From: Thiomicrorhabdus indica
GTDB lineage: Bacteria; Pseudomonadota; Gammaproteobacteria; Thiomicrospirales; Thiomicrospiraceae
NCBI RefSeq assembly: GCF_004293625.1
Contig: NZ_CP033040.1
Span: 2,108,001-2,172,000, forward strand
Length of the DNA stretch: 64,000 nt
Direction: 5' to 3'
Shown: in pieces, positions 1 to 64,000 of the stretch
Position numbering within the stretch: position 1 is the first letter of the stretch
How the letters are laid out: every line of letters starts with the position of its first letter
Notes under the pieces: model-generated
What the model was told of the DNA's origin: nothing
Databases searched by the model: none
What the model saw: the letters and a program-made list of their open reading frames with translations, nothing else
Position numbers and translations under genes: made by a program

Positions 1-481
1 GATCGGCACTCTTAAGCAGAAAATTCTCTAACGGCGGAATATAAACAGCGGAGTTCTCCGAAAACTGCCAACGTACACGCGCCTCATTTTTCAAAGCGGC
101 AATTGTTTTCAGGTAATGCGCGCGAAAGCGTTGCTTGGATAATGACTGTCCAGCTTGAATTGACAACAGATCGGCTTTAAGCATTTTTGCCAATTTGTAG
201 GAAGGAGCGGTTTCTGAAAGTTCAGAAAACTGTTCAATCGATTGCTCAATCTGTAAATTCTTCAGAGCATAAAAACCTGCAAGCAATTGGCGCTCTGTTT
301 CTTGAACACTCGAATGCAAATGGTTTGGCTCACTTGACTCAGACTGAGCCCAAGCAACAGGCATAAAAAAGCTCAAAAACAAGACCGAAATATAGCCTAA
401 AAATTTCTTACCGGCCGGTACTTGCGCCCACTTCTTGGATAGAGATTCCTGTTTGAAGCCTTGAAATGCTAACGTAAACAA
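1..481 (-). CDS. N-terminal part of a probable L,D-transpeptidase (YkuD/ErfK type), cut by the window edge
   Basis: The minus strand is open from about 481 to the left edge, so only the first ~160 residues are visible. A lysine-rich start followed by a hydrophobic stretch ending in PVAWAQ looks like a cleavable signal peptide. After it comes a helical region (FYALKNLQIEQSIEQFSEL, then LAKMLKADLLSIQAGQ) and a PPLENFLLK segment. From memory this order of helical lead-in then proline-rich linker precedes the YkuD catalytic domain in a family of periplasmic L,D-transpeptidases that sit beside a small TPR protein. That domain would lie outside the window, so the assignment rests on pattern and neighbour. 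No ATG suits the signal peptide; a TTG near 481 is the best start. A copy of the ACCGGCCGGT palindrome lies inside the signal-peptide region. It follows the TPR gene closely on the same strand. Confidence 0.4.
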   Translation of the reverse strand, partial: MFTLAFQGFKQESLSKKWAQVPAGKKFLGYISVLFLSFFMPVAWAQSESSEPNHLHSSVQETERQLLAGFYALKNLQIEQSIEQFSELSETAPSYKLAKMLKADLLSIQAGQSLSKQRFRAHYLKTIAALKNEARVRWQFSENSAVYIPPLENFLLKSAD

Positions 482-489
482 AATAAAAC

Positions 490-1056
490 CTATTTTCCTT
501 CAACATTTATTTCAGGTGCAACTTGCTTATTGCTTGAAGACCTTTGATCAGCCTGTGAAGCTCTAGGAGGGGTTCTCAAAAACTCCCCTCTGGGAGTTTG
601 GACCACTGACTTTTCAAACACCTCCTTGTAAGCTTGTTGCGCTTCGTAGGCATAAAGTTGATTTAAATTTTCCAATGTCGTCGCTACCCATTCCTCTTCA
701 TTCAAGCTCTTTAACAACCACTCGCGTGCTTCATCATATTGTTTTAAACGAACCAGTAATACGGCCAAATTGTTCATAGCTGCTTTTCTCAGAATTGGTT
801 CATGCTCAGAGGATTGCTGAAGCGATTGTTTCAACTTTTCAATCGCCTGTTTGGCCAACTTAAGATTTGAGGGGTTCTTTTCGAAAGCTTGAATTAAGTC
901 ATGTGCTTGGAAAAATGCTTCATTTTGTATCGGTTGCGAGGCTTCTGTTTGAGCACTGTTTACGCCATTCAACGGAGCCGAAACAACTTTACCTGCAGTA
1001 GAAACCTGCCAAACAGACAAACATCCAAGCATCATAAAGAATTGTGCAAACTTCAT
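490..1056 (-). CDS. Exported TPR-repeat protein
   Basis: A 188-residue protein with a short signal peptide (MKFAQFFMMLGCLSVWQ, cleavage after about residue 21) and a TPR-like core at about 85-150 containing MNNLAVLLVRLKQYDEAREW and LENLNQLYAYEAQQAY. The C-terminal 40 residues look disordered. TPR cores bind other proteins, so a periplasmic adaptor for the cell-wall enzyme encoded next to it is a reasonable inference; no catalytic motif is visible. The start codon lies 2 bases after the uvrB stop, so the gene is probably co-transcribed with uvrB and may depend on it for translation. Small TPR proteins of this type next to L,D-transpeptidases are a pattern I remember but cannot check here. Confidence 0.6.
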   Translation of the reverse strand: MKFAQFFMMLGCLSVWQVSTAGKVVSAPLNGVNSAQTEASQPIQNEAFFQAHDLIQAFEKNPSNLKLAKQAIEKLKQSLQQSSEHEPILRKAAMNNLAVLLVRLKQYDEAREWLLKSLNEEEWVATTLENLNQLYAYEAQQAYKEVFEKSVVQTPRGEFLRTPPRASQADQRSSSNKQVAPEINVEGK

Positions 1057-1058
1057 AC

Positions 1059-3092
1059 TTAACCTCCAATCCCTACGACTTGGCTTTTGTAGTGTTTTAC
1101 CTCGTCACGAAGTTGTGCTGCGGTTTCGAAATCAAGATTTTTTGCAGCTTCATACATCTGTTTTTCCAGTTTTTTGATTTTGCGCGCCAATTCTGCAGGC
1201 GATAACTTTTCAGATTTTTGATATTGCGCTGTCTTTTCAGCTGCTTTACCGGCCGGTTGCTTTTTGGACGATTTCGCCACATAAGGTGAGTCTTCCAAAA
1301 TGTCATTGACTTTTTTGTTCAGGGCTTGAGGAACAATGCCGCGTTCTTCGTTATACGCTATCTGCTTTTCACGACGACGCTCAGTCTCTCCAATTGCTTT
1401 CTCCATTGACTTGGTGATTTTATCCGCATACAGGATTGCTCTTCCTTCTGGGTTTCGCGCAGCTCGTCCAATGGTCTGGATTAACGAACGCTCCGAGCGC
1501 AAGAAACCTTCTTTATCCGCATCTAAAATCGCTACCAAAGAAACTTCAGGGATATCCAAGCCTTCTCGAAGCAGATTAATTCCGACCAACACATCAAACT
1601 CTCCCAGACGTAAATCACGAATGATTTCGATACGTTCCACTGTATCAATATCGGAATGCATGTAACGGACACGGACATTGTGATCTTCCAAATATTCCGT
1701 TAGGTTTTCAGCCATTCTTTTCGTTAAGGTGGTCACTAAAATTCGCTGTCCAACCTCGGCACGAATCCGAATTTCACCTAATAAATCATCAACCTGTGTT
1801 GACGCCGGGCGCACTTCAATTTCAGGATCTAGCAGCCCTGTTGGTCTCACTACCTGCTCAACAATTTTTGAACTATGATCTGCTTCATATTGTGCAGGTG
1901 TTGCCGAAACAAAAATTGTTTGTGGCATACGCGCTTCAAACTCTTCAAATTTCATTGGACGGTTATCCAAAGCCGATGGTAGACGAAAACCATAGTTCAC
2001 TAAGTTTTCTTTACGAGACCTATCTCCTTTGTACATACCGCCAATTTGAGGAATTGTCACATGACTCTCGTCAATCACCAACAAAGCATCTTTTGGGAAA
2101 TAATCCACAAGAGTCGGAGGAGCTTCCCCCGCTTCACGTCCCGACAAATAGCGAGAATAGTTTTCAATCCCCTGACAATAACCAAGCTCCATCATCATTT
2201 CTAAATCAAGCTTGGTGCGTTCATTTAGCCGCTGCTCTTCCACCAACTTATTCATCGAACGCAACTCTGCTAAACGGTCACGCAACTCATCTTTGACCTT
2301 TTCAATCATCTCTAAAATTCGCTCATGAGGTGTCACATAGTGACTTTTAGGATAAATGACAATCCGAGTCGGTTTACTCATTACAGAACCGGTTAAAGGG
2401 TCAAACCAAGCAATGGTTTCCACCTCATCATCAAAAAGCTCAATACGCACCGCATATTCTTCCGCCTCGGCGGGGAAAATATCAATCACATCACCACGAA
2501 CACGAAAGGTACCACGCCAAAGCTCAACATCATTACGAGTGTATTGCATAGATGTTAGGCGCTTTAAAATATCCCTCTGTGAAATTTGATCTCCTAAGCG
2601 TAGCTGCAAAATCATTTTCAAGTACATTTCAGGATCACCTAAACCGTAAATCGCTGAAACCGTGGCAACCAAGACAACATCTTTACGCTCTAACAACGCC
2701 TTAGTCGCTGACAACCGTAATTGTTCAATCTGTTCATTGACTGAAGAATCTTTCGAAATGTAGGTATCTGAGGCAGGGACATAAGCCTCAGGTTGATAGT
2801 AGTCATAGTAAGAAACAAAATATTCAACGGCATTCTTTGGAAAGAAACCTTTCAGTTCTCCATACAATTGAGCCGCCAACGTTTTGTTGTGCGCCAAAAC
2901 AATCGTAGGTCGCTGAACTTCAGCAATGACGTTGGCAACCGTAAACGTTTTCCCCGAACCAGTTACTCCAAGCAGAGTTTGGAAAGCTTCACCATCTTCC
3001 AAGCCTTCCACAAGCTGCTTAATAGCCTTCGGCTGGTCGCCATTGGGTGAGTAGTTTGAGACCAGTTCAAATATTTTCGCTTTCTCAGCCAC
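1059..3092 (-). CDS. uvrB: UvrABC system protein B
   Basis: The damage-verification helicase of nucleotide excision repair: it is loaded by UvrA, opens the helix at the lesion and recruits UvrC. The 677 residues match the usual length. Walker A is GVTGSGKTF at 42-50, the strand-separating beta-hairpin begins with [12 protein letters not shown] at about 95, the Walker B DESH motif is at about 340, and helicase motif VI (QTIGRAARN) lies near 540. The final 40 residues are the UVR domain that contacts UvrC. A copy of ACCGGCCGGT (1248-1257) encodes PAG in the linker before that domain. The gene heads an operon with the TPR and transpeptidase-like genes. I saw no convincing LexA box upstream. Confidence 0.98.
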
Positions 3093-3288
3093 AATCGTTC
3101 CCTTAAAACATAAAATCCAGTAAAATGCGAATTAATTATTTTTAAAACTTTTTTGATGCCAAGCGGCATTTAGTCTTGAATTCATTAATCCAAATTTTGT
3201 TTTCTTGTTGTATCGCTTGGCGATTTGAGCGCCTATGTTAATGCGCCCCATTATACAGCTCAAAAATTTCGTGGAGAATGACATTCAA

Positions 3289-4473
3289 ATGGCCAGCCTA
3301 TCCGAGCGTGTTCAACGAGTAAAACCATCCTTAACCCTAGTCATCACTGCCAAAGCCGGAGAGCTAAAACGCCAAGGTAAAGACATTATTAGCCTTGGTG
3401 CTGGTGAGCCTGACTTTGATACGCCAGATCACATTAAAGCAGCAGGTATCGCAGCGATTACTAACGGCCAAACGCGCTACACCGCTGTAGATGGTACTTT
3501 TGAGTTGAAACAAGCCATTATCGATAAATTCAAACGTGATAATAGTTTGAACTATGACCATTCCCAAATTTTAGTGTCTTCTGGTGGAAAACAGAGCTTT
3601 TACAATCTTTGCCAAGCAGTGTTAGATAAAGGCGATGAAGTCATTATCCCTGCCCCTTACTGGGTTTCTTATCCTGATATGGTTTTATTAGGTGACGGAA
3701 CGCCTGTCATTGTTGAGGCAAGCATTGAACAAGGATTTAAAATCACGCCAGAACAACTCGAAGCCGCCATTACACCTAAAACAAAAATGTTGGTGTTAAA
3801 CAGCCCTTCAAATCCAACTGGTGCAGTCTACACCGCAGATGAGCTAAAAGCTTTAGCAGAAATTTTAGCAAAACATCCGAATATTTTAATTGCCAGCGAT
3901 GATATGTATGAACACATTCAACTTGGCAATGTACCTTTCACAAATATCCTCGAAGTCGCGCCTGAACTGTATGAACGCACAATTGTAATGAACGGAGTTT
4001 CTAAAGCTTACTCTATGACAGGGTGGCGTATTGGCTATGCGGCTGCACCAGCAGAGATTATTGCTGCAATGCGAAAAGTGCAGTCACAAAGCACATCAAA
4101 CCCTTGCTCGATTTCACAGGCAGCAGCCACTGAAGCCTTGAATGGTTCTCAAGAATGCATTCAAACCATGCTTGTCGAATTTAAGAAACGCCATGAATAC
4201 GTAGTTGAAACGGCTAATCATATCCCTGGCTTTAAATGCATTCGTGCAGATGGCGCTTTCTACGCTTTCTTTAATATTGAAGAAGCGATGAAAATCAAAG
4301 GATTTGCGACCGATGCAGAATTTGCCACAGCTTTATTGGAAGAAAAGTTGGTAGCGGCTGTTCCAGGTTCAGGTTTCGGTGCAGAAGGTCATATGCGAAT
4401 TTCCTTTGCGACCAGTATGGAAGTATTACAAGAGTCATTTAAACGTATCCGAGCGTTTATGGACAATGAATAA
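3289..4473 (+). CDS. Pyridoxal-phosphate aspartate aminotransferase (class I, subgroup I-gamma)
   Basis: Transfers the amino group between aspartate and 2-oxoglutarate, linking oxaloacetate to amino-acid synthesis in the cytoplasm. The substrate-binding N-terminus GAGEPDFDTP, the NSPSNPTG loop and the PLP-lysine motif GVSKAYSMTGWRIGY (Lys near residue 237) are all present. An in-frame ATG at 3235 would add 18 residues that the family lacks. The ATG at 3289 gives the expected N-terminus MASLSERVQRVKPS and has GGAG 12 bases upstream, so I chose it (394 residues). It is transcribed away from uvrB, with both promoters presumably in the ~200-base gap. Close relatives can act on several amino acids, so substrate range is not proven. 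Confidence 0.93.
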   Translation: MASLSERVQRVKPSLTLVITAKAGELKRQGKDIISLGAGEPDFDTPDHIKAAGIAAITNGQTRYTAVDGTFELKQAIIDKFKRDNSLNYDHSQILVSSGGKQSFYNLCQAVLDKGDEVIIPAPYWVSYPDMVLLGDGTPVIVEASIEQGFKITPEQLEAAITPKTKMLVLNSPSNPTGAVYTADELKALAEILAKHPNILIASDDMYEHIQLGNVPFTNILEVAPELYERTIVMNGVSKAYSMTGWRIGYAAAPAEIIAAMRKVQSQSTSNPCSISQAAATEALNGSQECIQTMLVEFKKRHEYVVETANHIPGFKCIRADGAFYAFFNIEEAMKIKGFATDAEFATALLEEKLVAAVPGSGFGAEGHMRISFATSMEVLQESFKRIRAFMDNE

Positions 4474-4501
4474 CACCTCTGAACTTGTCAAGTAATGGTA
4501 T

Positions 4502-4527
4502 TGGAATTAGTTTTTCAGCTAATTCCA
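4502..4527. terminator. Hairpin between two convergent genes
   Basis: Perfect 9-bp arms (TGGAATTAG and CTAATTCCA) around an 8-base loop, placed between the aminotransferase and ligE, which converge here. The stem is AT-rich and no long T run follows directly, so it is at best a weak bidirectional terminator. Confidence 0.35.
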
Positions 4528-4567
4528 TCAACCTCATTCCCTGAAACAATAGTTTCTATTTTTCTCA

Positions 4568-5470
4568 CTAAAATTCCTTCCTCACCCATTTAAACCTCGC
4601 GAATCGTGGCAAGCCCTTTGCCGTTAAACCGTTATACTCAAATGTCACAATCTGACCAATTTTAGGTGGCGTTAACCTTTGTGCATTACTCAACCCTGAG
4701 CCTAATTTAATTTCAACCGGCCGGTTAATCTTGGCTAATTTTGGGAACAATCTTTGCACTTGATCTGGCAGTAACTCACAGTGTAGCGATCCCACCATTC
4801 CGCTAAATTTTCCCTTACCTTCTGTATAACCAACCACCTTACATTCTGCATCATTTACGGGTTTTAATTTGAGCGCAGTATTTAACCGGCCGGTCAGATA
4901 CTCAGAATTCTCCTTTCGAACCACAATTCCTTCGCCACCTTTTGCAGTTATCACTTGAAAATACGCTTGTAAATGTTCATTTGACTGAACTGGAATCTGC
5001 TCAATTACCCGAACAAACTCAGCAGGCGACCTTTCAAGCCATCGCCTCAAAATATTTAATCTTTTAAACAAAGTCCCCTTTTGATTTGGCACTTCAAAAA
5101 TCTGGTAAGAAATCGTTCGCCAGCGTTTATCGGGTTTGTCTCTCAGAACAATGGAGGCAATATTTTCGAAGTCTTGCCGCTTGGTCCAAAGCTCCCCATC
5201 CACTGCAAACGGGGGTAATTTTTCTGTAAACCATTCCGGAGCCGCTATTGGATTACCTCGTTTTGATAATAGCTGCTTACCATCCCAAATCGCACGTACA
5301 CCATCCAATTTTTCGCTTATTAGCCAGCCAGCATAGTCTTGATTTTCAGACTGTTCAAAATTAGATAAATCAAAAACCTGCACAGCCAATACCGGCCGGT
5401 AACAAATCATCAAAGCTAAAAACACAAAACCCAGCAAAACTGCTGGGTTTATACAAAAACTGCGCCGCAT
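4568..5470 (-). CDS. ligE: Periplasmic ATP-dependent DNA ligase (LigE type)
   Basis: A minimal ATP-dependent DNA ligase of about 300 residues. Motif I is EKLDGVRA with the adenylated Lys near 54. It is followed by KRGN, the DGELW motif, EGIVVR (motif IV) and LKLKP (motif V), then a short OB-fold. A hydrophobic N-terminus (VLLGFVFLALM) marks export, as known for LigE ligases, which are associated with natural transformation. The ATG at 5470 has AGGCG five bases upstream and starts the signal peptide directly; an in-frame ATG at 5512 would add 14 residues and has no good ribosome site. comEA sits immediately upstream on the same strand, which fits joint work on incoming DNA. Three copies of ACCGGCCGGT lie in this one gene (4716, 4885, 5391), the highest density in the window. 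Confidence 0.88.
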   Translation of the reverse strand: MRRSFCINPAVLLGFVFLALMICYRPVLAVQVFDLSNFEQSENQDYAGWLISEKLDGVRAIWDGKQLLSKRGNPIAAPEWFTEKLPPFAVDGELWTKRQDFENIASIVLRDKPDKRWRTISYQIFEVPNQKGTLFKRLNILRRWLERSPAEFVRVIEQIPVQSNEHLQAYFQVITAKGGEGIVVRKENSEYLTGRLNTALKLKPVNDAECKVVGYTEGKGKFSGMVGSLHCELLPDQVQRLFPKLAKINRPVEIKLGSGLSNAQRLTPPKIGQIVTFEYNGLTAKGLPRFARFKWVRKEF

Positions 5471-5516
5471 CTCTACGCCTATTAATTTTGCTTTAAGATA
5501 ATCTTGCATCACTGAT

Positions 5517-5795
5517 TTACATACTTTCCGAAAATTTTAGATTGTCACGATTCTTTTCAATCGTTTTTACCCCTACCCCTTTCACATTCATTAAATCTTC
5601 AGGTTTTACACAACTATTTTCTTGGCAATATTCCACAATTCGCTGTGCCTTAACCATACCAATTCCGCTTAAATTATCAGAGATTTCCTCCGCACTGGCT
5701 TTATTCACATTGACTTGTGCAGCCGTCGCAAGTGAAGAAAAACCAAGCATTGAACTTAAAATAACTGAAACCAATAAATTTTTAACCATTTTCAT
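5517..5795 (-). CDS. comEA: ComEA-like helix-hairpin-helix DNA-binding protein, exported
   Basis: A 92-residue protein with a signal peptide (MKMVKNLLVSVILSSMLG..ATAA) followed by the classic ComEA tandem helix-hairpin-helix: VNVNKASAEEISDNLSGIG, then a second hairpin MNVKGVGVKTIEKNRD. ComEA binds double-stranded DNA in the periplasm and pulls it in during transformation. Its two Cys residues (EYCQENSC) could form a disulfide. I chose the ATG at 5795, with GGA eight bases upstream; an upstream start at 5834 would put 13 extra residues before the signal peptide. It probably forms an operon with ligE, whose frame opens just after its stop codon. Confidence 0.88.
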   Translation of the reverse strand: MKMVKNLLVSVILSSMLGFSSLATAAQVNVNKASAEEISDNLSGIGMVKAQRIVEYCQENSCVKPEDLMNVKGVGVKTIEKNRDNLKFSESM

Positions 5796-5931
5796 ATAAC
5801 TATTCCATTTATTAAGTAAACACAAAGTACACATTTAAATGCACTCTGTAAATTTAAGAAAAATAACGTATAAAAACAATTAAAAGGGCTTATTAGTTAT
5901 TTCAGAACAATAATTCAAATACTTTAGGCAA

Positions 5932-5968
5932 TAAAAAACCCCACTTCTAAAAACTAGAAGTGCGGTTT
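5932..5968 (-). terminator. Intrinsic terminator of clpB
   Basis: Arms at 5936-5949 and 5955-5968 pair over 14 positions with one mismatch around a 5-base loop. Read on the minus strand the stem is followed by a T run, 20 bases after the clpB stop. Confidence 0.85.
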
Positions 5969-5987
5969 AATGTTTAAAGCAAGCTTT

Positions 5988-8564
5988 TTAAGCGTTAAAA
6001 ACCAACTGATTATCCTGGTAATCAACCTTAACAGCCGAACCTGGTGCAAACTCCCCTTTCAAAATCCGTTGCGCCAATGGGTTTTCCAAACGCTGTTGAA
6101 TGACACGCTTCAATGGACGCGCACCATACACCGGGTCAAAACCAGCTTCACCCAACACATCCAATGCAGCATCGGAAATCTCAAAGCTAATCTCCGATTG
6201 TGCCAAGCGTTTTTCAAGGTATTGCAATTGAATTGCAGTGATCGAGCGAATTTGATCACGACCTAATGGATGGAATACCACCGTATCGTCAATTCGGTTA
6301 ATAAACTCTGGACGGAAATAACCGCCAACAATCTCCATCACATCTTTTTTCATCTCGTCATAGCTGGCCGTACCTGCTTTTTCCTGAATCACTTGCGACC
6401 CAAGATTCGAGGTCATCACAATGACAGTGTTTTTAAAGTCCACCGTGCGACCTTGACCATCGGTCAAACGACCATCATCCAACACTTGCAACAAGATATT
6501 AAATACATCAGGATGCGCTTTTTCGACCTCATCGAGCAAAATCACCGAATACGGTTTACGTCGTACCGCTTCGGTCAGATAACCACCCTGTTCATAACCC
6601 ACATAACCCGGAGGCGCACCGACCAAACGCGATACCGAATGTTTTTCCATAAACTCGGACATATCAATACGCACAATGGCATCGGTAGTATCGAACAAGA
6701 AATCCGCAAGCGCTTTGGTTAATTCCGTTTTCCCAACGCCTGTTGGCCCCAAAAATAAAAACGAACCATTCGGACGATTTGGATCAGATAATCCTGCACG
6801 CGAACGACGAATCGCATTTGAAACGGCAGTAACCGCTTCACTCTGGCCGACAACCTGTTTTTCAAGAACGGATTCCATTTTCAGTAATTTATCACGCTCG
6901 CCTTCCAACATTTTTGCCATTGGAATGCCTGTCCAACGTGCGACGACTTCAGCAATTTCTGCATCAGTAACTTTGTTTTTTAAAAGATGGTTACCACTCT
7001 CCTCTTGCTCAGCAGCTGCTTCCGCCTGTTCAACCTCTTGAATTTTTCGTTCAAGCTCAGGAATCTTGCCGTACTGGATTTCAGACATTTTCGCCAAATT
7101 GCCTTCGCGCTGTGCTTTTTCAAGTTCGGTTCGAGCCGCATCTAATTGCTCTTTATATTGTTGCGCGCCCTGCAAAGCTGCCTTATCACGCTTCCAAATT
7201 TCTTCTAAATCACCATACTCTTTTTCAAGCTTTTTAATTTCATCATTCAAGTCCGACAAACGTTGTTTTGACGCTTTATCTTTCTCTTTTTTCAAAGCCA
7301 CTTGTTCAATTTTCAATTGAATCAGACGACGATCAAGCTTATCCATGACTTCCGGTTTCGAGTCAATTTCCATGCGAATTCGAGAGGCTGCTTCATCAAT
7401 CAAATCAATCGCTTTATCCGGCAATTGACGGTCAGTAATGTAACGTTGCGACAATTTCGCGGCAGCAATAATCGCAGGGTCGGTAATATCGACTCCGTGA
7501 TGCACTTCGTAACGCTCTTTAAGACCACGCAAAATAGCAATAGTATCTTCCTCTGTCGGCTCATCCACTAATACCTTTTGAAATCGTCGTTCCAGTGCGG
7601 CATCTTTTTCGATGTTTTCACGATATTCATTAAGAGTAGTCGCTCCGATACAATGCAATTCACCTCGTGCCAGTGCTGGTTTTAACATATTACCCGCATC
7701 CATCGAACCTTCAGTTTTACCGGCCCCGACCATCGTATGAATTTCGTCGATAAACAAAATCACTTGACCCGCTTGTTTTTCCAAGTCTTTTAAAAGTGCT
7801 TTTAAACGCTCTTCAAACTCACCACGGTATTTTGCACCAGCCAACAGCCCTGCCAAATCCAAGCTTAGTAATTTTTTATTTTTTAGCCCTTCTGGCACTT
7901 CGCCATTAACAATGCGTTGCGCCAAACCTTCGACAATAGCTGTTTTACCGACCCCCGGCTCACCGATTAATACCGGATTATTTTTCGTGCGACGTTGTAA
8001 AACTTGTACGGCACGACGAATTTCGTCATCACGGCCAATTACGGGATCGAGCTTACCGGAACGTGCTCGCTCAGTTAAATCCAGCGTATATTTCTCCAAC
8101 GCTTGTCGGTTTTGTTCTGCATTTTGATCCTGCACGCGCTCACCCCCTCGTACCTGTTGTATCGCTTGCTCTAATTTGGTTTTATCAGCTCCCGCTTTGG
8201 TTAAACAGTCTTTTCCTGCATCAGAACTATCTAGTAAAGCAGTAAAAAACAATTCACTGGCAATATAAGCATCTTGGTTTTTCAGCGAAATTTTCTCCAT
8301 CGCTTGCAAAATCCCAGAGGCATTGCGCGACAACTGCACATTACCTTGCATATTGCTGACTTGCGGCATGGCTTTGATTTTTTCCGTCACACATTGATTC
8401 AATTGTGCAATGTTCACTTGCGCTAACTGTAATAACGATTGCTGCTCTGGAATAATGCTCGAAAGAATATGAATCGGTTCAATATAGGCATGAGAACTAC
8501 CAGCAGCCAAAGACTGTGCCGCACCTAAAACCGACTGAAATTGCGAAGTAAATTTATCAATCAT
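5988..8564 (-). CDS. clpB: ATP-dependent disaggregase ClpB
   Basis: The AAA+ hexamer that pulls proteins out of aggregates with DnaK. The order is complete: N-terminal substrate domain (about 1-145), first ATPase module with [13 protein letters not shown] near 200, the long coiled-coil M domain (about 405-525, rich in E, K and Q), and the second ATPase module with [13 protein letters not shown] near 605. At 858 residues it has the normal length. The ATG at 8564 has GGAG eight bases upstream; two codons further up is a TTG in the same frame that I consider unused. It stands alone between two terminators with a heat-shock-type promoter in front. Confidence 0.97.
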
Positions 8565-8596
8565 ATGCAAGACTCCAAAAAATTTTATCTACTTAA

Positions 8597-8627
8597 TAAA
8601 TAAGGAGTCTTTTTTAAATTTCAAGGG
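8597..8627 (-). promoter_or_regulatory. Sigma-32 heat-shock promoter of clpB
   Basis: On the minus strand CCCTTGAAA (8627-8619) is followed after 13 bases by CCTTATTTA (8605-8597). This is close to the known RpoH consensus CTTGAAA - 13 to 17 bases - CCCCATNT. The site lies about 35 bases upstream of the clpB start codon. Confidence 0.65.
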
Positions 8628-8694
8628 ATTAGAAAAAAAAGTTAACAAAAAACCTAATTGAATTTTAAATAACGACATAGAGTGCTTGAATAAT

Positions 8695-8729
8695 AAAAAA
8701 GGCTCGAAAATGATTTTTTCGAGCCTTTA
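8695..8729 (-). terminator. Intrinsic terminator of htpG
   Basis: An AAGGCTCGAAAA stem pairs with TTTTCGAGCCTT and is followed on the minus strand by TTTTTTATT. The symmetry may let it act on both strands. A second small perfect hairpin (GAGCTGAT / ATCAGCTC, 8736-8753) lies between it and the htpG stop. Confidence 0.8.
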
Positions 8730-8780
8730 ACAATCGAGCTGATAAATCAGCTCTAGAAGTGAAATGTTTCTTAAAGCTGA

Positions 8781-10670
8781 TTAAGCAACATTTGCTAGCA
8801 AGCTATTCATTCGTTTAATGAAAGCTGCCGGCTCTTCTAACTGATGACCTTCTGCAAGCTGTGCCTGCTCTAATAGGAACAGCGACCACTCCTTAACTGT
8901 ATCATCGTTATCCATGGCTTCAAGCTTTTTGACTAAAGCATGGTCAGGGTTTAATTCCAAAACCGGCTTTTGCTTTGGAACCTCTTGACCCATTTGCTCC
9001 ATCATGCGAATCATATGGGCAGACATTTCACCTTCTGCATTCACCACACAGGCAGGAGAATCAGTTAAACGGTGTGTAACTTTGACATCTTGAACAAGCT
9101 CTTCACCTAACGCCTTTTTTACTTTTTCTGTTAAAGCTTCACGTTGCTTTTTGTCTTCTTCAGAAAGCTCTTTTTCCGCTTCTTCATCAAACTCTTTCAA
9201 ATCTGCTGAAGTAATCGATTTTAGCTGCTTACCCTCAAACTCGTTCAAATGAGATACCAACCATTCATCGATGCGGTCAGATAATAATAGAACTTCAATG
9301 CCTTTTTTACGGAACATTTCTAGATGCGGTGAACCTTTTGCAGCGGCATGCGTATCCGCAACAATGTAGTATATGGCTTCTTGATCTTCACTCATACGAT
9401 CAACATAGTCTTGTAGAGCAATACGTTGCTCGACTTTGTCGTCATGTGTCGTAGAGAAACGCAACAATTTAGCGATTTTGTCTTTATTAGCAAAGTCTTC
9501 GACCAAACCTTCTTTTAGGACCTGACCAAACTCATCCCAAAAGTTGTGATACTCATCTGAATCATCTGCTTTTGCCATTTTTCCAAGATGATCCAATACA
9601 CGCTTAACCGAAGCGGCACGGATTTTATCCACCACTTTATTACTCTGCAGGATTTCACGCGATACGTTTAGTGGTAAATCCGCTGAATCAATAACACCAC
9701 GAACAAAACGTAGATAAGTTGGCATTAGATGTTCAGCATCATCCATGATAAATACACGCTTCACATAAAGCTTTAAACCATAGCGACGATCGCGGTCATA
9801 TAAATCAAACGGGGCTTTCTTAGGAAGATACAACAATGACGTGTATTCCAATGTACCTTCCACTTTATTATGTATGTGGGCGGCTGGCTCTTGGAAATCA
9901 TGTGAAATAGTTTGGTAGAAGTTTTTGTAATCTTCGTCAGATAATTCTGATTTAGGTTGAGTCCAGATTGCAGTGGCCTTATTGACTTGCTCCAATTCAT
10001 CCAGCTCTTTATCTTCTTTGGCTTCCTCATCCCATTCAGTTTTTTTCATCTGGATAGGGAAGTTGATGTGATCCGAGTATGTCGTAATAATATTTTTCAG
10101 ACGGAAACGGTCTAGGAACTCATCCATGTCTTCTTTCAGGTGAAGCGTGATACTCGTTCCCTTATCGTCTTTAGAAACCTCTTCAAGGGTATATTCTCCT
10201 TCACCCTTCGATGTCCAGCGAGTCCCTTCAGAAGTTCCTGCTTTACGAGTTTCCAAAGTAACTTCGTCAGCGACAATGAAAGAAGAATAGAATCCAACCC
10301 CAAATTGACCAATTAAGTTTGAGTCTTTCGCTTGGTCGCCAGTCATACTCTCTAAGAATTTCTTTGTCCCTGAATTGGCGATGGTTCCGATATTAGCAAT
10401 CACTTCATCGCGTGTCATCCCGATTCCATTATCAGAGATAGTAACGGTACGAGCTTCTTTATCAAAACCAATAGTAATGGCTAATTTTTCATCGCCTTCA
10501 TTCAAGCTGTCGTCCGATACCGCTGCAAAACGTAATTTATCTAACGCATCCGATGCATTGGAAATCAATTCGCGCAAAAAAATCTCTTTATTTGAGTAAA
10601 GCGCGTGAATCATTAATTTTAGAAGCTGATTGACTTCAGTTTGAAACTCATGGGTTTCGGTAGCACTCAT
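8781..10670 (-). CDS. htpG: Chaperone HtpG (bacterial Hsp90)
   Basis: A dimeric ATP-dependent chaperone of the cytoplasm. The N-terminal GHKL ATP site is clear: [14 protein letters not shown] (N box), DNGIGMT and GQFGVGFYS. Middle and C-terminal dimerisation domains follow to 629 residues, the usual length without the charged linker of eukaryotic Hsp90. GGAG lies eight bases before the ATG. A weaker heat-shock-like box (TTTGAAT, then CCTTACTTT) can be seen upstream, and pairing with clpB suggests shared heat-shock control. Confidence 0.97.
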
Positions 10671-10904
10671 TCTTTTTTCTCCAGTATTTTTCTGTGATGA
10701 AAAGTAAGGTTCTGTTTAATTCAAATAGACTTTGTAGTTACTCAACAAAGACTTGGCAAAACTGCCAATTAATGTGCTTGTTTGATAAGGTCAAAGCATT
10801 ATTTTTCAAGACCGGCCGGTAAAATTTGTCCAAAATTAAGAAGATTCGTTAGAGATTCACCATCACTAAACGGAATCTAGGATGCGAATCACAGGCTAAA
10901 AAAC

Positions 10905-10932
10905 AAAAAAGCGAGCATTAAGCTCGCTTTTA
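10905..10932 (-). terminator. Intrinsic terminator of the che operon
   Basis: GCGAGC (10911-10916) and GCTCGC (10922-10927) form the GC core of a stem flanked by A and T runs, downstream of the last chemotaxis gene. Read on the minus strand it ends in a T run. Confidence 0.8.
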
Positions 10933-10953
10933 AAAGGTCATTTACCAAAAGAT

Positions 10954-11541
10954 TTAAAAGAATTCAATTTCCTCTTCCTCTTCCTCTTCTTTATGCATAC
11001 GTTCACGCATGCGCTCTTTCATAATATCTATTGCTTCTTCAGCAGGAATTTTCTGGTCGAAAATCAAATCAAATAACTCCTCCTCTTCTCGCATGGTCGT
11101 CCCTTTTCGAACACTCGCCTTGAAAGCTTCCCATTCTTCCGAGCTTTTCACTCGCATTTCATGAGAAACAATTTCTGCCAGACCTGAAAGTCCATGAGAT
11201 ACATGCGATAAACGCTGACTTAACTTGTCATAAAACTGGAAAGCAATAATCGCTTGTTGCATTTTGTTGGATAAGTCGCCTGTCTCAGTTAACAAGTTAT
11301 TATGATGTTCTAAAGTCTTCGCATCAGAATCGACACCAGCAGCCTCAATCAAGTTTGAGCTCGTTGCCTGAATTTTTTCAATGTGCTGAGACATATAAGT
11401 AAAAGAATCAATCAGTGTATTCACTGAATTATCACCCTCAGTAATTGATAAATCAATCTGAGCCACCGATAAATTCAAAATCATAATAGTCTCTTGAATC
11501 TCTTTCGAGCCAAGAGAATATTGGTAATCATTTTCTGACAT
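10954..11541 (-). CDS. Helical chemotaxis protein, candidate CheZ-type CheY-P phosphatase
   Basis: A 195-residue, all-helical, acidic protein following cheA with an 18-base gap. In E. coli CheZ the catalytic pair is Asp143 and Gln147 in a long helix; here FQFYDKLSQRL places Asp105 and Gln109 with the same spacing in a predicted helix. The C-terminus is a run of glutamates ending in IEFF, which could play the role of the CheZ tail peptide that docks on CheY. Overall similarity to classical CheZ is low, so this is inference from motif and context. The ATG at 11541 is preceded by TTGGA at good spacing; the TTG four codons upstream is unlikely to be the start. Confidence 0.5.
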   Translation of the reverse strand: MSENDYQYSLGSKEIQETIMILNLSVAQIDLSITEGDNSVNTLIDSFTYMSQHIEKIQATSSNLIEAAGVDSDAKTLEHHNNLLTETGDLSNKMQQAIIAFQFYDKLSQRLSHVSHGLSGLAEIVSHEMRVKSSEEWEAFKASVRKGTTMREEEELFDLIFDQKIPAEEAIDIMKERMRERMHKEEEEEEEIEFF

Positions 11542-11559
11542 TATTTTTTCCAATCTGTA

Positions 11560-13689
11560 TTAAGCAGCGCTGAGATGCGATCCACCGTTTTTATTCGAGC
11601 TAACCGTTTCAGTAATATCTAAAATTAGCGAAACCGTACCATCTCCTAGAATAGTTGCTCCTGCAATTCCACCAATTTTCATGAAATTACTTTCTAAACT
11701 TTTAATCACCACTTGTTGTTGGCCAAGCAAATCATCGACAAAGATGCCTGCTCTATGTCCTGCATCCTCCACAACGACCAATAAACCTTTTTCCAAATCC
11801 TCTTGCGCATCGTTAACACCCATTTTCTTATGGAGGCGAATAACTGGAATATACGAATCTCGCAGCTTATAAAGCTCTGTTTCACCAGCGATTCCTTTAA
11901 TGAGCGCTTTATCAACCTGAATTGATTCAATAATGGAAACCAGAGGGAATACATAGGTTTGTGAACCAACAGAACAGAGCTGACCATCCAGAATAGCTAG
12001 AGTGAGTGGCAAGCGAATAGTGAAGACGCTCCCTTCACCCAAGGTTGTTTTCACGTCAACCGAACCACCAAGCGAGCGGATATTTCGGCGCACAACATCC
12101 ATCCCGACACCTCGACCAGAAATATCACTAACAACTTCTGCTGTCGAGAATCCAGGATGGAAAATCAAATCAATAATATCTTGTTGAGATAAGTTGTGAT
12201 CTTCTTCAATCACGCCCTTTTCAATCGCTTTACGTTCAATTACCTCATGATTGATACCCGCACCATCATCGGTAATCTGAATCAGAATATTGCCACCTTG
12301 GTGGAAAGCCGCCATTCTAACAGTTCCTGTTTCAGGTTTACCTTTGGAGGCACGAACATCCGGCATTTCCACCCCATGATCAATCGAGTTTCGAACAATG
12401 TGCACCAATGGATCCGTTAACTGCTCCAACATGGTTTTATCAAGTTCAGTTCCTTCACCTTCCATGACTAAGTCAATTTTTTTACCAAGTTTTTGGCTAA
12501 CATCATGCACAATTCGAGGCATTCGATTAAAAGCAAAACTAACAGGTAGCATTCGAATATTCATGACACTTTCTTGAAGTTCACGAGTATGGCGTTCTAG
12601 GTGAGTTAAACCTTCTTTAAGTTTATCCACCCATTCCATTGACGAATTTTGACCTTCAGCTGCTTGCTCAGCCTGCTCACCGAACTGACTGAGCATTGAT
12701 TGAGTAATAACCAATTCCCCAACTAAATTTACAAGCTGATCGATTTTGCTCAAGTCAACACGGATTGACCCTTCTTGTTTTGGCGCTTTATCCGCTGCTG
12801 CTTTCGCCTTCGAACCAGCTGCTGGTCTAGCCACTGGTTTAGTTGTAGCGGTTGGAGTTTCTGCTTTAGGAACCTCTGTTGGCTCAGGCACTTCTTCAAC
12901 GGCGACAACTTCTTCGACAATAGTTGCTTCGGATGTCGATGCAGCCTCAATCACCGATGGCGGTGTAATAATAATTTCAGCACCATCACCATCAATCCAT
13001 TCAAAAACTTCTCGGACATCCTCTTCTTTGATATCGGCCCCTTTGAGTTTTATTGTCCAGTTGATGTAAAGTTGTTCCGGATTAAACTCTGTTGCAGCAG
13101 GAATGGCAGATAAGTCTGGTTGAACGTCAATCTCTCCTAGGGATTCAAGCTCTCGCAAAATACGAAGCGGCTCATTACCTGTTTGCAAAAGCTCTTTTTC
13201 AGGTCGTAACTCAATTGTCCAAATAGAATCAGTGACAACCTCTGTTTCTTCATTTTTTTCTTCAACAGGGACTTCTTCAGCATTTTCATGAGACGGCACC
13301 TCACCACCAGACAAAATTTTCTCAAGCCAACTTTGTACTTCACTTGCCCGTTCATGATCTATTTCTTCATGATCTTGTAACTTTGTTAACATATCTCGAA
13401 GAACATCAACTGCTGCCAGCATTGCATCAACTGACTCCTGAGTCACTTCACGACTACCATCTCGCATTTCATCTAGAAGCGTTTCAAGAACGTGAGTAAA
13501 CCCCGCTATTTCTGAAAAACCAAAGGTACCACTTCCTCCTTTAATAGAGTGAGCCGCACGGAAAATCTCATTGATTTTTTCATTATCAGGAATACCGGGC
13601 GGCAAATTTAGCAGGCCGCTCTCCATCGTATCTAGCCCTTCAAAACTCTCTTCGAGATAGGTTTGGCGAAATGTTTCCATCATGTCCAT
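11560..13689 (-). CDS. cheA: Chemotaxis histidine kinase CheA
   Basis: The kinase that phosphorylates CheY and CheB in response to receptor signals. It has an N-terminal Hpt domain with phospho-His 47 in AAHSIKGGSGTFGF, a second acidic region with a Pro/Ala/Thr-rich linker (about 250-300), a dimerisation domain (RVDLSKIDQLVNLVGELV), the HATPase with RNSIDHGVE and GRGVGMDVV, and a CheW-like C-terminal domain. At 709 residues it is a normal length. GAGGA lies eight bases before the ATG. It sits between cheD and the cheZ-like gene in one operon; cheW, cheY, cheR and cheB are not in this window. Confidence 0.96.
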   Translation of the reverse strand: MDMMETFRQTYLEESFEGLDTMESGLLNLPPGIPDNEKINEIFRAAHSIKGGSGTFGFSEIAGFTHVLETLLDEMRDGSREVTQESVDAMLAAVDVLRDMLTKLQDHEEIDHERASEVQSWLEKILSGGEVPSHENAEEVPVEEKNEETEVVTDSIWTIELRPEKELLQTGNEPLRILRELESLGEIDVQPDLSAIPAATEFNPEQLYINWTIKLKGADIKEEDVREVFEWIDGDGAEIIITPPSVIEAASTSEATIVEEVVAVEEVPEPTEVPKAETPTATTKPVARPAAGSKAKAAADKAPKQEGSIRVDLSKIDQLVNLVGELVITQSMLSQFGEQAEQAAEGQNSSMEWVDKLKEGLTHLERHTRELQESVMNIRMLPVSFAFNRMPRIVHDVSQKLGKKIDLVMEGEGTELDKTMLEQLTDPLVHIVRNSIDHGVEMPDVRASKGKPETGTVRMAAFHQGGNILIQITDDGAGINHEVIERKAIEKGVIEEDHNLSQQDIIDLIFHPGFSTAEVVSDISGRGVGMDVVRRNIRSLGGSVDVKTTLGEGSVFTIRLPLTLAILDGQLCSVGSQTYVFPLVSIIESIQVDKALIKGIAGETELYKLRDSYIPVIRLHKKMGVNDAQEDLEKGLLVVVEDAGHRAGIFVDDLLGQQQVVIKSLESNFMKIGGIAGATILGDGTVSLILDITETVSSNKNGGSHLSAA

Positions 13690-13700
13690 AAAAGTATTCC

Positions 13701-14276
13701 TCAGAATAATTCAACATCGCCCTCAACAGGCTTCGATTCAATATTGTGTATATAATTATTTTCTTCAGCCGCAAGTGCTTGGTTATGCATTGGGTTCAAT
13801 CTACGAACCCGAGCCCGGCCGGTGGTTGGATAGTACAAAACTTTACGGGGATAAACATCCCCGATATCTTGTGAGACAACTTTAAACCCTTCGGTAAAAA
13901 TGTAGTCAAATGCAAAGCCAATATTGTACCAACCAATATTTGTCATGGAGCTCATGATACGCCCTCCACCAAATAATTTGAATTCTAAGCGCTCACGTTT
14001 TGCACCTTTGGTTAACAAAGCATTCACTAAGTTTTCCATTGCGAAGTTGCCATACCGGTTAGCGTCTGAAAGTTCAGAATTTGCCGCTGATCCCTTGTTA
14101 ATCGGTAACATAAAATGATTCATCCCACCAATTCCAGCTATTGGATCACGAATACAGGCGGCGATGCATGATCCTAAGACGGTTTCAATCCGTTCGTTTT
14201 CAGAAGTGACATAAAACTCGCCCGGCAAAATTTTGATCGTTTGTATACCTTCCGCAGGGTCGATACTAACTTGCAT
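13701..14276 (-). CDS. cheD: Chemoreceptor glutamine deamidase CheD
   Basis: Deamidates glutamines on chemoreceptors and in some bacteria serves CheC as a partner. The catalytic Cys37 is in VLGSCIAACI and His54 in GGMNHFMLP; the 17-residue spacing equals that of the characterised Thermotoga enzyme (Cys27, His44). It is 191 residues long and opens the operon cheD-cheA-cheZ-like, with an 11-base gap to cheA. A near-copy of the palindrome (CCCGGCCGGT, 13814) lies inside the gene. Confidence 0.93.
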   Translation of the reverse strand: MQVSIDPAEGIQTIKILPGEFYVTSENERIETVLGSCIAACIRDPIAGIGGMNHFMLPINKGSAANSELSDANRYGNFAMENLVNALLTKGAKRERLEFKLFGGGRIMSSMTNIGWYNIGFAFDYIFTEGFKVVSQDIGDVYPRKVLYYPTTGRARVRRLNPMHNQALAAEENNYIHNIESKPVEGDVELF

Positions 14277-14462
14277 AGAGTTCTCAATTTTTTATTTCAA
14301 AGTATTCACTGGCAAAAACGCTTACTCGAAAATATTGAAATATATACCAATTTTGACAGTGAAGGTTTAAAAGCTATTTGTAACAGAGCCTTTAAATAAT
14401 TTTTTCTAGTTGAAGTATATTCGCACTTAATGCAAGGTGTGACAAGTTCAGGGTTGGGATTT

Positions 14463-14972
14463 TTACGTCGAATTGATCTTAGTTTGTTTTTGCTCAAGTC
14501 TTCTCTGTTTAAAAAATCGTTTTAAAGTTAGAGAGCACTCTTCAAAAAGTACATTTGTTGACAACTCACATTGATGATTAAGTTCTTCAGCTTTTAATAA
14601 CTGAAAAACTGAACCTCCAGCACCTGTTCGAAGATCGCTAGCACCATAAACAACTCTTTCGACTCTTGCATGTACCAAAGCTCCAGCACACATTGGGCAA
14701 GGTTCTAATGTTACATATAGAGTCGTATCAACTAGACGGTAATTATCCAAAACCTCTCCAGCCTTTCTTAAGGCCACCACTTCAGCATGTGCAGTTGGAT
14801 CACTAGTACTTATTACTTGATTAAATCCCTCAGCAATTAATTCACCATTCAGAACAATCACTGCACCAACAGGTACTTCTCCTATCTGTTCAGCTTTATT
14901 CGCAAGAGATAAAGCATGTTTCATCCAAAACTCGTCTTGCTCCTGTTGAGACAAATCTTCAGGACATTTCAT
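14463..14972 (-). CDS. tadA: tRNA-specific adenosine-34 deaminase
   Basis: Converts A34 to inosine in tRNA-Arg(ACG), an essential wobble modification. Zinc ligands are seen in PTAHAEVVAL (HAE with the catalytic Glu) and EPCPMCAGAL (PCxxC). The protein has 169 residues and a basic C-terminus (RFFKQRRLEQK) typical of the tRNA-binding tail. In several gammaproteobacteria, as I remember, tadA follows guaA directly; here about 3.2 kb of foreign-looking DNA separates them. Confidence 0.95.
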   Translation of the reverse strand: MKCPEDLSQQEQDEFWMKHALSLANKAEQIGEVPVGAVIVLNGELIAEGFNQVISTSDPTAHAEVVALRKAGEVLDNYRLVDTTLYVTLEPCPMCAGALVHARVERVVYGASDLRTGAGGSVFQLLKAEELNHQCELSTNVLFEECSLTLKRFFKQRRLEQKQTKINST

Positions 14973-14991
14973 AATCTTTTTTTCCAGATAA

Positions 14992-15023
14992 TAAAAAAGC
15001 TTTCTAAATCACTTCTAGAAAGC
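14992..15023 (-). terminator. Terminator upstream of tadA, now without an adjacent gene
   Basis: GCTTTCTA (14999-15006) pairs with TAGAAAGC (15016-15023) around 9 bases, followed on the minus strand by TTTTTTAT. No minus-strand gene ends nearby, so it may be the old guaA terminator, left behind when the insert arrived. Confidence 0.65.
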
Positions 15024-15732
15024 CTTCAAAAATTAAAATAAGTGGCAATTTTTACTAAACATATCTTCTTACGGCAAACAGAAAAAGATTTCAAATCTAA
15101 AATGAGTTGAGTTCAAGGCGAAGTAAGAGAGGTTTACACATTTTAAATGAGCGAACTGCAACAAAGAAACCACTCACATTCGATTGCGAATCAATGCTCA
15201 AAAAAACTTAAAACATTATTTATTTTTTACTATGTACCGTCTTTTTCCATACATCAGCAAAAAAACCGATAGCATTAATCTTAAATCACTTAATGCTGGC
15301 TTTCCAATTGATCTAGCTAGGTGCTCGACTTTTACTACCTCAAAGTTAAATCCCCCCCCAATAGCCGAAACATCGATGACAGTGAACCTACACCACCGAG
15401 CTCATCTAGATCCTTGCGGACTGGTTGTCTTGCAAAGGTAACAAGTTCTGCAAACGGCAGATCCATGCGATCCAGTAAATTACGGGTTGCTATATCTATT
15501 TCCAAAGGAGGATGTACCTAATTGGGTACATCCCCAAGAATTGCTTGTGTTAGGCAATACTGCCAGTAATGCCCTCACTTTCACAAGCTCGTTTCACTGC
15601 GTCACAATTTGTCGTCAGGTCAAGTAGGTTGGTGATATTTGGGAGAGGCCGAGGCGGCTTCGAGTATTGAGCCCTCCTTGTGGATATAGAGTTTGTCCGA
15701 ACTTAGCAAGCCAGTCAAGATCTCTACATGCG
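15024..15732. other. Gene-poor stretch with unidentified coding-like remnants
   Basis: No gene can be named here. On the minus strand 15517-15335 is open for 61 codons with a protein-like composition (DLPFAELVTFARQPVRKD) and contains an ATG at 15466. It closes just after a run of eight G's at 15351-15358; one more G would keep the frame open much further, so it may be a frameshifted gene. A perfect 9-bp hairpin (GGATGTACC / GGTACATCC) lies at 15510-15533. This is the flank of the smvA/smvR insert and probably came with it. Confidence 0.35.
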
Positions 15733-17250
15733 CTAATGTCGAGCAGTACCTTTACCCACTCCTGCCAACAGGAAAAACACCAGAACGGCCAGCCCACCAA
15801 TCAATGCAGCAGCCGTCAGAAGCAGCACTGAATGTGTAGTCGAAAAAGCAGCCTTACCCGCAGTAACCAATGCGGCAGCCTGATCACCGGAAAGCTGCCG
15901 CGCGACCAAATACGTATCGCCCATCGAAACGGTAGCCTGATCTGCAAGATTAGGAGGCAATCCAACAGGTGTCGTGAGGTTACGCCCAAAAATAACCGAC
16001 ATAAACACACCGAAGAGAGTAATGCCGAGACCTGTGCCCAATTCGTATCCTGTCGCTTCTAGCGACCCCGCAGCTCCACCCTTACTCGCATCGACCGAGC
16101 CCATAATAGCGATGGATGATGCAGTCAGACCAATGCTGAGAGCTAAACCAAGCAGTGCCAGCAATACCGGCACAATCAGCCCCGGAGAGTGGAAATCCTG
16201 CACGGCAAGCCACCCCAACGACAGCGCTGCGATTACCATCGACAGACTAGCCACTGGCCGCAGCCCATAATGAGCAGATAACCAACCCGCAACCGGACCA
16301 CCCACTGCCGCCGCAGCCATGATAGGGATCAGGAATATCCCAGCCTGAAGCGGCGTTTTGTCTAGGACATATTGCAGTTCCTGCGCCAGAGTCAGCTCAA
16401 CCCCAGCCAATGCGCCGCTAGTAACCACCGCCATGATGATACCGGCGACGATAGCAGGGTGTGCCAATAAGGACAGGTCCAACATGGGCGTAGCTGAGCG
16501 TAACTGCTTTCGAGCAAACAGCACCAACACTGACAATCCAAAGGCTAACGTCAGCAACACCAGTACAAGGGGTTGTTTTCCGGCAACCCCCGTCTTGAGT
16601 GCATATACCACCGCAATCATGCCCATTACTAGCAACAAGGCCTGACCAATCGGCCAATGACCTGGCGAGATCTGCTCCTGACGAGGTAACAGTATCCAGC
16701 AGGCCGGGGCTACGATGAGCATCAAAGGTACGTTGATTAGAAACACCGAGCCCCACCAGAATTTCTCCAACAGCGCACCACCTATCAGAGGGCCAACCGC
16801 CGCACCGGCAGCCCCCACAGTCCCCCACAACCCGAGCGCAAGCCCTCGCTCCTTATCGTCCTCGAAGGTACGGCGGATAATACCCAGCACACACGGCATA
16901 ATCATTGCTCCCCCCAACGCCAGCATAATGCGCGCGCCAATCAGTATCTGAGCAGTAGGCGAAAAGGCCGTTGCAACTGAAGCAACCCCGAAGATCACCA
17001 AGCCGATCAGCAAGATGCGTCGATTGCCAACTTTATCGGCTAACGTACCCATAGGCACGAGTAAACCTGCCATCAACAGCGGATATATGTCGATGATCCA
17101 TAACACTTCGTTGTTGGACGCGCTAAGCTCCTGGGTTAACTTCGGGACAGCGACATACAGGATGGTCATGTCAAGAACGACCGGCAGGAATGCCAACATC
17201 ACTGCCAGCAGAATCAGCCAGCGCCTAGAATTCGGGAAGCTGTTAAGCAC
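15733..17250 (-). CDS. smvA: MFS multidrug efflux pump, DHA2 family (SmvA type)
   Basis: A proton-driven drug exporter of 505 residues with about 14 hydrophobic segments. The N-terminus LPVVLDMTILYVAVPKL and the loop PMGTLADKVGNRRI (motif A) are typical of DHA2 pumps. Sequence character and gene partner match SmvA, which exports methyl viologen, quaternary ammonium compounds and chlorhexidine-type cations. The start is GTG with AGGTGA just upstream. The gene is visibly richer in G and C than its neighbours, pointing to horizontal transfer. It is divergent from the TetR gene and shares a 87-base control region containing an inverted repeat. The substrate range is family knowledge, not shown here. 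Confidence 0.88.
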   Translation of the reverse strand: MLNSFPNSRRWLILLAVMLAFLPVVLDMTILYVAVPKLTQELSASNNEVLWIIDIYPLLMAGLLVPMGTLADKVGNRRILLIGLVIFGVASVATAFSPTAQILIGARIMLALGGAMIMPCVLGIIRRTFEDDKERGLALGLWGTVGAAGAAVGPLIGGALLEKFWWGSVFLINVPLMLIVAPACWILLPRQEQISPGHWPIGQALLLVMGMIAVVYALKTGVAGKQPLVLVLLTLAFGLSVLVLFARKQLRSATPMLDLSLLAHPAIVAGIIMAVVTSGALAGVELTLAQELQYVLDKTPLQAGIFLIPIMAAAAVGGPVAGWLSAHYGLRPVASLSMVIAALSLGWLAVQDFHSPGLIVPVLLALLGLALSIGLTASSIAIMGSVDASKGGAAGSLEATGYELGTGLGITLFGVFMSVIFGRNLTTPVGLPPNLADQATVSMGDTYLVARQLSGDQAAALVTAGKAAFSTTHSVLLLTAAALIGGLAVLVFFLLAGVGKGTARH

Positions 17251-17285
17251 AAGTTCACCTATAATTTTGAGTGTTCTTTAAAATA

Positions 17286-17303
17286 TAAATACAATCGTAT
17301 TTA
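17286..17303. promoter_or_regulatory. Candidate operator for the TetR regulator
   Basis: TAAATAC (17286-17292) and GTATTTA (17297-17303) form a perfect inverted repeat around AATC, midway between the divergent smvA and smvR starts. The position and symmetry fit a TetR-dimer site that controls both genes. Confidence 0.6.
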
Positions 17304-17337
17304 AATAAGATAATAGTGGTGTTAAAAGGAAAAGACA

Positions 17338-17871
17338 ATGGGTAGAAAACCAACCATCTCTCGAGACGGACTGCTCGACGTGGCCGAAGAGTTGGTGCGT
17401 GAGCAAGGTGGGTCCGCACTGACTATTGGCGCTTTGGCAAAGGCGGCGGGAATTTCCAAGGGCGGCGTGCAGTATTCATTCGCCAGCAGGGACAATCTGG
17501 TGCGCAGCCTGATTGATCGCTGGACAAGCCAGTTCGACGCGATGCTGGACGACGCAGCGATACATGATCCGATCGACTTTATCCGAAGCTATATCGCGGC
17601 AACGAGAGCCTCACAACAAGCAATGGACGCGAAAATTGCAGGCCTAATGGTCAGCTATCTGGAAAATCCAGAACATTTACAAGAAACACGCGACTGGTAT
17701 CGGGGGATTTTTGAACGTCTAGCTGGTGCATCGTCGAACGCTCAAACGGCACGAGTGGCCTTCTTGGCTGTCGAAGGACTGTTCCTTTTGCGCATTAATG
17801 GTATTGACGAAGATGGAGACTGGACTAGCTTTCTGGACGATGTTGAGGCAGTACTGACACGCTTGGCATGA
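17338..17871 (+). CDS. smvR: TetR-family repressor (SmvR type)
   Basis: A 177-residue regulator. The helix-turn-helix is at about 25-50 (LTIGALAKAAGISKGGVQYSF), with MGRKPTISRDGLL in front, closely resembling SmvR regulators. The C-terminal helical domain would bind inducing cations. It is divergent from the smvA pump and has AGGA seven bases before the ATG. Repression of smvA is inferred from the arrangement and the inverted repeat between the genes. Its codon use and GC content match the pump, so they travelled together. Confidence 0.85.
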   Translation: MGRKPTISRDGLLDVAEELVREQGGSALTIGALAKAAGISKGGVQYSFASRDNLVRSLIDRWTSQFDAMLDDAAIHDPIDFIRSYIAATRASQQAMDAKIAGLMVSYLENPEHLQETRDWYRGIFERLAGASSNAQTARVAFLAVEGLFLLRINGIDEDGDWTSFLDDVEAVLTRLA

Positions 17872-18192
17872 CCTGCCGTACTATGCGGGATGATTTGTCG
17901 ATAAAAGATGCTCACCGAACGATGGTCAAGAATGGCTCATATCAGTCATCAGTCGAGTACTGGCAAACTGCTCTCTAAGGTTCGCAAGTCGCCTGGCCGT
18001 GACACGACCACTGATAATCTTATATCCAAGCCTACGACTCTGGAACCAGCATTGCCGGCATCAATCACCTTTTCATAGCATCGCTGCTTTTGTATTCCAG
18101 CATGAAAAACACCATGAAAAAGTCATTGATGACACAAACAACATTGTTGGACTTGGTATTTTATTGTTGTTTCTCAACCACTTAAAACAAAA
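17872..18192. other. Gap between smvR and guaA, no gene seen
   Basis: About 320 bases without a convincing reading frame, RNA gene or strong terminator. The first ~130 bases look like the GC-rich insert and the rest like host DNA. I found no direct repeats marking an insertion border. Confidence 0.4.
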
Positions 18193-19773
18193 TCACTCCC
18201 ATTCAATGGTTGCTGGTGGCTTAGACGAAATATCATAAGTAACACGCGTAATCCGAGGAATTTCGTTAATAATTCGTCCTGAAACATGCTCTAAGAACTC
18301 GTATGGTAGGTGCGCCCAGCGCGCAGTCATAAAGTCAATCGTTTCAACAGCACGTAATGCCACAACATAGTCATAACGACGCGCATCCCCTACGACACCG
18401 ACAGACTTCACCGGCAAGAACACAGCAAATGCTTGCGAAGTTTTGTCATACAAATCCCATTTGTGTAGCTCTTCAATGAAGATATGATCTGCCAAACGCA
18501 AAATGTCTGCATATTCTTTTTTGACTTCTCCCAAAATACGCACACCAAGACCTGGCCCAGGGAAAGGATGACGATATACCATATTGTAAGGCAAGCCCAA
18601 AGCGACTCCTAACTTACGAACCTCATCCTTGAACAATTCTCGTAATGGTTCAATCAATGACATTTTCATATCTTCTGGTAAGCCCCCCACGTTGTGGTGA
18701 GATTTAATGACCTTTGCTTTACCGGTTTTTGAACCTGCTGATTCAATGACATCAGGGTAAATTGTGCCTTGTGCAAGCCAATTAATCCCCTCAAGTTTTG
18801 CAGACTCCTTATCAAAAACTTCGATAAACTCGCGACCGATGATTTTACGCTTTTCTTCAGGGTCTGTTTTGCCAGCTAAAGCTTCCATAAAACGGTCTTC
18901 AACATCTGCTCGAATCACTCGAATTCCCATGTTTTCTGCAAACATCGCCATCACTTGGTCGCCTTCTTGGTGGCGCAACAAGCCATGATCAACAAATACA
19001 CAAGTCAATTGGTCACCAATTGCTTTATGCAGTAACGCTGCAACAACAGAGGAATCCACACCGCCTGAAAGCCCCAACATTACCTGATCAGAACCAACTT
19101 GCTCTCGAATACGAGCAATACTGTCATCAATAATGTTTTCAGTGGTCCACCGTTTTTCACAACCACACAACTCCACAACAAAACGTTCAATCATACGTTT
19201 ACCTTGTTTGGTGTGAGTAACTTCTGGGTGGAACTGGATACCGTAGAAATTTTTCTCTTCGTTTGCCATCCCTGCAATTGGACAGTTACCGGTTGATGCC
19301 ATTAACTTAAAACCTTCTGGCATAGTATCAACGCGATCACCATGCGACATCCACACATCTAGCATGCCATAGCCTTCTGGTGTGACTTCGTCTTCGATAT
19401 CAACTAACAGCTTTGTATGTCCATGCGCTCGAACTTGCGCATACCCATACTCGTGTTCATCGGCATTAATAACCTGACCACCAAGTTGCTGTGCCATGGT
19501 TTGCATGCCATAACAAATCCCCAATACTGGCACGCCTAACTCAAACACACACTGTGGCGCAACGGGTGCATCATCACCAATCACAGTTTCTGGACCACCA
19601 GAAAGAATGATCCCCTTGGCACCAAACTTTTTCACATCGGCGGCATCGATATCCCAAGGTTCGACTTCGCAGTAAACGCCAATTTCACGAATACGACGCG
19701 CAATCAATTGCGTGTACTGCGAACCAAAATCCAAAATCAAAATACGGTGGTCATGAATATTATGTTGAGACAT
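18193..19773 (-). CDS. guaA: GMP synthase (glutamine-hydrolysing)
   Basis: Makes GMP from XMP with glutamine and ATP. The class I glutamine amidotransferase domain has the nucleophile Cys in GICYGMQ and His/Glu in QFHPEVTH. The ATP-pyrophosphatase P-loop is [11 protein letters not shown] and the dimerisation domain ends in PPATIEWE, as in other GuaA proteins. The ATG at 19773 (526 residues) has GGA seven bases upstream and gives the standard N-terminus. An in-frame extension to 19830 would run through the hairpin between guaB and guaA and is unlikely. It follows guaB, whose product makes its substrate. Confidence 0.97.
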
Positions 19774-19803
19774 AGTAATTTCCAAAATTCTAAGACTAAA
19801 AAC

Positions 19804-19841
19804 ACACAAGGCTTTTGTGGAATTCCACAAAAGCCTTGTGT
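19804..19841 (-). terminator. Perfect 38-bp palindrome between guaB and guaA
   Basis: Two 19-base arms meet at GAATTC without mismatch. On the minus strand the stem is followed by TTTTT, so it has the form of an intrinsic terminator or attenuator that would limit transcription from guaB into guaA. Confidence 0.7.
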
Positions 19842-19864
19842 TTCATTAAAGGTTTACCGGCCGG

Positions 19865-21325
19865 TTAAACACGATAGTTTGGTGCTTCTTTCGTAATAGT
19901 CACATCATGAACATGTGATTCTGTCATACCTGCATTGGTAACACGGACAAAAGAAGGTTTATTGTTCATCGTAAGAATGTCTTTACAACCGGTATAACCC
20001 ATTGCAGAACGCAAACCACCCGCTAACTGGTGAATAATTGGTGCTAAAGGACCTTTGTATGCGACACGCCCCTCAATCCCTTCTGGAACCAACTTATCTT
20101 CAGCGTTTGAAGACTGAAAGTAACGATCAGACGAACCCGTTGGCTGCGCCATTGCACCCAGAGACCCCATTCCACGGTAAGACTTATAAGCTCGGCCTTT
20201 GTAATATTCCACTTCACCAGGCGACTCCTCTGTCCCAGCGAACATTGAACCAAACATACAAGCTGACGCACCTGCAACAATTGCTTTTGCCACATCACCT
20301 GAGAAACGCATTCCACCATCAGCAATGACTGGAACACCAGTACCTTCCAATGCTTTGGCAACATTTGAGATGGCTGAAACTTGTGGAACACCGACACCTG
20401 CAACAATACGCGTGGTACAAATCGAGCCAGGGCCAATACCGACTTTAACACCATCGGCACCTGCTTTCACCAAGTCTAGTGCAGCTTCACCCGTGGCAAT
20501 ATTTCCACCGATTACTTCCACTTCTGGGTAATTTTGTTTAACCCATGCAACACGGTCAATAACCCCTTGAGAGTGACCGTGCGCAGTATCCACAATAATG
20601 ACATCAACGCCAGCATCAATCAGTGCTTTGACACGATCATCTGTTTCTTTACCAGTTCCAACGGCAGCACCAACACGAAGGCGACCTTCTGAATCTTTAC
20701 AAGCATAAGGGTGATCAGACTCTTTCATCATGTCAGACACGGTAATCATTCCACGCAGCTTGAAATCATCATTAACAATCAACACACGCTCAATACGATG
20801 CTCATGTAACAAATCCATTACTTCATCTCGCTGAGTACCTTCTTTCACTGTCACCAACTTCTCTTTTGGAGTCATAACTTCAGAAACTTTTTTACTCATA
20901 TCAGTCACAAAACGAATATCTCGGCTTGTCACAATCCCAACTAAATCAGAACCATTCATTACGGGTGCAGAGGAAACTCGGTTTGACTGAGTTTTTTCGA
21001 CTGCTTCAGCAACCGTCATGTCTTGCTGAACAGTCACAGGGTCAGCAATGACGCCATGTTCAAATTTTTTCACTTTACGAACAACGTGAGCCTGTTGGTC
21101 AATTGTCATGTTTTTGTGAACAATCCCGATACCACCCTCTTGCGCCATGGAAATTGCCAAACGCGCCTCAGTTACTGTATCCATTGCCGCAGAAACAAAT
21201 GGAATATTTAACGCTATATTACGAGTGAGCTTGGTCTTTAAAGACACACTATTTGGCAACACTGTTGAATGCGCTGGAACGAGTAAGACGTCATCAAACG
21301 TCAGGGCTTCTTGCAAAATTCTCAT
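19865..21325 (-). CDS. guaB: Inosine-5'-monophosphate dehydrogenase
   Basis: Oxidises IMP to XMP with NAD, the first step toward GMP. The catalytic loop [15 protein letters not shown] holds the active-site Cys; two CBS repeats occupy about 95-205 ([11 protein letters not shown]). The flap contains the conserved YRGMGS and KGPL segments. At 486 residues it has the typical length. The stop codon overlaps a copy of ACCGGCCGGT (19856-19865). It heads a guaB-guaA unit interrupted by a strong palindrome. Confidence 0.97.
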
Positions 21326-21438
21326 TATTTCTACCTTATACAGTAACTTTCAGGCTAATTGGCTCATGCCCAATTTCATACAAAATTTATTATGCAGAAA
21401 TTCTTAGAACCAAACGGCTAAATTTTCAATAACTGATT

Positions 21439-21467
21439 ATTATAAAGATTGACAGCCACTGGGTAAA
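21439..21467 (-). promoter_or_regulatory. Sigma-70-like promoter for guaB
   Basis: On the minus strand TTTACC (21467-21462) and a perfect TATAAT (21444-21439) are 17 bases apart. This would give a leader of about 105 bases before guaB. Confidence 0.5.
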
Positions 21468-21644
21468 CTGAATAACGTATTCATCTATGGAAAAAACACA
21501 TTTTTTTTCATATCATTGAATTTCGGTTATGACCTTATTGATTTTTTCTAAGTGAAAACCCCTGTTATTCGGCGCAACCATTATTAGAATATGTATCGAA
21601 AACAAAAAAAGCTCTACAACTTTATTCTTTTGGAGGAATAAAAC

Positions 21645-21959
21645 ATGAAAAAGACATTTGCATCTTTAGCAATCGCAGCTTCAATCGCGTTCTCTGGCCA
21701 AGCAATGGCTGGTACGGATGTTGATTCAATGATGGATAAAGCAGCAAAACTTCACTCTGAAGCAAAAGATTTAGGTGTTGTTTGGAAGCAGAAAGCAATG
21801 AAAAAGCCTTACTACGACACTTACGTTGATCAAGTTGCTGCAGCAAAAGAAAAAGGTGATATGGCTAAAGCGAAGACAGCAGCTGAATTAGCTATGAAAA
21901 CAGCTGAAGGCGAACTTAAGCAAGCTCAAACACCTATCAAAGCTGCATGGGAAAAATAA
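21645..21959 (+). CDS. Small periplasmic helical protein, possibly SoxXA-binding-like
   Basis: A 104-residue protein with a clean signal peptide (MKKTFASLAIAASIAFSGQAMA). The mature part is two or three helices rich in Ala and Lys (AAKLHSEAKDLGVVWKQ, then AAKEKGDMAKAKTAAELAMK). The pattern of a Trp after a Gly and a GD..KA..A..A helix recalls the small SoxXA-binding (SoxK/SaxB) proteins of sulfur oxidisers, which activate thiosulfate oxidation. The match is by pattern only, and no other sox gene is in the window. It is a single gene with a good ribosome site (TGGAGGAA) and its own terminator, which suggests strong expression. Confidence 0.45.
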   Translation: MKKTFASLAIAASIAFSGQAMAGTDVDSMMDKAAKLHSEAKDLGVVWKQKAMKKPYYDTYVDQVAAAKEKGDMAKAKTAAELAMKTAEGELKQAQTPIKAAWEK

Positions 21960-21998
21960 ACGAGATTAATTTCTAACCGTTTAATGAACCCAAACAGT

Positions 21999-22024
21999 AA
22001 ACCCTGCAAATGCAGGGTTTTTTA
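21999..22024 (+). terminator. Intrinsic terminator of the small periplasmic protein gene
   Basis: AAACCCTGC and GCAGGGTTT form a tight stem followed by TTTTTATT, 40 bases after the stop codon. Confidence 0.9.
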
Positions 22025-22117
22025 TTATCTTAAAATCACAGACCTCAAATTTAACACCGGCCGGTAACCTTTTCGAAGCTCGAATATAAATAATCTTACA
22101 CTAGCCCTATTTTCAGT

Positions 22118-22786
22118 CTATTTCCCAGATATATGCGTACGATCATGAAAACTGCTAATCCAATTCGGCTTTAAGACAATAAGTGCCGCCATCAACATTC
22201 CATTGACAAACCCTTCTGGTATGGCCATCAACGGAATAAATGGGAAAAAAACCTGTTTCAATACTGCCAGTGAATACACATCATTCACCCACATTAACAA
22301 ACCACCAGTAGTCAATGCCAACACTGATGCCACACCAGCAGCTAAAAAACCATTAAAAAACACATAAACAAAAAAGTTTTGCTCTAAATAGCGCTCACTG
22401 ATTTTCACAAAAACCTCAGTAACAAAAATCGGCAACAACGCCATAAACAAAGCATTAATGCCAATCGCTTCCCACCCCGTTGGCAGATAAAACGCTAAAC
22501 CAATTAAAGCCAGCCATGCACCAAATAAAGCAAACTGCCAACCAAACATTAAGGTCATCATCGTCATCAACAAAAAATGAAAACTAATCCCTTCCGCAAT
22601 TTGAGCACTGAATTGCCATACCAAAAACACAATCAATGTCATTCCCAACCAAACATTTTGTGCCGGCCGGTCATTTCTCACTTTGTGCCACGGCGCGCTT
22701 TTCATCGCCAATCCTAACGCAAATAACAAAACCAGCCAGCCACCGACTAATGTTGCAAATCCCAAAGATTCTGCGACTAAGTTCAC
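22118..22786 (-). CDS. CbiM-like energy-coupling-factor membrane protein
   Basis: A 222-residue membrane protein with about six or seven hydrophobic segments. The C-terminal signature MAIPEGFVNGMLMAALIVLKPNW is what I associate with the CbiM/ECF-permease relatives found as single genes in proteobacteria. In true ECF transporters such proteins bind a metal ion or vitamin; the His-Gly-Met N-terminus of genuine CbiM is missing, so the substrate is unknown. No partner ATPase gene lies nearby. A near-copy of the palindrome (GCCGGCCGGT, 22662) falls in the gene. Confidence 0.65.
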   Translation of the reverse strand: MNLVAESLGFATLVGGWLVLLFALGLAMKSAPWHKVRNDRPAQNVWLGMTLIVFLVWQFSAQIAEGISFHFLLMTMMTLMFGWQFALFGAWLALIGLAFYLPTGWEAIGINALFMALLPIFVTEVFVKISERYLEQNFFVYVFFNGFLAAGVASVLALTTGGLLMWVNDVYSLAVLKQVFFPFIPLMAIPEGFVNGMLMAALIVLKPNWISSFHDRTHISGK

Positions 22787-22893
22787 ACATATTCCTTTAA
22801 AAATTCAGATTACCCAGCCCAATAATAAAAAACACCGGCCAGTAAAATCGTTAAAATAAGCTCAATTTTACACAAATCAGAAACTAAGACGAC

Positions 22894-23286
22894 ATGGCTT
22901 GGAAAATTCTTTTCGCACTTTTATATGACTTCTTATTGTTACTCGCCGTATGGTTTTTCGCCGCGATTCCCGTTGTCATGTGGCAAGGAGGCAGCCTTGA
23001 AGACAAACCTTTCGCGACTCTAGCCTTACAAATTTATCTGCTCGGAATCACTTATCTGTATCTGAGTTACTTCTGGACACAATCAGGCCAAACGCCTGGG
23101 TTGCGAACCTGGAAACTTCAACTTCAACGTGAAGACGGTTATTTACTTACACGTCACAATGCCAATGTTCGATTTCTATGGGCTGTGCTGTTCTTTGGCA
23201 TTACGCTGTTTGGTCTTATCACACGTAAGAAACAACTTTTGCACGACCAAATATCAAAGACTAGAATAGTCCCCATTGCAGATTAG
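22894..23286 (+). CDS. RDD-family membrane protein
   Basis: A 130-residue protein with three probable membrane helices and the sparse signature of the RDD family: an Asp in the first helix (LLYDFLLLLAVW), GQTPGLRTWKLQ in the loop, and LHDQISKTRIV at the end. RDD proteins are poorly characterised and some have been linked to ion transport, so no function is claimed. The ribosome site is weak. It reads toward serB, about 60 bases away. Confidence 0.7.
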   Translation: MAWKILFALLYDFLLLLAVWFFAAIPVVMWQGGSLEDKPFATLALQIYLLGITYLYLSYFWTQSGQTPGLRTWKLQLQREDGYLLTRHNANVRFLWAVLFFGITLFGLITRKKQLLHDQISKTRIVPIAD

Positions 23287-23345
23287 ATACAGATTCAAAT
23301 CCATCATTGCATTCACAAATTGATGTTTAAACTTTAGGAAAGCTT

Positions 23346-24173
23346 ATGCCAACGCTCATTATTCACACACCTACTTTAAATGACGCCCAACACACTTTAT
23401 TCCAATCGGTTGGTGAACTTAAAGCCTGCAACAACCATTTTCGAATTGAATGTAACCATATAGATAACGAAAAGTTATTTGAACTGCGCCATGAATCTGA
23501 ACTTGACCTGAATCTTTTACCGGACGGTTTTGATGGCAAAGACGTCAAACTTTTGATTAGCGATATGGATTCAACACTGATTGCAATTGAATGTATCGAT
23601 GAAATCGCCGATTACATGAACATCAAACCACAAGTCTCAGAAATCACTGAAGCAGCCATGCGCGGCGAGTTGGACTTTGAAGGGTCATTGACCAAACGTG
23701 TAGGGCTATTAAAAGGACTCAACACCACAACCCTTCAACAAGTCTATGATGAACGCCTGCAATTAAACCCTGGAGCTAACACTCTAATTGACAGCTTAAA
23801 AGCCAAATCCATTAAATTCGCCCTCGTTTCAGGTGGCTTTACATTCTTCACCGACCGTTTAAAGGACAAGCTAGGTTTAGATTTCACACGCGCTAATGTA
23901 CTTTCCGAAACCGATGGCAAGTTAAATGGATCAGTGGATGGCGCAATTATCGGAGCACAGGCAAAAGCAGACTTTCTGCATGAACTTTGTCAGAAATTAA
24001 ACATCCAACCTCATCAAGTCATTGCTGCAGGAGATGGAGCAAATGATTTATTAATGATGAAGGAAGCGGGACTTTCAGTGGCTTATCACGCAAAACCAGC
24101 GGTTCAATCACAAGCCTCAACCGCTTTAAACCATCGAGGATTAGATGCAATCCTGGACTTTTTAGCGGAATAA
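23346..24173 (+). CDS. serB: Phosphoserine phosphatase
   Basis: Last step of serine synthesis: hydrolysis of phosphoserine. This HAD phosphatase has the nucleophile motif ISDMDSTLI (DxDST) at about residue 73, the cap segment ECIDEIADY, the Ser motif LVSGGFTFF and the magnesium motif GDGANDLLMMKEAG. It has 275 residues with a short N-terminal extension, in the range of bacterial SerB. AGGAAAG lies before the ATG. Confidence 0.95.
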   Translation: MPTLIIHTPTLNDAQHTLFQSVGELKACNNHFRIECNHIDNEKLFELRHESELDLNLLPDGFDGKDVKLLISDMDSTLIAIECIDEIADYMNIKPQVSEITEAAMRGELDFEGSLTKRVGLLKGLNTTTLQQVYDERLQLNPGANTLIDSLKAKSIKFALVSGGFTFFTDRLKDKLGLDFTRANVLSETDGKLNGSVDGAIIGAQAKADFLHELCQKLNIQPHQVIAAGDGANDLLMMKEAGLSVAYHAKPAVQSQASTALNHRGLDAILDFLAE

Positions 24174-24230
24174 TTTCACTCGCATATTTAACGTAATTCT
24201 CTACCGGCCGGTAAGTTTTAATTATCGGCA

Positions 24231-24265
24231 ATAAAAAAGCGCGCCAGGCAATCCAAGCGCGCTTT
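24231..24265 (-). terminator. Terminator between serB and the MBL-hydrolase gene
   Basis: AAAGCGCGC (24236-24244) pairs with GCGCGCTTT (24257-24265); on the minus strand a TTTTTTAT run follows. It lies between two convergent genes and could serve both, with the better tail for the minus-strand gene. Confidence 0.85.
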
Positions 24266-24290
24266 CAAGAACCGTGTTACAAGACAAAAA

Positions 24291-25289
24291 TTATGCAAAC
24301 ATTGCTTGTTCAACTTCCTTAATCGCAACCACAATGAATTTACCTAGGGTATCTTCATAACCCGGCCATTGAGAGGCTACATCTTTCATAAATGGCTTTT
24401 CCATGATTTTAGGTTTCATTTCAAAATCAGAAAGCCCTTCATCATACAGCTCTTCAACGTTCGTATAGATCGTTTCCATAAACTCACGCCCTTCATTGAT
24501 GAGTTTTACATCATCTGGTGTGCCATGCATTGGAATAAAGGTATCAATATCCATTTCTGCAACTTGGCTTAGTGCATCAATTGAGCCACGGAAAGAACCA
24601 TCTTCCATATTAGCGATACGACGCATCACCATATCACCCATATACATAACTTTATCGGTGCTCACTTCAACCGAAATATCCGAATCGGTATGAACTTTGC
24701 CGAAATGATGAATTTTGAATTTCACACCACCGACTTCAAATGTTTCACCACCAGCAAATGTTTTGTTTGGCAGTGTAATCACCGTACCCGTAATTTTGTT
24801 ATTGGTGTTTTGCTGCATAAAATCAAACCAGAATTTATCCTGACCCGACTTTAAGTTATCAATACACTTCTGATGGGAATAGATTTCAACATTAGGATAA
24901 GCATTAACAAACGCATGATTTCCCAACCAGTGATCACCATGGAAATGGGTATTAATGACTTTAACAACCGGTTGATCGGTGATTTTCTTAATCTGACGTA
25001 AAATCATCTCACCGATTTGAAGTGAAGAACCCGTGTCGACCACTACCACACCTTTCTCTGTCACCACAAAACCTGGATTTGAAAACATACCAAAGTTATC
25101 CGGTGTCGGATGCGGCCCCATTGCAGGAATCGAGTAACAGTGCTCAGCAACCTTTACCGGATCAACATCAGGAACTTCTGGACCTTTAAATTCCATCATG
25201 TCTGAAGCGTAAACCGGGCGTAGCGCAGAAGCACCCACTAAACCAACACCTGCAGCCAGTGCAGATTTAAAGAAATCACGTCTTTTCAT
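24291..25289 (-). CDS. Tat-exported metallo-beta-lactamase-fold hydrolase (SoxH-like)
   Basis: A 332-residue protein with a twin-arginine signal (MKRRDFFKSALAAGVGLVGA) and the zinc motif THFHGDHWLGNHA at about 115-125. Later His/Asp ligands appear in VHTDSDISVEV and FIPMHGTP. Exported proteins of this kind include SoxH and the zinc hydrolases of quinoprotein relay systems; their true substrates are mostly unknown. The Tat signal means it folds with metal before export to the periplasm. It is a single gene ending in a strong terminator. Confidence 0.8.
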   Translation of the reverse strand: MKRRDFFKSALAAGVGLVGASALRPVYASDMMEFKGPEVPDVDPVKVAEHCYSIPAMGPHPTPDNFGMFSNPGFVVTEKGVVVVDTGSSLQIGEMILRQIKKITDQPVVKVINTHFHGDHWLGNHAFVNAYPNVEIYSHQKCIDNLKSGQDKFWFDFMQQNTNNKITGTVITLPNKTFAGGETFEVGGVKFKIHHFGKVHTDSDISVEVSTDKVMYMGDMVMRRIANMEDGSFRGSIDALSQVAEMDIDTFIPMHGTPDDVKLINEGREFMETIYTNVEELYDEGLSDFEMKPKIMEKPFMKDVASQWPGYEDTLGKFIVVAIKEVEQAMFA

Positions 25290-25599
25290 GTAGCTCTCCT
25301 TATCAAGAGTATATTCAATTTTTCTTGAAACTATATTTCATCTGGATCTCATATCATGACGACCCATAATCAAAACACAAAGATTCTATCATTTTTTATG
25401 AAAAGAGAAGAAATTGAGGGCTCGATCGGCACTCAAGCATCCTCAAAACCTGTTGATACAGTGAACAGTGGATCAAAAAAAGACTCAATGATTAATTCTT
25501 TATTAAATGCATATAAGAATCATTCACGATTAACTATAAAATGATTTATACTTTGCAACATTCATCCAACAAGATAATTTAAAAACGTATTAGAAACTT
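25290..25599. other. Intergenic region between divergent MBL-hydrolase and exbB genes
   Basis: About 310 bases that should contain the promoters of both flanking units. A 62-codon plus-strand frame (25356-25544) has no ribosome site and a low-complexity product; I do not count it as a gene. I saw no Fur box that I would defend. Confidence 0.4.
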
Positions 25600-26028
25600 A
25601 TGGAATTACTCAAAGCATACTTAGATTACGCAGTTTTTGGCATTTTAGGCTTAATGGGGTTTATCGCCCTATGGATAACCATTGAGCGCCAACTTTTTTT
25701 CAAAAAAGTTCAATGGCAGGACTTCCCTCATCATGAACACCTCAATCTTGCATTAACGCATAACTTGACAACTCTTTCGACTGTCGGAGCAAATGCGCCT
25801 TACGTCGGACTCTTAGGAACCGTCCTTGGTATCTTGATAACTTTTTATGATCTTGGCCAAGGACAATCCCTCGACACCGCTGCCATTATGCTCGGCCTTG
25901 CGATCGCCCTAAAAGCGACTGCAGCAGGGATTGCCGTCGCCATTCCAAGCATTATGGCCTACAACGGCTTAATGAGAAATGTCGATGTGATTAACGCTAA
26001 ATTTCGCGCACAAATTGAGCAAAAGTAA
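25600..26028 (+). CDS. exbB: ExbB-like proton-channel protein
   Basis: Part of the inner-membrane motor that energises TonB. At 142 residues this is the short form of the MotA/TolQ/ExbB family, with three hydrophobic segments and the conserved core VGANAPYVGLLGTVLGI and ALKATAAGIAVAIPS. The long cytoplasmic parts of E. coli ExbB are absent. It is the first gene of exbB-exbD-tonB. The stop codon runs into a copy of ACCGGCCGGT (26028-26037), which fills most of the gap to exbD. Confidence 0.9.
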   Translation: MELLKAYLDYAVFGILGLMGFIALWITIERQLFFKKVQWQDFPHHEHLNLALTHNLTTLSTVGANAPYVGLLGTVLGILITFYDLGQGQSLDTAAIMLGLAIALKATAAGIAVAIPSIMAYNGLMRNVDVINAKFRAQIEQK

Positions 26029-26043
26029 CCGGCCGGTAAATGT

Positions 26044-26433
26044 ATGAAACGATTTGACACCATTAATGTCATCCCTTTGATTGACGTCATTCTAGTTTTA
26101 TTGGCGATTGTTTTAATGACTGCGAGCTTTATTGTGAAAGACAGTCTGGACATTCAACTACCTGAAACACAGAATTCGCAGAGCTACACGCCACCGACCG
26201 ATTTACCAGTGATTCATCTAGCGATTAATGAGCAAAACCAGTACTTCTTGGATGAAAAGCCGCTGAACTTTGTAGAGATTGAGCAACAGTTAGTGCTTTT
26301 ACCCAAAGAACAATCGATCACTCTGAGCGTGGATCAGAAAACGGATTTCGGTCGCTTCGTTAAAATCATTGATTTACTGAAAGGCTTAAATCTACAAAAT
26401 TTAACGGTTTTGACCGAGTCTAAAACCTCCTAA
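26044..26433 (+). CDS. exbD: ExbD-like energy-transduction protein
   Basis: A 129-residue partner of ExbB with a single N-terminal membrane helix containing the essential Asp (MKRFDTINVIPLIDVILVLLAIVLM; Asp near 16) and a periplasmic domain (SITLSVDQKTDFGRFVKIIDLL). This matches the ExbD/TolR family in length and motif. It lies between exbB and tonB in one operon. Confidence 0.92.
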   Translation: MKRFDTINVIPLIDVILVLLAIVLMTASFIVKDSLDIQLPETQNSQSYTPPTDLPVIHLAINEQNQYFLDEKPLNFVEIEQQLVLLPKEQSITLSVDQKTDFGRFVKIIDLLKGLNLQNLTVLTESKTS

Positions 26434-26464
26434 TACTCTCTTGCGGCTCCAGTAAACATATAAA

Positions 26465-27445
26465 ATGTCAATACAAACACCTAAAACCACTCGAAGCGCA
26501 TTCATCATTTCGGTTGCCATCTACAGCGCAGTGATCGGATTGTCCATTTTTTTAATGCGTCAAGACCCTAAGCCCTCTGAGCCCGAACTACGCAAGGTAG
26601 ACGTAACACTTTCTATGTTTTCTGCCCCAGAAACACAGTCAGTACAAACATCAAAACCAGAACCTAAACTAGAGCCAAAACCGGAACCAGAACCAAAACC
26701 AGAACCAAAACCAGAACCGGAACCAAAACCGGAACCAAAACCGGAACCAAAACCGGAACCAAAACCGGAACCAAAACCGGAACCAAAACCGGAACCAAAA
26801 CCGGAACCAAAACCGGAACCAAAACCGGAACCAAAACCGGAGCCAAAACCGGAACCAAAACCGGAACCAAAACCGGAACCAAAACCGGAACCAAAACCGG
26901 AACCAAAACCGGAACCAAAACCGGAACCAAAACCGGAGCCAAAACCGGAGCCAAAACCGGAACCAAAACCGGAACCAAAACCGGAGCCAAAACCGGAACC
27001 AAAACCGGAACCAATTGAGACCACGGCCGTTGAAAATTCAAAGCCTGAAGTTTCTGACCGGCCGGTAGAAACCGTGTCATCTCAAAAAATGGTGCAAAAA
27101 ACGAAGCCTCTAAAACCTAAATACAGTGCCAAACAAGTCATGAGTGCTGAACAAGCCTATTTAAGTGAACTGCGCCGACAAATTATGCGTTATGCACAAG
27201 ACACCTACCCTCGCCGCGCTAAACGTCGTCATTGGGAAGGAGAAGTCGTCGTATCTTTTGTACTGAATCGAGATGGAACGATTTCAAATGTTCAATTAGT
27301 CACTTCCTCTGAACGTAATATTTTGGATCAAGCGGCCCTGTCAATCTTTACAGAACAGATGAAAAAGCGTTTTAAAGCATTCCCTCCCGAAATTCAACGT
27401 CAAAACTGGAATATCAGCGTTCCAGTGAATTATCATCTACGATAA
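26465..27445 (+). CDS. tonB: TonB protein with an extended KPEP spacer
   Basis: Transmits the ExbBD motor force to outer-membrane receptors. A single N-terminal membrane anchor ([20 protein letters not shown]) is followed by a very long Lys-Pro-Glu-Pro repeat (about residues 65-185), a short linker, then the TonB C-terminal domain with [20 protein letters not shown] and [18 protein letters not shown]. At 326 residues it is longer than E. coli TonB (239) because of the spacer, a rigid rod across the periplasm. The repeat DNA is almost perfect, so length could vary between strains. One ACCGGCCGGT copy (27057) encodes DRPV just after the repeat. Confidence 0.93.
26722..27012 (+). repeat. 12-bp tandem array encoding the TonB spacer
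   Basis: About 24 tandem copies of a 12-base unit like CCAAAACCGGAA, with only scattered A-to-G changes at one third-codon position (GAA/GAG). Each unit encodes Pro-Lys-Pro-Glu, so gain or loss of units keeps the frame. The copies are more alike than selection on protein alone requires, which implies recent expansion. Confidence 0.95.
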
Positions 27446-27589
27446 ACTGAAACCGGCCGGTAAATTATCTCTATTCGGCTGGAATATTTAGTCACTCTTA
27501 CTCATCAACTCTTGAAAACCTGCTTCAGCCGATAGTGGGGTTCAAGTCTGCTAAAATAAGCTTTTGATTTTTAGCTGAAGGAAACCGTA

Positions 27590-28021
27590 ATGGATTACAC
27601 CCTCCCAACCAAAACAATTGCTGAAGTTCAAGACGACTTAATTAAGCGCTTTACACATTTTGCCAATCCTAAAGACCGTTATCGCTACTTAATTGATATG
27701 GGAAAAAAATTACAAAACATGGGGGAAGAATTTCAAACGGATGAAAACCGAATCCACGGTTGCCAATCACAAGTTTGGATTCATATCGAAGAAAAAGATG
27801 GCAGACTTTTTATGCAGGCAAAAAGTGATGCCGCAATTGTTTCAGGCTTAATTGCTCTATTGCTTCAGTTCTACAATGGAAGAACACCAGAAGAAGTTGC
27901 ATCTGCCCCACTGGAATTCCTAGGAAAAATTGGGTTACTGCAACAACTTTCTCCAAATCGGTCTACAGGGCTTTACCATATGATTAAGCGCATCCAAGCA
28001 GAAGGTCAAGCACGAGTTTAA
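27590..28021 (+). CDS. sufE: Cysteine desulfuration protein SufE
   Basis: Accepts sulfur from the cysteine desulfurase SufS and passes it on for iron-sulfur cluster assembly. The active Cys58 is in RIHGCQSQVWI, and the family segment SDAAIVSGLIALLL follows. The protein has 143 residues, normal for SufE. AAGGAAA lies before the ATG. No other suf gene is in the window, so it is an isolated sufE. Confidence 0.93.
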   Translation: MDYTLPTKTIAEVQDDLIKRFTHFANPKDRYRYLIDMGKKLQNMGEEFQTDENRIHGCQSQVWIHIEEKDGRLFMQAKSDAAIVSGLIALLLQFYNGRTPEEVASAPLEFLGKIGLLQQLSPNRSTGLYHMIKRIQAEGQARV

Positions 28022-28304
28022 ACTTTTTCGCATGCAATTTTCCTTGGAAAAAACTGCATTCCCTTCCATTTTCCAAGGAAATGATTTGTTGCAAAAACAG
28101 GTACTTGCATTCTTTATATACCGTCATTCTCTTCCATAAAAAATATTTCATTAATATCGCATTAATAAATTTTTATTACCATTTCCTTCAAAAATCCTTC
28201 ATTATTTGTTGTGCAAATCAGAAACCCCTAATTTTAGAAATACATGAAATTCTGAAATAAGGGTATAAATCTCATTAAGAGTTAAATAACAGAAGAGTGA
28301 TGTA

Positions 28305-29813
28305 ATGAAGAAAACCAAATTAGCAATCGCAATTGCTGCGGCCTCCCTTATTTCAGCCCCAGCCTATGCAACCAACGGCATGAATATGGCTGGTTATGGA
28401 CCAATTTCAACCGGTATGGGGGGGACTGCTCAAGCCTTCAATAATGGTCTAGGCGGGATGATGAACAACCCTGCTACCATGGGTATGGGAGCCAAAGAAG
28501 GTAACAAATTCCAAATCGGCTTAGGTCAACTTGGCCCAGATGTTAATTCTAAAATGTCGGCAGCAATGATTGACCAAGATTCTGCAGGCGACTCTTATTT
28601 CATGCCTGGTTTTGGTTATGCTCGTAAAAAAGATGGCATTACTTGGGGGATTGGTATTCTAGGCCAAGGTGGAATGGGAACCGAATATGGGAAAGCCGAC
28701 ACTACCGGTATGTCAGGTGATCTTTTTGCACGTGGTTACAGCATGATGACCAACCCTCAAACCGATCCAATGAACACGGTTGCATTGAGTGGAGAGGAAA
28801 ACCGTTCGGAATTATCTGTTGGACGTGTACTACTTCCAGTGAATGTGGAAGTAAATGACAAGTTAACCGTAGGTGGTTCGATTGATTTCGTTTGGGCCGG
28901 TATGGATATTATGATGGATGTGTCAGGTAACCAATTTGGAGCCCTTGCCGAAGGTGGTAATGTAAGCGGAACAATGTTTAGTGGTCTAAACCAAATGATG
29001 GCTAACCGTGTTGTTTCAGACGTTAACTGGGCTCGTTTTGATTTTTCTGACAATAGCGACTATACAGGTGAAGCCAAAGGAACAGGCCTTGGTGGTAAAC
29101 TTGGTATGACATACAAATTCAACGACAAACTATCATTTGGTGCATCTTACCACTCAAAAACAAACCTTTCTGATATGAAAGGTGACGCTACGCTTAGCAT
29201 GAATGTCAATGCAGATACCGGCGTTATGATGGGCGGCATGCCAAATGGTCAATATGCTGATATGACAATTCCTGTGTCAGGTGAAATCAAGCTTAAAGAT
29301 TTTCAGTGGCCTGAAACATTTGGAATGGGATTCGCCTTCACACCGAATGAAAAATGGTTAGTGACAGCGGACTATAAACGCATCAATTGGTCTGATGTCA
29401 TGGCTGATTTCAATATGGTTTTCACTGCTGACAACGTCGCAACTAATGGAAACTTTGCAGGTGCAAGCATTGATGTCACCCTTCCTCAGGATTGGGAAGA
29501 TCAGAATGTATTCATGCTAGGTACGGCCTACCAAATGAATAAACAACTGACTCTTCGTGCCGGTATGAACCTTTCAAGTAACCCAATTCCTGACGATAAA
29601 GTTAACCCACTATTCCCAGCAATTACTGAAAAACACTATATGCTTGGATTTGGTTACAATTTCGACAAACAACACTCTATTGATGGCTCAATCACGCACG
29701 CACCAGAAGTTACTGTAACCGGTAGCGGTGCATTGAATAATGGGGTTGAAATCTCTCACGCTCAAACAAATTGGCAACTACTTTACACCTATAAATGGGG
29801 TATTAAAAAGTAA
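28305..29813 (+). CDS. OmpP1/FadL-family outer-membrane transport protein
   Basis: A 14-stranded beta-barrel of the FadL/TodX group that lets hydrophobic compounds cross the outer membrane. It has a signal peptide (MKKTKLAIAIAAASLISAPAYA), the hatch-domain start TNGMNMAGYGPISTGMGG and NNPATMGM, alternating barrel strands, and a C-terminal LLYTYKWGIKK. It has 502 residues. FadL itself imports long-chain fatty acids, but the substrate cannot be told from sequence. It is a single gene with its own terminator, and the richness in Met is notable. Confidence 0.9.
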   Translation: MKKTKLAIAIAAASLISAPAYATNGMNMAGYGPISTGMGGTAQAFNNGLGGMMNNPATMGMGAKEGNKFQIGLGQLGPDVNSKMSAAMIDQDSAGDSYFMPGFGYARKKDGITWGIGILGQGGMGTEYGKADTTGMSGDLFARGYSMMTNPQTDPMNTVALSGEENRSELSVGRVLLPVNVEVNDKLTVGGSIDFVWAGMDIMMDVSGNQFGALAEGGNVSGTMFSGLNQMMANRVVSDVNWARFDFSDNSDYTGEAKGTGLGGKLGMTYKFNDKLSFGASYHSKTNLSDMKGDATLSMNVNADTGVMMGGMPNGQYADMTIPVSGEIKLKDFQWPETFGMGFAFTPNEKWLVTADYKRINWSDVMADFNMVFTADNVATNGNFAGASIDVTLPQDWEDQNVFMLGTAYQMNKQLTLRAGMNLSSNPIPDDKVNPLFPAITEKHYMLGFGYNFDKQHSIDGSITHAPEVTVTGSGALNNGVEISHAQTNWQLLYTYKWGIKK

Positions 29814-29835
29814 TCAAAGAGACATTGTCTTACCC

Positions 29836-29867
29836 ATAAAAAACGCCGCTATTGCGGCGTTTTTTAT
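29836..29867 (+). terminator. Intrinsic terminator of the FadL-type gene
   Basis: AACGCCGC pairs with GCGGCGTT around TATT and continues into a T run; A and T runs on both sides make it symmetrical enough for both strands. Confidence 0.92.
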
Positions 29868-30132
29868 ACGTTAAGAAACTTCACCGAACCTCATCTTAAA
29901 TTCTTGTTAGCTCCTCTCCTAAAAGCAAATTATTTCGTCCATAAGCTAAAGACTTAACATCCATTTTGTAATGCTGGCCTTTAGCATATTCCTACATTCA
30001 ATCCAATCAGTCCTTTTCGAATGGTGCAAATCTTAAAAAATCACCATCGCTAATAATTACTAATTGCTCGGTTACAAATCCTTCGCATTCAAGCAATTCA
30101 GGCTCATATGATAAATTACAGACATAAAAAAA
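29868..30132. other. Gap downstream of the FadL-type gene with a coding-like minus-strand patch
   Basis: No gene is claimed. On the minus strand the segment ending at a TGA at 30007 reads like a protein tail (EPELLECEGFVTEQL, then ISDGDFLRFAPFEKD) for about 38 codons but has no ATG start; upstream the frame runs into the twin palindromes. It may be the remnant of a small gene. Confidence 0.25.
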
Positions 30133-30161
30133 ACCGGCCGGTAAAATATTTACCGGCCGGT
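30133..30161 (-). terminator. Twin ACCGGCCGGT palindromes forming the htpX terminator
   Basis: Two perfect copies (30133-30142 and 30152-30161) are arranged so that the longer arms AACCGGCCGGTAAA and TTTACCGGCCGGTT pair around 3 bases. On the minus strand eight T's follow. This is a textbook intrinsic terminator placed 32 bases after the htpX stop, built entirely from the genome's recurrent palindrome. Confidence 0.8.
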
Positions 30162-30192
30162 TAATTAATAGCAATTTTTTTACGACTAAAGA

Positions 30193-31089
30193 TTAAGCCA
30201 CTTTCAACTGCTCATTTGGTGTTTGTTCCAGCTTGGCGATACGATCAGCCAAATCAGGGTGTGATTTAAATAGATCACCGAATGATGAAGGGGCTGCGGA
30301 AATACCAAACGCTGCCATTTGGTCAGGCAAGTGACCCGGCTGCATCGTTTGCAGGCGACGCAAAGCAGCAATCATATTTTCTTTACCTGCCAAATAAGCA
30401 CCACCATTGTCTGCATGAAACTCACGGTAACGAGAGAACCACATTGCAATAATGCTTGCTAAAATTCCGAAGATAATCTGTGCAACGATATCTACAATAA
30501 TAAATGTCCAACTGTGACCTTCTTCTTCATTTTTAAGTACCACGCGATCGACCACATAAGCAACGATTTTCGCAAAGAAAATAACGAACGTGTTCAGAAC
30601 CCCTTGAAGCAATGCCATGGTAACCATATCTCCATTTGCAACGTGAGCCACCTCATGACCTAAAACCGCTTCCACTTCATTTTGACGCATCGCACGCATC
30701 AAACCGGTCGATACTGCAACTAAAGAATTGTTTTTACTCATCCCTGTTGCAAATGCATTCGGTTCAGGTGAATCATAAATTGCAACTTCAGGCGTTTTGA
30801 TGCCTGCCTTTTGCGCCTGCTTTTGAACAGTTTCAAGCAACCATTGCTCATCGGCATTTCGAGGTGTTTCAATGACTTGTGCACCCGTGGACATTTTTGC
30901 CATCCACTTAGACATCGCCAAAGAAACAAAAGAACCGGCAAAACCAAATACCAGAGCAAACATAAATAAGTTACCCAAGTTTAGGCTGTTGCCTTGCATA
31001 TAGCTTCCAACCCCCAAAAGGTTCAAGGTAATCATCGCGACAGCAATCACCGCAATGTTAGTTAATAAAAATAAACCAATACGTTTCAT
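30193..31089 (-). CDS. htpX: Membrane zinc protease HtpX
   Basis: An inner-membrane M48 metalloprotease that degrades misfolded membrane proteins. Two N-terminal membrane segments, the zinc motif VLGHEVAHVANGD (HEXXH at about 142), two more hydrophobic segments, and the third ligand Glu in SRYREFHADNGGA are all present. At 298 residues it matches the E. coli enzyme. GGAGAAA precedes the ATG. It is a single gene, probably stress-induced as in other bacteria, though no promoter stands out. Confidence 0.95.
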   Translation of the reverse strand: MKRIGLFLLTNIAVIAVAMITLNLLGVGSYMQGNSLNLGNLFMFALVFGFAGSFVSLAMSKWMAKMSTGAQVIETPRNADEQWLLETVQKQAQKAGIKTPEVAIYDSPEPNAFATGMSKNNSLVAVSTGLMRAMRQNEVEAVLGHEVAHVANGDMVTMALLQGVLNTFVIFFAKIVAYVVDRVVLKNEEEGHSWTFIIVDIVAQIIFGILASIIAMWFSRYREFHADNGGAYLAGKENMIAALRRLQTMQPGHLPDQMAAFGISAAPSSFGDLFKSHPDLADRIAKLEQTPNEQLKVA

Positions 31090-31233
31090 GGATTTTTCTC
31101 CTTCATCAAACAGAAACAGGTTAACACAATTGGTAATATAAGGATTTTTTATGAGCTTTCAAGCTTTTTCTTAATCACTCAAAGCTTATGTCAGATTAGG
31201 TATCTTAGGCAGAAAATACTTGGTTAGATTGAC

Positions 31234-31632
31234 TTATTTTTTGCTTCGTAAACTTTGCGCTTTTTTTAGCCACGTCTGCGCAATCAAATAATCGGCGGGT
31301 AAATCCTGCCAGTCAATTATCCCTTGATGCCCGCCGGCACGAAAACACTCCCTAAACAATCTCAATAGATAATCCAATTGCTCTAAACGATAATTTGCAT
31401 TCAATTCCAAAGCGGTAATCTTACTAAAGACAATTTGCGGCAAAAGATAATCCCACTCTTTTTCTTGAATCGAAGGACACACTTTTTGAACCTCTTCAGG
31501 AACTCCTTTACGCATAAAACCCACTAAAGATTTCAATGGATAGTGATTAATTAACAAACAAACCGCATCAGCGAGCTTTTCCGAAATACCATCCAGATTC
31601 GCTACTTCAAAGGTTTCACTGGTACCGGGCAT
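31234..31632 (-). CDS. Conserved-looking protein of unknown function, coupled to the PilZ-like gene
   Basis: A 132-residue soluble, mainly helical protein (ISEKLADAVCLLINHYPL, ITALELNANYRLEQLDYLL). I do not recognise a family. The ATG at 31632 lies inside the end of the upstream gene (17-base overlap) with GAGGA eight bases before it, which implies coupled translation. A longer frame starting at 31716 would overlap by about 100 bases and is unlikely. Being coupled to a PilZ-like protein, it may work in c-di-GMP-related control, but nothing in its sequence shows that. Confidence 0.6.
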   Translation of the reverse strand: MPGTSETFEVANLDGISEKLADAVCLLINHYPLKSLVGFMRKGVPEEVQKVCPSIQEKEWDYLLPQIVFSKITALELNANYRLEQLDYLLRLFRECFRAGGHQGIIDWQDLPADYLIAQTWLKKAQSLRSKK

Positions 31633-32587
31633 GGTCGTCTTCCTCCCACAATTCAATTGTGGCTTGAGCCTCCATCCGATGAAGATAAGCAAGAAGCTCA
31701 CGCTGATCATTTGCATTTGGAAAGTAAAAATCTATCGCTGTCTCGTTCATATTGAATTGTCGTAAATAACGAGAGCGTACAATTTTTCCATCTAATTCAA
31801 TCACTTCTGCATAGCTATTTTCCAAAACAAGTTTGACATCTGCCTTGGTCAAATTCGGATATTTTCGTGTATTCAAAAATGACAACCCACAGGCGGACAA
31901 ATTCAAATCACGTAAAATCCAAGATTCATGCTTTTGATAAAGTAAATAATCGGTTGCCAAATTATTAAACGGCTCAAACCCCTTTTCAAACAGTCGCTCC
32001 AAAGAGAGGATCATCTGTAACAAATCACTTTTGTTTAAATCCATTTTACGGCTCATAAATCGCTCACGGATTTCGGCTGTAAAGCGAAATGCTTCTGGAT
32101 AATCTGTAAAGTGTAGGTGGGAGCTTGTCGAGTTCTCAATGGTTTCTTGAATCATTTGCACATAACGAACAAACTTCTGTTCAATTTTAACCAACAACTC
32201 AAAAGTTTTTGGCGCTTCACGCTCCAACTCCTGAACACCATGAAAACCTTCCAATATTCTCTCTTGGTTTTGCCAATAAATTCGACGACTGGCAATTTCC
32301 TCACCACGATTCAGCATTCGAAGATAATGGACGACAATATCAAATTTTTCAAAGATATCCCCCACTATTTTAAGGAAAATATCCTGATGTGCGCTCAGAC
32401 GATGCAGCTTTTGCATCACCTCAGTTTTTAATTGCAGAATATTATCTTCTGTTGCACGATTAAAATAATCTATACCATTGCTGTATAGATCAGTACTGGC
32501 TTCAAGAAGTTCAGGAGAAATAAAGTATTTACATGGAATGGGATAGCGAAAATAACGACGAGAATTATCTTTGGTAAAACGATTCAA
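31616..32587 (-). CDS. PilZ-like domain protein
   Basis: A 323-residue protein. The N-terminus RRYFRYPIPCKYF carries an RxxxR-like element. The middle is long and helical (about 50-220). The C-terminal third (ILRDLNLSACGLSFLN, then RSRYLRQFNMNETAIDFYF) resembles a PilZ barrel with an NxSxxG-like motif. PilZ domains bind c-di-GMP, but here the arginines and the (D/N)xSxxG motif are in distant parts of the chain, so binding is uncertain. It overlaps the next gene and probably forms a two-gene unit with it. Confidence 0.6.
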   Translation of the reverse strand: MNRFTKDNSRRYFRYPIPCKYFISPELLEASTDLYSNGIDYFNRATEDNILQLKTEVMQKLHRLSAHQDIFLKIVGDIFEKFDIVVHYLRMLNRGEEIASRRIYWQNQERILEGFHGVQELEREAPKTFELLVKIEQKFVRYVQMIQETIENSTSSHLHFTDYPEAFRFTAEIRERFMSRKMDLNKSDLLQMILSLERLFEKGFEPFNNLATDYLLYQKHESWILRDLNLSACGLSFLNTRKYPNLTKADVKLVLENSYAEVIELDGKIVRSRYLRQFNMNETAIDFYFPNANDQRELLAYLHRMEAQATIELWEEDDHARYQ

Positions 32588-32617
32588 CTATTCACGCTCC
32601 AATAGACAGGTAAGAGC

Positions 32618-32648
32618 CTGCACAATAGATTACTTACCTATTGCGCAG
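32618..32648 (-). terminator. Hairpin downstream of gatB
   Basis: CTGCACAATAG and CTATTGCGCAG pair over 11 positions (one G-U in the minus-strand RNA) around 9 bases, just past the gatB stop. No T run follows, so termination strength is doubtful. Confidence 0.4.
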
Positions 32649-32661
32649 AATTTTCATCAGA

Positions 32662-34092
32662 TTAGGAAAGTTTATTTTTCAAAATCTTATTAACTTGTCC
32701 AGGGTTTGCCTGGCCACCTGAAGCTTTCATGACTTGCCCGACAAAGTAACCTAACATCTTCTCTTGACCTGCCTTGTAGGCTTCAACTTGAGAAGGATTG
32801 TTGGCAAGGACTTCCTCAACCATTGCTTCAATTGCACCAGTGTCTGTGATTTGCTTTAGGCCTTTAGCGGCAATAATGTCATCAGCCGAACCTTCACCTT
32901 TCCACATAGCATCAAAGACTTGCTTTGCAATTTTACCGGAAATCGTGTCATCCTGAATACGTGCAATCAAACCTGCCAACAGTTCAGCAGAAATTTGAGA
33001 GTCAGCGATATCCAAGTTGGCTTTATTCAATGCACCCGCTAAATCAGATGTAATCCAGTTTGCACAGAGTTTGGCGTCATTGCCTTGCGTGTGAGAAAGC
33101 ACCGATTCAAAAAACTCAGCCATGGCACGCGAAGAGGTTAACACCCCTGCATCATATTCGTTCAAACCAAGATCCGACACATAACGCTTGCGTTTTGCAT
33201 CAGGCAATTCTGGCATGGATGCTCGTACCGCTTCAATATCTTCTTCTGTCACCGTAATAGGCAATAAATCAGGGCATGGGAAGTAACGGTAGTCATTCGC
33301 TTCCTCTTTGGTACGCATGGAACGTGTGGTGTTAGTCTCTGAATCGTATAATCTTGTTTCCTGAACGACTTGACCGCCCGACTCAATCAGCTCAATTTGA
33401 CGCTCAATTTCAAACTCAATCGCTTTTTCAATGAAACGGAATGAGTTGATATTTTTCAACTCGGCACGGGTTCCAAGCGGCTCCCCAGGACGACGAACCG
33501 AAACGTTCGAATCCACACGGAAAGAACCTTCCTGCATGTTACCGTCACAAATCCCTAAAAAAGTCACTAGCTCATGCATTTTACGTGCGTACGCTACCGC
33601 TTCTTGCGCAGAAGAAAGATCTGGTTCAGAAACAATTTCCAAAAGTGGGGTTCCTGCACGGTTCAAATCGATCCCCGTTTGTCCTGGAACAACACCATGA
33701 TTTGATTTACCGGCATCTTCTTCCAAGTGCGCGCGCGTTACACCAATTCGCTTAATATCACCATCAACTTCAATATCCAAATACCCTTTACCAACAATTG
33801 GATAGTCCATTTGTGTGGTTTGATAACCTTTCGGCAAATCTGGATAAAAATAGTTTTTACGATCGAATACTTGTTTACGGCCAAGTTCAGCATTAAGTGC
33901 GAGACCCAGCGCTAAACCTTTACCAATTACGGCCTGATTAACCACCGGCAACATTCCTGGCATCCCCAAATCAACAGCACAAGCTTGACTGTTTGGTGCC
34001 GCACCATAAGCAATGGATGCGCCTGAAAAGATTTTGGTTTTGGTGGTCAACTGAGCATGAATCTCAAGACCAATCACAACTTCCCAACTCAT
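32662..34092 (-). CDS. gatB: Asp-tRNA(Asn)/Glu-tRNA(Gln) amidotransferase subunit B
   Basis: GatB binds the mischarged tRNA and phosphorylates its Glu or Asp side chain in the indirect route to Gln-tRNA and Asn-tRNA. The signatures [29 protein letters not shown] and [12 protein letters not shown] are present, and the C-terminal YqeY-like tail ends in [13 protein letters not shown]. It has 476 residues, normal for the family. It is last in the gatC-gatA-gatB operon, 19 bases after gatA. Confidence 0.97.
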
Positions 34093-34111
34093 TTATTCTT
34101 CTCCTAAGCGC

Positions 34112-35569
34112 TTACTGATAATGGGCTGGCGTTTGTTTATGCCAATCCGTAACTTGTTGATATTGATGTCCGATATTCAGAAGCTTTGCTTCACTGAAAT
34201 ATGGTCCAACCATATGAAGACCGACTGGTCGACCAGCTGCGAAACCGGCCGGTACAGACATACCTGGGAAACCTCCCAAATTTACCGGAATAGTATAAAG
34301 GTCTGCAAGATACATACTGGTTGGGTCATCAGTTTTTTCACCAATATTAAATGCAGGAGTCGGTGCAACAGGCCCCATAATCACATCGCATTGCTCAAAA
34401 GCTTTGGTGAAGTCATCACGAACCATTCGTCGCAAACGCTGTGCTTTAAGATAATAGGCATCGTAATAACCAGCAGATAAAGCGTAAGCCCCGACCATAA
34501 TTCGACGTTTTACTTCAGCACCAAAACCTTCCGAACGGGAACGCTTATACAAATCTTGCAAGTTGCTTGGGTTTTCACAACGATAACCAAAACGCACACC
34601 ATCGTAACGCGATAAATTTGAAGAAGCCTCAGCAGGTGCCAATACATAATATGACGGAACCGCTAAATCTTTGTTCGGCAAGCTGACTGAAACAATAGTT
34701 GCACCTAGCTTTTCAATCTGAGCAATCGCTTCTTTTACAATTTTTTCGACTTCTGGGTCTAGACCTTCACCAAAATATTCTTCTGGAACACCGACTTTCA
34801 ACCCTTGTAGAGAACTTTCCAAATCAGCTGAAAAATCAGGACGTTCATGTTCTAGGCACGTTGAATCACGCTGATCAAATTCACTCATTGCATTGAGCAT
34901 CCATGCCGACTCTTCAGCAGAACGAGTCATTGGGCCAGCTTGGTCAAAGCTCGATGCATAAGCAATAATTCCAAAACGCGATACAGTACCATAGGTTGGT
35001 TTAATACCTGTAATTCCACAAAAACTCGCTGGTTGTCGAATGGATCCTCCCGTATCGGTGCCCGTTGCCATTGGTGCTAAATTCGCAGCAATCACCGCGG
35101 CTGCTCCACCAGACGAACCACCTGGCACAGCATTTAAATCCCAAGGGTTTTTTGTTGGACCAAAATAAGAACTTTCAGAAGATGAACCCATAGCAAATTC
35201 ATCCATATTCGTTTTACCTAGAATCGGCATACCCGCTTTTTTCAACAGAGAGACTACATGAGCATCATAAGGCGCAATAAAATTATCGAGCATTTTTGAT
35301 GAACAGGTGGTTTTGACACCATCCGTACAAAAGATATCTTTATGTGCAACGGGAATGCCAGTCAATAAACCGGCAGTGCCAGCTTTCAACTGCTCATCCG
35401 CCTCTCTTGCCATTTCTAACGCAAGTTCAGGTGTAACTGTGACATAGGCATTCAGTTCGGGGTCGTATTTGGAAATTCTGTCTAGATAATGCTGAGTGAG
35501 TTCAACACTGGTAATTTCGCCTGCATGGAGCTGATCGCTCATCTGTTTTACGCTTAAAGTGTGTAACAT
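34112..35569 (-). CDS. gatA: Asp/Glu-tRNA amidotransferase subunit A
   Basis: The glutaminase subunit that supplies ammonia to GatB. The amidase catalytic triad is visible: Lys in [13 protein letters not shown] and the two serines in [10 protein letters not shown] and [12 protein letters not shown]. It has 485 residues. It lies between gatC (13-base gap) and gatB. A copy of ACCGGCCGGT (34244) falls near its 3' end. Confidence 0.97.
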
Positions 35570-35582
35570 TTTTTATCTCTTA

Positions 35583-35870
35583 TCATTCAATAACTTGCGG
35601 AACAAGATACATGTCTTTTGCAGTAGAAGGTGCAACGGATTGCAGCTTCTCGTGTTGATCACCCTCTGTGATTTCATCCTTACGCAAACGCTGACTCACC
35701 TCATGAGGATGAGCCATTGGTTCAACACCGTCCGTGTTGACGGCTTGCATTTGTTCAAATAAATCCAAGACATTATTGAGTTTGGCAGATACCTGCTCAA
35801 CTTCTGATTCAGCGACATCGATCATCGCCAAACGCGAAATATATTCAACTTCGCTTTTTCCTATAGACAC
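35583..35870 (-). CDS. gatC: Asp/Glu-tRNA amidotransferase subunit C
   Basis: A 95-residue subunit that wraps around GatA and stabilises the complex. The N-terminal VEYISRLAMIDVAESE and central LNNVLDLFEQMQAVNTDGVEPMAHP are diagnostic. It opens the gatCAB operon, with a copy of ACCGGCCGGT (35902) just upstream in the region shared with divergent mreB. Confidence 0.95.
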   Translation of the reverse strand: MSIGKSEVEYISRLAMIDVAESEVEQVSAKLNNVLDLFEQMQAVNTDGVEPMAHPHEVSQRLRKDEITEGDQHEKLQSVAPSTAKDMYLVPQVIE

Positions 35871-36135
35871 AGTGAAACTCCCGATTGCATATCAATCACT
35901 AACCGGCCGGTAACGTTTTCAACTTACCGCCAACAGCCCAAAAATAACGCAATAAAATACCATATTTAGCGATTCGACTAAAGGAAAACTCCTACAACAG
36001 TACTGTGAATTCAATTTGCTATTCAATTTATAAGTGAAACAATTAAAAAACTGCATTCAACGAAGCTTCTACCCTGTCTGGAAATCCGTTAGAATAGCCA
36101 AATCTTTGATTTCAGTCGCTAAAGGACACTTCACA

Positions 36136-37182
36136 ATGTTTCGTAAACTTATGGGGCTTTTCTCCAATGACCTTTCCATTGACTTGGGAACGGCAAATAC
36201 ACTTATTTATGTTCGAGGAAAAGGAATGGTTCTAAACGAGCCTTCTGTGGTGTCGATACGCAATTCTCACCGTGGTAATGGCGCTCGTTCTATTGTCGCA
36301 GTCGGTGAAAACGCCAAAATGATGTTGGGCAAAGAGAACAAAGACATCGAAACAGTTCGCCCGATGAAAGACGGAGTGATTGCAGATTTTGAAGTCACTG
36401 AAAAAATGCTGCAATCGTTTATTCGTAAAGTGCACGAAGCTAAATTCTTCCAACCTAGTCCTCGAGTTTTGGTCTGCGTGCCTTGTGGCTCAACTCAGGT
36501 TGAACGTCGTGCTATTCGCGAATCTGCCGCCGGTGCTGGTGCTCGCGAAGTTTATCTCATTGAAGAACCGATGGCAGCTGCTATTGGTGCAGGCATGCCA
36601 GTTTCAGAACCAACGGGTTCCATGGTTGTCGATATTGGAGGAGGAACGACCGAAGTCGCGACCTTATCACTGAATGGTATTGTCTGGTCTGACTCTGTCA
36701 AAGTCGGCGGCGATCGTTTTGATGATGCAATTATTAAATATGTTCGTCGTAACTATGGCATGGTTATTGGTGAATCGACTGCTGAGCGAATTAAAACAAC
36801 TATTGGTACGGCGTACCATGAAAGTTCACCTGCCACCATGGAAGTTCACGGAACAAATTTGGCGGAAGCCATTCCGCGCCGTTTTACAATGAATTCAAAT
36901 GAAGTGTTAGAAGCCCTCCAAGAACCATTGGCAGCCATCATTAGTGCCGTTCGAACCGCTTTGGAAAACACGCCACCAGAGCTTGGCGCTGACATTGCGG
37001 AACATGGTATCGTCTTGACTGGCGGCGGCGCTCTGCTCAAAAACATTCACACACTCCTTGCTGAAGAAACAGGTATTCCTGTGATCATAGCGGATGATCC
37101 CCTAACCTGTGTTGCACGTGGTGGTGGTCGTGCTTTAGAGTTGATGGATGAAAAAGGTTTAGACGTTTTTTCATTTGATTAA
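36136..37182 (+). CDS. mreB: Rod-shape actin MreB
   Basis: Forms membrane filaments that steer lateral wall synthesis. Actin-fold nucleotide motifs: [12 protein letters not shown] (phosphate 1), [12 protein letters not shown] (phosphate 2) and VLTGGGALL (adenosine). It has 348 residues. The ATG at 36136 has AGGA upstream and gives the usual start [18 protein letters not shown]. The frame is open to a GTG at 36034, but those 34 extra residues do not belong to the family. It is first of mreB-mreC-mreD-mrdA-mrdB. Confidence 0.98.
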
Positions 37183-37296
37183 ATGATTTATTGAATCTTA
37201 CCGGCCGGTAAATGTTTTTCATTTATCGGCTCAAATCATCAACACAGCTAAACACTCAACGACAACGATTAGCCTTTTAACCTTTAGGAGCCAACT

Positions 37297-38193
37297 ATTT
37301 CTCCGACTGCGACGACGCCTCAACAAGACGCGATTCATTTTATTGTGGCCTTTATTTTAGCCATCGTTTTGTTGGCGGCAGATCGTTATGGAGAAATGGT
37401 CTCTGAATTACGTGGCTTTTTATTGGCCGGATTAACGCCAATTGAACAAGTCGCTTCCATTCCCAAAACATTTTTTAAAGAATTTGATCGCGATATCGTT
37501 GATTATGACGAACTGAAACGTCAAAATCAGATTCTCAAAACAGAAGTCTTACTCCTAAAAGCTAAACAACAACAGCTTATTAATCTTAAGCAGGAAGTAG
37601 CTCGCTTGGAATCGCTTCTAGGTACGACAGGAAAAATTGCCGACCACACGGTGCAAATTGCGACAGTTACACAATTCAGTCAAAACCCGATTTCACAATT
37701 CATGACCTTGAATAAGGGGTCAAAAGATGGTGTTTCAACTCAAGATACCGTGATTGATGCGAATGGTGTTGTTGGACAAATTATCAATGTGGCACCCTAT
37801 AGTGCGAGAGTGATGTTAATCACCGACCCTGATCATCATCTTCCCGTTCGAATCCAACGCACATCTCAACGCGGAATTTTAAAAGGCTCAGGCTACGACA
37901 GTAGTGAGTTAAACTTTATTCCAAGTAATAGCAACATTAAAGTCGGTGACATTATTGAAACTTCTGGACTCGGTGGCGTTTTCCCAAGTGGTTACCCTGT
38001 TGCAACCGTTACCGAAGTGGAAAAAACAGGCAGCGCCCCCTACTTAAAAATCTTTACTCAGCCAATTTCAGAGCTCAATAAAGCACATAAAGTCTTAATT
38101 CTAAAACCTGAGGCTATCTCACCTCAGACCTTGAAGACCGATTTAGATTACGATTTAAACAGTTCACTCAATCAAACAGAGACTGGAGACTAA
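37297..38193 (+). CDS. mreC: Rod-shape protein MreC, apparently starting at AUU
   Basis: A bitopic membrane protein linking MreB to PBP2. A membrane helix (FIVAFILAIVLLAAD) is followed by a coiled coil (about 75-115) and the two beta-barrels with VVGQIINVAPYSARVMLITD and GVFPSGYPVATV. The frame opens after a TAG at about 37285. The first ATG or GTG (37345) lies inside the membrane helix without a ribosome site. TAGGAG sits six bases before an ATT at 37297, giving a natural N-terminus SPTATTPQQDAIHF and 298 residues. I therefore annotate an AUU start, a rare codon known from infC and pcnB. Confidence 0.93.
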   Translation: MSPTATTPQQDAIHFIVAFILAIVLLAADRYGEMVSELRGFLLAGLTPIEQVASIPKTFFKEFDRDIVDYDELKRQNQILKTEVLLLKAKQQQLINLKQEVARLESLLGTTGKIADHTVQIATVTQFSQNPISQFMTLNKGSKDGVSTQDTVIDANGVVGQIINVAPYSARVMLITDPDHHLPVRIQRTSQRGILKGSGYDSSELNFIPSNSNIKVGDIIETSGLGGVFPSGYPVATVTEVEKTGSAPYLKIFTQPISELNKAHKVLILKPEAISPQTLKTDLDYDLNSSLNQTETGD

Positions 38194-38197
38194 CCTC

Positions 38198-38701
38198 GTG
38201 GGCGAATCGTTTACTTATCATCGAAGCGCAAAAGTTCGCTGGTACTTTGTCGCTAGTTTATTACTTGCTTTAGTGAGTGATAGTTTAGTTATTTCAGTAC
38301 ATGCCTCACCTATATTTCCGCCTTTTTCACTGTTAGTTTTATTTTATTGGGCTGGCCATTTTCTTGACCGGAGCTACATTGTAACCGCGTTTATTTTAGG
38401 CTTGCTTAGCGATACATTAACGCAAACCCCATTAGGTGCGCATGCAATTATCTATGTTAGTTTGATTTATCTGCTAAGCCGCCATCGCCTTCACTTTCGA
38501 AGCTTTACACCTTGGCAACAAGCGATATTTATTACCGGTTATTTTTTCATTTACCAGTTCACCAACTGGATATTTTTTGACCCGTTATTAACAGACACTC
38601 ATGCCATCTATTTTTGGTTAATGCCATTTTCTGCCGCGATATTTTGGATAATCATCGCACCATTATTTAATCGTTTCACACTGCAAGTCGAACAAAATTA
38701 A
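38198..38701 (+). CDS. mreD: Rod-shape protein MreD
   Basis: A 167-residue inner-membrane protein with about five hydrophobic segments, working with MreC in the elongation complex. FILGLLSDTLTQTPLGAHA carries the conserved Asp/Gly pattern of MreD. The start is GTG, with GGAG nine bases upstream and only four bases after mreC. Its stop codon directly abuts the ATG of mrdA (TAAATG), so translation is coupled. Confidence 0.93.
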   Translation: MGESFTYHRSAKVRWYFVASLLLALVSDSLVISVHASPIFPPFSLLVLFYWAGHFLDRSYIVTAFILGLLSDTLTQTPLGAHAIIYVSLIYLLSRHRLHFRSFTPWQQAIFITGYFFIYQFTNWIFFDPLLTDTHAIYFWLMPFSAAIFWIIIAPLFNRFTLQVEQN

Positions 38702-40564
38702 ATGCAAGAAAATCTTCATTTTGACAGTTCACAAGCCGTGCATCAGAAAAAACGGCAGTTTCGTTTACGATTAATCATCGCATTTGTTTTTGTTTGTAGC
38801 TTGTTTCTGTTTTTGACCGGCCGGATGGCCTATCTGCAATGGATTAATTACGATCGATATCATAGTCTTGCAGAAGGCAACCGTGTCAGTTTAGAGGTCA
38901 TTCCTCCCATTCGAGGAAAAATCTATGATCGCAACCATCGACTTCTGGCGGACAATCAACCTGTTTATAGCCTTCAACTGATCCGAGAAGACATGGATTC
39001 GATTGATGAATTTGAAGCCGAAATCCAGAAAATTCTCACCGACATGCCCAAAGAGCGTTTTGAAAAGTTCATGGAGCGTTTCCGTAAAGGGCGAAGAGCC
39101 ATACGTTATCAACTCCCACATACTCTTTCCGAACAACAAGCTGCGCAATTTGCCGTCATTAGCCACAAGTTTCCAGGAGTGACGCTGAGTGCTCGATTGA
39201 AACGCACCTACCCATATAAAGCCATAGGCGTTCATGCGATTGGCTATGTCGGCCGGATCAATGAGCGCGAATTAGGTAGAGTGAATGCAAAGCGCTATAA
39301 AGGCACCCAAGTCATAGGCAAATCTGGGGTAGAACGTTATTACGAATCCACTCTACAAGGCTACCCGGGACTCCAATATATCGAAACTAATGTTCGCGGT
39401 AGCATTTTACGCAAACTGGAATCCGAACCAGCCATTCCTGGCCAAGACTTGCACATGACCATAGACATTCAACTGCAAGAATATGCTGAAAAACTCTTAG
39501 AAGGTAAACGCGGTAGCATTGTTGCGATTGAGCCGCAATCCGGGGAAATTTTAGCTTTTGTTAGCGTTCCAACCTACGATCCGAACTTGTTTGTTGATGG
39601 TATTGATAGCAAAACCTATAAGTCCTTAATGGATGACAAAAACCGCCCTTTTATTAACCGCGCAATTAATGGTCAATACCCTCCAGGATCGACGATTAAA
39701 CCTTTTGTGGCATTAGGTGCCATTGAACGGAACATCATCTCGCCTTACAAAAAAATCTATGACCCCGGATACTTTGAATACAAAGGACACCGCTATCGAG
39801 ATTGGAAACGTACTGGGCACGGACTCGTTGATATGAAAGCCGCTGTTGCTCAATCCTGTGACACTTATTTTTATGAACTAAGCTTGGATATGGGGGTTGA
39901 CACAATTCATGACTCTCTTGCTCCTTTCAGCCTTGGGAAGCGCACCGGCATTGACCTATTTGGAGAGTCAAAAGGAATCCTCCCTTCTCAAGCATGGAAA
40001 ATGGCGACCAAAGGTAAGCCTTGGTATCGTGGCGAGACTATTATCACCTCAATTGGTCAAGGTTATAACCTCACGACCCCACTACAATTGGCAACTGCAA
40101 CCGCGATTTTAGCGAACCGAGGCAAACAAATTATTCCTCACTTGGTTTCTCATGAGCAAATCGAACCATTTGAGCAAATCCAAATTCAGGAAATTGATAA
40201 CTGGGAAAAAGTCATTGATTCAATGGTAGAGGTAATGCATGGAAAACGTGGAACTGCAAGACGCCATGGACGAAACCTTCCTTTTAAAATGGCTGGAAAA
40301 ACGGGAACCGCACAAGTATTCAGCTTGAATGAAGGAGACTATAATGCGGATGAACTCGACAACCGATTGCATGATCATTCATTATTTTTAGGTTTTGCGC
40401 CTGTAGAAAAACCTAAAATTGCAGTGGCGGTCATCGCCGAAAATTCCGGAAGTGGCTCAAAAACCGCTGCTCCAGTAGCAGTATCGCTTATAGAACGTTA
40501 TTTAACCCCTGAAAAATACTCAGACCCGACGAATCCACTGAGTAAAACTCAAACTCAACCTTAG
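38702..40564 (+). CDS. mrdA: Penicillin-binding protein 2
   Basis: The transpeptidase for rod elongation. It has one N-terminal membrane helix, a pedestal domain with RGKIYDRNHRLLADN, and the catalytic domain with the active Ser in YPPGSTIKPFVALG, SCD-type motif QSCDTYFYEL and KTGTAQVF. At 620 residues it is normal. A palindrome variant (ACCGGCCGGA, 38816) encodes TGR at the end of the membrane helix. It is followed 24 bases later by rodA. Confidence 0.97.
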   Translation: MQENLHFDSSQAVHQKKRQFRLRLIIAFVFVCSLFLFLTGRMAYLQWINYDRYHSLAEGNRVSLEVIPPIRGKIYDRNHRLLADNQPVYSLQLIREDMDSIDEFEAEIQKILTDMPKERFEKFMERFRKGRRAIRYQLPHTLSEQQAAQFAVISHKFPGVTLSARLKRTYPYKAIGVHAIGYVGRINERELGRVNAKRYKGTQVIGKSGVERYYESTLQGYPGLQYIETNVRGSILRKLESEPAIPGQDLHMTIDIQLQEYAEKLLEGKRGSIVAIEPQSGEILAFVSVPTYDPNLFVDGIDSKTYKSLMDDKNRPFINRAINGQYPPGSTIKPFVALGAIERNIISPYKKIYDPGYFEYKGHRYRDWKRTGHGLVDMKAAVAQSCDTYFYELSLDMGVDTIHDSLAPFSLGKRTGIDLFGESKGILPSQAWKMATKGKPWYRGETIITSIGQGYNLTTPLQLATATAILANRGKQIIPHLVSHEQIEPFEQIQIQEIDNWEKVIDSMVEVMHGKRGTARRHGRNLPFKMAGKTGTAQVFSLNEGDYNADELDNRLHDHSLFLGFAPVEKPKIAVAVIAENSGSGSKTAAPVAVSLIERYLTPEKYSDPTNPLSKTQTQP

Positions 40565-40588
40565 ACTTTCTTCTGGAATTATATTCGA

Positions 40589-41722
40589 ATGCAGAGCTTT
40601 CAAACATCGCAAACCCTCTATAAAACCAATAAAGGCTGGTTTTCGAGATTCCATATTGATGGCTGGCTATTAGCCGGAATTCTACTCTTGCTAAGTTTAA
40701 GTCTAGCGATTGTTTTCAGTGCTTCAGGCGGTGATTGGCAAGTGGCCGAAAGACATTTGGTGAGAATTACCATTGCTCTGGGACTCATGTTGCTCTTTGC
40801 TCAAATCCCGCCCAATTGGATTTACATTATCACGCCTTTTTTATTTGCCATTGCCTTATTAATGCTCATTGCTGTCCCTATTGTCGGAGATGTTGGAAAA
40901 GGTGCGCAACGGTGGCTTGATTTAGGGCCGGCAAGATTTCAACCATCTGAACTTATGAAGGTTGTTTTACCTTTGATGGTCGCTTGGATTTTTGCACACA
41001 GTAGCTACCCTCCAAACTGGCAACGAATCTTAGCCGCTCTTGTAGTGATTGGCCTGACAGCGGGTCTAATTGTCATTCAGCCAGATTTAGGAACCTCTTT
41101 GCTCATTGCAATGAGTGGCTTGTTTATTGTGTTTTTTGCTGGCCTTCCTTGGAAATTGATTTTTGGAGCACTGTTTGCCGCAGCGGCAAGTATTCCTATC
41201 GCTTGGGAATTTATGCATGATTACCAGAGACAACGGGTACTGACCTTCTTGGATCCCGAATCCGATCCTTTAGGTGCGGGTTACCACATCATTCAGTCTA
41301 AAATAGCCATTGGTTCAGGCGGTATTGAAGGCAAAGGTTTTTTAGGCAGTACTCAAGCGCATCTTGAATTTTTACCAGAAAGTACTACCGATTTTATTTT
41401 CTCCGTTCTCTCAGAAGAGTTTGGATTGATTGGGGTCATTATTTTACTACTGATGTACTTGTTCGTTATTGGTCGAGGTTTGTATATTTCAGCAAAGGCC
41501 GAAGATAACTTTACTCGCTATGTCGCAGCAAGCCTCATCATGACATTCTTTATTTATGTATTTGTCAACATCTCGATGGTGAGTGGTCTACTTCCCGTCG
41601 TCGGCCTTCCACTCCCTTTAGTCAGCTACGGTGGAAGTTCATTGGTCACCTTAATGATTAGTTTTGGAATATTAATGTCAATCCACACCCATAAAAAACT
41701 ATTACGACAAGCAAAATACTAA
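40589..41722 (+). CDS. mrdB: Peptidoglycan glycosyltransferase RodA
   Basis: The SEDS-family glycan polymerase paired with PBP2. It has about ten membrane helices, the conserved AQRWLDLGPARFQPSELMK loop, QPDLGTSLLI, and the catalytic Asp region PESTTDFIFSVLSEEFG. At 377 residues it matches RodA. It follows mrdA in the elongation operon. Confidence 0.97.
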   Translation: MQSFQTSQTLYKTNKGWFSRFHIDGWLLAGILLLLSLSLAIVFSASGGDWQVAERHLVRITIALGLMLLFAQIPPNWIYIITPFLFAIALLMLIAVPIVGDVGKGAQRWLDLGPARFQPSELMKVVLPLMVAWIFAHSSYPPNWQRILAALVVIGLTAGLIVIQPDLGTSLLIAMSGLFIVFFAGLPWKLIFGALFAAAASIPIAWEFMHDYQRQRVLTFLDPESDPLGAGYHIIQSKIAIGSGGIEGKGFLGSTQAHLEFLPESTTDFIFSVLSEEFGLIGVIILLLMYLFVIGRGLYISAKAEDNFTRYVAASLIMTFFIYVFVNISMVSGLLPVVGLPLPLVSYGGSSLVTLMISFGILMSIHTHKKLLRQAKY

Positions 41723-41887
41723 CGAAGCAAAGACCATTGAAAAGTTTTGCCAAGTCACTATTCAGGACTGAAAATCACAAACAATTTATGGTAGAGTAAG
41801 TGCAACTTTACCGGCCGGTATCAATATGCTTACATAACACCGGACAATAATAAAAACACAATTACCTTAACAAGGGATGCACTCTCC

Positions 41888-43069
41888 ATGATGCGACTGT
41901 TACAACCCGTTCTGATTTTTCTTTTCTCATTTTTGTCACTTAACATTCAGGCTCAACCGACTACCAATATTGCAATGCCTGCCATTCCAGTCATTCCTTC
42001 TGCACCGGATATTGCTGGAGATGCTTATCTGCTTATCGATTTTCATAGTGGGCATATTCTGGCCAGTAATGACCCGGATAAACGCGTTGAGCCGGCCAGT
42101 TTGACTAAAATCATGACAGGCTTTGTGGTGATTAACGAAATCCGTAATGGTAATCTGAGTTTAAACGACATGGTAACCATTAGCCCAAAAGCTTGGAAAA
42201 CACCGGGCTCAAAAATGTTTATTGAAGTGGGCAAACAAGTGTCGGTTCAAGATTTAATTAAAGGCATGGTCATTCAATCAGGTAATGACGCATCGGTTGC
42301 GTTGGCCGAACATATTGCAGGCAGTGAAGAAGTCTTTGCGCAATTGATGAATAAATATGCGCAATCACTGGGTATGACAAATACGAACTATATGAATGCA
42401 ACAGGTTTGCCACACCCAGAACACTTCACAACTGCGCGAGATTTGTCTATCCTCACCAAGGCACTGATTGAAAAATTCCCAGACGAATACCAATGGTACT
42501 CGGAAAAGAAATTTACCTTCAACAACATTACGCAATACAACCGCAATAAACTTCTTTGGCAAGATCCAACCGTAGATGGCCTAAAAACTGGCCATACGGA
42601 AAGTGCTGGATATTGTTTAGTCTCCTCTGCCAAACGGGAAGAAATGCGCCTGATCAGCATTGTGCTCGGTACCAAAAGTGCCAAAAGCCGCATTCAAGAA
42701 TCTCAAAAACTCCTAAACTACGGCTTCCGTTTTTTTGAAACACACAAAGTGTATAGCGCCAAGCAACGCTTGAATGATGTCAAAGTTTGGGAAGGCAATA
42801 AAGATTTAGTGGGTGTTGGATTAACCGATGATTTGTACATCACCATTCCTCGTGGTCAATACAAAAATCTGGAGATTGAATCAACGATTACACCAGAGCT
42901 AAAAGCTCCAATTACTGAAACTCAACCACTTGGCACGCTGCAAATCAATCTTTCAGGAAAACCTGTCATTGAACGCCCTCTCGTTGCCCTTTCAGGTGTT
43001 GAAGAAGGTTCTTTTTTGAAAAAAGTTATGGATCAAATCAAGCTGACGTTTAAATCTTTATTGGATTAA
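41888..43069 (+). CDS. dacA: D-alanyl-D-alanine carboxypeptidase (PBP5/6 family)
   Basis: Trims the terminal D-Ala of peptidoglycan stem peptides. It has a signal peptide (LLQPVLIFLFSFLSLNIQAQ), SxxK in EPASLTKIMTG, SxN in QSGNDASVAL, KTG in GLKTGHTESAG, and a C-terminal amphipathic anchor (FLKKVMDQIKLTFKSLL). It has 393 residues. It lies 165 bases after rodA with a palindrome copy (41810) in the gap; rlpA and mltB, often found here in relatives, are absent. Confidence 0.96.
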   Translation: MMRLLQPVLIFLFSFLSLNIQAQPTTNIAMPAIPVIPSAPDIAGDAYLLIDFHSGHILASNDPDKRVEPASLTKIMTGFVVINEIRNGNLSLNDMVTISPKAWKTPGSKMFIEVGKQVSVQDLIKGMVIQSGNDASVALAEHIAGSEEVFAQLMNKYAQSLGMTNTNYMNATGLPHPEHFTTARDLSILTKALIEKFPDEYQWYSEKKFTFNNITQYNRNKLLWQDPTVDGLKTGHTESAGYCLVSSAKREEMRLISIVLGTKSAKSRIQESQKLLNYGFRFFETHKVYSAKQRLNDVKVWEGNKDLVGVGLTDDLYITIPRGQYKNLEIESTITPELKAPITETQPLGTLQINLSGKPVIERPLVALSGVEEGSFLKKVMDQIKLTFKSLLD

Positions 43070-43117
43070 CTTACGACCTTCAGTTAAAGAAATAAATGTT
43101 TTGCTTTGAATGATTCT

Positions 43118-43149
43118 AAAGCCGCATCCACAGTGATCGCGGCTTTTTT
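43118..43149 (+). terminator. Intrinsic terminator of dacA
   Basis: AAAGCCGC (43118-43125) pairs with GCGGCTTT (43139-43146) and runs into T's, about 50 bases after the stop. Confidence 0.88.
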
Positions 43150-43314
43150 GTTGCATGAATGAAAAACCTTGAAGTATGTTTTTGATAAAATCCAACGCAT
43201 TACAGCATTACAAATAGTATTCAAACAAACCTTACCTTTTAAATTCTTTGCCGGCCGGTAAAAACGACTGCTTAGTTAAAAGATGTAAAATTTGAAAACG
43301 ATATGGAAAATAAG

Positions 43315-43599
43315 ATGACAAAAGATTTACATACCCCTGACAGCGAGACATTAATTGAATTCCCATGTGATTATCGTTTAAAGGCCATGGGAGAAAATTC
43401 TGAGGAATTTGTCGAATTGGTTTATAAGGTCTGTTGCAAATACGCGCCTAATACTCCACGAGATAATATCAAAATCAACAATTCCAAAGGGAAACGTTTT
43501 ATCTCTGTCAATGTGACATTCTATGCTACCTGCATCGAACAAATTCATGGTATTTATGGCGAGCTGAAACAACACCCAGAAGTCAAAATGACACTGTAA
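43315..43599 (+). CDS. ybeD: YbeD/DUF493 family protein
   Basis: A 94-residue protein of the small ferredoxin-like YbeD family, usually encoded between dacA and lipB as here. Typical segments are [23 protein letters not shown] and [16 protein letters not shown] role in coordinating lipoate or wall metabolism has been suggested but not shown. I chose the ATG at 43315, which has GGA at good spacing; another ATG lies four codons upstream. Confidence 0.9.
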
Positions 43600-43624
43600 A
43601 GTCACAATAACTTCGCGACTTGTA

Positions 43625-44269
43625 ATGACTGACTGCATCCCAATTCACATTCACTCCCTAGGACGTGTTGATTACCTTAACACTTGGCAAGCAATGCAAT
43701 CCTTTACCGAGCAGCGCACGCCTGAAACACCTGACGAGCTCTGGATTGTTGAGCACCCACCTGTTTACACTCAAGGTTTGAATGGCAAAGCCGAACACCT
43801 GCTCAACCCAAACCCAAAGATTCCAATTGTCCAAACCGATCGTGGTGGTCAGATTACTTATCACGGCCCCGGACAGTTGGTCATTTATGTATTGATCGAT
43901 TTAAAGCGTCGTAAGCTAGGTGTTCGCGCGCTTGTCAGTCTCATTGAAAATAGTCTAATTGAGTTGCTTGCTAATCTTAATATTGAATCAACTGCGCGCG
44001 CCGATGCCCCAGGCGTTTATGTAAAAGGCAAAAAAATTGCCTCTTTAGGTTTAAAAATTCGCAAACAAAAAAGCTATCACGGTCTGGCGTTAAATATCGA
44101 TATGGACTTAACCCCTTTTCAGGCGATTAACCCATGCGGCCTTCAAGGTATGCAAATGACTCAACTGAAAGATGAGTTCACACAACTTTCCGACAACCCA
44201 TTGCCAAGCTTTGACAAAATCGGGGCACAGCTTACCGAAATTATTTCAGCACAGTTAATTTCCAGCTGA
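43625..44269 (+). CDS. lipB: Octanoyl-ACP:protein octanoyltransferase
   Basis: Transfers octanoyl groups from ACP to lipoyl domains. Conserved parts are [27 protein letters not shown] with the active Lys, and the catalytic Cys in [13 protein letters not shown]. It has 214 residues. It lies between ybeD and lipA; LipA inserts sulfur into the octanoyl chain it delivers. A palindrome copy (44287) follows the stop codon. Confidence 0.96.
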
Positions 44270-44329
44270 ATATCACAGTTAAAGATACCGGCCGGTAAAC
44301 ATTGTATGACGCACAATTTCGTGTGCAAT

Positions 44330-44358
44330 TTTTGAAAACCTCCAACTTGGCTTATAAT
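44330..44358 (+). promoter_or_regulatory. Probable sigma-70 promoter of lipA
   Basis: TTTTGA (44330-44335) and a perfect TATAAT (44353-44358) are 17 bases apart. The -10 box overlaps an ATG at 44357 that is in frame with lipA, which argues that translation starts further down at 44390. Confidence 0.5.
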
Positions 44359-44389
44359 GACGCGCTTAATTGATAAATCGGAACTGTCC

Positions 44390-45418
44390 ATGTCGAACGT
44401 GCCTGAACGCCAAGAAATCCCAATTGAACAAATTGGTTCAATCAAAGCTCGCAACGCAGCCATGTCGAAAGGCGAATACAAAACCAAATCGTTAAAACAT
44501 CGTCCTGACCCGGAAGCAGAAAAGCTAAAAAAACCACGTTGGATTAAAGCTCAGCTTCCAAAAACGAAAGATATACCTCGGATTCGCGAATTGAAAAACA
44601 TTATGCGTGAACAAGGTTTGCATAGTGTCTGCGAAGAAGCATCGTGCCCTAATCTCGGTGAATGTTTTGGACATGGCACAGCCACCTTTATGATCATGGG
44701 CGACATTTGCACCCGAAAATGCCCATTCTGTGATGTCACGCATGGCCGCCCGAAACCTTTAAATCAAGAAGAACCAGCGCACTTAGCGCGAACTGTAAAA
44801 GCCATGCAGCTTAAATATGTGGTAATTACATCGGTTGACCGCGATGATCTTCGTGATGGCGGTGCGACACATTTTAAAAATGTTGTGCAAGCTCTTCGGG
44901 ATGAACTGCCGGATTTAAAAATTGAAACCCTCGTCCCTGATTTTCGTGGTCGATTAACTGTCGCACTTGAAACACTGGGACAAATGCCGCCGGATGTGTT
45001 GAATCACAACTTGGAAACGGTACCGCGCCTTTATGAAGAAGCACGACCAGGCGCAGATTATCAAGCTTCTCTGGATTTACTTAAACGTTTTAAAGCGTCT
45101 AACCCCGAAGTTAAAACGAAATCAGGCTTAATGGTGGGCTTAGGTGAAACCATGGATGAACTATTACAAGTCATGCGTGATTTACGCGCCCATAATGTTG
45201 AAATGCTGACCGTCGGTCAATACCTACAACCCAGTAGTTTCCATTTAGCTGTTAAAAAATATTGGACACCAGAAGAGTTTAAACAGATTGAAATCGCAGG
45301 CTATGAAATGGGTTTTGAAAATGTTGCTTCTGGGCCAATGGTACGCAGCTCTTATCACGCTGACTTACAGGCACAAGCTGACAATGGAAATGTGAGTTTC
45401 AACATTAATTTGGACTGA
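44390..45418 (+). CDS. lipA: Lipoyl synthase
   Basis: A radical-SAM enzyme that adds two sulfurs to protein-bound octanoate. Auxiliary-cluster cysteines are in [12 protein letters not shown] and the radical-SAM motif is CTRKCPFC; the C-terminal SSYHAD supplies the Ser ligand. The start at 44390 gives 342 residues and has GGA seven bases upstream. The stop codon is only 24 bases from the left repeat of the transposon-like island, so any native terminator has been separated from it. Confidence 0.96.
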
Positions 45419-45442
45419 ACAACATTATTTTGGATTCTACAA

Positions 45443-45457
45443 AATTAATTTGTACTG
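45443..45457 (+). repeat. Left end of the island: AATTAATT then TGTACTG
   Basis: The sequence AATTAATTTGTACTG is the mirror of the right border. Extended outward (TCTACAAA in front) it also matches the inner right-end repeat at 54358-54380 in inverted orientation, over about 23 bases with few mismatches. This is how paired transposase-binding sites look. Confidence 0.6.
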
Positions 45458-45460
45458 AGA

Positions 45461-46410
45461 ATGGCCGAAATTTTCCTAAACACACCACCTATTAGAGAGT
45501 TTCCGAAAGGAGACTGGACAATCATTTGGCACGGACGGGTAACTAGAAACCCGAAAGTGCCGTCAGAATTACTTATCGAAGTTCTTATTCGCTCCAAAAA
45601 TGGTGATCGAACAATAGAAATCGGAGTCGGCCAACTTCCACTTCTAAAAATCGGTTCTAATTGGAGAGATAAACGGCTTACAGATTGGAACTAAAGAACG
45701 CCCAAGATACCTAATACTTCAATTGCTAAAGTGTTCGCATCCATTCCCTTTTTCGCAGCTTCAAGTTGACCGAGATAATAACTCGACAAAGGCCGATTCC
45801 GAAACGGATATGGGGCCTGAAGAAAAGAAAGCCTACGACCGAAATACGACGAAAAGGAAATTGATGATCAAGAACTGAATAGTGAAACGGAAACGCACAA
45901 AAACCTGCCTATTCAAAACATCCTCAGCCAAACGTCTCAATTCGATTTTTTGGAAAATAAAGAAATTATCAACCCGGAAAGCAAAGAATACAACCGCTAT
46001 AAACCCCCGACAAACAAACCTAAAGCGCCGGAATCCGACGGATTAGGAACCGGGCAAGGCGACTATAGCAAGGACTCTACAAACCAAATCGAAGCAAAAG
46101 CGTTGGTGCTGATTTAAAAATGCTTCAAGAAGCAGTAAAACAATTATCTGCGGAAGGCATAAACATCAAAATTAGAAGAATTGACGTTGTACCTCTGTCT
46201 GAAGCCAGCACAAGAAGGCAATGGCTTAATTGGAGTCTGCTAGCAGAACGCGAAGAAGCTATATTAGCGTCGATATTAAACACAATGGTAGTCACTACTA
46301 ACGTAAGAAAGGCGAATGCACGGTTGGGTTACTTAAAAGCAATCACAGAATTGGCAACGAGATACCTTGATAGCATTATGAAAAATCTAGCTCGTTACAA
46401 GGGTGTTTGA
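45461..46410 (+). pseudogene. Broken gene at the left end, possibly tnsE
   Basis: Three coding-like pieces follow each other in different frames. First come 77 codons from 45461 (PKGDWTIIWHGRV, then IGVGQLPLLKIGS). Next is an acidic linker from about 45780 to 46117 (EKEIDDQELNSETETH, KAPESDGLGTGQGD) with a frame change near 45835. Last is a 96-codon piece from 46120 (KMLQEAVKQLSAEG, SEASTRRQWLNW). A short folded start, a long acidic linker and a basic C-terminal domain is the layout I remember for TnsE, the Tn7 protein that targets replicating or conjugating DNA. Residue-level similarity is faint. It lies on the opposite strand to tnsA and tnsB, unlike Tn7, which counts against the assignment or implies an inversion. 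Confidence 0.35.
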
Positions 46411-46521
46411 GAAGGTGAAAAATGGCTCTGTCACAAATGCATTTTTAGTACAAACAGAAAGAGTTCTTCATACTTTGAATACTGCTAATAAACTATGTAC
46501 AATAACTCGTTACAAAATATC

Positions 46522-48351
46522 CTAGTTAACACTAGAAAGATCTATACCATATAATTTTTCAAGATAAGCGTCTACCATATTTTGACTATTTTCACTCAAT
46601 AAATACTCAATATCTTCATCAGAAAATGGATAAATACCAAAAGATTTAATGTAATTTTTACTTAATGAAAAATACCCTGAACCATATGGTTTACTTGTAT
46701 TAGTAATATAAAACCAAAACAATCTGGACTGCATAATTTTTTTCGCTAGCCTCAAAGGATATTCTTCCTGAGAAATTAAAGCCATACCATTATGGAATAG
46801 CAAAGAATCATCATTACTTAAAATATAGTTTGGAATCTTAGGAGAGATATGAGGGAATAATAGCTTAAAAGAATGCTTATCCAACCCCTGATTTCTACCA
46901 TATGAAAACCACTCCTGATATTTACCTTTTCCTTTATCGCGTCTCGATAACGGTTCTTTATGTGCTAAAAGATAACGATATGCTTCTGGGTAACAACTAG
47001 CCATTTTTTTTTCTTGTATTACTGATGCAGAGCCATTCTCATAAAAATAAGGAAATATTATCTTACGTTTAGCAATTGTTAGGTCGTTACAATCTATAAA
47101 CTTATTGGAATTGACAATATCAACACAAATATTCTTTTCTATTTTAAATCCATCCTGAATGTGATAATAAACCTCATCTTCTTCAATAGGACTGAAAATA
47201 AAAATATTGTTTTTTAATGTTGCTATACCGTTACTTGTTCTAAAAACTTTTTGAAAAGGCTGCCCTGTAGCTTCAATTTTGGAAATTATTTCTGTCGCCT
47301 GCAAGTTCCAACCGTTGTGATTATCGAGAAGATTGTAATCAATTTTCTTCATCCCCGAGTCATCAATAGCATTAATTTTTGTTATCCTTTTATAGCGAAT
47401 ACAGCCATTTGATTTATTCGTTATAAAACAGATACAAGTGTAAGTTGATCTTGACTCAAAAACTTGCAAATCACCAAAGTCAATAATAGAAAACGGATAT
47501 TCTGAACCACTTAAAAACTCTCTTAAGGCTCGACCATTCAAGCTTTTAAAAAAAGTGTTCATTGTTATATAACCCAAAACCCCAGATGATTTTAAATTAC
47601 GCAAGCCTATTTCAAAAAAGGGGATATATAAATCTGGGTGGCCAGTCGAGGAAACATTCCAGTTTTTTAGTAACAACTTTGATTCATTATCAATATTTCG
47701 AGAACATACATATGGAGGGTTACCAACTACAAAATCAAATCCATTAAAACCATCAATCACCTTATGAAAATCAAAACCGAGGGTATTTCCAACAAACAAA
47801 TTAAAATTAAACTCTTGCTTGTCCTCACCGTTTAATATCGCCAAGATAGACAAAATAATTTCAGTGCGCTCAATCGAATACTCCATCAAGTCCACGCCAA
47901 ATAAGTGCTTAGCGAAAATATCTTCATAGCTAAAATTAAAGTCTTTATGAATAATCTCTGCCGCAGTCACTAAAAAACCACCACATCCACAAGCCAAATC
48001 ACAAACACTCGAATTTTTATCAAAACTTTCTCGATGAATTAAACTATCAATAATGAATTTTCGGATTGATTTTGGGGTATAGATTGCACCGGTAACAATT
48101 TTATCCTCTGGTGAAATCACAAACTCAAATGAAGTAATCAGCGACTCAAGCGACACAACACTAAATTTCTTTTCAAATTCTTGAAATAATTCAAAGTCTT
48201 TATCATTTTCTTTAATGATTAAAGAATTTATCAGTTTATTTTTTACAAACGCGTAATTATTTGTTTTTAGAAAAGACGAAACTATTAATCTATTCGTTTC
48301 AATAACAGAGCAAGAGCATGAATTAAGGAACTTAAATATTTCTTTATTCAT
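46522..48351 (-). CDS. Eco57I/TaqI-like adenine-N6 DNA methyltransferase, no nuclease domain seen
   Basis: A 609-residue protein. After a helical N-terminus comes GAIYTPKSIRKFIID (88-102), the S-adenosylmethionine motif CDLACGCGGFLV (about 117-128), and the catalytic motif NPPY at 211-214, all typical of gamma-class m6A methylases. The second half is a probable target-recognition domain ending in SGYFSLSKNYIKSFGI, as in TaqI and type IIG enzymes. No PD-(D/E)XK motif is evident, so it is a methylase alone. It overlaps the preceding gene by 4 bases (ATGA) and is last in the four-gene operon. The target site cannot be told from sequence. It could protect host DNA from an effector, as in BREX or DISARM, or be the output itself. 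Confidence 0.85.
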   Translation of the reverse strand: MNKEIFKFLNSCSCSVIETNRLIVSSFLKTNNYAFVKNKLINSLIIKENDKDFELFQEFEKKFSVVSLESLITSFEFVISPEDKIVTGAIYTPKSIRKFIIDSLIHRESFDKNSSVCDLACGCGGFLVTAAEIIHKDFNFSYEDIFAKHLFGVDLMEYSIERTEIILSILAILNGEDKQEFNFNLFVGNTLGFDFHKVIDGFNGFDFVVGNPPYVCSRNIDNESKLLLKNWNVSSTGHPDLYIPFFEIGLRNLKSSGVLGYITMNTFFKSLNGRALREFLSGSEYPFSIIDFGDLQVFESRSTYTCICFITNKSNGCIRYKRITKINAIDDSGMKKIDYNLLDNHNGWNLQATEIISKIEATGQPFQKVFRTSNGIATLKNNIFIFSPIEEDEVYYHIQDGFKIEKNICVDIVNSNKFIDCNDLTIAKRKIIFPYFYENGSASVIQEKKMASCYPEAYRYLLAHKEPLSRRDKGKGKYQEWFSYGRNQGLDKHSFKLLFPHISPKIPNYILSNDDSLLFHNGMALISQEEYPLRLAKKIMQSRLFWFYITNTSKPYGSGYFSLSKNYIKSFGIYPFSDEDIEYLLSENSQNMVDAYLEKLYGIDLSSVN

Positions 48352-49076
48352 GAAACAGCCAATGGAAAAACATTTTCAAATGTAAAGTCTTGATGAGAGT
48401 TACCACTTTCATATGCTCGAAAATAAGGAGTGAACATTCTCTCTTTAGCCCTAAAAATAATTTCCTCATAGTCAAAGTCATTAAACAGCTTGTTTAAAAA
48501 CACATAGTCTTTCATGCTACAAAAATTCTTCAAAATAAAATGTAATCCCAAAATGACATCCATAGGAGGGTGGGGCAGCCTTGGTGCGCCTAAAAAAACT
48601 GCACCCGATATTGCTCTTCCCTCTAATCTATTTCCACCAGACTGAAAGTGATAGAGAGGATGAGAAACTTTAGGAGGGTTAGCCCCAGGCTTCCTAATAT
48701 CCTTATCTAAATGCCATGAATTAAAGTGCTCACCATCCTCATCAATACCTTTCAGTTCAATCTGAAAATCAAATGAATCCTGAATTCTGTCATTAACACT
48801 AATATCAACTGAAATATCAAACTCAACACAAGAATCAAAAGTAATTGTTAGAGTGTTAAGTTTTGGAGGAATACTACCCGACATCGCTTTCTTTAAAACA
48901 ATTTCTATATTTTCAGCACAAACACAGATTAGATTGCCTGAATGGTGTTTAACCTTACCTGCAACTACATATAAAGTAGACTCTAGGTTTTGGAATATTT
49001 TATCACTATCATATGTTTGTACTTTTTGGGCAAGCGTTTCCAGATCTTTAGCATACTGCAGTCTATCCCACTCCAC
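48348..49076 (-). CDS. Unassigned 242-residue protein of the cargo operon
   Basis: I do not recognise a family. The protein is soluble, with a helical start (ETLAQKVQTYDSDKIFQNLE), a beta-rich middle (KLNTLTITFDSCVEFDISVD; WHLDKDIRKPGANPPK), a Gly/His segment (HPLYHFQSGGNRL), and LPHPPMDVILGLHFILKNF near 180. Clustered His, Asp and Pro in the last two segments could be a binding or active site. The start is GTG with AAGGG seven bases upstream; it begins two bases past the stop of the response-regulator gene and ends overlapping the methylase start. Such tight packing says it is an obligate member of the system. Confidence 0.75.
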   Translation of the reverse strand: MEWDRLQYAKDLETLAQKVQTYDSDKIFQNLESTLYVVAGKVKHHSGNLICVCAENIEIVLKKAMSGSIPPKLNTLTITFDSCVEFDISVDISVNDRIQDSFDFQIELKGIDEDGEHFNSWHLDKDIRKPGANPPKVSHPLYHFQSGGNRLEGRAISGAVFLGAPRLPHPPMDVILGLHFILKNFCSMKDYVFLNKLFNDFDYEEIIFRAKERMFTPYFRAYESGNSHQDFTFENVFPLAVS

Positions 49077-49077
49077 A

Positions 49078-50151
49078 TTAATACCCTTTTGCTAAAGCTT
49101 TAAAACGCTCTTTATCTATTTCAGAAAGCTGTTGAAATAAATCGTTATCACACACGCTGTCATATGAATAGTATTCTGGTTCAACCCAAGGAACTTCTGA
49201 CAATATGTTTTTTTTCTCAAAAGCTTCACTAGGATCGATTGGAATATAGCTGTGATGACAAATAGTCCAAAATTTTCTTGTTACAGAACTAGCGTCCCCT
49301 TCGACTCTTTCAAGTTCAATCTCTGGAAATTGTTCTTTTAAAATAATTAGTTTTTCCTCAGCTGATAGACGTCTCAGATGGAGACTTTGTTGCAATTCAT
49401 GACGCCACCAATACTGAATACCCTCGGCCCACCAGCGTTTGTATGCCCCTGAATAAACCCCCTTATATCTATATTGCTCGAACTTTTGAAGTAAGTCATT
49501 CCAATCAACAGAGCCCTTACTTACACCAAGTCTTGCGGTTAATACATCTTCACCAATAAGCACGCCAATAGGTTTTACAATTTTATCTAAAATAAAACCT
49601 GATACTTGGTATGTGCTATCTGAATTAACTGATTTCAAAAAATCAACAATTCTTGGGTCAATGTTTTCGATTAAATTATCGGGGATTTCCAGTAGGTCAA
49701 GCACTGATTGTTTGTTAACAATTCTCTCTTTTATCTCTTTATACGATTCAATCAGTTCTTTCATTAGAGTTGTATATTTATCTAAATTCTGATGAAATTT
49801 TTCTTTATTTATTGAGAAATCAAATAAATCGTTGCTAGTGAAGTCCTTATAAAAATTTTGCATCTTTGAATTGTTCGATAACAAAACGATCGGAATACTT
49901 AAAGATGCGTCTTCGACCCCCTGACTTCTAAAAGACTGGGCTAATGCAGGCGCATCGGTTTCACCACCACCCTCAAGAAGCTTATAATCCATTAAAATCA
50001 AATCAGGATTGGAACCGTTAATACAGCTAACAGTTTCAGCAAACGTTATAGGTTTACAATGAATTGGTTCTAATCCAAATCGCTTCAAATCTTTTAAAAC
50101 GGAACCTGCATCTTGATCTTCTACATATACGACTTTATAAACCATTCTCAT
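49078..50151 (-). CDS. Response regulator with an unknown output domain
   Basis: A 357-residue protein. The N-terminal receiver domain has the acidic pair Glu11/Asp12 (VVYVEDQD), phospho-acceptor Asp55 (PDLILMDYKLLEGGG), Ser92 (IPIVLLSNN) and Lys116 (DFSINKEKF). The remaining ~230 residues are not a known DNA-binding output. They are helical and contain an aromatic-rich piece (YKRWWAEGIQYWWRHEL) and a segment with WTICHHSYIPI. Its start overlaps the kinase gene by 17 bases with AAGGA at good spacing, so the two are made together and the kinase is the expected phosphate donor. An output other than transcription, such as binding the next two proteins, is my inference. Confidence 0.82.
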   Translation of the reverse strand: MRMVYKVVYVEDQDAGSVLKDLKRFGLEPIHCKPITFAETVSCINGSNPDLILMDYKLLEGGGETDAPALAQSFRSQGVEDASLSIPIVLLSNNSKMQNFYKDFTSNDLFDFSINKEKFHQNLDKYTTLMKELIESYKEIKERIVNKQSVLDLLEIPDNLIENIDPRIVDFLKSVNSDSTYQVSGFILDKIVKPIGVLIGEDVLTARLGVSKGSVDWNDLLQKFEQYRYKGVYSGAYKRWWAEGIQYWWRHELQQSLHLRRLSAEEKLIILKEQFPEIELERVEGDASSVTRKFWTICHHSYIPIDPSEAFEKKNILSEVPWVEPEYYSYDSVCDNDLFQQLSEIDKERFKALAKGY

Positions 50152-52456
50152 CCAATTCCTTATCTGTAGCCTTGCTTATTTCAACTCTAACCGTGGTAGA
50201 AAAATCCATCTTAGGTGAAACTACATAAATATTTCCGCGGTAACCTTTAACAATATCTTTTGTTATTTTCAGACCCAATCCGGTACCCAAAATTTCAGAA
50301 TTTTGGTCCAACAGTTCGAAACTTTCAACATTTGTTGTTGTATAAAACTCTTCAAATATTCTTTCTTCATTACCTGCTTCAATACCATCACCATTATCTG
50401 AGAACTCAACATAAATCATGTCGTCTTGCTCACCGCACTCAATAAAAATTTGACCTTGAGACTTTGCTCTTTGAATCGCCTTCTTCGAGTTTGTATAAAA
50501 ATTGAATAAAATTGAGGACCATTCAGAAGGGTGCATAGATTTGGTATAAAGCCAATCTCTATTAAATTTTGGCTCTAGCATTTCTATATTTGACTTTTGC
50601 GCATCTAACTTCATTGTTTTAACAAACTTAGAAATGACACTACGCATGTTTTGAGGGCGAATATCCCTTATCAGATTTTGAGAGACTACATCATTAAAAT
50701 ACGATGTGTAGTTATGGAAAGAATCAAAATTTTCACTCAGTAAACATACCCTTTCAAAAACTTCAGTTTCACCTTCTAGCTTATCTAATAAAAATGAGAC
50801 ATCACTTCGAATATGATCCATATGATGTTTTATTTCGTGAATAAACTGAGAAACTGTTAACCCCACACTACTCAAAACTCTCAACATCGAACGCTCTTTT
50901 ATCAAGCTAGTCAACTCAGATTTATGTAATACCTCAAGCTCCTCTACAGCTTCCTTTATTTTTTTAGCACGACGTTTTCTTTTAGTTTTTCCTTGAGGGC
51001 TTTCATCATCAAATTCTTTTTCTAGCTCTTCAATGGTTTTGGCTATATTTTGAATTCGAAGCTCTATTTTTTCCCAGTTCCCTCTATCATCTTTTTTCTG
51101 TCCCGATGTTGCCTTGACATTTCGATTCGCTGCAACCGCTAATACACCCGTAATAATAGTTCTATGTACAAAATTTCTTAGCTGTCTAAAGGCCTCATTC
51201 TCAATCAAACCTTCACGACTAGAAGTCTCGTTAAAGTTGTTTTCTTTATCTTTTAATTCCACGAAACCGAAAAAATTAATATTTGAGTGTTGAGGAAGAA
51301 TGGTTCTTCTTCGAACAGACCTATCTAAATCTAACCAATCGTCACCAGGCTCCGCATATGGTAAAACTCTAAATCCATTCCTATACAGCCTGATTCCACC
51401 TTCTTTTCTAGCAAGTTTTCTTATACTACTTGCATGCATTTTTGGAATTAAATCACTATCGTAAATATAATAAAATGCTCTAAACCTTACATACCTTAAT
51501 TCAGTAAAAGGCTTTGATTTATCATCAGGATCGTTGCCTATTTCACCAATTTCATTAATGCCTAATTTTTCACTATCGACTGTATATATTCCTATTCCTG
51601 TTTCATCAATATAACCTTCGATTTCAGCGATAGCATGCTCATAAACCATTACTTCTTTATCGGCTACAATTACTGGCTTCTCGAAATTATTTTGTTTAAA
51701 AAACTTGGCTTTAAATCCGGGATCAAGATCTGAATTTCCATCTAAATTAACAATATCCGATAAAGCAAAGGGTTGAATAATATTAGAAACATATCTATAT
51801 ACCCTTTTTATTGATGCGGTTGTCCACTTATCTCTTAGTTCCTCAATAACTAAGACAGTTCCTTTGTCTTTCACTTTATCAATAACATTTAATCTATTTG
51901 AAATACTATTCAGATCAATGTCGTTAGTGTATTCACTCCAATTAATTGTTAATGAAAGTGCAAAGTCATCTGCATCAGTTTGAGTAACGATTGTTAATTT
52001 TTTACCTAGTCTTTGAACTGAAAACCTTCCAATTCCTTTCTGACCGGCACGCTGTCTTTTATAATTTCTGGATAACGGATTATGCACTTTATCGGTAGAT
52101 GAAATTCTCATAAAACCATTAACCAACTCTTCTCTGGTCATGCCATCGCCATCATCCTCAATAATAAGGGTTCCGCCAAGGTCATCCGAATTTTTAAAAG
52201 TTAAAACTACTTCAGTGGCATCCGCATCATAAGAGTTTTTCACAAGTTCAGATACAGCTGTCTCTTGGCGAGCAACCAATTCTTGTCCTAATCTGTCAAT
52301 GATACCCGCATCAATAGAAAATCGAACTTTATCTTTTTCCTGGGCTACTATTCGATGAGTCAATTCAATCAACTCATCGCTACTATAGTCTTCACTAGCT
52401 AATAGGATTTTTAACTTCTCTTTTATCTCTTCAATTGTTTGCTCTTCATTACTCAT
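50135..52456 (-). CDS. Double-GHKL protein: Hsp90/MutL/MORC-like ATPase fused to a histidine kinase
   Basis: Counting from the ATG at 52456 (773 residues): the front ATPase has the hydrolytic Glu70 and Asn74 in SELVKNSYDADAT, DDGDGMT at 101-107, GQKGIGRFS at 138-146, then a transducer-like domain (RLYRNGFRVLPYAEPGDDW near 355-375). A basic coiled coil (about 475-520) leads to a dimerisation/phosphoacceptor helix with His540 in QFIHEIKHHMDHI. The rear kinase domain has the N box ILFNFYTNSKKAI (Asn652), DNGDGI (687-692) and GTGLGL (724-729). So an energy-using clamp ATPase seems to act as sensor for a histidine kinase. No membrane segment is seen. The frame is open to a TTG at 52621, but that stretch has no good start. 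It is first in the cargo operon. Confidence 0.85.
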   Translation of the reverse strand: MSNEEQTIEEIKEKLKILLASEDYSSDELIELTHRIVAQEKDKVRFSIDAGIIDRLGQELVARQETAVSELVKNSYDADATEVVLTFKNSDDLGGTLIIEDDGDGMTREELVNGFMRISSTDKVHNPLSRNYKRQRAGQKGIGRFSVQRLGKKLTIVTQTDADDFALSLTINWSEYTNDIDLNSISNRLNVIDKVKDKGTVLVIEELRDKWTTASIKRVYRYVSNIIQPFALSDIVNLDGNSDLDPGFKAKFFKQNNFEKPVIVADKEVMVYEHAIAEIEGYIDETGIGIYTVDSEKLGINEIGEIGNDPDDKSKPFTELRYVRFRAFYYIYDSDLIPKMHASSIRKLARKEGGIRLYRNGFRVLPYAEPGDDWLDLDRSVRRRTILPQHSNINFFGFVELKDKENNFNETSSREGLIENEAFRQLRNFVHRTIITGVLAVAANRNVKATSGQKKDDRGNWEKIELRIQNIAKTIEELEKEFDDESPQGKTKRKRRAKKIKEAVEELEVLHKSELTSLIKERSMLRVLSSVGLTVSQFIHEIKHHMDHIRSDVSFLLDKLEGETEVFERVCLLSENFDSFHNYTSYFNDVVSQNLIRDIRPQNMRSVISKFVKTMKLDAQKSNIEMLEPKFNRDWLYTKSMHPSEWSSILFNFYTNSKKAIQRAKSQGQIFIECGEQDDMIYVEFSDNGDGIEAGNEERIFEEFYTTTNVESFELLDQNSEILGTGLGLKITKDIVKGYRGNIYVVSPKMDFSTTVRVEISKATDKELDENGL

Positions 52457-52694
52457 GCAGCCATACTCAAATTCAATTTTTTCTGTTTTCAAAAGCTCAA
52501 TTCTCTTAGTGTAATGAACTTTAAGAGGTTCAGTTACTGACGTAAACCAAAATGGAACCGAAGCTATATCTTTCACTAAGAGATTGTAACGAATCCCACC
52601 ATTCTGCCAAGCAGAATACAAAATTTTTGGCTATTCATCTAGCAACCAGAAAGCACATTGGGCAATTTGAAAACGAGTCTCCACATCGTTTGCT

Positions 52695-53756
52695 TCAATG
52701 AGCTCCGTAATTCGGGCGCGCTACCGGTTGCCGGTCGACATTAATGCCATATTGGTTGCAAGCCCGCTGGATCATTTTCCCTCTAAATTCAGTCGCATTG
52801 TCCATATGCCAGCCATCAGGAATTCCCCAGCAAGGCCAATCACCGTTAATATTGTATTTAGCGAGCCAATTCTCTTTAGGTAAAATTGCATGAGAAATCG
52901 CCAAACTGGTAATCAGTCCGGACGTTGCATCAAAGCCAACTCGAAACCCCAGAACCATTCTGGAAAAGACATCAAAAACCACTGTAATCCATGGTCGACC
53001 AACCGGTTTACGCCAATGATCATCGCAAAGCTGAATATCTAATTAAGTATGATCCACTTGAACATAGGCTAAAGGCCAATCTGCTCCGGGAAATTTCCCT
53101 CTGATTGCAGAGTATTTTTCGGCCGCTTTTTTCTGCCCTTCGCGAGCCGCCATCATCTCTTTGGGGTTTTTCTTGGTTATCCAGTTTCTAATCGTATTGC
53201 AGTGCGGAGACTTGAGGTTTTTCAAGCGACATAATCTTTCTACTTAACGACAAACCTTAGCAACCGACTTTTTCTGTTGAGTTTTGTATTCATTTTGGAT
53301 AGCCGTTTCGACAATTTCTTTAATCTCCGGCGCTAATCGAGGTTCGCCTTTGTCGGTTCGATCTTCTCTAAGTAAATCAGTCACTTTGCCGGTTTCTTGA
53401 AAACGCTTTATCCAGCCGTATAGAGTATTTGTCGATATCCCGAATTCTTTGGCTCTAGCTTCCACCATTTTACGAGTTCGTCCTGCAACCAGTAATGGTT
53501 GAACAATATCAAACCTTTCCATGGCTTGGTTCCAAGAATCATCGGAAATTCTTTGCAAATCATCTGTCTTTTTCGGTTCTTCAAATTTAGATACTGAAAC
53601 CTCAGAGATGGAAACCTCTTTAATTGCGCCTGTTTCAGCATAAATGAGAACTACTGTATTTATACTATTCACTTGGCGGATAAAATAGCGTTCGTTTTGA
53701 TAAACCACGCTTTCGCCGATTTCAAGTTGAAGCAAACCGTTATTACCCATATCCAA
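52695..53756 (-). pseudogene. tnsB: tnsB remnant with two in-frame ochre stops and a lost C-terminus
   Basis: One reading frame of 354 codons encodes a TnsB-type transposase, the DDE enzyme that cuts and joins Tn7 3' ends. The N-terminal helix-turn-helix part contains ARAKEFGISTNTLYGWIKRF. TAA codons interrupt at 53244-53246 (KKSVAKVCR, stop, VERLCR) and 53043-53045 (VQVDHT, stop, LDIQL). The family sequence continues smoothly across both, so they are nonsense changes, not frameshifts. The first catalytic Asp (VQVDHT) and second (HMDNATEF) remain; the region with the catalytic Glu is missing because the frame ends after RPNYGAH. Past that point another frame reads ELIEANDVETRFQIAQC to a TAG at about 52633, probably the tail of a different gene joined by deletion. 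Confidence 0.85.
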
Positions 53757-54306
53757 ACCTTAAAATCGGCGTGTTCATATTCAACGGACTGCTCTCCAAA
53801 TCGCATATCATTTGGCGAGTGCCAACCAAATACCACAGAGTCGGCAACAAGGCAGCCTTATCCCAATCACTTTGCACTAATTCACTCAATAATTGAGCCA
53901 GCGTTGAACTTTTCAGTTCGCGGAGTTTATTATCGAGCAGATTCATATCACCTTCTCTATCCGCACCTCGCCGAATAAATGGCTGAAGGAATTTTGCGTT
54001 TTTCTGCAATACTGTACGAACTTCCACTTCTGTCATAATCTTAAACTTCCAACCTTGCTGCTTGGTTTTACGCTTAAAAATGACATCCGGAAAATAGCGG
54101 CGGTGCTTACCGTTTTGATCCGTCCACTCTATCTTTACAGGCTGAACTTCAAACTCCAGCACATGGGAATCGAATTCAAGAAGTGTGATAAAATCGCGCT
54201 CCAGAGTGGATTCAAACATAGCCGAATCAATCGACTTGCTGGAAGCGTAAATTCCGGTGACATTACGATAGCTTTTCGGGATGCGTCTGACAGGCATATT
54301 ATGCAT
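53743..54306 (-). pseudogene. tnsA: tnsA remnant with an internal deletion
   Basis: A 187-codon open frame related to TnsA, the endonuclease that cuts Tn7 5' ends and works with TnsB. FESTLERDFITLLEFD and the catalytic Asp region HRRYFPDVIF are clear, as is the later GWKFKIMTEVEVRT. Between them, where TnsA has its Glu/Gln-x-Lys strand and a helix (about 25-40 residues), the chain passes straight from KRKTKQ to QGWKF. The catalytic Lys is therefore gone although the frame is intact. It overlaps the tnsB start by 14 bases and lies about 100 bases inside the right end, the normal tnsA position. I call it a pseudogene on these grounds. Confidence 0.7.
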
Positions 54307-54356
54307 CCAGTACAGTTTAATTTTGTATAGAAGTTACCTTGCTAATTCGATTGTAG

Positions 54357-54417
54357 TTCAGTACAAAATTATTTTGTAGAAAAAGATAAAAATGAGCACT
54401 TCCAGTACAAATTAATT
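54357..54417 (+). repeat. Right end of the island: two transposase-site-like repeats and the border AATTAATT
   Basis: An inner copy CAGTACAAAATTATTTTG (from 54358) continues into TAGAA and matches the inverse of the left border. An outer copy CAGTACA (54403-54409) is followed by AATTAATT (54410-54417), the same 8 bases that precede the left terminus. Confidence 0.6.
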
Positions 54418-54476
54418 ATGGAAGTCATAAAAGCAAAAATTCAATTTAACCAACTTTAGAGAAGAGTTTGAACAAA

Positions 54477-55364
54477 ATGGCAAATAACAGCATTCAACGT
54501 TTTTTATTTAAAGACCATGGCATTCGCGGCCAATTCGTTCAACTGACAGACAGTTGGCAATCCATGACTCATGAGCGCCATTACCCTGATGTCATTTCAA
54601 AGCTGTTAGGCGAATTGAGTTTAGTCGCCATTATTATGGCAAATGGGCTTAAACATAAAGGTCGCATTACTCTTCAAATCCAAGGCTCTGGCCCTGTGAA
54701 CCTGCTTGTCGTTGAAGTGATGGACAACTTACTCATAAAAGGTGTTGCCAAAACCTCGCAAACGATTACCGATGAAACAACACTATCTGAATTACTCGGC
54801 AATGGGCAAATCCTTGCAACCCTAGAAAACTCTCAAACCAATCATCACTTCCAAAGCTATGTGAGTCGCGATGCTGAAACGGTCGCAGAATGTTTTGAAA
54901 TTTTCTTCCAACAGTCAGAACAGCTTCAAACACGTGTTTTCCTTGCGGCAAATGAAAACTCTGCCGGCGGGTTAATTCTGCAAAAAATGCCTGAAACTGC
55001 CGAAACACAGGTAAGTTCAGATGACGATGCATGGAATCGTATTGAACATTTAACCTCAACAATCAGTGACGATGAGTTAACCTCCTTGGGTTGCGAAGAA
55101 CTGCTACATCGACTTTACCACGAAGAAACTGTTGAGCTGTTTGAAGCTCGCGAGATTGAATATCATTGTCCTCAAGACTCATCAAAAATTGATGCCATGT
55201 TAAAAAGCTTGGGAGAGGAAGAAGTCCGAAAAATTCTTGAAGAGCAAGGAGAAATTGTCATTCACAATGAGATGTGCAATTTTCACGCACGCTACGACAA
55301 AGCTGCTGTGGATGAGCTTTTTGCTGGACAAGAATCCAAAAATACCAACGACTCTATTCAGTAG
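54477..55364 (+). CDS. hslO: Redox-regulated holdase Hsp33, with an incomplete zinc site
   Basis: Hsp33 is a cytoplasmic chaperone switched on by oxidation and heat. The body is typical (HDIRGQ-like start, GRITLQIQGSGPVNLLVVE, and LLHRLYHEETVELFEAREIEYHC). In the C-terminal switch the family has CxC and CxxC, four cysteines holding zinc. Here CxC is C-P-Q and CxxC is N-E-M-C, so only one Cys of each pair remains. The rest of that domain (SLGEEEVRKILEEQGEI) is conserved, so this is unlikely to be a frameshift. The protein may not switch in the usual way. The ATG at 54477 fits the family; a TTG three codons upstream does not. The island ends 60 bases upstream, so its promoter may have been disturbed or replaced. 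Confidence 0.92.
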   Translation: MANNSIQRFLFKDHGIRGQFVQLTDSWQSMTHERHYPDVISKLLGELSLVAIIMANGLKHKGRITLQIQGSGPVNLLVVEVMDNLLIKGVAKTSQTITDETTLSELLGNGQILATLENSQTNHHFQSYVSRDAETVAECFEIFFQQSEQLQTRVFLAANENSAGGLILQKMPETAETQVSSDDDAWNRIEHLTSTISDDELTSLGCEELLHRLYHEETVELFEAREIEYHCPQDSSKIDAMLKSLGEEEVRKILEEQGEIVIHNEMCNFHARYDKAAVDELFAGQESKNTNDSIQ

Positions 55365-55374
55365 TCATAAGGGG

Positions 55375-55447
55375 AACCTCTGCTTGAATCCTATTGAAGT
55401 CACGCCCATAGGGGCTTAGCCAAATTTATCAGATTCAATCAGAGGTT
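55375..55447. other. Long hairpin just after hslO
   Basis: AACCTCTGCTTGAATC (55375-55390) and GATTCAATCAGAGGTT (55432-55447) pair at 15 of 16 positions around a 41-base loop that itself contains GGCTTAGCC. No T run follows on either strand, so it is not a normal terminator; it may be a structured RNA or a small repeat. Confidence 0.5.
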
Positions 55448-55760
55448 TGATAGTGTAAAAGTTCTGAATTTAGCTAATGAATGGTAAAAAAATATTACCG
55501 GCCGGTAGCAAATGATTTGATTTCTAGAGAGTTTTGCACGTGTAAGAGATAAAGCATAAATTGAGAAAAAATTCGGTTGATCTAGGCAAAAAGTGCAGGG
55601 AATAGCTGGCTATTCGCAAGATGCCGCCCAACGGAAGTACCCTTGGGGTATAACAAAGCTCGGCAGGATTTTAGCCAATTTTGATTATTTATTATCTCGT
55701 GTTTATACCCGAAAGGGTGCAAAGCTCTCTTGTAATTAAATTTAAAAGCGCTTGGTTAAT
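55448..55760. other. Gap between hslO and epmA, no gene seen
   Basis: About 310 bases with one ACCGGCCGGT copy (55497) and a perfect 7-bp inverted repeat GAATAGC-TG-GCTATTC (55600-55615). The sequence around 55590-55660 has a different feel from its surroundings and recalls short extragenic repeats of gammaproteobacteria, but I cannot identify it. Confidence 0.35.
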
Positions 55761-56738
55761 TCAAGCGTCTTTAATTCCAAATGCAATCCCTTCTGAAATA
55801 TCCTCTAAGCCCTGCTGTAAGGCGAATAAACGGTCAACACCTAAAGCCACGCCTGAACAATCGGGCAACCCTTTTTGCTCCAAATCAGCGAGTAAATTTT
55901 CATCCAGAACAACTGGTGGCAACCCCTGTTCTTTGCGCATAGCAAGAGAGGCTTCAAAACGCTGGCGATACTCATTAGCATCAGCCAATTCATAATAACC
56001 ATTGGCCAGTTCCATACCTTTGACGAAAACTTCAAATCGCTGAGCACACTGCGGGTTGTCAGTTGAAACTCGGGCTAAAGCTGCATCTCTGGCTGGAAAA
56101 TCATTAATCACACAAATCCCTGATTTTCCTAGCTGTGGTTCTATGACTTCTGTCAGAACCAGCTGTTCCCACAAAACCTTATCATCTAACTCAACACCCA
56201 CAATCTCTGGAACTTTATGAATTAAAAGTACTTCCCGACAATTCGCCGCAGTTGCACTAAAGATATCGTCAATTTGAGCGTATTTTGTGAACGTTTCACG
56301 ATAAGTTAGTTGCTCAACATCATCACAAAGAGTCTCAGAACCAGAAAGTCTTGCTTGTATCAGAGCGACCACTTCATCAATCAGTTGTTGTAAATCAAAA
56401 CCCAGTCGATACCACTCCAACATTGAAAATTCTATTTGATGACGAGGACTCAAATCCGAATCACGGAACACCTTTCCCAAGTAGAAACAATCTTCCACAC
56501 CATCACATAGCAGCCGTTTCATTGGATATTCTGGTGATGTATGAAGGTAATAGTCTTTTAAGCCCTCACCAGGAATCTGAAGAGTCGTTCGTAAAGAACG
56601 CAAATGTAGATCAGGAGTAGCAGCTTGGGACAATATCGGAGTATCCACTTCAATCACCGCTCGTTCATAAAAAAACGCCCGCAGATCATGCAAGAACTGC
56701 GAGCGTTTTTTCAGTCTTTCAAACTTTGTCATCAACAT
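55761..56738 (-). CDS. epmA: Elongation factor P--(R)-beta-lysine ligase
   Basis: A truncated class II lysyl-tRNA-synthetase relative that attaches (R)-beta-lysine to EF-P. Motif 2 (VFRDSDLSPRHQIEFSMLEWY) and motif 3 (ALGVDRLFAL) are present, and the anticodon domain is missing as expected; 325 residues. It follows efp by 9 bases. Its codons 11-24 contain a strong terminator-like hairpin. With efp and epmB next door the whole EF-P modification set is in one place. Confidence 0.95.
   Translation of the reverse strand: MLMTKFERLKKRSQFLHDLRAFFYERAVIEVDTPILSQAATPDLHLRSLRTTLQIPGEGLKDYYLHTSPEYPMKRLLCDGVEDCFYLGKVFRDSDLSPRHQIEFSMLEWYRLGFDLQQLIDEVVALIQARLSGSETLCDDVEQLTYRETFTKYAQIDDIFSATAANCREVLLIHKVPEIVGVELDDKVLWEQLVLTEVIEPQLGKSGICVINDFPARDAALARVSTDNPQCAQRFEVFVKGMELANGYYELADANEYRQRFEASLAMRKEQGLPPVVLDENLLADLEQKGLPDCSGVALGVDRLFALQQGLEDISEGIAFGIKDA
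56670..56711 (-). terminator. Terminator-like hairpin inside the start of epmA
   Basis: Left arm 56670-56684 and right arm 56697-56711 pair over 15 positions with one mismatch; read on the minus strand the GC core is followed by seven T's. It sits 37 bases after the efp stop, where an efp terminator belongs, yet within conserved epmA codons (RSQFLHDLRAFFY). Confidence 0.7.
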
Positions 56739-56747
56739 TTGAACAAC

Positions 56748-57314
56748 TTATTTAGCGCGAGAAACGTACTCACCTTTTTCAGTGTTGACGATGACCATCT
56801 CACCGATTTGAACAAATAGAGGAACTTGTACGACAGCACCTGTCGATAGCGTTGCTGGTTTACCGCCAGTTCCAGCCGTATCACCTTTCAAACCAGGATC
56901 CGTATCAACAACTTCCAGAGTCACTTGCTTTGGCGGCGTGACAGAAATCGGGTCACCATTCCAAAGAGTCACCACACACATATCTTGCTCAACTAGGAAT
57001 TTACTAATATCCGCTACAGCAGCTTCAGAAGCTTGATACTGTTCAAAGGACTCTGCATCCATAAAATGCCAAAACTCGCCATCGTTATAAAGGTACTGTA
57101 GTTCAGTATCCATAACATCTGCTGCTTCAACTTTTTCACCCGATTTAAATGTTTTTTCTAACACTCGACCGGTAATCAAATTACGATATTTCACGCGGTT
57201 AAATGCTTGACCTTTACCAGGTTGAACAATCGTATTGTCAGTAATGGTACATGGCTGTCCGTCCATTAAGAATTTTAAGCCGTTTTTGAATTCGTTGGTG
57301 CTTACTGTTGCCAT
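56748..57314 (-). CDS. efp: Translation elongation factor P
   Basis: Relieves ribosome stalling at polyproline stretches. It has three beta-barrel domains in 188 residues. The modified lysine is Lys34 in [12 protein letters not shown], at the tip of domain I, and the C-terminal signature GEYVSRAK is intact. Lysine at this position matches the epmA/epmB pathway encoded on both sides. The KPEP-rich TonB in this window is an obvious client, since it has dozens of prolines, though few consecutive ones. Confidence 0.97.
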
Positions 57315-57415
57315 AACGCTTTCCAGATACTCTTAATTAAATTGCACGGCATTTTACCCTAAAACAGATTCGGTTTAAAATTCTTGGTTTGTAAAACTCA
57401 ACCGGCCGGTAAATT

Positions 57416-58441
57416 ATGCGTTCTAACGCCAAAGTCTCAAGCATCTCATTCGATCTCTTAAATTCCTCGCAAAAAAAGCAAGCAAAGCAATTACACCATT
57501 TACTGGCTGAAATTCAGTTACCCGAATTGGAAAACGATTGCCATTTGTCGGAATTCCCCCTGAAAGTCCCTAAACATTTTGCCAAACAAATTCAGCTTAA
57601 GAACCCTACTGACCCTTTGCTTCGACAAATTTTGCCCGTCAACCAAGAATTAGAAACAAACGAGCACTATAAAAAAGACCCAGTTGGCGATTTGGACAAA
57701 AACCCTTTACCTAGTCTTATCCACAAATACTATGGCCGAGTATTATTGATTGCGAGTCCAAAGTGTGACATTCATTGTCGCTACTGTTTCAGACGCCATT
57801 TTCCTTATGAAAATCAAAGTAACAATCGTGCTTGGCATCAAGCCATTGAATATATACAAGCAGACGACAGCATTCACGAAGTGATTTTGAGTGGTGGGGA
57901 CCCGATGAGCCTATCAGAAAACGTTTTACTCAAGTTATCTCAAAAAATTGAGTCCATTCAACACGTCAAAACTTTACGAATTCACAGCCGAACGCCCGTG
58001 GTCTCGCCAACAGATGCCGCTCAGAAGGAATGGTTGGAATGGGCAAAAACGACCGCTCTCAATATTGTTCTGGTGGTGCACTGTAATCACTCCAATGAAT
58101 TAAGCACACAAACTCATGAGCTTTTTAAGCGCTATCAACAGGCAGGACTTCATCTTTTAAATCAAACAGTTCTACTGCGATCAATCAATGATTCGGTCGA
58201 CGTGCTTGAAAAACTCAGTCATGCCTTATTTGCTCAATCAGTCATGCCCTACTACCTGCATCAATTGGATAAAGTTCAAGGTGCTGCACATTTTCAAGTT
58301 GCGGATCAGGATGCATTGATTTTACACCAAGCGCTTCGTGAGCGCTTACCAGGTTATTTAGTGCCAAAACTCGTTCAAGAAGTCGCAGGAGAGCCCTTTA
58401 AGACTCCTCTTTACGAACTTGCTGATGAGAATGGGATTTAG
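57416..58441 (+). CDS. epmB: EF-P lysine 2,3-aminomutase
   Basis: A radical-SAM/PLP enzyme that makes (R)-beta-lysine for EF-P. The cluster motif CDIHCRYCFRRHFPY is near residue 120, and the PLP lysine probably lies in GEPFKTPLYEL near the C-terminus. It has 341 residues. It is divergent from efp with a 100-base gap; a copy of ACCGGCCGGT (57401) ends six bases before the ATG, where a ribosome site would be, and no clear Shine-Dalgarno is visible. Its last 44 bases overlap the convergent gene. Confidence 0.93.
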   Translation: MRSNAKVSSISFDLLNSSQKKQAKQLHHLLAEIQLPELENDCHLSEFPLKVPKHFAKQIQLKNPTDPLLRQILPVNQELETNEHYKKDPVGDLDKNPLPSLIHKYYGRVLLIASPKCDIHCRYCFRRHFPYENQSNNRAWHQAIEYIQADDSIHEVILSGGDPMSLSENVLLKLSQKIESIQHVKTLRIHSRTPVVSPTDAAQKEWLEWAKTTALNIVLVVHCNHSNELSTQTHELFKRYQQAGLHLLNQTVLLRSINDSVDVLEKLSHALFAQSVMPYYLHQLDKVQGAAHFQVADQDALILHQALRERLPGYLVPKLVQEVAGEPFKTPLYELADENGI

Positions 58442-59174
58442 CCCTTAAACTCAGTAAAAACTGCTGCATTTTGTCAAAGGCGGTGTGCAATCTCTCAGCA
58501 TTGCTAGCTTCTGGCTCAAGCATTTGTATCAGCTCCGCAATCGCTTCAATGGTCGCTAAAGACTGATTGTTTTTCTGCTTTCGAATGTGATACGAAGAAG
58601 CTTTAGTTGGAAATATCGCTATTCTCGGCAAAACTTGAAGTATTGGGTTTAGCATAAGCATCTTATGTGTTTTTCGCCATGTACCATCGAGTACCAACAC
58701 CTGAAAATCACCATTCAACTGGTTGATTTCTGAAACTTTACAAACTTTACCGGCCGGTAACTGTTTGTTTACGGGCATTCCTTGAAAAGAATTTTGCATG
58801 ATTCCAGAATCGCTTAAATTAGAATCTAACACTGTCGTATCTAACACTTCATCCGTTTCTGGATAGAGTAATAAAGTCGTTTTTTGTGAAATCCATTGAG
58901 CCAAGCTATCTTTTGACATGACAGGCGTTTCCACAACTTGACCATGACTGACTGACAACACCGCATTAGTCACTAACTCGCCGACCCACAACTTGGCATT
59001 TTTTACTGATAAGGCGGCTAGCCTTGCTGTGCCTTTGCTCTGTTTTTGCTCACTTGGGTGCTGCAGAATGCCAATTTCCACCGCAGGTAAAATTGATACA
59101 ATGCAGTCACAAATGCAAGCTTTCTGGGCTCGCATACACTTGGGACATTCTGTTCTTTTGCTAGAATTAATCAT
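58398..59174 (-). CDS. tapT: DTW-domain tRNA-uridine aminocarboxypropyltransferase
   Basis: Adds the 3-amino-3-carboxypropyl group to a tRNA uridine (acp3U) in characterised relatives. An N-terminal zinc-like motif (CPKCMRAQKACICDC), HPSEQKQSKGTARL and the diagnostic DGTWRKTHKM are present, then PTKASSYHIRKQ. It has 258 residues, somewhat longer than E. coli TapT at the C-terminus. The gene converges on epmB and overlaps it by 44 bases. A palindrome copy (58749) lies within it. Confidence 0.88.
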   Translation of the reverse strand: MINSSKRTECPKCMRAQKACICDCIVSILPAVEIGILQHPSEQKQSKGTARLAALSVKNAKLWVGELVTNAVLSVSHGQVVETPVMSKDSLAQWISQKTTLLLYPETDEVLDTTVLDSNLSDSGIMQNSFQGMPVNKQLPAGKVCKVSEINQLNGDFQVLVLDGTWRKTHKMLMLNPILQVLPRIAIFPTKASSYHIRKQKNNQSLATIEAIAELIQMLEPEASNAERLHTAFDKMQQFLLSLRAKSHSHQQVRKEES

Positions 59175-59235
59175 AGATATTTATTTGAATTAACGAATCA
59201 ACCATTCGGTTAGTTTAAAAGCGATCGGAGCTCTT

Positions 59236-59694
59236 TTGAATACAGACTTACAAGTCAAACAACTGAATGAATTATCCCAAATGGAACAATTCCAGTTGAA
59301 ACACTTTTGTAAACAACATAAACAGAGCCTGCCAAATCAACATGACCTTGGTGGCGTACTATTCCTAAACTCAAAACTGATTGGCTGGGTTCGCCTCATT
59401 ATGATTCAACCAAATGAACACTATTGGCTTAGAGGCCTATTTATCGCACCTGATTACCGTCAACAAGGTTACGCTCATGGATTAATGCAGCAAATTCCAA
59501 ATCTTTTGCAAACCGTATCAACCCAGAATATTTCAATTACTTTGTTTGCTCTGGCTCATTTAGAAGATTTTTATAAACGCTTAAATTACCGGCCGGTAGA
59601 TTGTCAACAAATCCCTGAAACACTCAAAAAACATTGGGTTAAAGCGAAAAATGACGGTAAAAATTGGATTTTATTGCAAAAAAACCTAGTCTGA
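59236..59694 (+). CDS. GNAT-family N-acetyltransferase
   Basis: A 152-residue acetyltransferase fold. The acetyl-CoA loop is PDYRQQGYAHGLMQ, preceded by the strand YWLRGLFIA. The acceptor is unknown. The start is probably TTG, with GGAG five bases upstream; no better ATG lies near. ACCGGCCGGT (59588) encodes YRPV in the last strand. It is divergent from tapT. Confidence 0.82.
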   Translation: MNTDLQVKQLNELSQMEQFQLKHFCKQHKQSLPNQHDLGGVLFLNSKLIGWVRLIMIQPNEHYWLRGLFIAPDYRQQGYAHGLMQQIPNLLQTVSTQNISITLFALAHLEDFYKRLNYRPVDCQQIPETLKKHWVKAKNDGKNWILLQKNLV

Positions 59695-59739
59695 GAGCTT
59701 TGCTAATCAGGCTTTTTTACTTTCTTTTCTTAATGCACA

Positions 59740-61227
59740 TCATCCTATTTCTGATGCGTCTTCCAGTGCGTTTTTGGATGATTTTTTATCCAATTCTTGT
59801 TCACTGACCAGATGTTCCGGTAACTCTTTTTTGGTTTTCCCCGCCAGCTCTTTGAGCATCTGAGCTTGTCGAACTAAATTACCCCGGCCGGTAGAGAGTT
59901 GTTTGAATGCATCGTTATATGCATTGTTCGCTTGAGTAATCTGCGTGCCAACCTTTTCAAAATTAGCCACAAACCCCACAAATTTGTCATGAACATCTGC
60001 AGCCCGTTGGATCAATTTTACGGTGTTTTCGCTCTGGCGCTCATATCGCCAAAGTTGTTCAATGGTTTTTAAAGTTGTAAACAACGTTGTTGGCGTCACC
60101 ACTGCAACACGCTGATCAAAGGCATCTTCAAAAATATGGCTATTTTCTTCAATCGCCATTAAATAAGCAGCTTCAATTGGAACAAACATCAAAACAAAAT
60201 CTGGAGCATTCAATTGATTCAGGTGTTCATAGCGCTTGGCCGCCAAAGTCGAAATATGGCTTTTTAGACTTTGTAAATGTGCTTTGGTGGCTTTCAAGCG
60301 TGCCTCATCCGAAGGTGCATTTAATGCACGTTCGTAATCGGTGAGTGAAACCTTCGAGTCAATAACGATATGCTTGTTATCAGGAAGATTCAAAATCACA
60401 TCAGGACGCAGGCGCTTTCCTTCTTCAGAGGTAAAACTTTTCTCTCGATCAAACTCCTGCCCTTCACGTAAACCAGAGCGTTCAAGAAGCCTCTGTAAAA
60501 TCAACTCCCCCCAATTACCTTGCATTTTGCTCTCACCTTTCAATGCCTGAGTCAGATTTTGAGTTTCAATCGACATTTGCGAATTCAATGTCTGCAACTG
60601 CTTGAGTTGTTCTTTCAGAGACGCGCGACCTTCTATATCCTCTTTATGAGTTGTTTCCAAGCGAGAACGAAACTGCTCAAGGGATTGGTTCATAGGTTTT
60701 AACAATGACTCAAGAGAATCTTTTGAATTCTGGGTAAATTGTTTTTGTTTTTCATCAAAAACTTGATTCGCAAGTAGCTTAAACTCTTGTGTTAACTGCT
60801 GTTTTGCATTTTCAAGCAAAGTGATTTTTTCCTGAGATTGCCTGCTTTCTTGCGTTAGGCGTTCTTGCAATTCTGCTGTTAACTGCTTTGTTTCAGTTAA
60901 CTTTCTCTGAAGCTCATTTTTTTCTTGAGTAGATGCCAAAATGTCAGCTTCGTATTTCTTTAACTGAGCGTGAATTTCATCAAATTGGCCTTGCAATACA
61001 TAAAATTCTTGAAGCTTTTCTGATTGTGAATTGACTAAAGTTTGAGTTTCATCAAAACGGGAAATTAAATGAGAATGCGTAATTTGCAAATTACTCAAAC
61101 TGTCTAATTCTTGTTCAGCCTGAACCAGTTGTCTGCGACTTTGCTGTAATTTTTTCCATAAGTACAATACTGCGACCAAAAAAATACCAGCAAATGCTGG
61201 TATGAGTGTTTGAAAAATAATTTCCAT
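59740..61227 (-). CDS. rmuC: RmuC-family protein
   Basis: Predicted endonuclease-like protein that limits rearrangements between inverted repeats. It has an N-terminal membrane helix (AFAGIFLVAVLYLW), a long coiled coil (about 25-210) and the RmuC domain with MQGNWGELILQRLLERSGL, LRPDVILNLPDNKHIVIDSKV and FVPIEAAYL. It has 495 residues, normal for the family. It lies 9 bases after the pilP-like gene and may share its transcript. A near-palindrome (CCCGGCCGGT, 59883) occurs near its end. Confidence 0.93.
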   Translation of the reverse strand: MEIIFQTLIPAFAGIFLVAVLYLWKKLQQSRRQLVQAEQELDSLSNLQITHSHLISRFDETQTLVNSQSEKLQEFYVLQGQFDEIHAQLKKYEADILASTQEKNELQRKLTETKQLTAELQERLTQESRQSQEKITLLENAKQQLTQEFKLLANQVFDEKQKQFTQNSKDSLESLLKPMNQSLEQFRSRLETTHKEDIEGRASLKEQLKQLQTLNSQMSIETQNLTQALKGESKMQGNWGELILQRLLERSGLREGQEFDREKSFTSEEGKRLRPDVILNLPDNKHIVIDSKVSLTDYERALNAPSDEARLKATKAHLQSLKSHISTLAAKRYEHLNQLNAPDFVLMFVPIEAAYLMAIEENSHIFEDAFDQRVAVVTPTTLFTTLKTIEQLWRYERQSENTVKLIQRAADVHDKFVGFVANFEKVGTQITQANNAYNDAFKQLSTGRGNLVRQAQMLKELAGKTKKELPEHLVSEQELDKKSSKNALEDASEIG

Positions 61228-61236
61228 AGATTAACT

Positions 61237-61893
61237 CTATTCTCCAGTAATAATTTGAACCTGTTTTAAGGTGTCTTCGGTAACCTTATCCTTGGTTTTC
61301 GGCAATGCTTTTTTCTTTTCTTGTTGTTCGATTTTGTAGTTCTCCACCATTTTCATCTGGCGAGGAAACAATGTTTGCCCAACAGGAACTGTTTGTGTTT
61401 TTCTTAAAATCTTTAGAACGGCTCCATTTGGCCCTGTTCTCGACTCATCAATAGAAATATATTTGGATTTAGTTTGATTGTATTGATCATTAATTCGAAC
61501 TAAAGCGGAACCATCTGGCTTCTTAATCACCGCTGTGACCGATAACTTATAAGGCAATACAATCGGTTTTTTCTTAGCTTTTTTATCACCTGTTTTTTTC
61601 TTAATCGGTTCAATCGCTTCTTTTTGCTTTTCTGGTTTAGGGTTTAAATAATCAGCTCTCTGCGCATCAATTTTTTCACGCGTCGGCTTGTTCAGCAAAA
61701 CCGTTTTGAGGTTTAATGGTGGTAAGGATTCATCATTTTTTTTCGCATCTTTTTTTGAATCTACTTTTTTCTGAGATTTCTCTTCAACAGCTGCTGAGTT
61801 ATCTTGAGAAGAAGAGTCAGCCGCTAAACTCATAGCCGGCCAAACTCCAACTATCGACAAAATTAAGGCAAATTTTGTTATTCGTTTATTCAT
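61237..61893 (-). CDS. Exported Lys-rich protein, possibly PilP/MshK/GspC-like
   Basis: A 218-residue protein with a signal peptide (MNKRITKFALILSIVGVWPAMSLA). A Lys/Asp-rich disordered stretch follows (about 25-100), then a small beta domain (KLSVTAVIKKPDGSALVRIND, ISIDESRTGPNGAVLKIL). Such a barrel after a linker recalls PilP or MshK, which join the inner-membrane platform to the secretin. The assignment depends on gene order: it follows PilO-like and PilN/GspL-like genes. The ATG at 61893 starts the signal peptide and has GAGAAA upstream; a frame extension to 61947 is unlikely. Confidence 0.4.
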   Translation of the reverse strand: MNKRITKFALILSIVGVWPAMSLAADSSSQDNSAAVEEKSQKKVDSKKDAKKNDESLPPLNLKTVLLNKPTREKIDAQRADYLNPKPEKQKEAIEPIKKKTGDKKAKKKPIVLPYKLSVTAVIKKPDGSALVRINDQYNQTKSKYISIDESRTGPNGAVLKILRKTQTVPVGQTLFPRQMKMVENYKIEQQEKKKALPKTKDKVTEDTLKQVQIITGE

Positions 61894-61949
61894 AACTTTC
61901 TCAAATACTTTATTTATGTTGCCGTCATATCGTAAGAATTCCAACAAGG

Positions 61950-62606
61950 TTATTTCTCAGATCCTTGACCAATAACAATATGCGTATGGAATGCAACAAT
62001 CGTACAAACAGCACTGACATTGCCTTCGGTTAAATTAAAATTCGCTTGAACCTTGTGATCTTCATCCTTTAAGTTTAGCTCGCAGGATTCCAGCAAATAA
62101 ATTGGCGACACTTTTGCATTCAACAACTCCATTAACCGCAATACATCTTCTTCATGTTGCATATTCATTGTGAACTTTATCCGGCTAAAATAGAAGAGTT
62201 TATTGGGCACTTTTAATTTTTGGAATAACCCGCTTGTCAAAGGTTTTTCCGGCATGAAGTTAAAGGTGAACTCCGGCATAACAAGTGTTTGTTTAAAACC
62301 AATTAGCTTGTCGGTCCAAAAAACACGATCTTGTTTTTTAACGAGACCTTTTGCAATTAATTCCTCATATTTCGCACCATACTGCTCATAAAGCTTGAGT
62401 TGTTTTTGTAGAAACTTAACCTGACTTTGTAATTCATTCAGCTTTTTAACTTTTGGAGCCTTTTGTATGGCAAGTTCTTTATTCATTTCTTCAAAACCAT
62501 ACCAAGCGCCACCAATGGCACCTCCAAGCAAAATAAAGAAGACAATCGACCAAAGAAAAAAACGTTTTAATAGAGGATCTTGAGTAATACTATTTAGATT
62601 CGCCAT
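61950..62606 (-). CDS. PilO/GspM-like inner-membrane protein
   Basis: A 218-residue protein with one N-terminal membrane helix (FFLWSIVFFILLGGAIGGAWYGF), then a coiled coil (VKKLNELQSQVKFLQKQLKLYEQY) and a periplasmic alpha/beta domain (FYFSRIKFTMNMQHEEDVLRLMELLN). This layout is that of PilO or GspM, partners of PilN or GspL. It overlaps the end of the upstream gene by 17 bases, supporting a shared complex. Confidence 0.5.
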   Translation of the reverse strand: MANLNSITQDPLLKRFFLWSIVFFILLGGAIGGAWYGFEEMNKELAIQKAPKVKKLNELQSQVKFLQKQLKLYEQYGAKYEELIAKGLVKKQDRVFWTDKLIGFKQTLVMPEFTFNFMPEKPLTSGLFQKLKVPNKLFYFSRIKFTMNMQHEEDVLRLMELLNAKVSPIYLLESCELNLKDEDHKVQANFNLTEGNVSAVCTIVAFHTHIVIGQGSEK

Positions 62607-64000
62607 CTTTCATCCTCAAGGTAATGCTGAAAGCCAGTGCCGGTACTTTGCCTTCGTCCGTATTGATTGTCACCGCTTGATTTAGATTCCGGTTCAACGG
62701 TTCTTTTGTTAGCTGGACACTTTGAACACCTGAAACTTTTTCAAGATCGCTGACAAGGTTATCAACCCATTCAACGGGCTTTTTGTATGTACCATAGAAA
62801 GGAAATACCCATCCATTGAAACTGATTTCATGCGTTTTGCTATCAAAGCGCTCTTTATTGCTCCATTTAATGTCTGAAATTTGAATATTATTATGTTTGA
62901 CTAACGTTTCACTTAACGACTGAATATCAAATCCAACCAAGCGACCCAGCTTTAGTTTCAAAATAGATTCGGAAAACTCAACTGATGATTTAATGGTTTG
63001 AGCATCATCTTTAAGTTGCACCAGAGATTCAAGGCGCTTTTTCTCAGTCTGATGGGCTGTGATTCTTTCATCAAGCATACCGAGCTCTTGCCACTTTAGA
63101 TACGAATCAACACTATTAATTAACAGATAACCCACTAAACCCAATGCCAATAAGACATTGGTCGAAACAAAGAGCTTTCGCCCCAAAAAGATATTTTGAA
63201 TTTTCTTGGTATAACCTGTTTGATAAAACCCTTTTGGGGTTTCACTAAAAACGTAGTCAACCATAGCTTGCTCGGAGTAGCAAGACTGGGTCTCTAGGTG
63301 CTTAGAACAATGTCCTTTTGATCGAATTAAATCACTAAACAACGCAGTTGCAAAAAAGTATTCATCATTTTGCCATTCCGATGATATGAGTTGTCGTCTT
63401 AAAGCGATATCTTGAAGCTCATTAATCACACCTGCATCTGAATCAAGAAACAACATTGCAAACGGTGCTTTGAAAGGCAAGATTTTTTGGTTATAAACAT
63501 AGCTTACAGCCATTCGCGTCTCGTTTAAAAGCGCATCTTGGATTTCATCAAAACTATGCAAACTGCTATCAAGCTCTACTAGACGGCTTAATCGTAAATT
63601 ACCCTCAAATACAAATGTTTGCCGATAATGATGTTCACTTTGTCGACTGGTAATTAACAAAGGAAATTTTGAAAACTTACCTGAGATATCAAGCTTCGAA
63701 GCATTTGTTTCAAAGAAATGTTTCATTAAGAAAGGTTTTGAGTAAATTGCTTGCAATAGCACATTTGCGGATTCAAGCTTTGCCAACCAGTTGGTAAGGT
63801 TAAATCCATCTGCCACCGTTGCAGTCAATAATAACTCTTCCTTACGCCCTTCTTTATTACTTCGACTCGCTTGGTTCGCCCGGATTTCAACTAATGCGTT
63901 ATTGTCCGCATGGGCACGTTCCATGCGACGTTTTAAGAGAGGTGCCTTTTCCCAAGGCAAAACTTTAGGACTCCATTCAAAATTTAATTCTTCATCAATT
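62590..64000 (-). CDS. PilN/GspL-like protein, 5' end beyond the window
   Basis: At least 470 residues; the frame stays open to the right edge, so the true start is not visible. A cytoplasmic domain of about 270 residues is followed by one membrane helix (LFVSTNVLLALGLVGYLLI), a coiled coil (DERITAHQTEKKRLESLVQL) and a periplasmic ferredoxin-like domain (KPVEWVDNLVSDLEKVSGVQSVQL). Cytoplasmic domain, helix and periplasmic fold in this order match GspL, or a PilM-PilN fusion. With the next two genes it would form a pilus or secretion platform. Which system it serves cannot be decided here. Confidence 0.45.
   Translation of the reverse strand, partial: IDEELNFEWSPKVLPWEKAPLLKRRMERAHADNNALVEIRANQASRSNKEGRKEELLLTATVADGFNLTNWLAKLESANVLLQAIYSKPFLMKHFFETNASKLDISGKFSKFPLLITSRQSEHHYRQTFVFEGNLRLSRLVELDSSLHSFDEIQDALLNETRMAVSYVYNQKILPFKAPFAMLFLDSDAGVINELQDIALRRQLISSEWQNDEYFFATALFSDLIRSKGHCSKHLETQSCYSEQAMVDYVFSETPKGFYQTGYTKKIQNIFLGRKLFVSTNVLLALGLVGYLLINSVDSYLKWQELGMLDERITAHQTEKKRLESLVQLKDDAQTIKSSVEFSESILKLKLGRLVGFDIQSLSETLVKHNNIQISDIKWSNKERFDSKTHEISFNGWVFPFYGTYKKPVEWVDNLVSDLEKVSGVQSVQLTKEPLNRNLNQAVTINTDEGKVPALAFSITLRMKDGESK

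What the first reader, a model, noticed from the sequence alone, without database searches (positions are those of the whole stretch)
46522..52456. Four-gene cargo operon: double-GHKL sensor kinase, response regulator, unknown protein and m6A methylase
The genes overlap or abut (17-base overlap, 1-base gap, 4-base overlap) and so work as a unit. A phosphorelay (His540 to Asp55) is coupled to a clamp-type ATPase and a DNA methyltransferase inside a transposon remnant, a place where defence systems often ride. Detocs also uses a two-component relay for phage defence but has different parts; BREX and DISARM use a methylase but no such relay. I know no named system with this combination. A plausible reading is that the ATPase senses foreign or unmodified DNA and the regulator plus the 242-residue protein execute the response.
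Basis: partly seen in the sequence, partly recalled or inferred. Interest (0 to 1): 0.88.

Follow-up and report, generated by a model that had tools for sequence, protein, structure and literature searches.

The report
Methylase-linked phosphorelay operon, likely phage defence
Four neighbouring bacterial genes, a DNA-marking enzyme, a two-engine sensor kinase, its signalling partner and a protein of unknown shape, are kept together in distant bacteria and on mobile DNA, and probably form an unnamed immune system that tells self from foreign DNA by a phosphate relay.

Summary
The four genes (A kinase, B response regulator, C unknown, M adenine-type methylase) are where and as stated. They are not a local oddity: in the best 80 of 238 kinase relatives found in 84,980 species genomes, B adjoins A in 79, C is present in 75 and M's family in 72; the missing B and C fall at contig ends. 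In four more loci, and in four of five viral contigs, another Eco57I-type methylase precedes A. The ATPase, His540, Asp55 and NPPY residues checked are invariant in 67 aligned sets. C matched no curated family convincingly and no known fold. The operon lies in a decayed Tn7-like element in the lipA tail; at this site relatives carry elements with the HEF_HK/Response_reg_2/cytosine-methylase/Vsr module described in 2021, or with what reads as type I restriction-modification. A is remotely homologous to HEF_HK kinases along its length; B and C are not detectably related to that system. Best reading: a methylation-linked immune module in which A senses foreign DNA and relays phosphate through B to license C. 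Defence and mechanism are inferred. New variant of a known, uncharacterised kind.

The parts
50135..52456 (-). Gene A: sensor kinase; N-terminal GHKL ATPase (65-196), middle region, DHp-like stretch with His540, C-terminal HATPase_c (648-761)
   Evidence: Pfam; residues checked 67 of 67; histidine kinases of known structure match about 523-757; hhalign to HEF_HK-type kinases 99.9% over 679 columns
49078..50151 (-). Gene B: response regulator, receiver domain about 1-122 with Asp12, Asp55, Lys116, plus an about 210-residue C-terminal part of unknown kind
   Evidence: AlphaFold2 pLDDT 93.3; Foldseek hits to receiver domains, E about 1e-5; D12 and D55 67 of 67; 0 of 74 relatives hit PF19192
48348..49076 (-). 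Gene C: 242-aa protein of unknown fold with conserved HxD..HPxYH..PRxxHxP; candidate effector
   Evidence: no shared Pfam family in 73 relatives, pLDDT 93.6, no PDB or BFVD match at E 0.001
46522..48351 (-). Gene M: Eco57I-type DNA adenine methylase (NPPY, DxxCGCGG), no nuclease domain found
   Evidence: Pfam; PADLOC MTase_II 346 bits; solved relatives: adenine-specific methyltransferase 7lni and M.BseCI
52484..52699 (-). TniQ remnant (tail, residues 271-341 of 352), in the reading frame that runs on into gene A
   Evidence: tblastn 5.9e-16, 47%
52680..53756 (-). TnsB remnant (residues 1-359 of 628, three stops), the only TnsB match in this genome
53743..54306 (-). TnsA-like endonuclease, shortened against the 217-aa relative
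   Evidence: Pfam; gapped match to the relative
45461..46522 (+). Broken remnant of a 549-aa ORF that marks the lipA-side end of the element in relatives
   Evidence: tblastn pieces in three frames, residues about 75-252 missing; open in L128 and L130
45391..54429 (.). Extent of the Tn7-like element: TGTGAG inside the 3' end of lipA to ...GAAGTCATA before hslO; TnsB-site-like 20-mers at 45398, 45418, 45438 and 54308, 54359, 54403
   Evidence: ends set by eye from comparison with L128 and L130

Best explanation
ABCM is a mobile self/non-self DNA immune module, akin to restriction-modification. M methylates adenine at a specific sequence in host DNA. A is a paraMORC-type GHKL clamp fused to a histidine kinase: when its N-terminal ATPase meets foreign or unmethylated DNA it changes shape, His540 is phosphorylated by the C-terminal ATPase, and phosphate passes to Asp55 of B. 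Phosphorylated B, through its C-terminal part, switches on C, an effector of unknown fold that attacks DNA or the cell. Shown here: the gene set and its conservation, the intact residues, the A-B-C core with a less tightly linked methylase, and the mobile cargo setting. Inferred: defence as the role, the direction of the relay, what A senses, that B acts on C, and that C is an enzyme.
For: Conserved order in the best 80 relatives: B 79, C 75, M 72, plus another Eco57I-type methylase before A in L062, L088, L097 and L099, so 76 of 80 show such a methylase and the other four end at contig ends downstream. Residues of both ATPases, H540, D55 and NPPY invariant in 67 of 67 sets. A, B and C distances correlate at 0.74-0.79 but with M only at 0.41-0.48, and the methylase can lie on either side. 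Carriage: five viral contigs, a plasmid beside a Piwi protein and a DNA methylase, and the cargo place of a Tn7-like element where relatives hold a HEF_HK/C5-methylase/Vsr module or what I read as type I R-M genes. Operon GC 33.5% against 42.1% and 39.6% in the flanks. PADLOC families at 1e-20: 56 in 112 flank proteins against 3 in 120 control proteins.
Against: No phage test and no methylome. No nuclease or toxin family or fold is recognisable in B or C. Five of 74 B proteins match best or also an inactive-receiver family (iREC, best 8.9e-5) and only three match Response_reg, although Asp55 is invariant. In the two HEF_HK relatives here Vsr lies before the kinase, not after the receiver gene, so C does not sit in a Vsr slot there. 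The PADLOC counts are families, not genes. M's recognition half is not hypervariable, unlike the target domains of many restriction systems (recalled). The system is rare (1 of 394 Bacteroidota genomes besides the chosen centre). Two-component pairs most often control transcription (recalled).
Confidence: 0.53

Rival explanations
1. Epigenetic regulator: A and B are a true two-component system that senses a DNA or nucleotide state and controls transcription, including that of M; C is an accessory factor. The 2021 authors speculated on signalling that controls R-M systems for the HEF_HK pair.
For: HK-RR architecture with the relay residues kept; PMC8011034 discussion.
Against: No DNA-binding domain was recognised in B, which does not exclude one; the kinase's N-terminal domain is a GHKL ATPase; the module travels as cargo in a place used for restriction-type genes.
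Confidence: 0.21
2. Addiction or stabilisation module of mobile elements: C (or B-C) is harmful unless M keeps the DNA methylated, so loss of the element kills the host.
For: Carriage by a transposon remnant, a plasmid and viral contigs; R-M systems can act so (discussed in PMC8011034).
Against: Not exclusive of defence; here the carrier looks decayed and has no other TnsB in the genome.
Confidence: 0.12
3. A split restriction-modification system in which A itself, like HgiDII/BbrUII-type enzymes that share its N-terminal GHKL domain, cleaves DNA and B-C only modulate it.
For: A 45-218 matches the BbrUII/HgiDII family (2e-24; 86 bits, far under the family's cut-off of 550).
Against: The match covers the GHKL part only; the rest of A is kinase and no nuclease domain was found in A.
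Confidence: 0.08

Closest known systems
HEF_HK (PF19191) / Response_reg_2 (PF19192) two-component-like modules near R-M systems (Bellieny-Rabelo et al. 2021, PMC8011034)
   Same: Kinase with N-terminal HATPase_c_3 and C-terminal HATPase_c, homologous along its length; adjacent receiver-domain protein; DNA methylase close by; same Tn7-like cargo site in two relatives.
   Different: Eco57I-type instead of C5 methylase; no Vsr or HNH among the four; B shows no relation beyond the receiver motif (hhalign 2.6%, against a two-sequence profile); 0 of 74 B hit PF19192 and 0 of 8 A hit PF19191 at E 0.1; C is not part of that description.
paraMORC GHKL ATPases of R-M operons (Iyer et al. 2008, PMC2292703, passages read)
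   Same: GHKL ATPase linked to DNA methylases in restriction-type operons.
   Different: Kinase half and receiver partner; no helicase or recognised endonuclease among the four.
Detocs
   Same: Defensive two-component system (glossary entry read in PMC11249213).
   Different: Three genes with a PNP effector as best-described form; no PNP family in any of the four here, and a methylase is present here.
BREX, DISARM, MADS (methylase-based defence)
   Same: Adenine methylase.
   Different: Partner genes of these systems (recalled: PglZ, BrxC, DrmA, other MAD proteins) are not among the four; M matches PglX, DrmMI and MAD2 models only weakly and in the methylase part.
Tn7-like transposon cargo (PMC8649781, passages read)
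   Same: Restriction and other defence genes as cargo.
   Different: The words histidine kinase, response regulator, two-component, HATPase and paraMORC do not occur in its main text.

Membership tests
HEF_HK/Response_reg_2 system | HEF_HK DHp domain PF19191 in the kinase | tested here: not met
   0 of 8 A proteins at E 0.1; the same library finds it in both relatives' kinases
HEF_HK/Response_reg_2 system | Response_reg_2 PF19192 in the receiver protein | tested here: not met
   0 of 74 B proteins at E 0.1; positive controls L128 8.3e-26 and L129 8.6e-19; no match in the window's genome
HEF_HK/Response_reg_2 system | HATPase_c_3 + DHp + HATPase_c architecture | tested here: met
   both ATPases in 8 of 8; DHp by His540 and matches to histidine kinases
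HEF_HK/Response_reg_2 system | C5 cytosine methylase and often Vsr next door | tested here: not met
   M is Eco57I/N6_Mtase; no Vsr among the four
Two-component system | phospho-acceptor His, and receiver Asp with acidic pair and Lys | tested here: met
   H540, D12, D55 67 of 67; position 11 D or E in 67; K116 K in 62 and R in 5
Two-component system | phosphotransfer from A to B | not testable with these tools
   needs purified proteins
Type II restriction-modification | DNA methylase | tested here: met
Type II restriction-modification | cognate restriction endonuclease | tested here: inconclusive
   no nuclease family or fold recognised in B or C; A shares only the GHKL part of HgiDII-type enzymes
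Detocs | PNP-type effector, three genes | tested here: not met
   no PNP family in any of the four
BREX | PglZ and BrxC-like ATPase (recalled) | tested here: not met
   none among the four
Named defence system in PADLOC 2.0.0 | models that match B and C | tested here: not met
   0 matches for the window's B and C at E 0.1; their relatives were not scanned
Tn7-like element (the carrier) | TnsA, TnsB, TnsC, TniQ, end sites, target duplication | tested here: inconclusive
   TnsA, TnsB and TniQ remnants and end sites present; no TnsC match in the stretch; duplication not seen here but read in L128 (CAAGA) and L130 (CAGAA)

The most novel reading that the evidence does not exclude
A phospho-licensed restriction system: reading of DNA methylation by a MORC/MutL-type clamp is passed as a histidine-to-aspartate phosphate signal to an effector of a fold not seen before, with the methylase as an exchangeable self-mark. 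It would be a class of immunity in which the discriminating step and the attacking step are separated by a classical two-component relay.
Probability: 0.36. Interest if true: 0.9.

Novelty: new variant of a known kind. Interest (0 to 1): 0.72.

Why it matters
It defines a four-gene family, found in named isolates of three phyla (Bacteroidota, Pseudomonadota, Campylobacterota) and in metagenome bins labelled as up to five more, on a transposon remnant, a plasmid and viral contigs, whose two middle proteins have no family name. It joins two-component signalling with restriction-modification and shows two different methylase-linked kinase modules, and what reads as a type I R-M set, filling one transposon site in turn, which suggests that such modules do similar work. 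If right, it hints at what the uncharacterised HEF_HK-type kinases are for and offers a direct test of whether a MORC-like ATPase reads DNA methylation.

Tried and rejected
Rejected: that this is a HEF_HK system (its Pfam signatures fail with working positive controls); that it is Detocs, BREX, DISARM or MADS; that A's long ORF of 828 aa is the true gene: its first residues are the transposon's TniQ tail read in frame, and the ATG at 52456 fits the relatives. An argument that C sits in the slot of Vsr (PMC8011034 reports Vsr most often just after the receiver gene) was dropped to a weak lead on rechecking, because in L128 and L129 Vsr lies before the kinase; for that I lowered the best explanation from 0.55 to 0.53 and the novel case from 0.38 to 0.36. 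Led nowhere: fold search of C in PDB and BFVD; sequence search of C and B profiles in PDB (one weak match each); phages collection with the L014 C (0 matches); E. coli genomes with the L014 operon (0 matches); a literature search for Eco57I with kinase and regulator terms (0 papers). Not done: nearness in space of C's conserved residues (model coordinates were not at hand); a look at the 158 kinase relatives that the genome scan did not return; flank counts beyond 20 of 80 loci.
Full report
Observation. The four ORFs and their spacings are as described. A has HATPase_c_3 at 65-196 and HATPase_c at 648-761; M is an Eco57I/N6-type DNA methylase; the window's B and C have no Pfam, NCBIfam, PADLOC or PHROG match better than E 0.02. 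Histidine kinases of known structure match A from about residue 523-545 to 750-770. M's nearest solved relatives are an adenine-specific methyltransferase (7lni) and M.BseCI.

Conservation. Hymenobacter sp. PAMC 26628 carries the same four genes in the same order on a plasmid, near a Piwi protein and another DNA methylase, and a genome of the window's family (G060) carries them too, away from lipA. A scan of 84,980 species genomes with an eight-sequence profile of A gave 238 relatives, of which the best 80 were returned. Of these 80, B is present in 79, C in 75 and an M of the window's family (over 50 bits) in 72; 71 of those M genes are on the operon strand, and in L049 M is inverted and A and C are split. 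Some B, C and M counted are partial. The locus without B (L100) and the five without C (L040, L076, L084, L099, L100) run into contig ends before the missing gene would be complete. In L062, L088, L097 and L099 another Eco57I-type methylase lies immediately before A (profile hits of 25-36 bits in three; read from sequence in L088). L040 and L084 have a gene with a type-III-like DPPF motif before A (by eye); they, L076 and L100 cannot be judged downstream. Median gaps are -11, -4 and -4 bases, on mechanical ORF starts. The 80 were chosen by similarity of A, so these figures hold for close relatives. By record titles, isolates of Bacteroidota, Pseudomonadota and Campylobacterota hold A-B-C; Thermodesulfobacteriota, Chloroflexota, Bacillota and Planctomycetota rest on metagenome bins, Nitrospirota on an incomplete one (L099); a bin named Staphylococcus groups with a Bacteroides bin, so some labels may be wrong.

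Tests not started from A. Searches with C found, besides the window, one of 190 other relatives, one of 394 other Bacteroidota genomes, one plasmid and one viral contig; all four sit next to B and A or a piece of A. In 20 whole genomes that hold the operon, C occurs once each. A search with B in 369 genomes of the window's class hit six: the window; G617, a distant A-B-C followed by the start of an Eco57I-like gene; G725 and G103, kinase-receiver pairs with no C seen in the short stretch at hand (none left after B in G103); and G071 and G179, weak hits in long proteins. So distant kinase-receiver pairs without C probably exist. The viral scan with A found 11 loci: L012-L014 have A-B-C; L015-L022 have only more distant kinases with no B or C match; next to the kinases of L015 and L017 lies a gene with a weak Response_reg match, and L015 also has a cytosine-methylase-like gene (by eye). 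With the B and C scans, five viral contigs (L010-L014) have A-B-C. Four have an Eco57I-type methylase before A, Pfam-tested in L010 and L014; L012 begins at A.

Residues. From the 72 loci with all four genes, 66 passed length filters and were aligned with the window. In these 67 sets E70, N74, D101, G103, G105 (first ATPase), H540, E541, N652, D687, G689, G691, G724, G726, G728 (kinase), D12 and D55 (receiver) and N211-P-P-Y214 (M) are invariant; S92 is S in 60 and T in 7, K116 K in 62 and R in 5. In C, H139, H143, R166 and P171 are invariant, H122 and D124 66 of 67, H169 64 of 67, D173 54 D and 13 E.

Families and structures. Of 73 C proteins, three single members gave weak Pfam matches to three different families (AbiTii 0.0025 the best), the rest none at 0.01. 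Of 74 B proteins, five matched iREC (inactive receiver, best 8.9e-5), three Response_reg, none Response_reg_2. AlphaFold2 gave C pLDDT 93.6 and B 93.3. Foldseek found nothing for C in PDB (best E 0.58) or viral models (best 0.047). B's first part matches receiver domains; among the 50 hits listed of 1446 I saw no convincing match to its C-terminal 210 residues.

Evolution. Pairwise distances of A, B and C correlate at 0.74-0.79, with M at 0.41-0.48. On an 87-row tree of A the methylase arrangement needs four changes among 84 labelled rows, three rows being unlabelled. A, B and C thus behave as a core with a more exchangeable methylase. M's recognition half is no more variable than the rest.

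The carrier. The operon sits in a Tn7-like element of about 9.0 kb, from inside the 3' end of lipA to just before hslO. Of 32 genomes of the genus, 29 had lipA and hslO matches on one contig; in 25 these are under 250 bases apart and four are filled: the window (9.1 kb), G024 (13.3 kb), G013 (18.9 kb) and G014 (1.4 kb, no transposon genes seen) (contents). G024 holds open TnsA-TnsB-TnsC-TniQ, a C5 methylase, Response_reg_2, HEF_HK, Vsr and a 549-aa ORF; G057 of another genus has a like set at the same site (Pfam was run on all but TnsA, TnsB in G024 and on the receiver and kinase in G057, the rest by eye). A third Response_reg_2 hit, G001, lies on another contig than its lipA and hslO, which are 74 bases apart, so that system is not bound to this site. 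G013 holds TnsABC-TniQ, the same ORF and genes I read as type I restriction-modification and ATPases. In the window TnsB is broken and is the genome's only match, so the element is probably immobile. Operon GC is 33.5% against 42.1% and 39.6% in the flanks.

Neighbourhood. In 20 of the 80 loci, 112 flank ORFs (up to three a side, 900 aa at most) matched 56 PADLOC families at 1e-20, against 3 for 120 ORFs sampled from 228 in one arbitrary 15-kb stretch of each of the same genomes. Families are not genes: the 25 shown of the 56 are each matched by two proteins and are MTase_III, MTase_II, AbiEi and AbiEii. Pfam on the flanks lists four integrases, three AbiEii, a Schlafen-type helicase and nSTAND3 among 78 families (25 shown). 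Support is real but modest.

Relation to known systems. The kinase-receiver pair near R-M genes is described in PMC8011034 (abstract, introduction, results, discussion and part of the methods read). A is homologous to such kinases over 679 columns (99.9%); B shows no relation to their receiver proteins beyond 17 columns (2.6%), each against a two-sequence profile, and the Pfam signatures fail. paraMORCs in R-M operons come from PMC2292703 (passages). DefensePredictor (PMC13092281, passages) names in a legend the abbreviations HATPase and REC for predicted systems not validated as defensive; the figure is not held, so identity with this operon cannot be excluded. VcSduA (PMC12137116, passages) shows that a GHKL ATPase domain can be needed for phage defence. 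A 2026 BREX survey (PMC12839542, passages) showed nothing like this operon. Ten literature searches listed no paper whose title or abstract start names this combination; most listed papers were not opened, and subscription papers and preprints are largely not held.

Mechanism. The order of events in Best explanation follows from the families (GHKL clamp, kinase, receiver, methylase). What is shown is anatomy, conservation and cargo setting; sensing, relay direction, effector action and defence are inferred.

Noticed in passing
45391-54429; L128, L129, L130: The 3' end of lipA is an insertion site of a Tn7-like (TnsABC-TniQ) element with interchangeable restriction-type cargo; the displaced lipA tail lies past the far end, and 5-base duplications are read in L128 and L130. 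The main text of one Tn7 target survey (PMC10293859) does not hold the words lipA, lipoyl or lipoate.
   Followed up: partly
L128:12973-14622 (-), L130:374-2044 (+), window 45461-46522: A 549-556 aa ORF (no Pfam family in L128) sits at the lipA end of the element with different cargoes; broken in the window. Possibly a core part of the element.
   Followed up: partly
L015, L016, L017: Viral contigs with distant double-ATPase kinases, each followed by a gene that may be its receiver partner (weak Response_reg match in L015 and L017, none in L016), one near a cytosine-methylase-like gene: perhaps further lineages of the same kind.
   Followed up: partly
L134/L139 (G617): A very divergent A-B-C with the start of an Eco57I-like gene after C, suggesting the family is wider than the 80 loci studied.
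   Followed up: no
L131 (G014): The lipA-hslO gap of another relative holds a glycine-rich 258-aa ORF and no transposon genes that I saw.
   Followed up: no
52457-52621: The transposon's TniQ tail is in frame with gene A, so a mechanical ORF call starts A 55 residues too early.
   Followed up: yes
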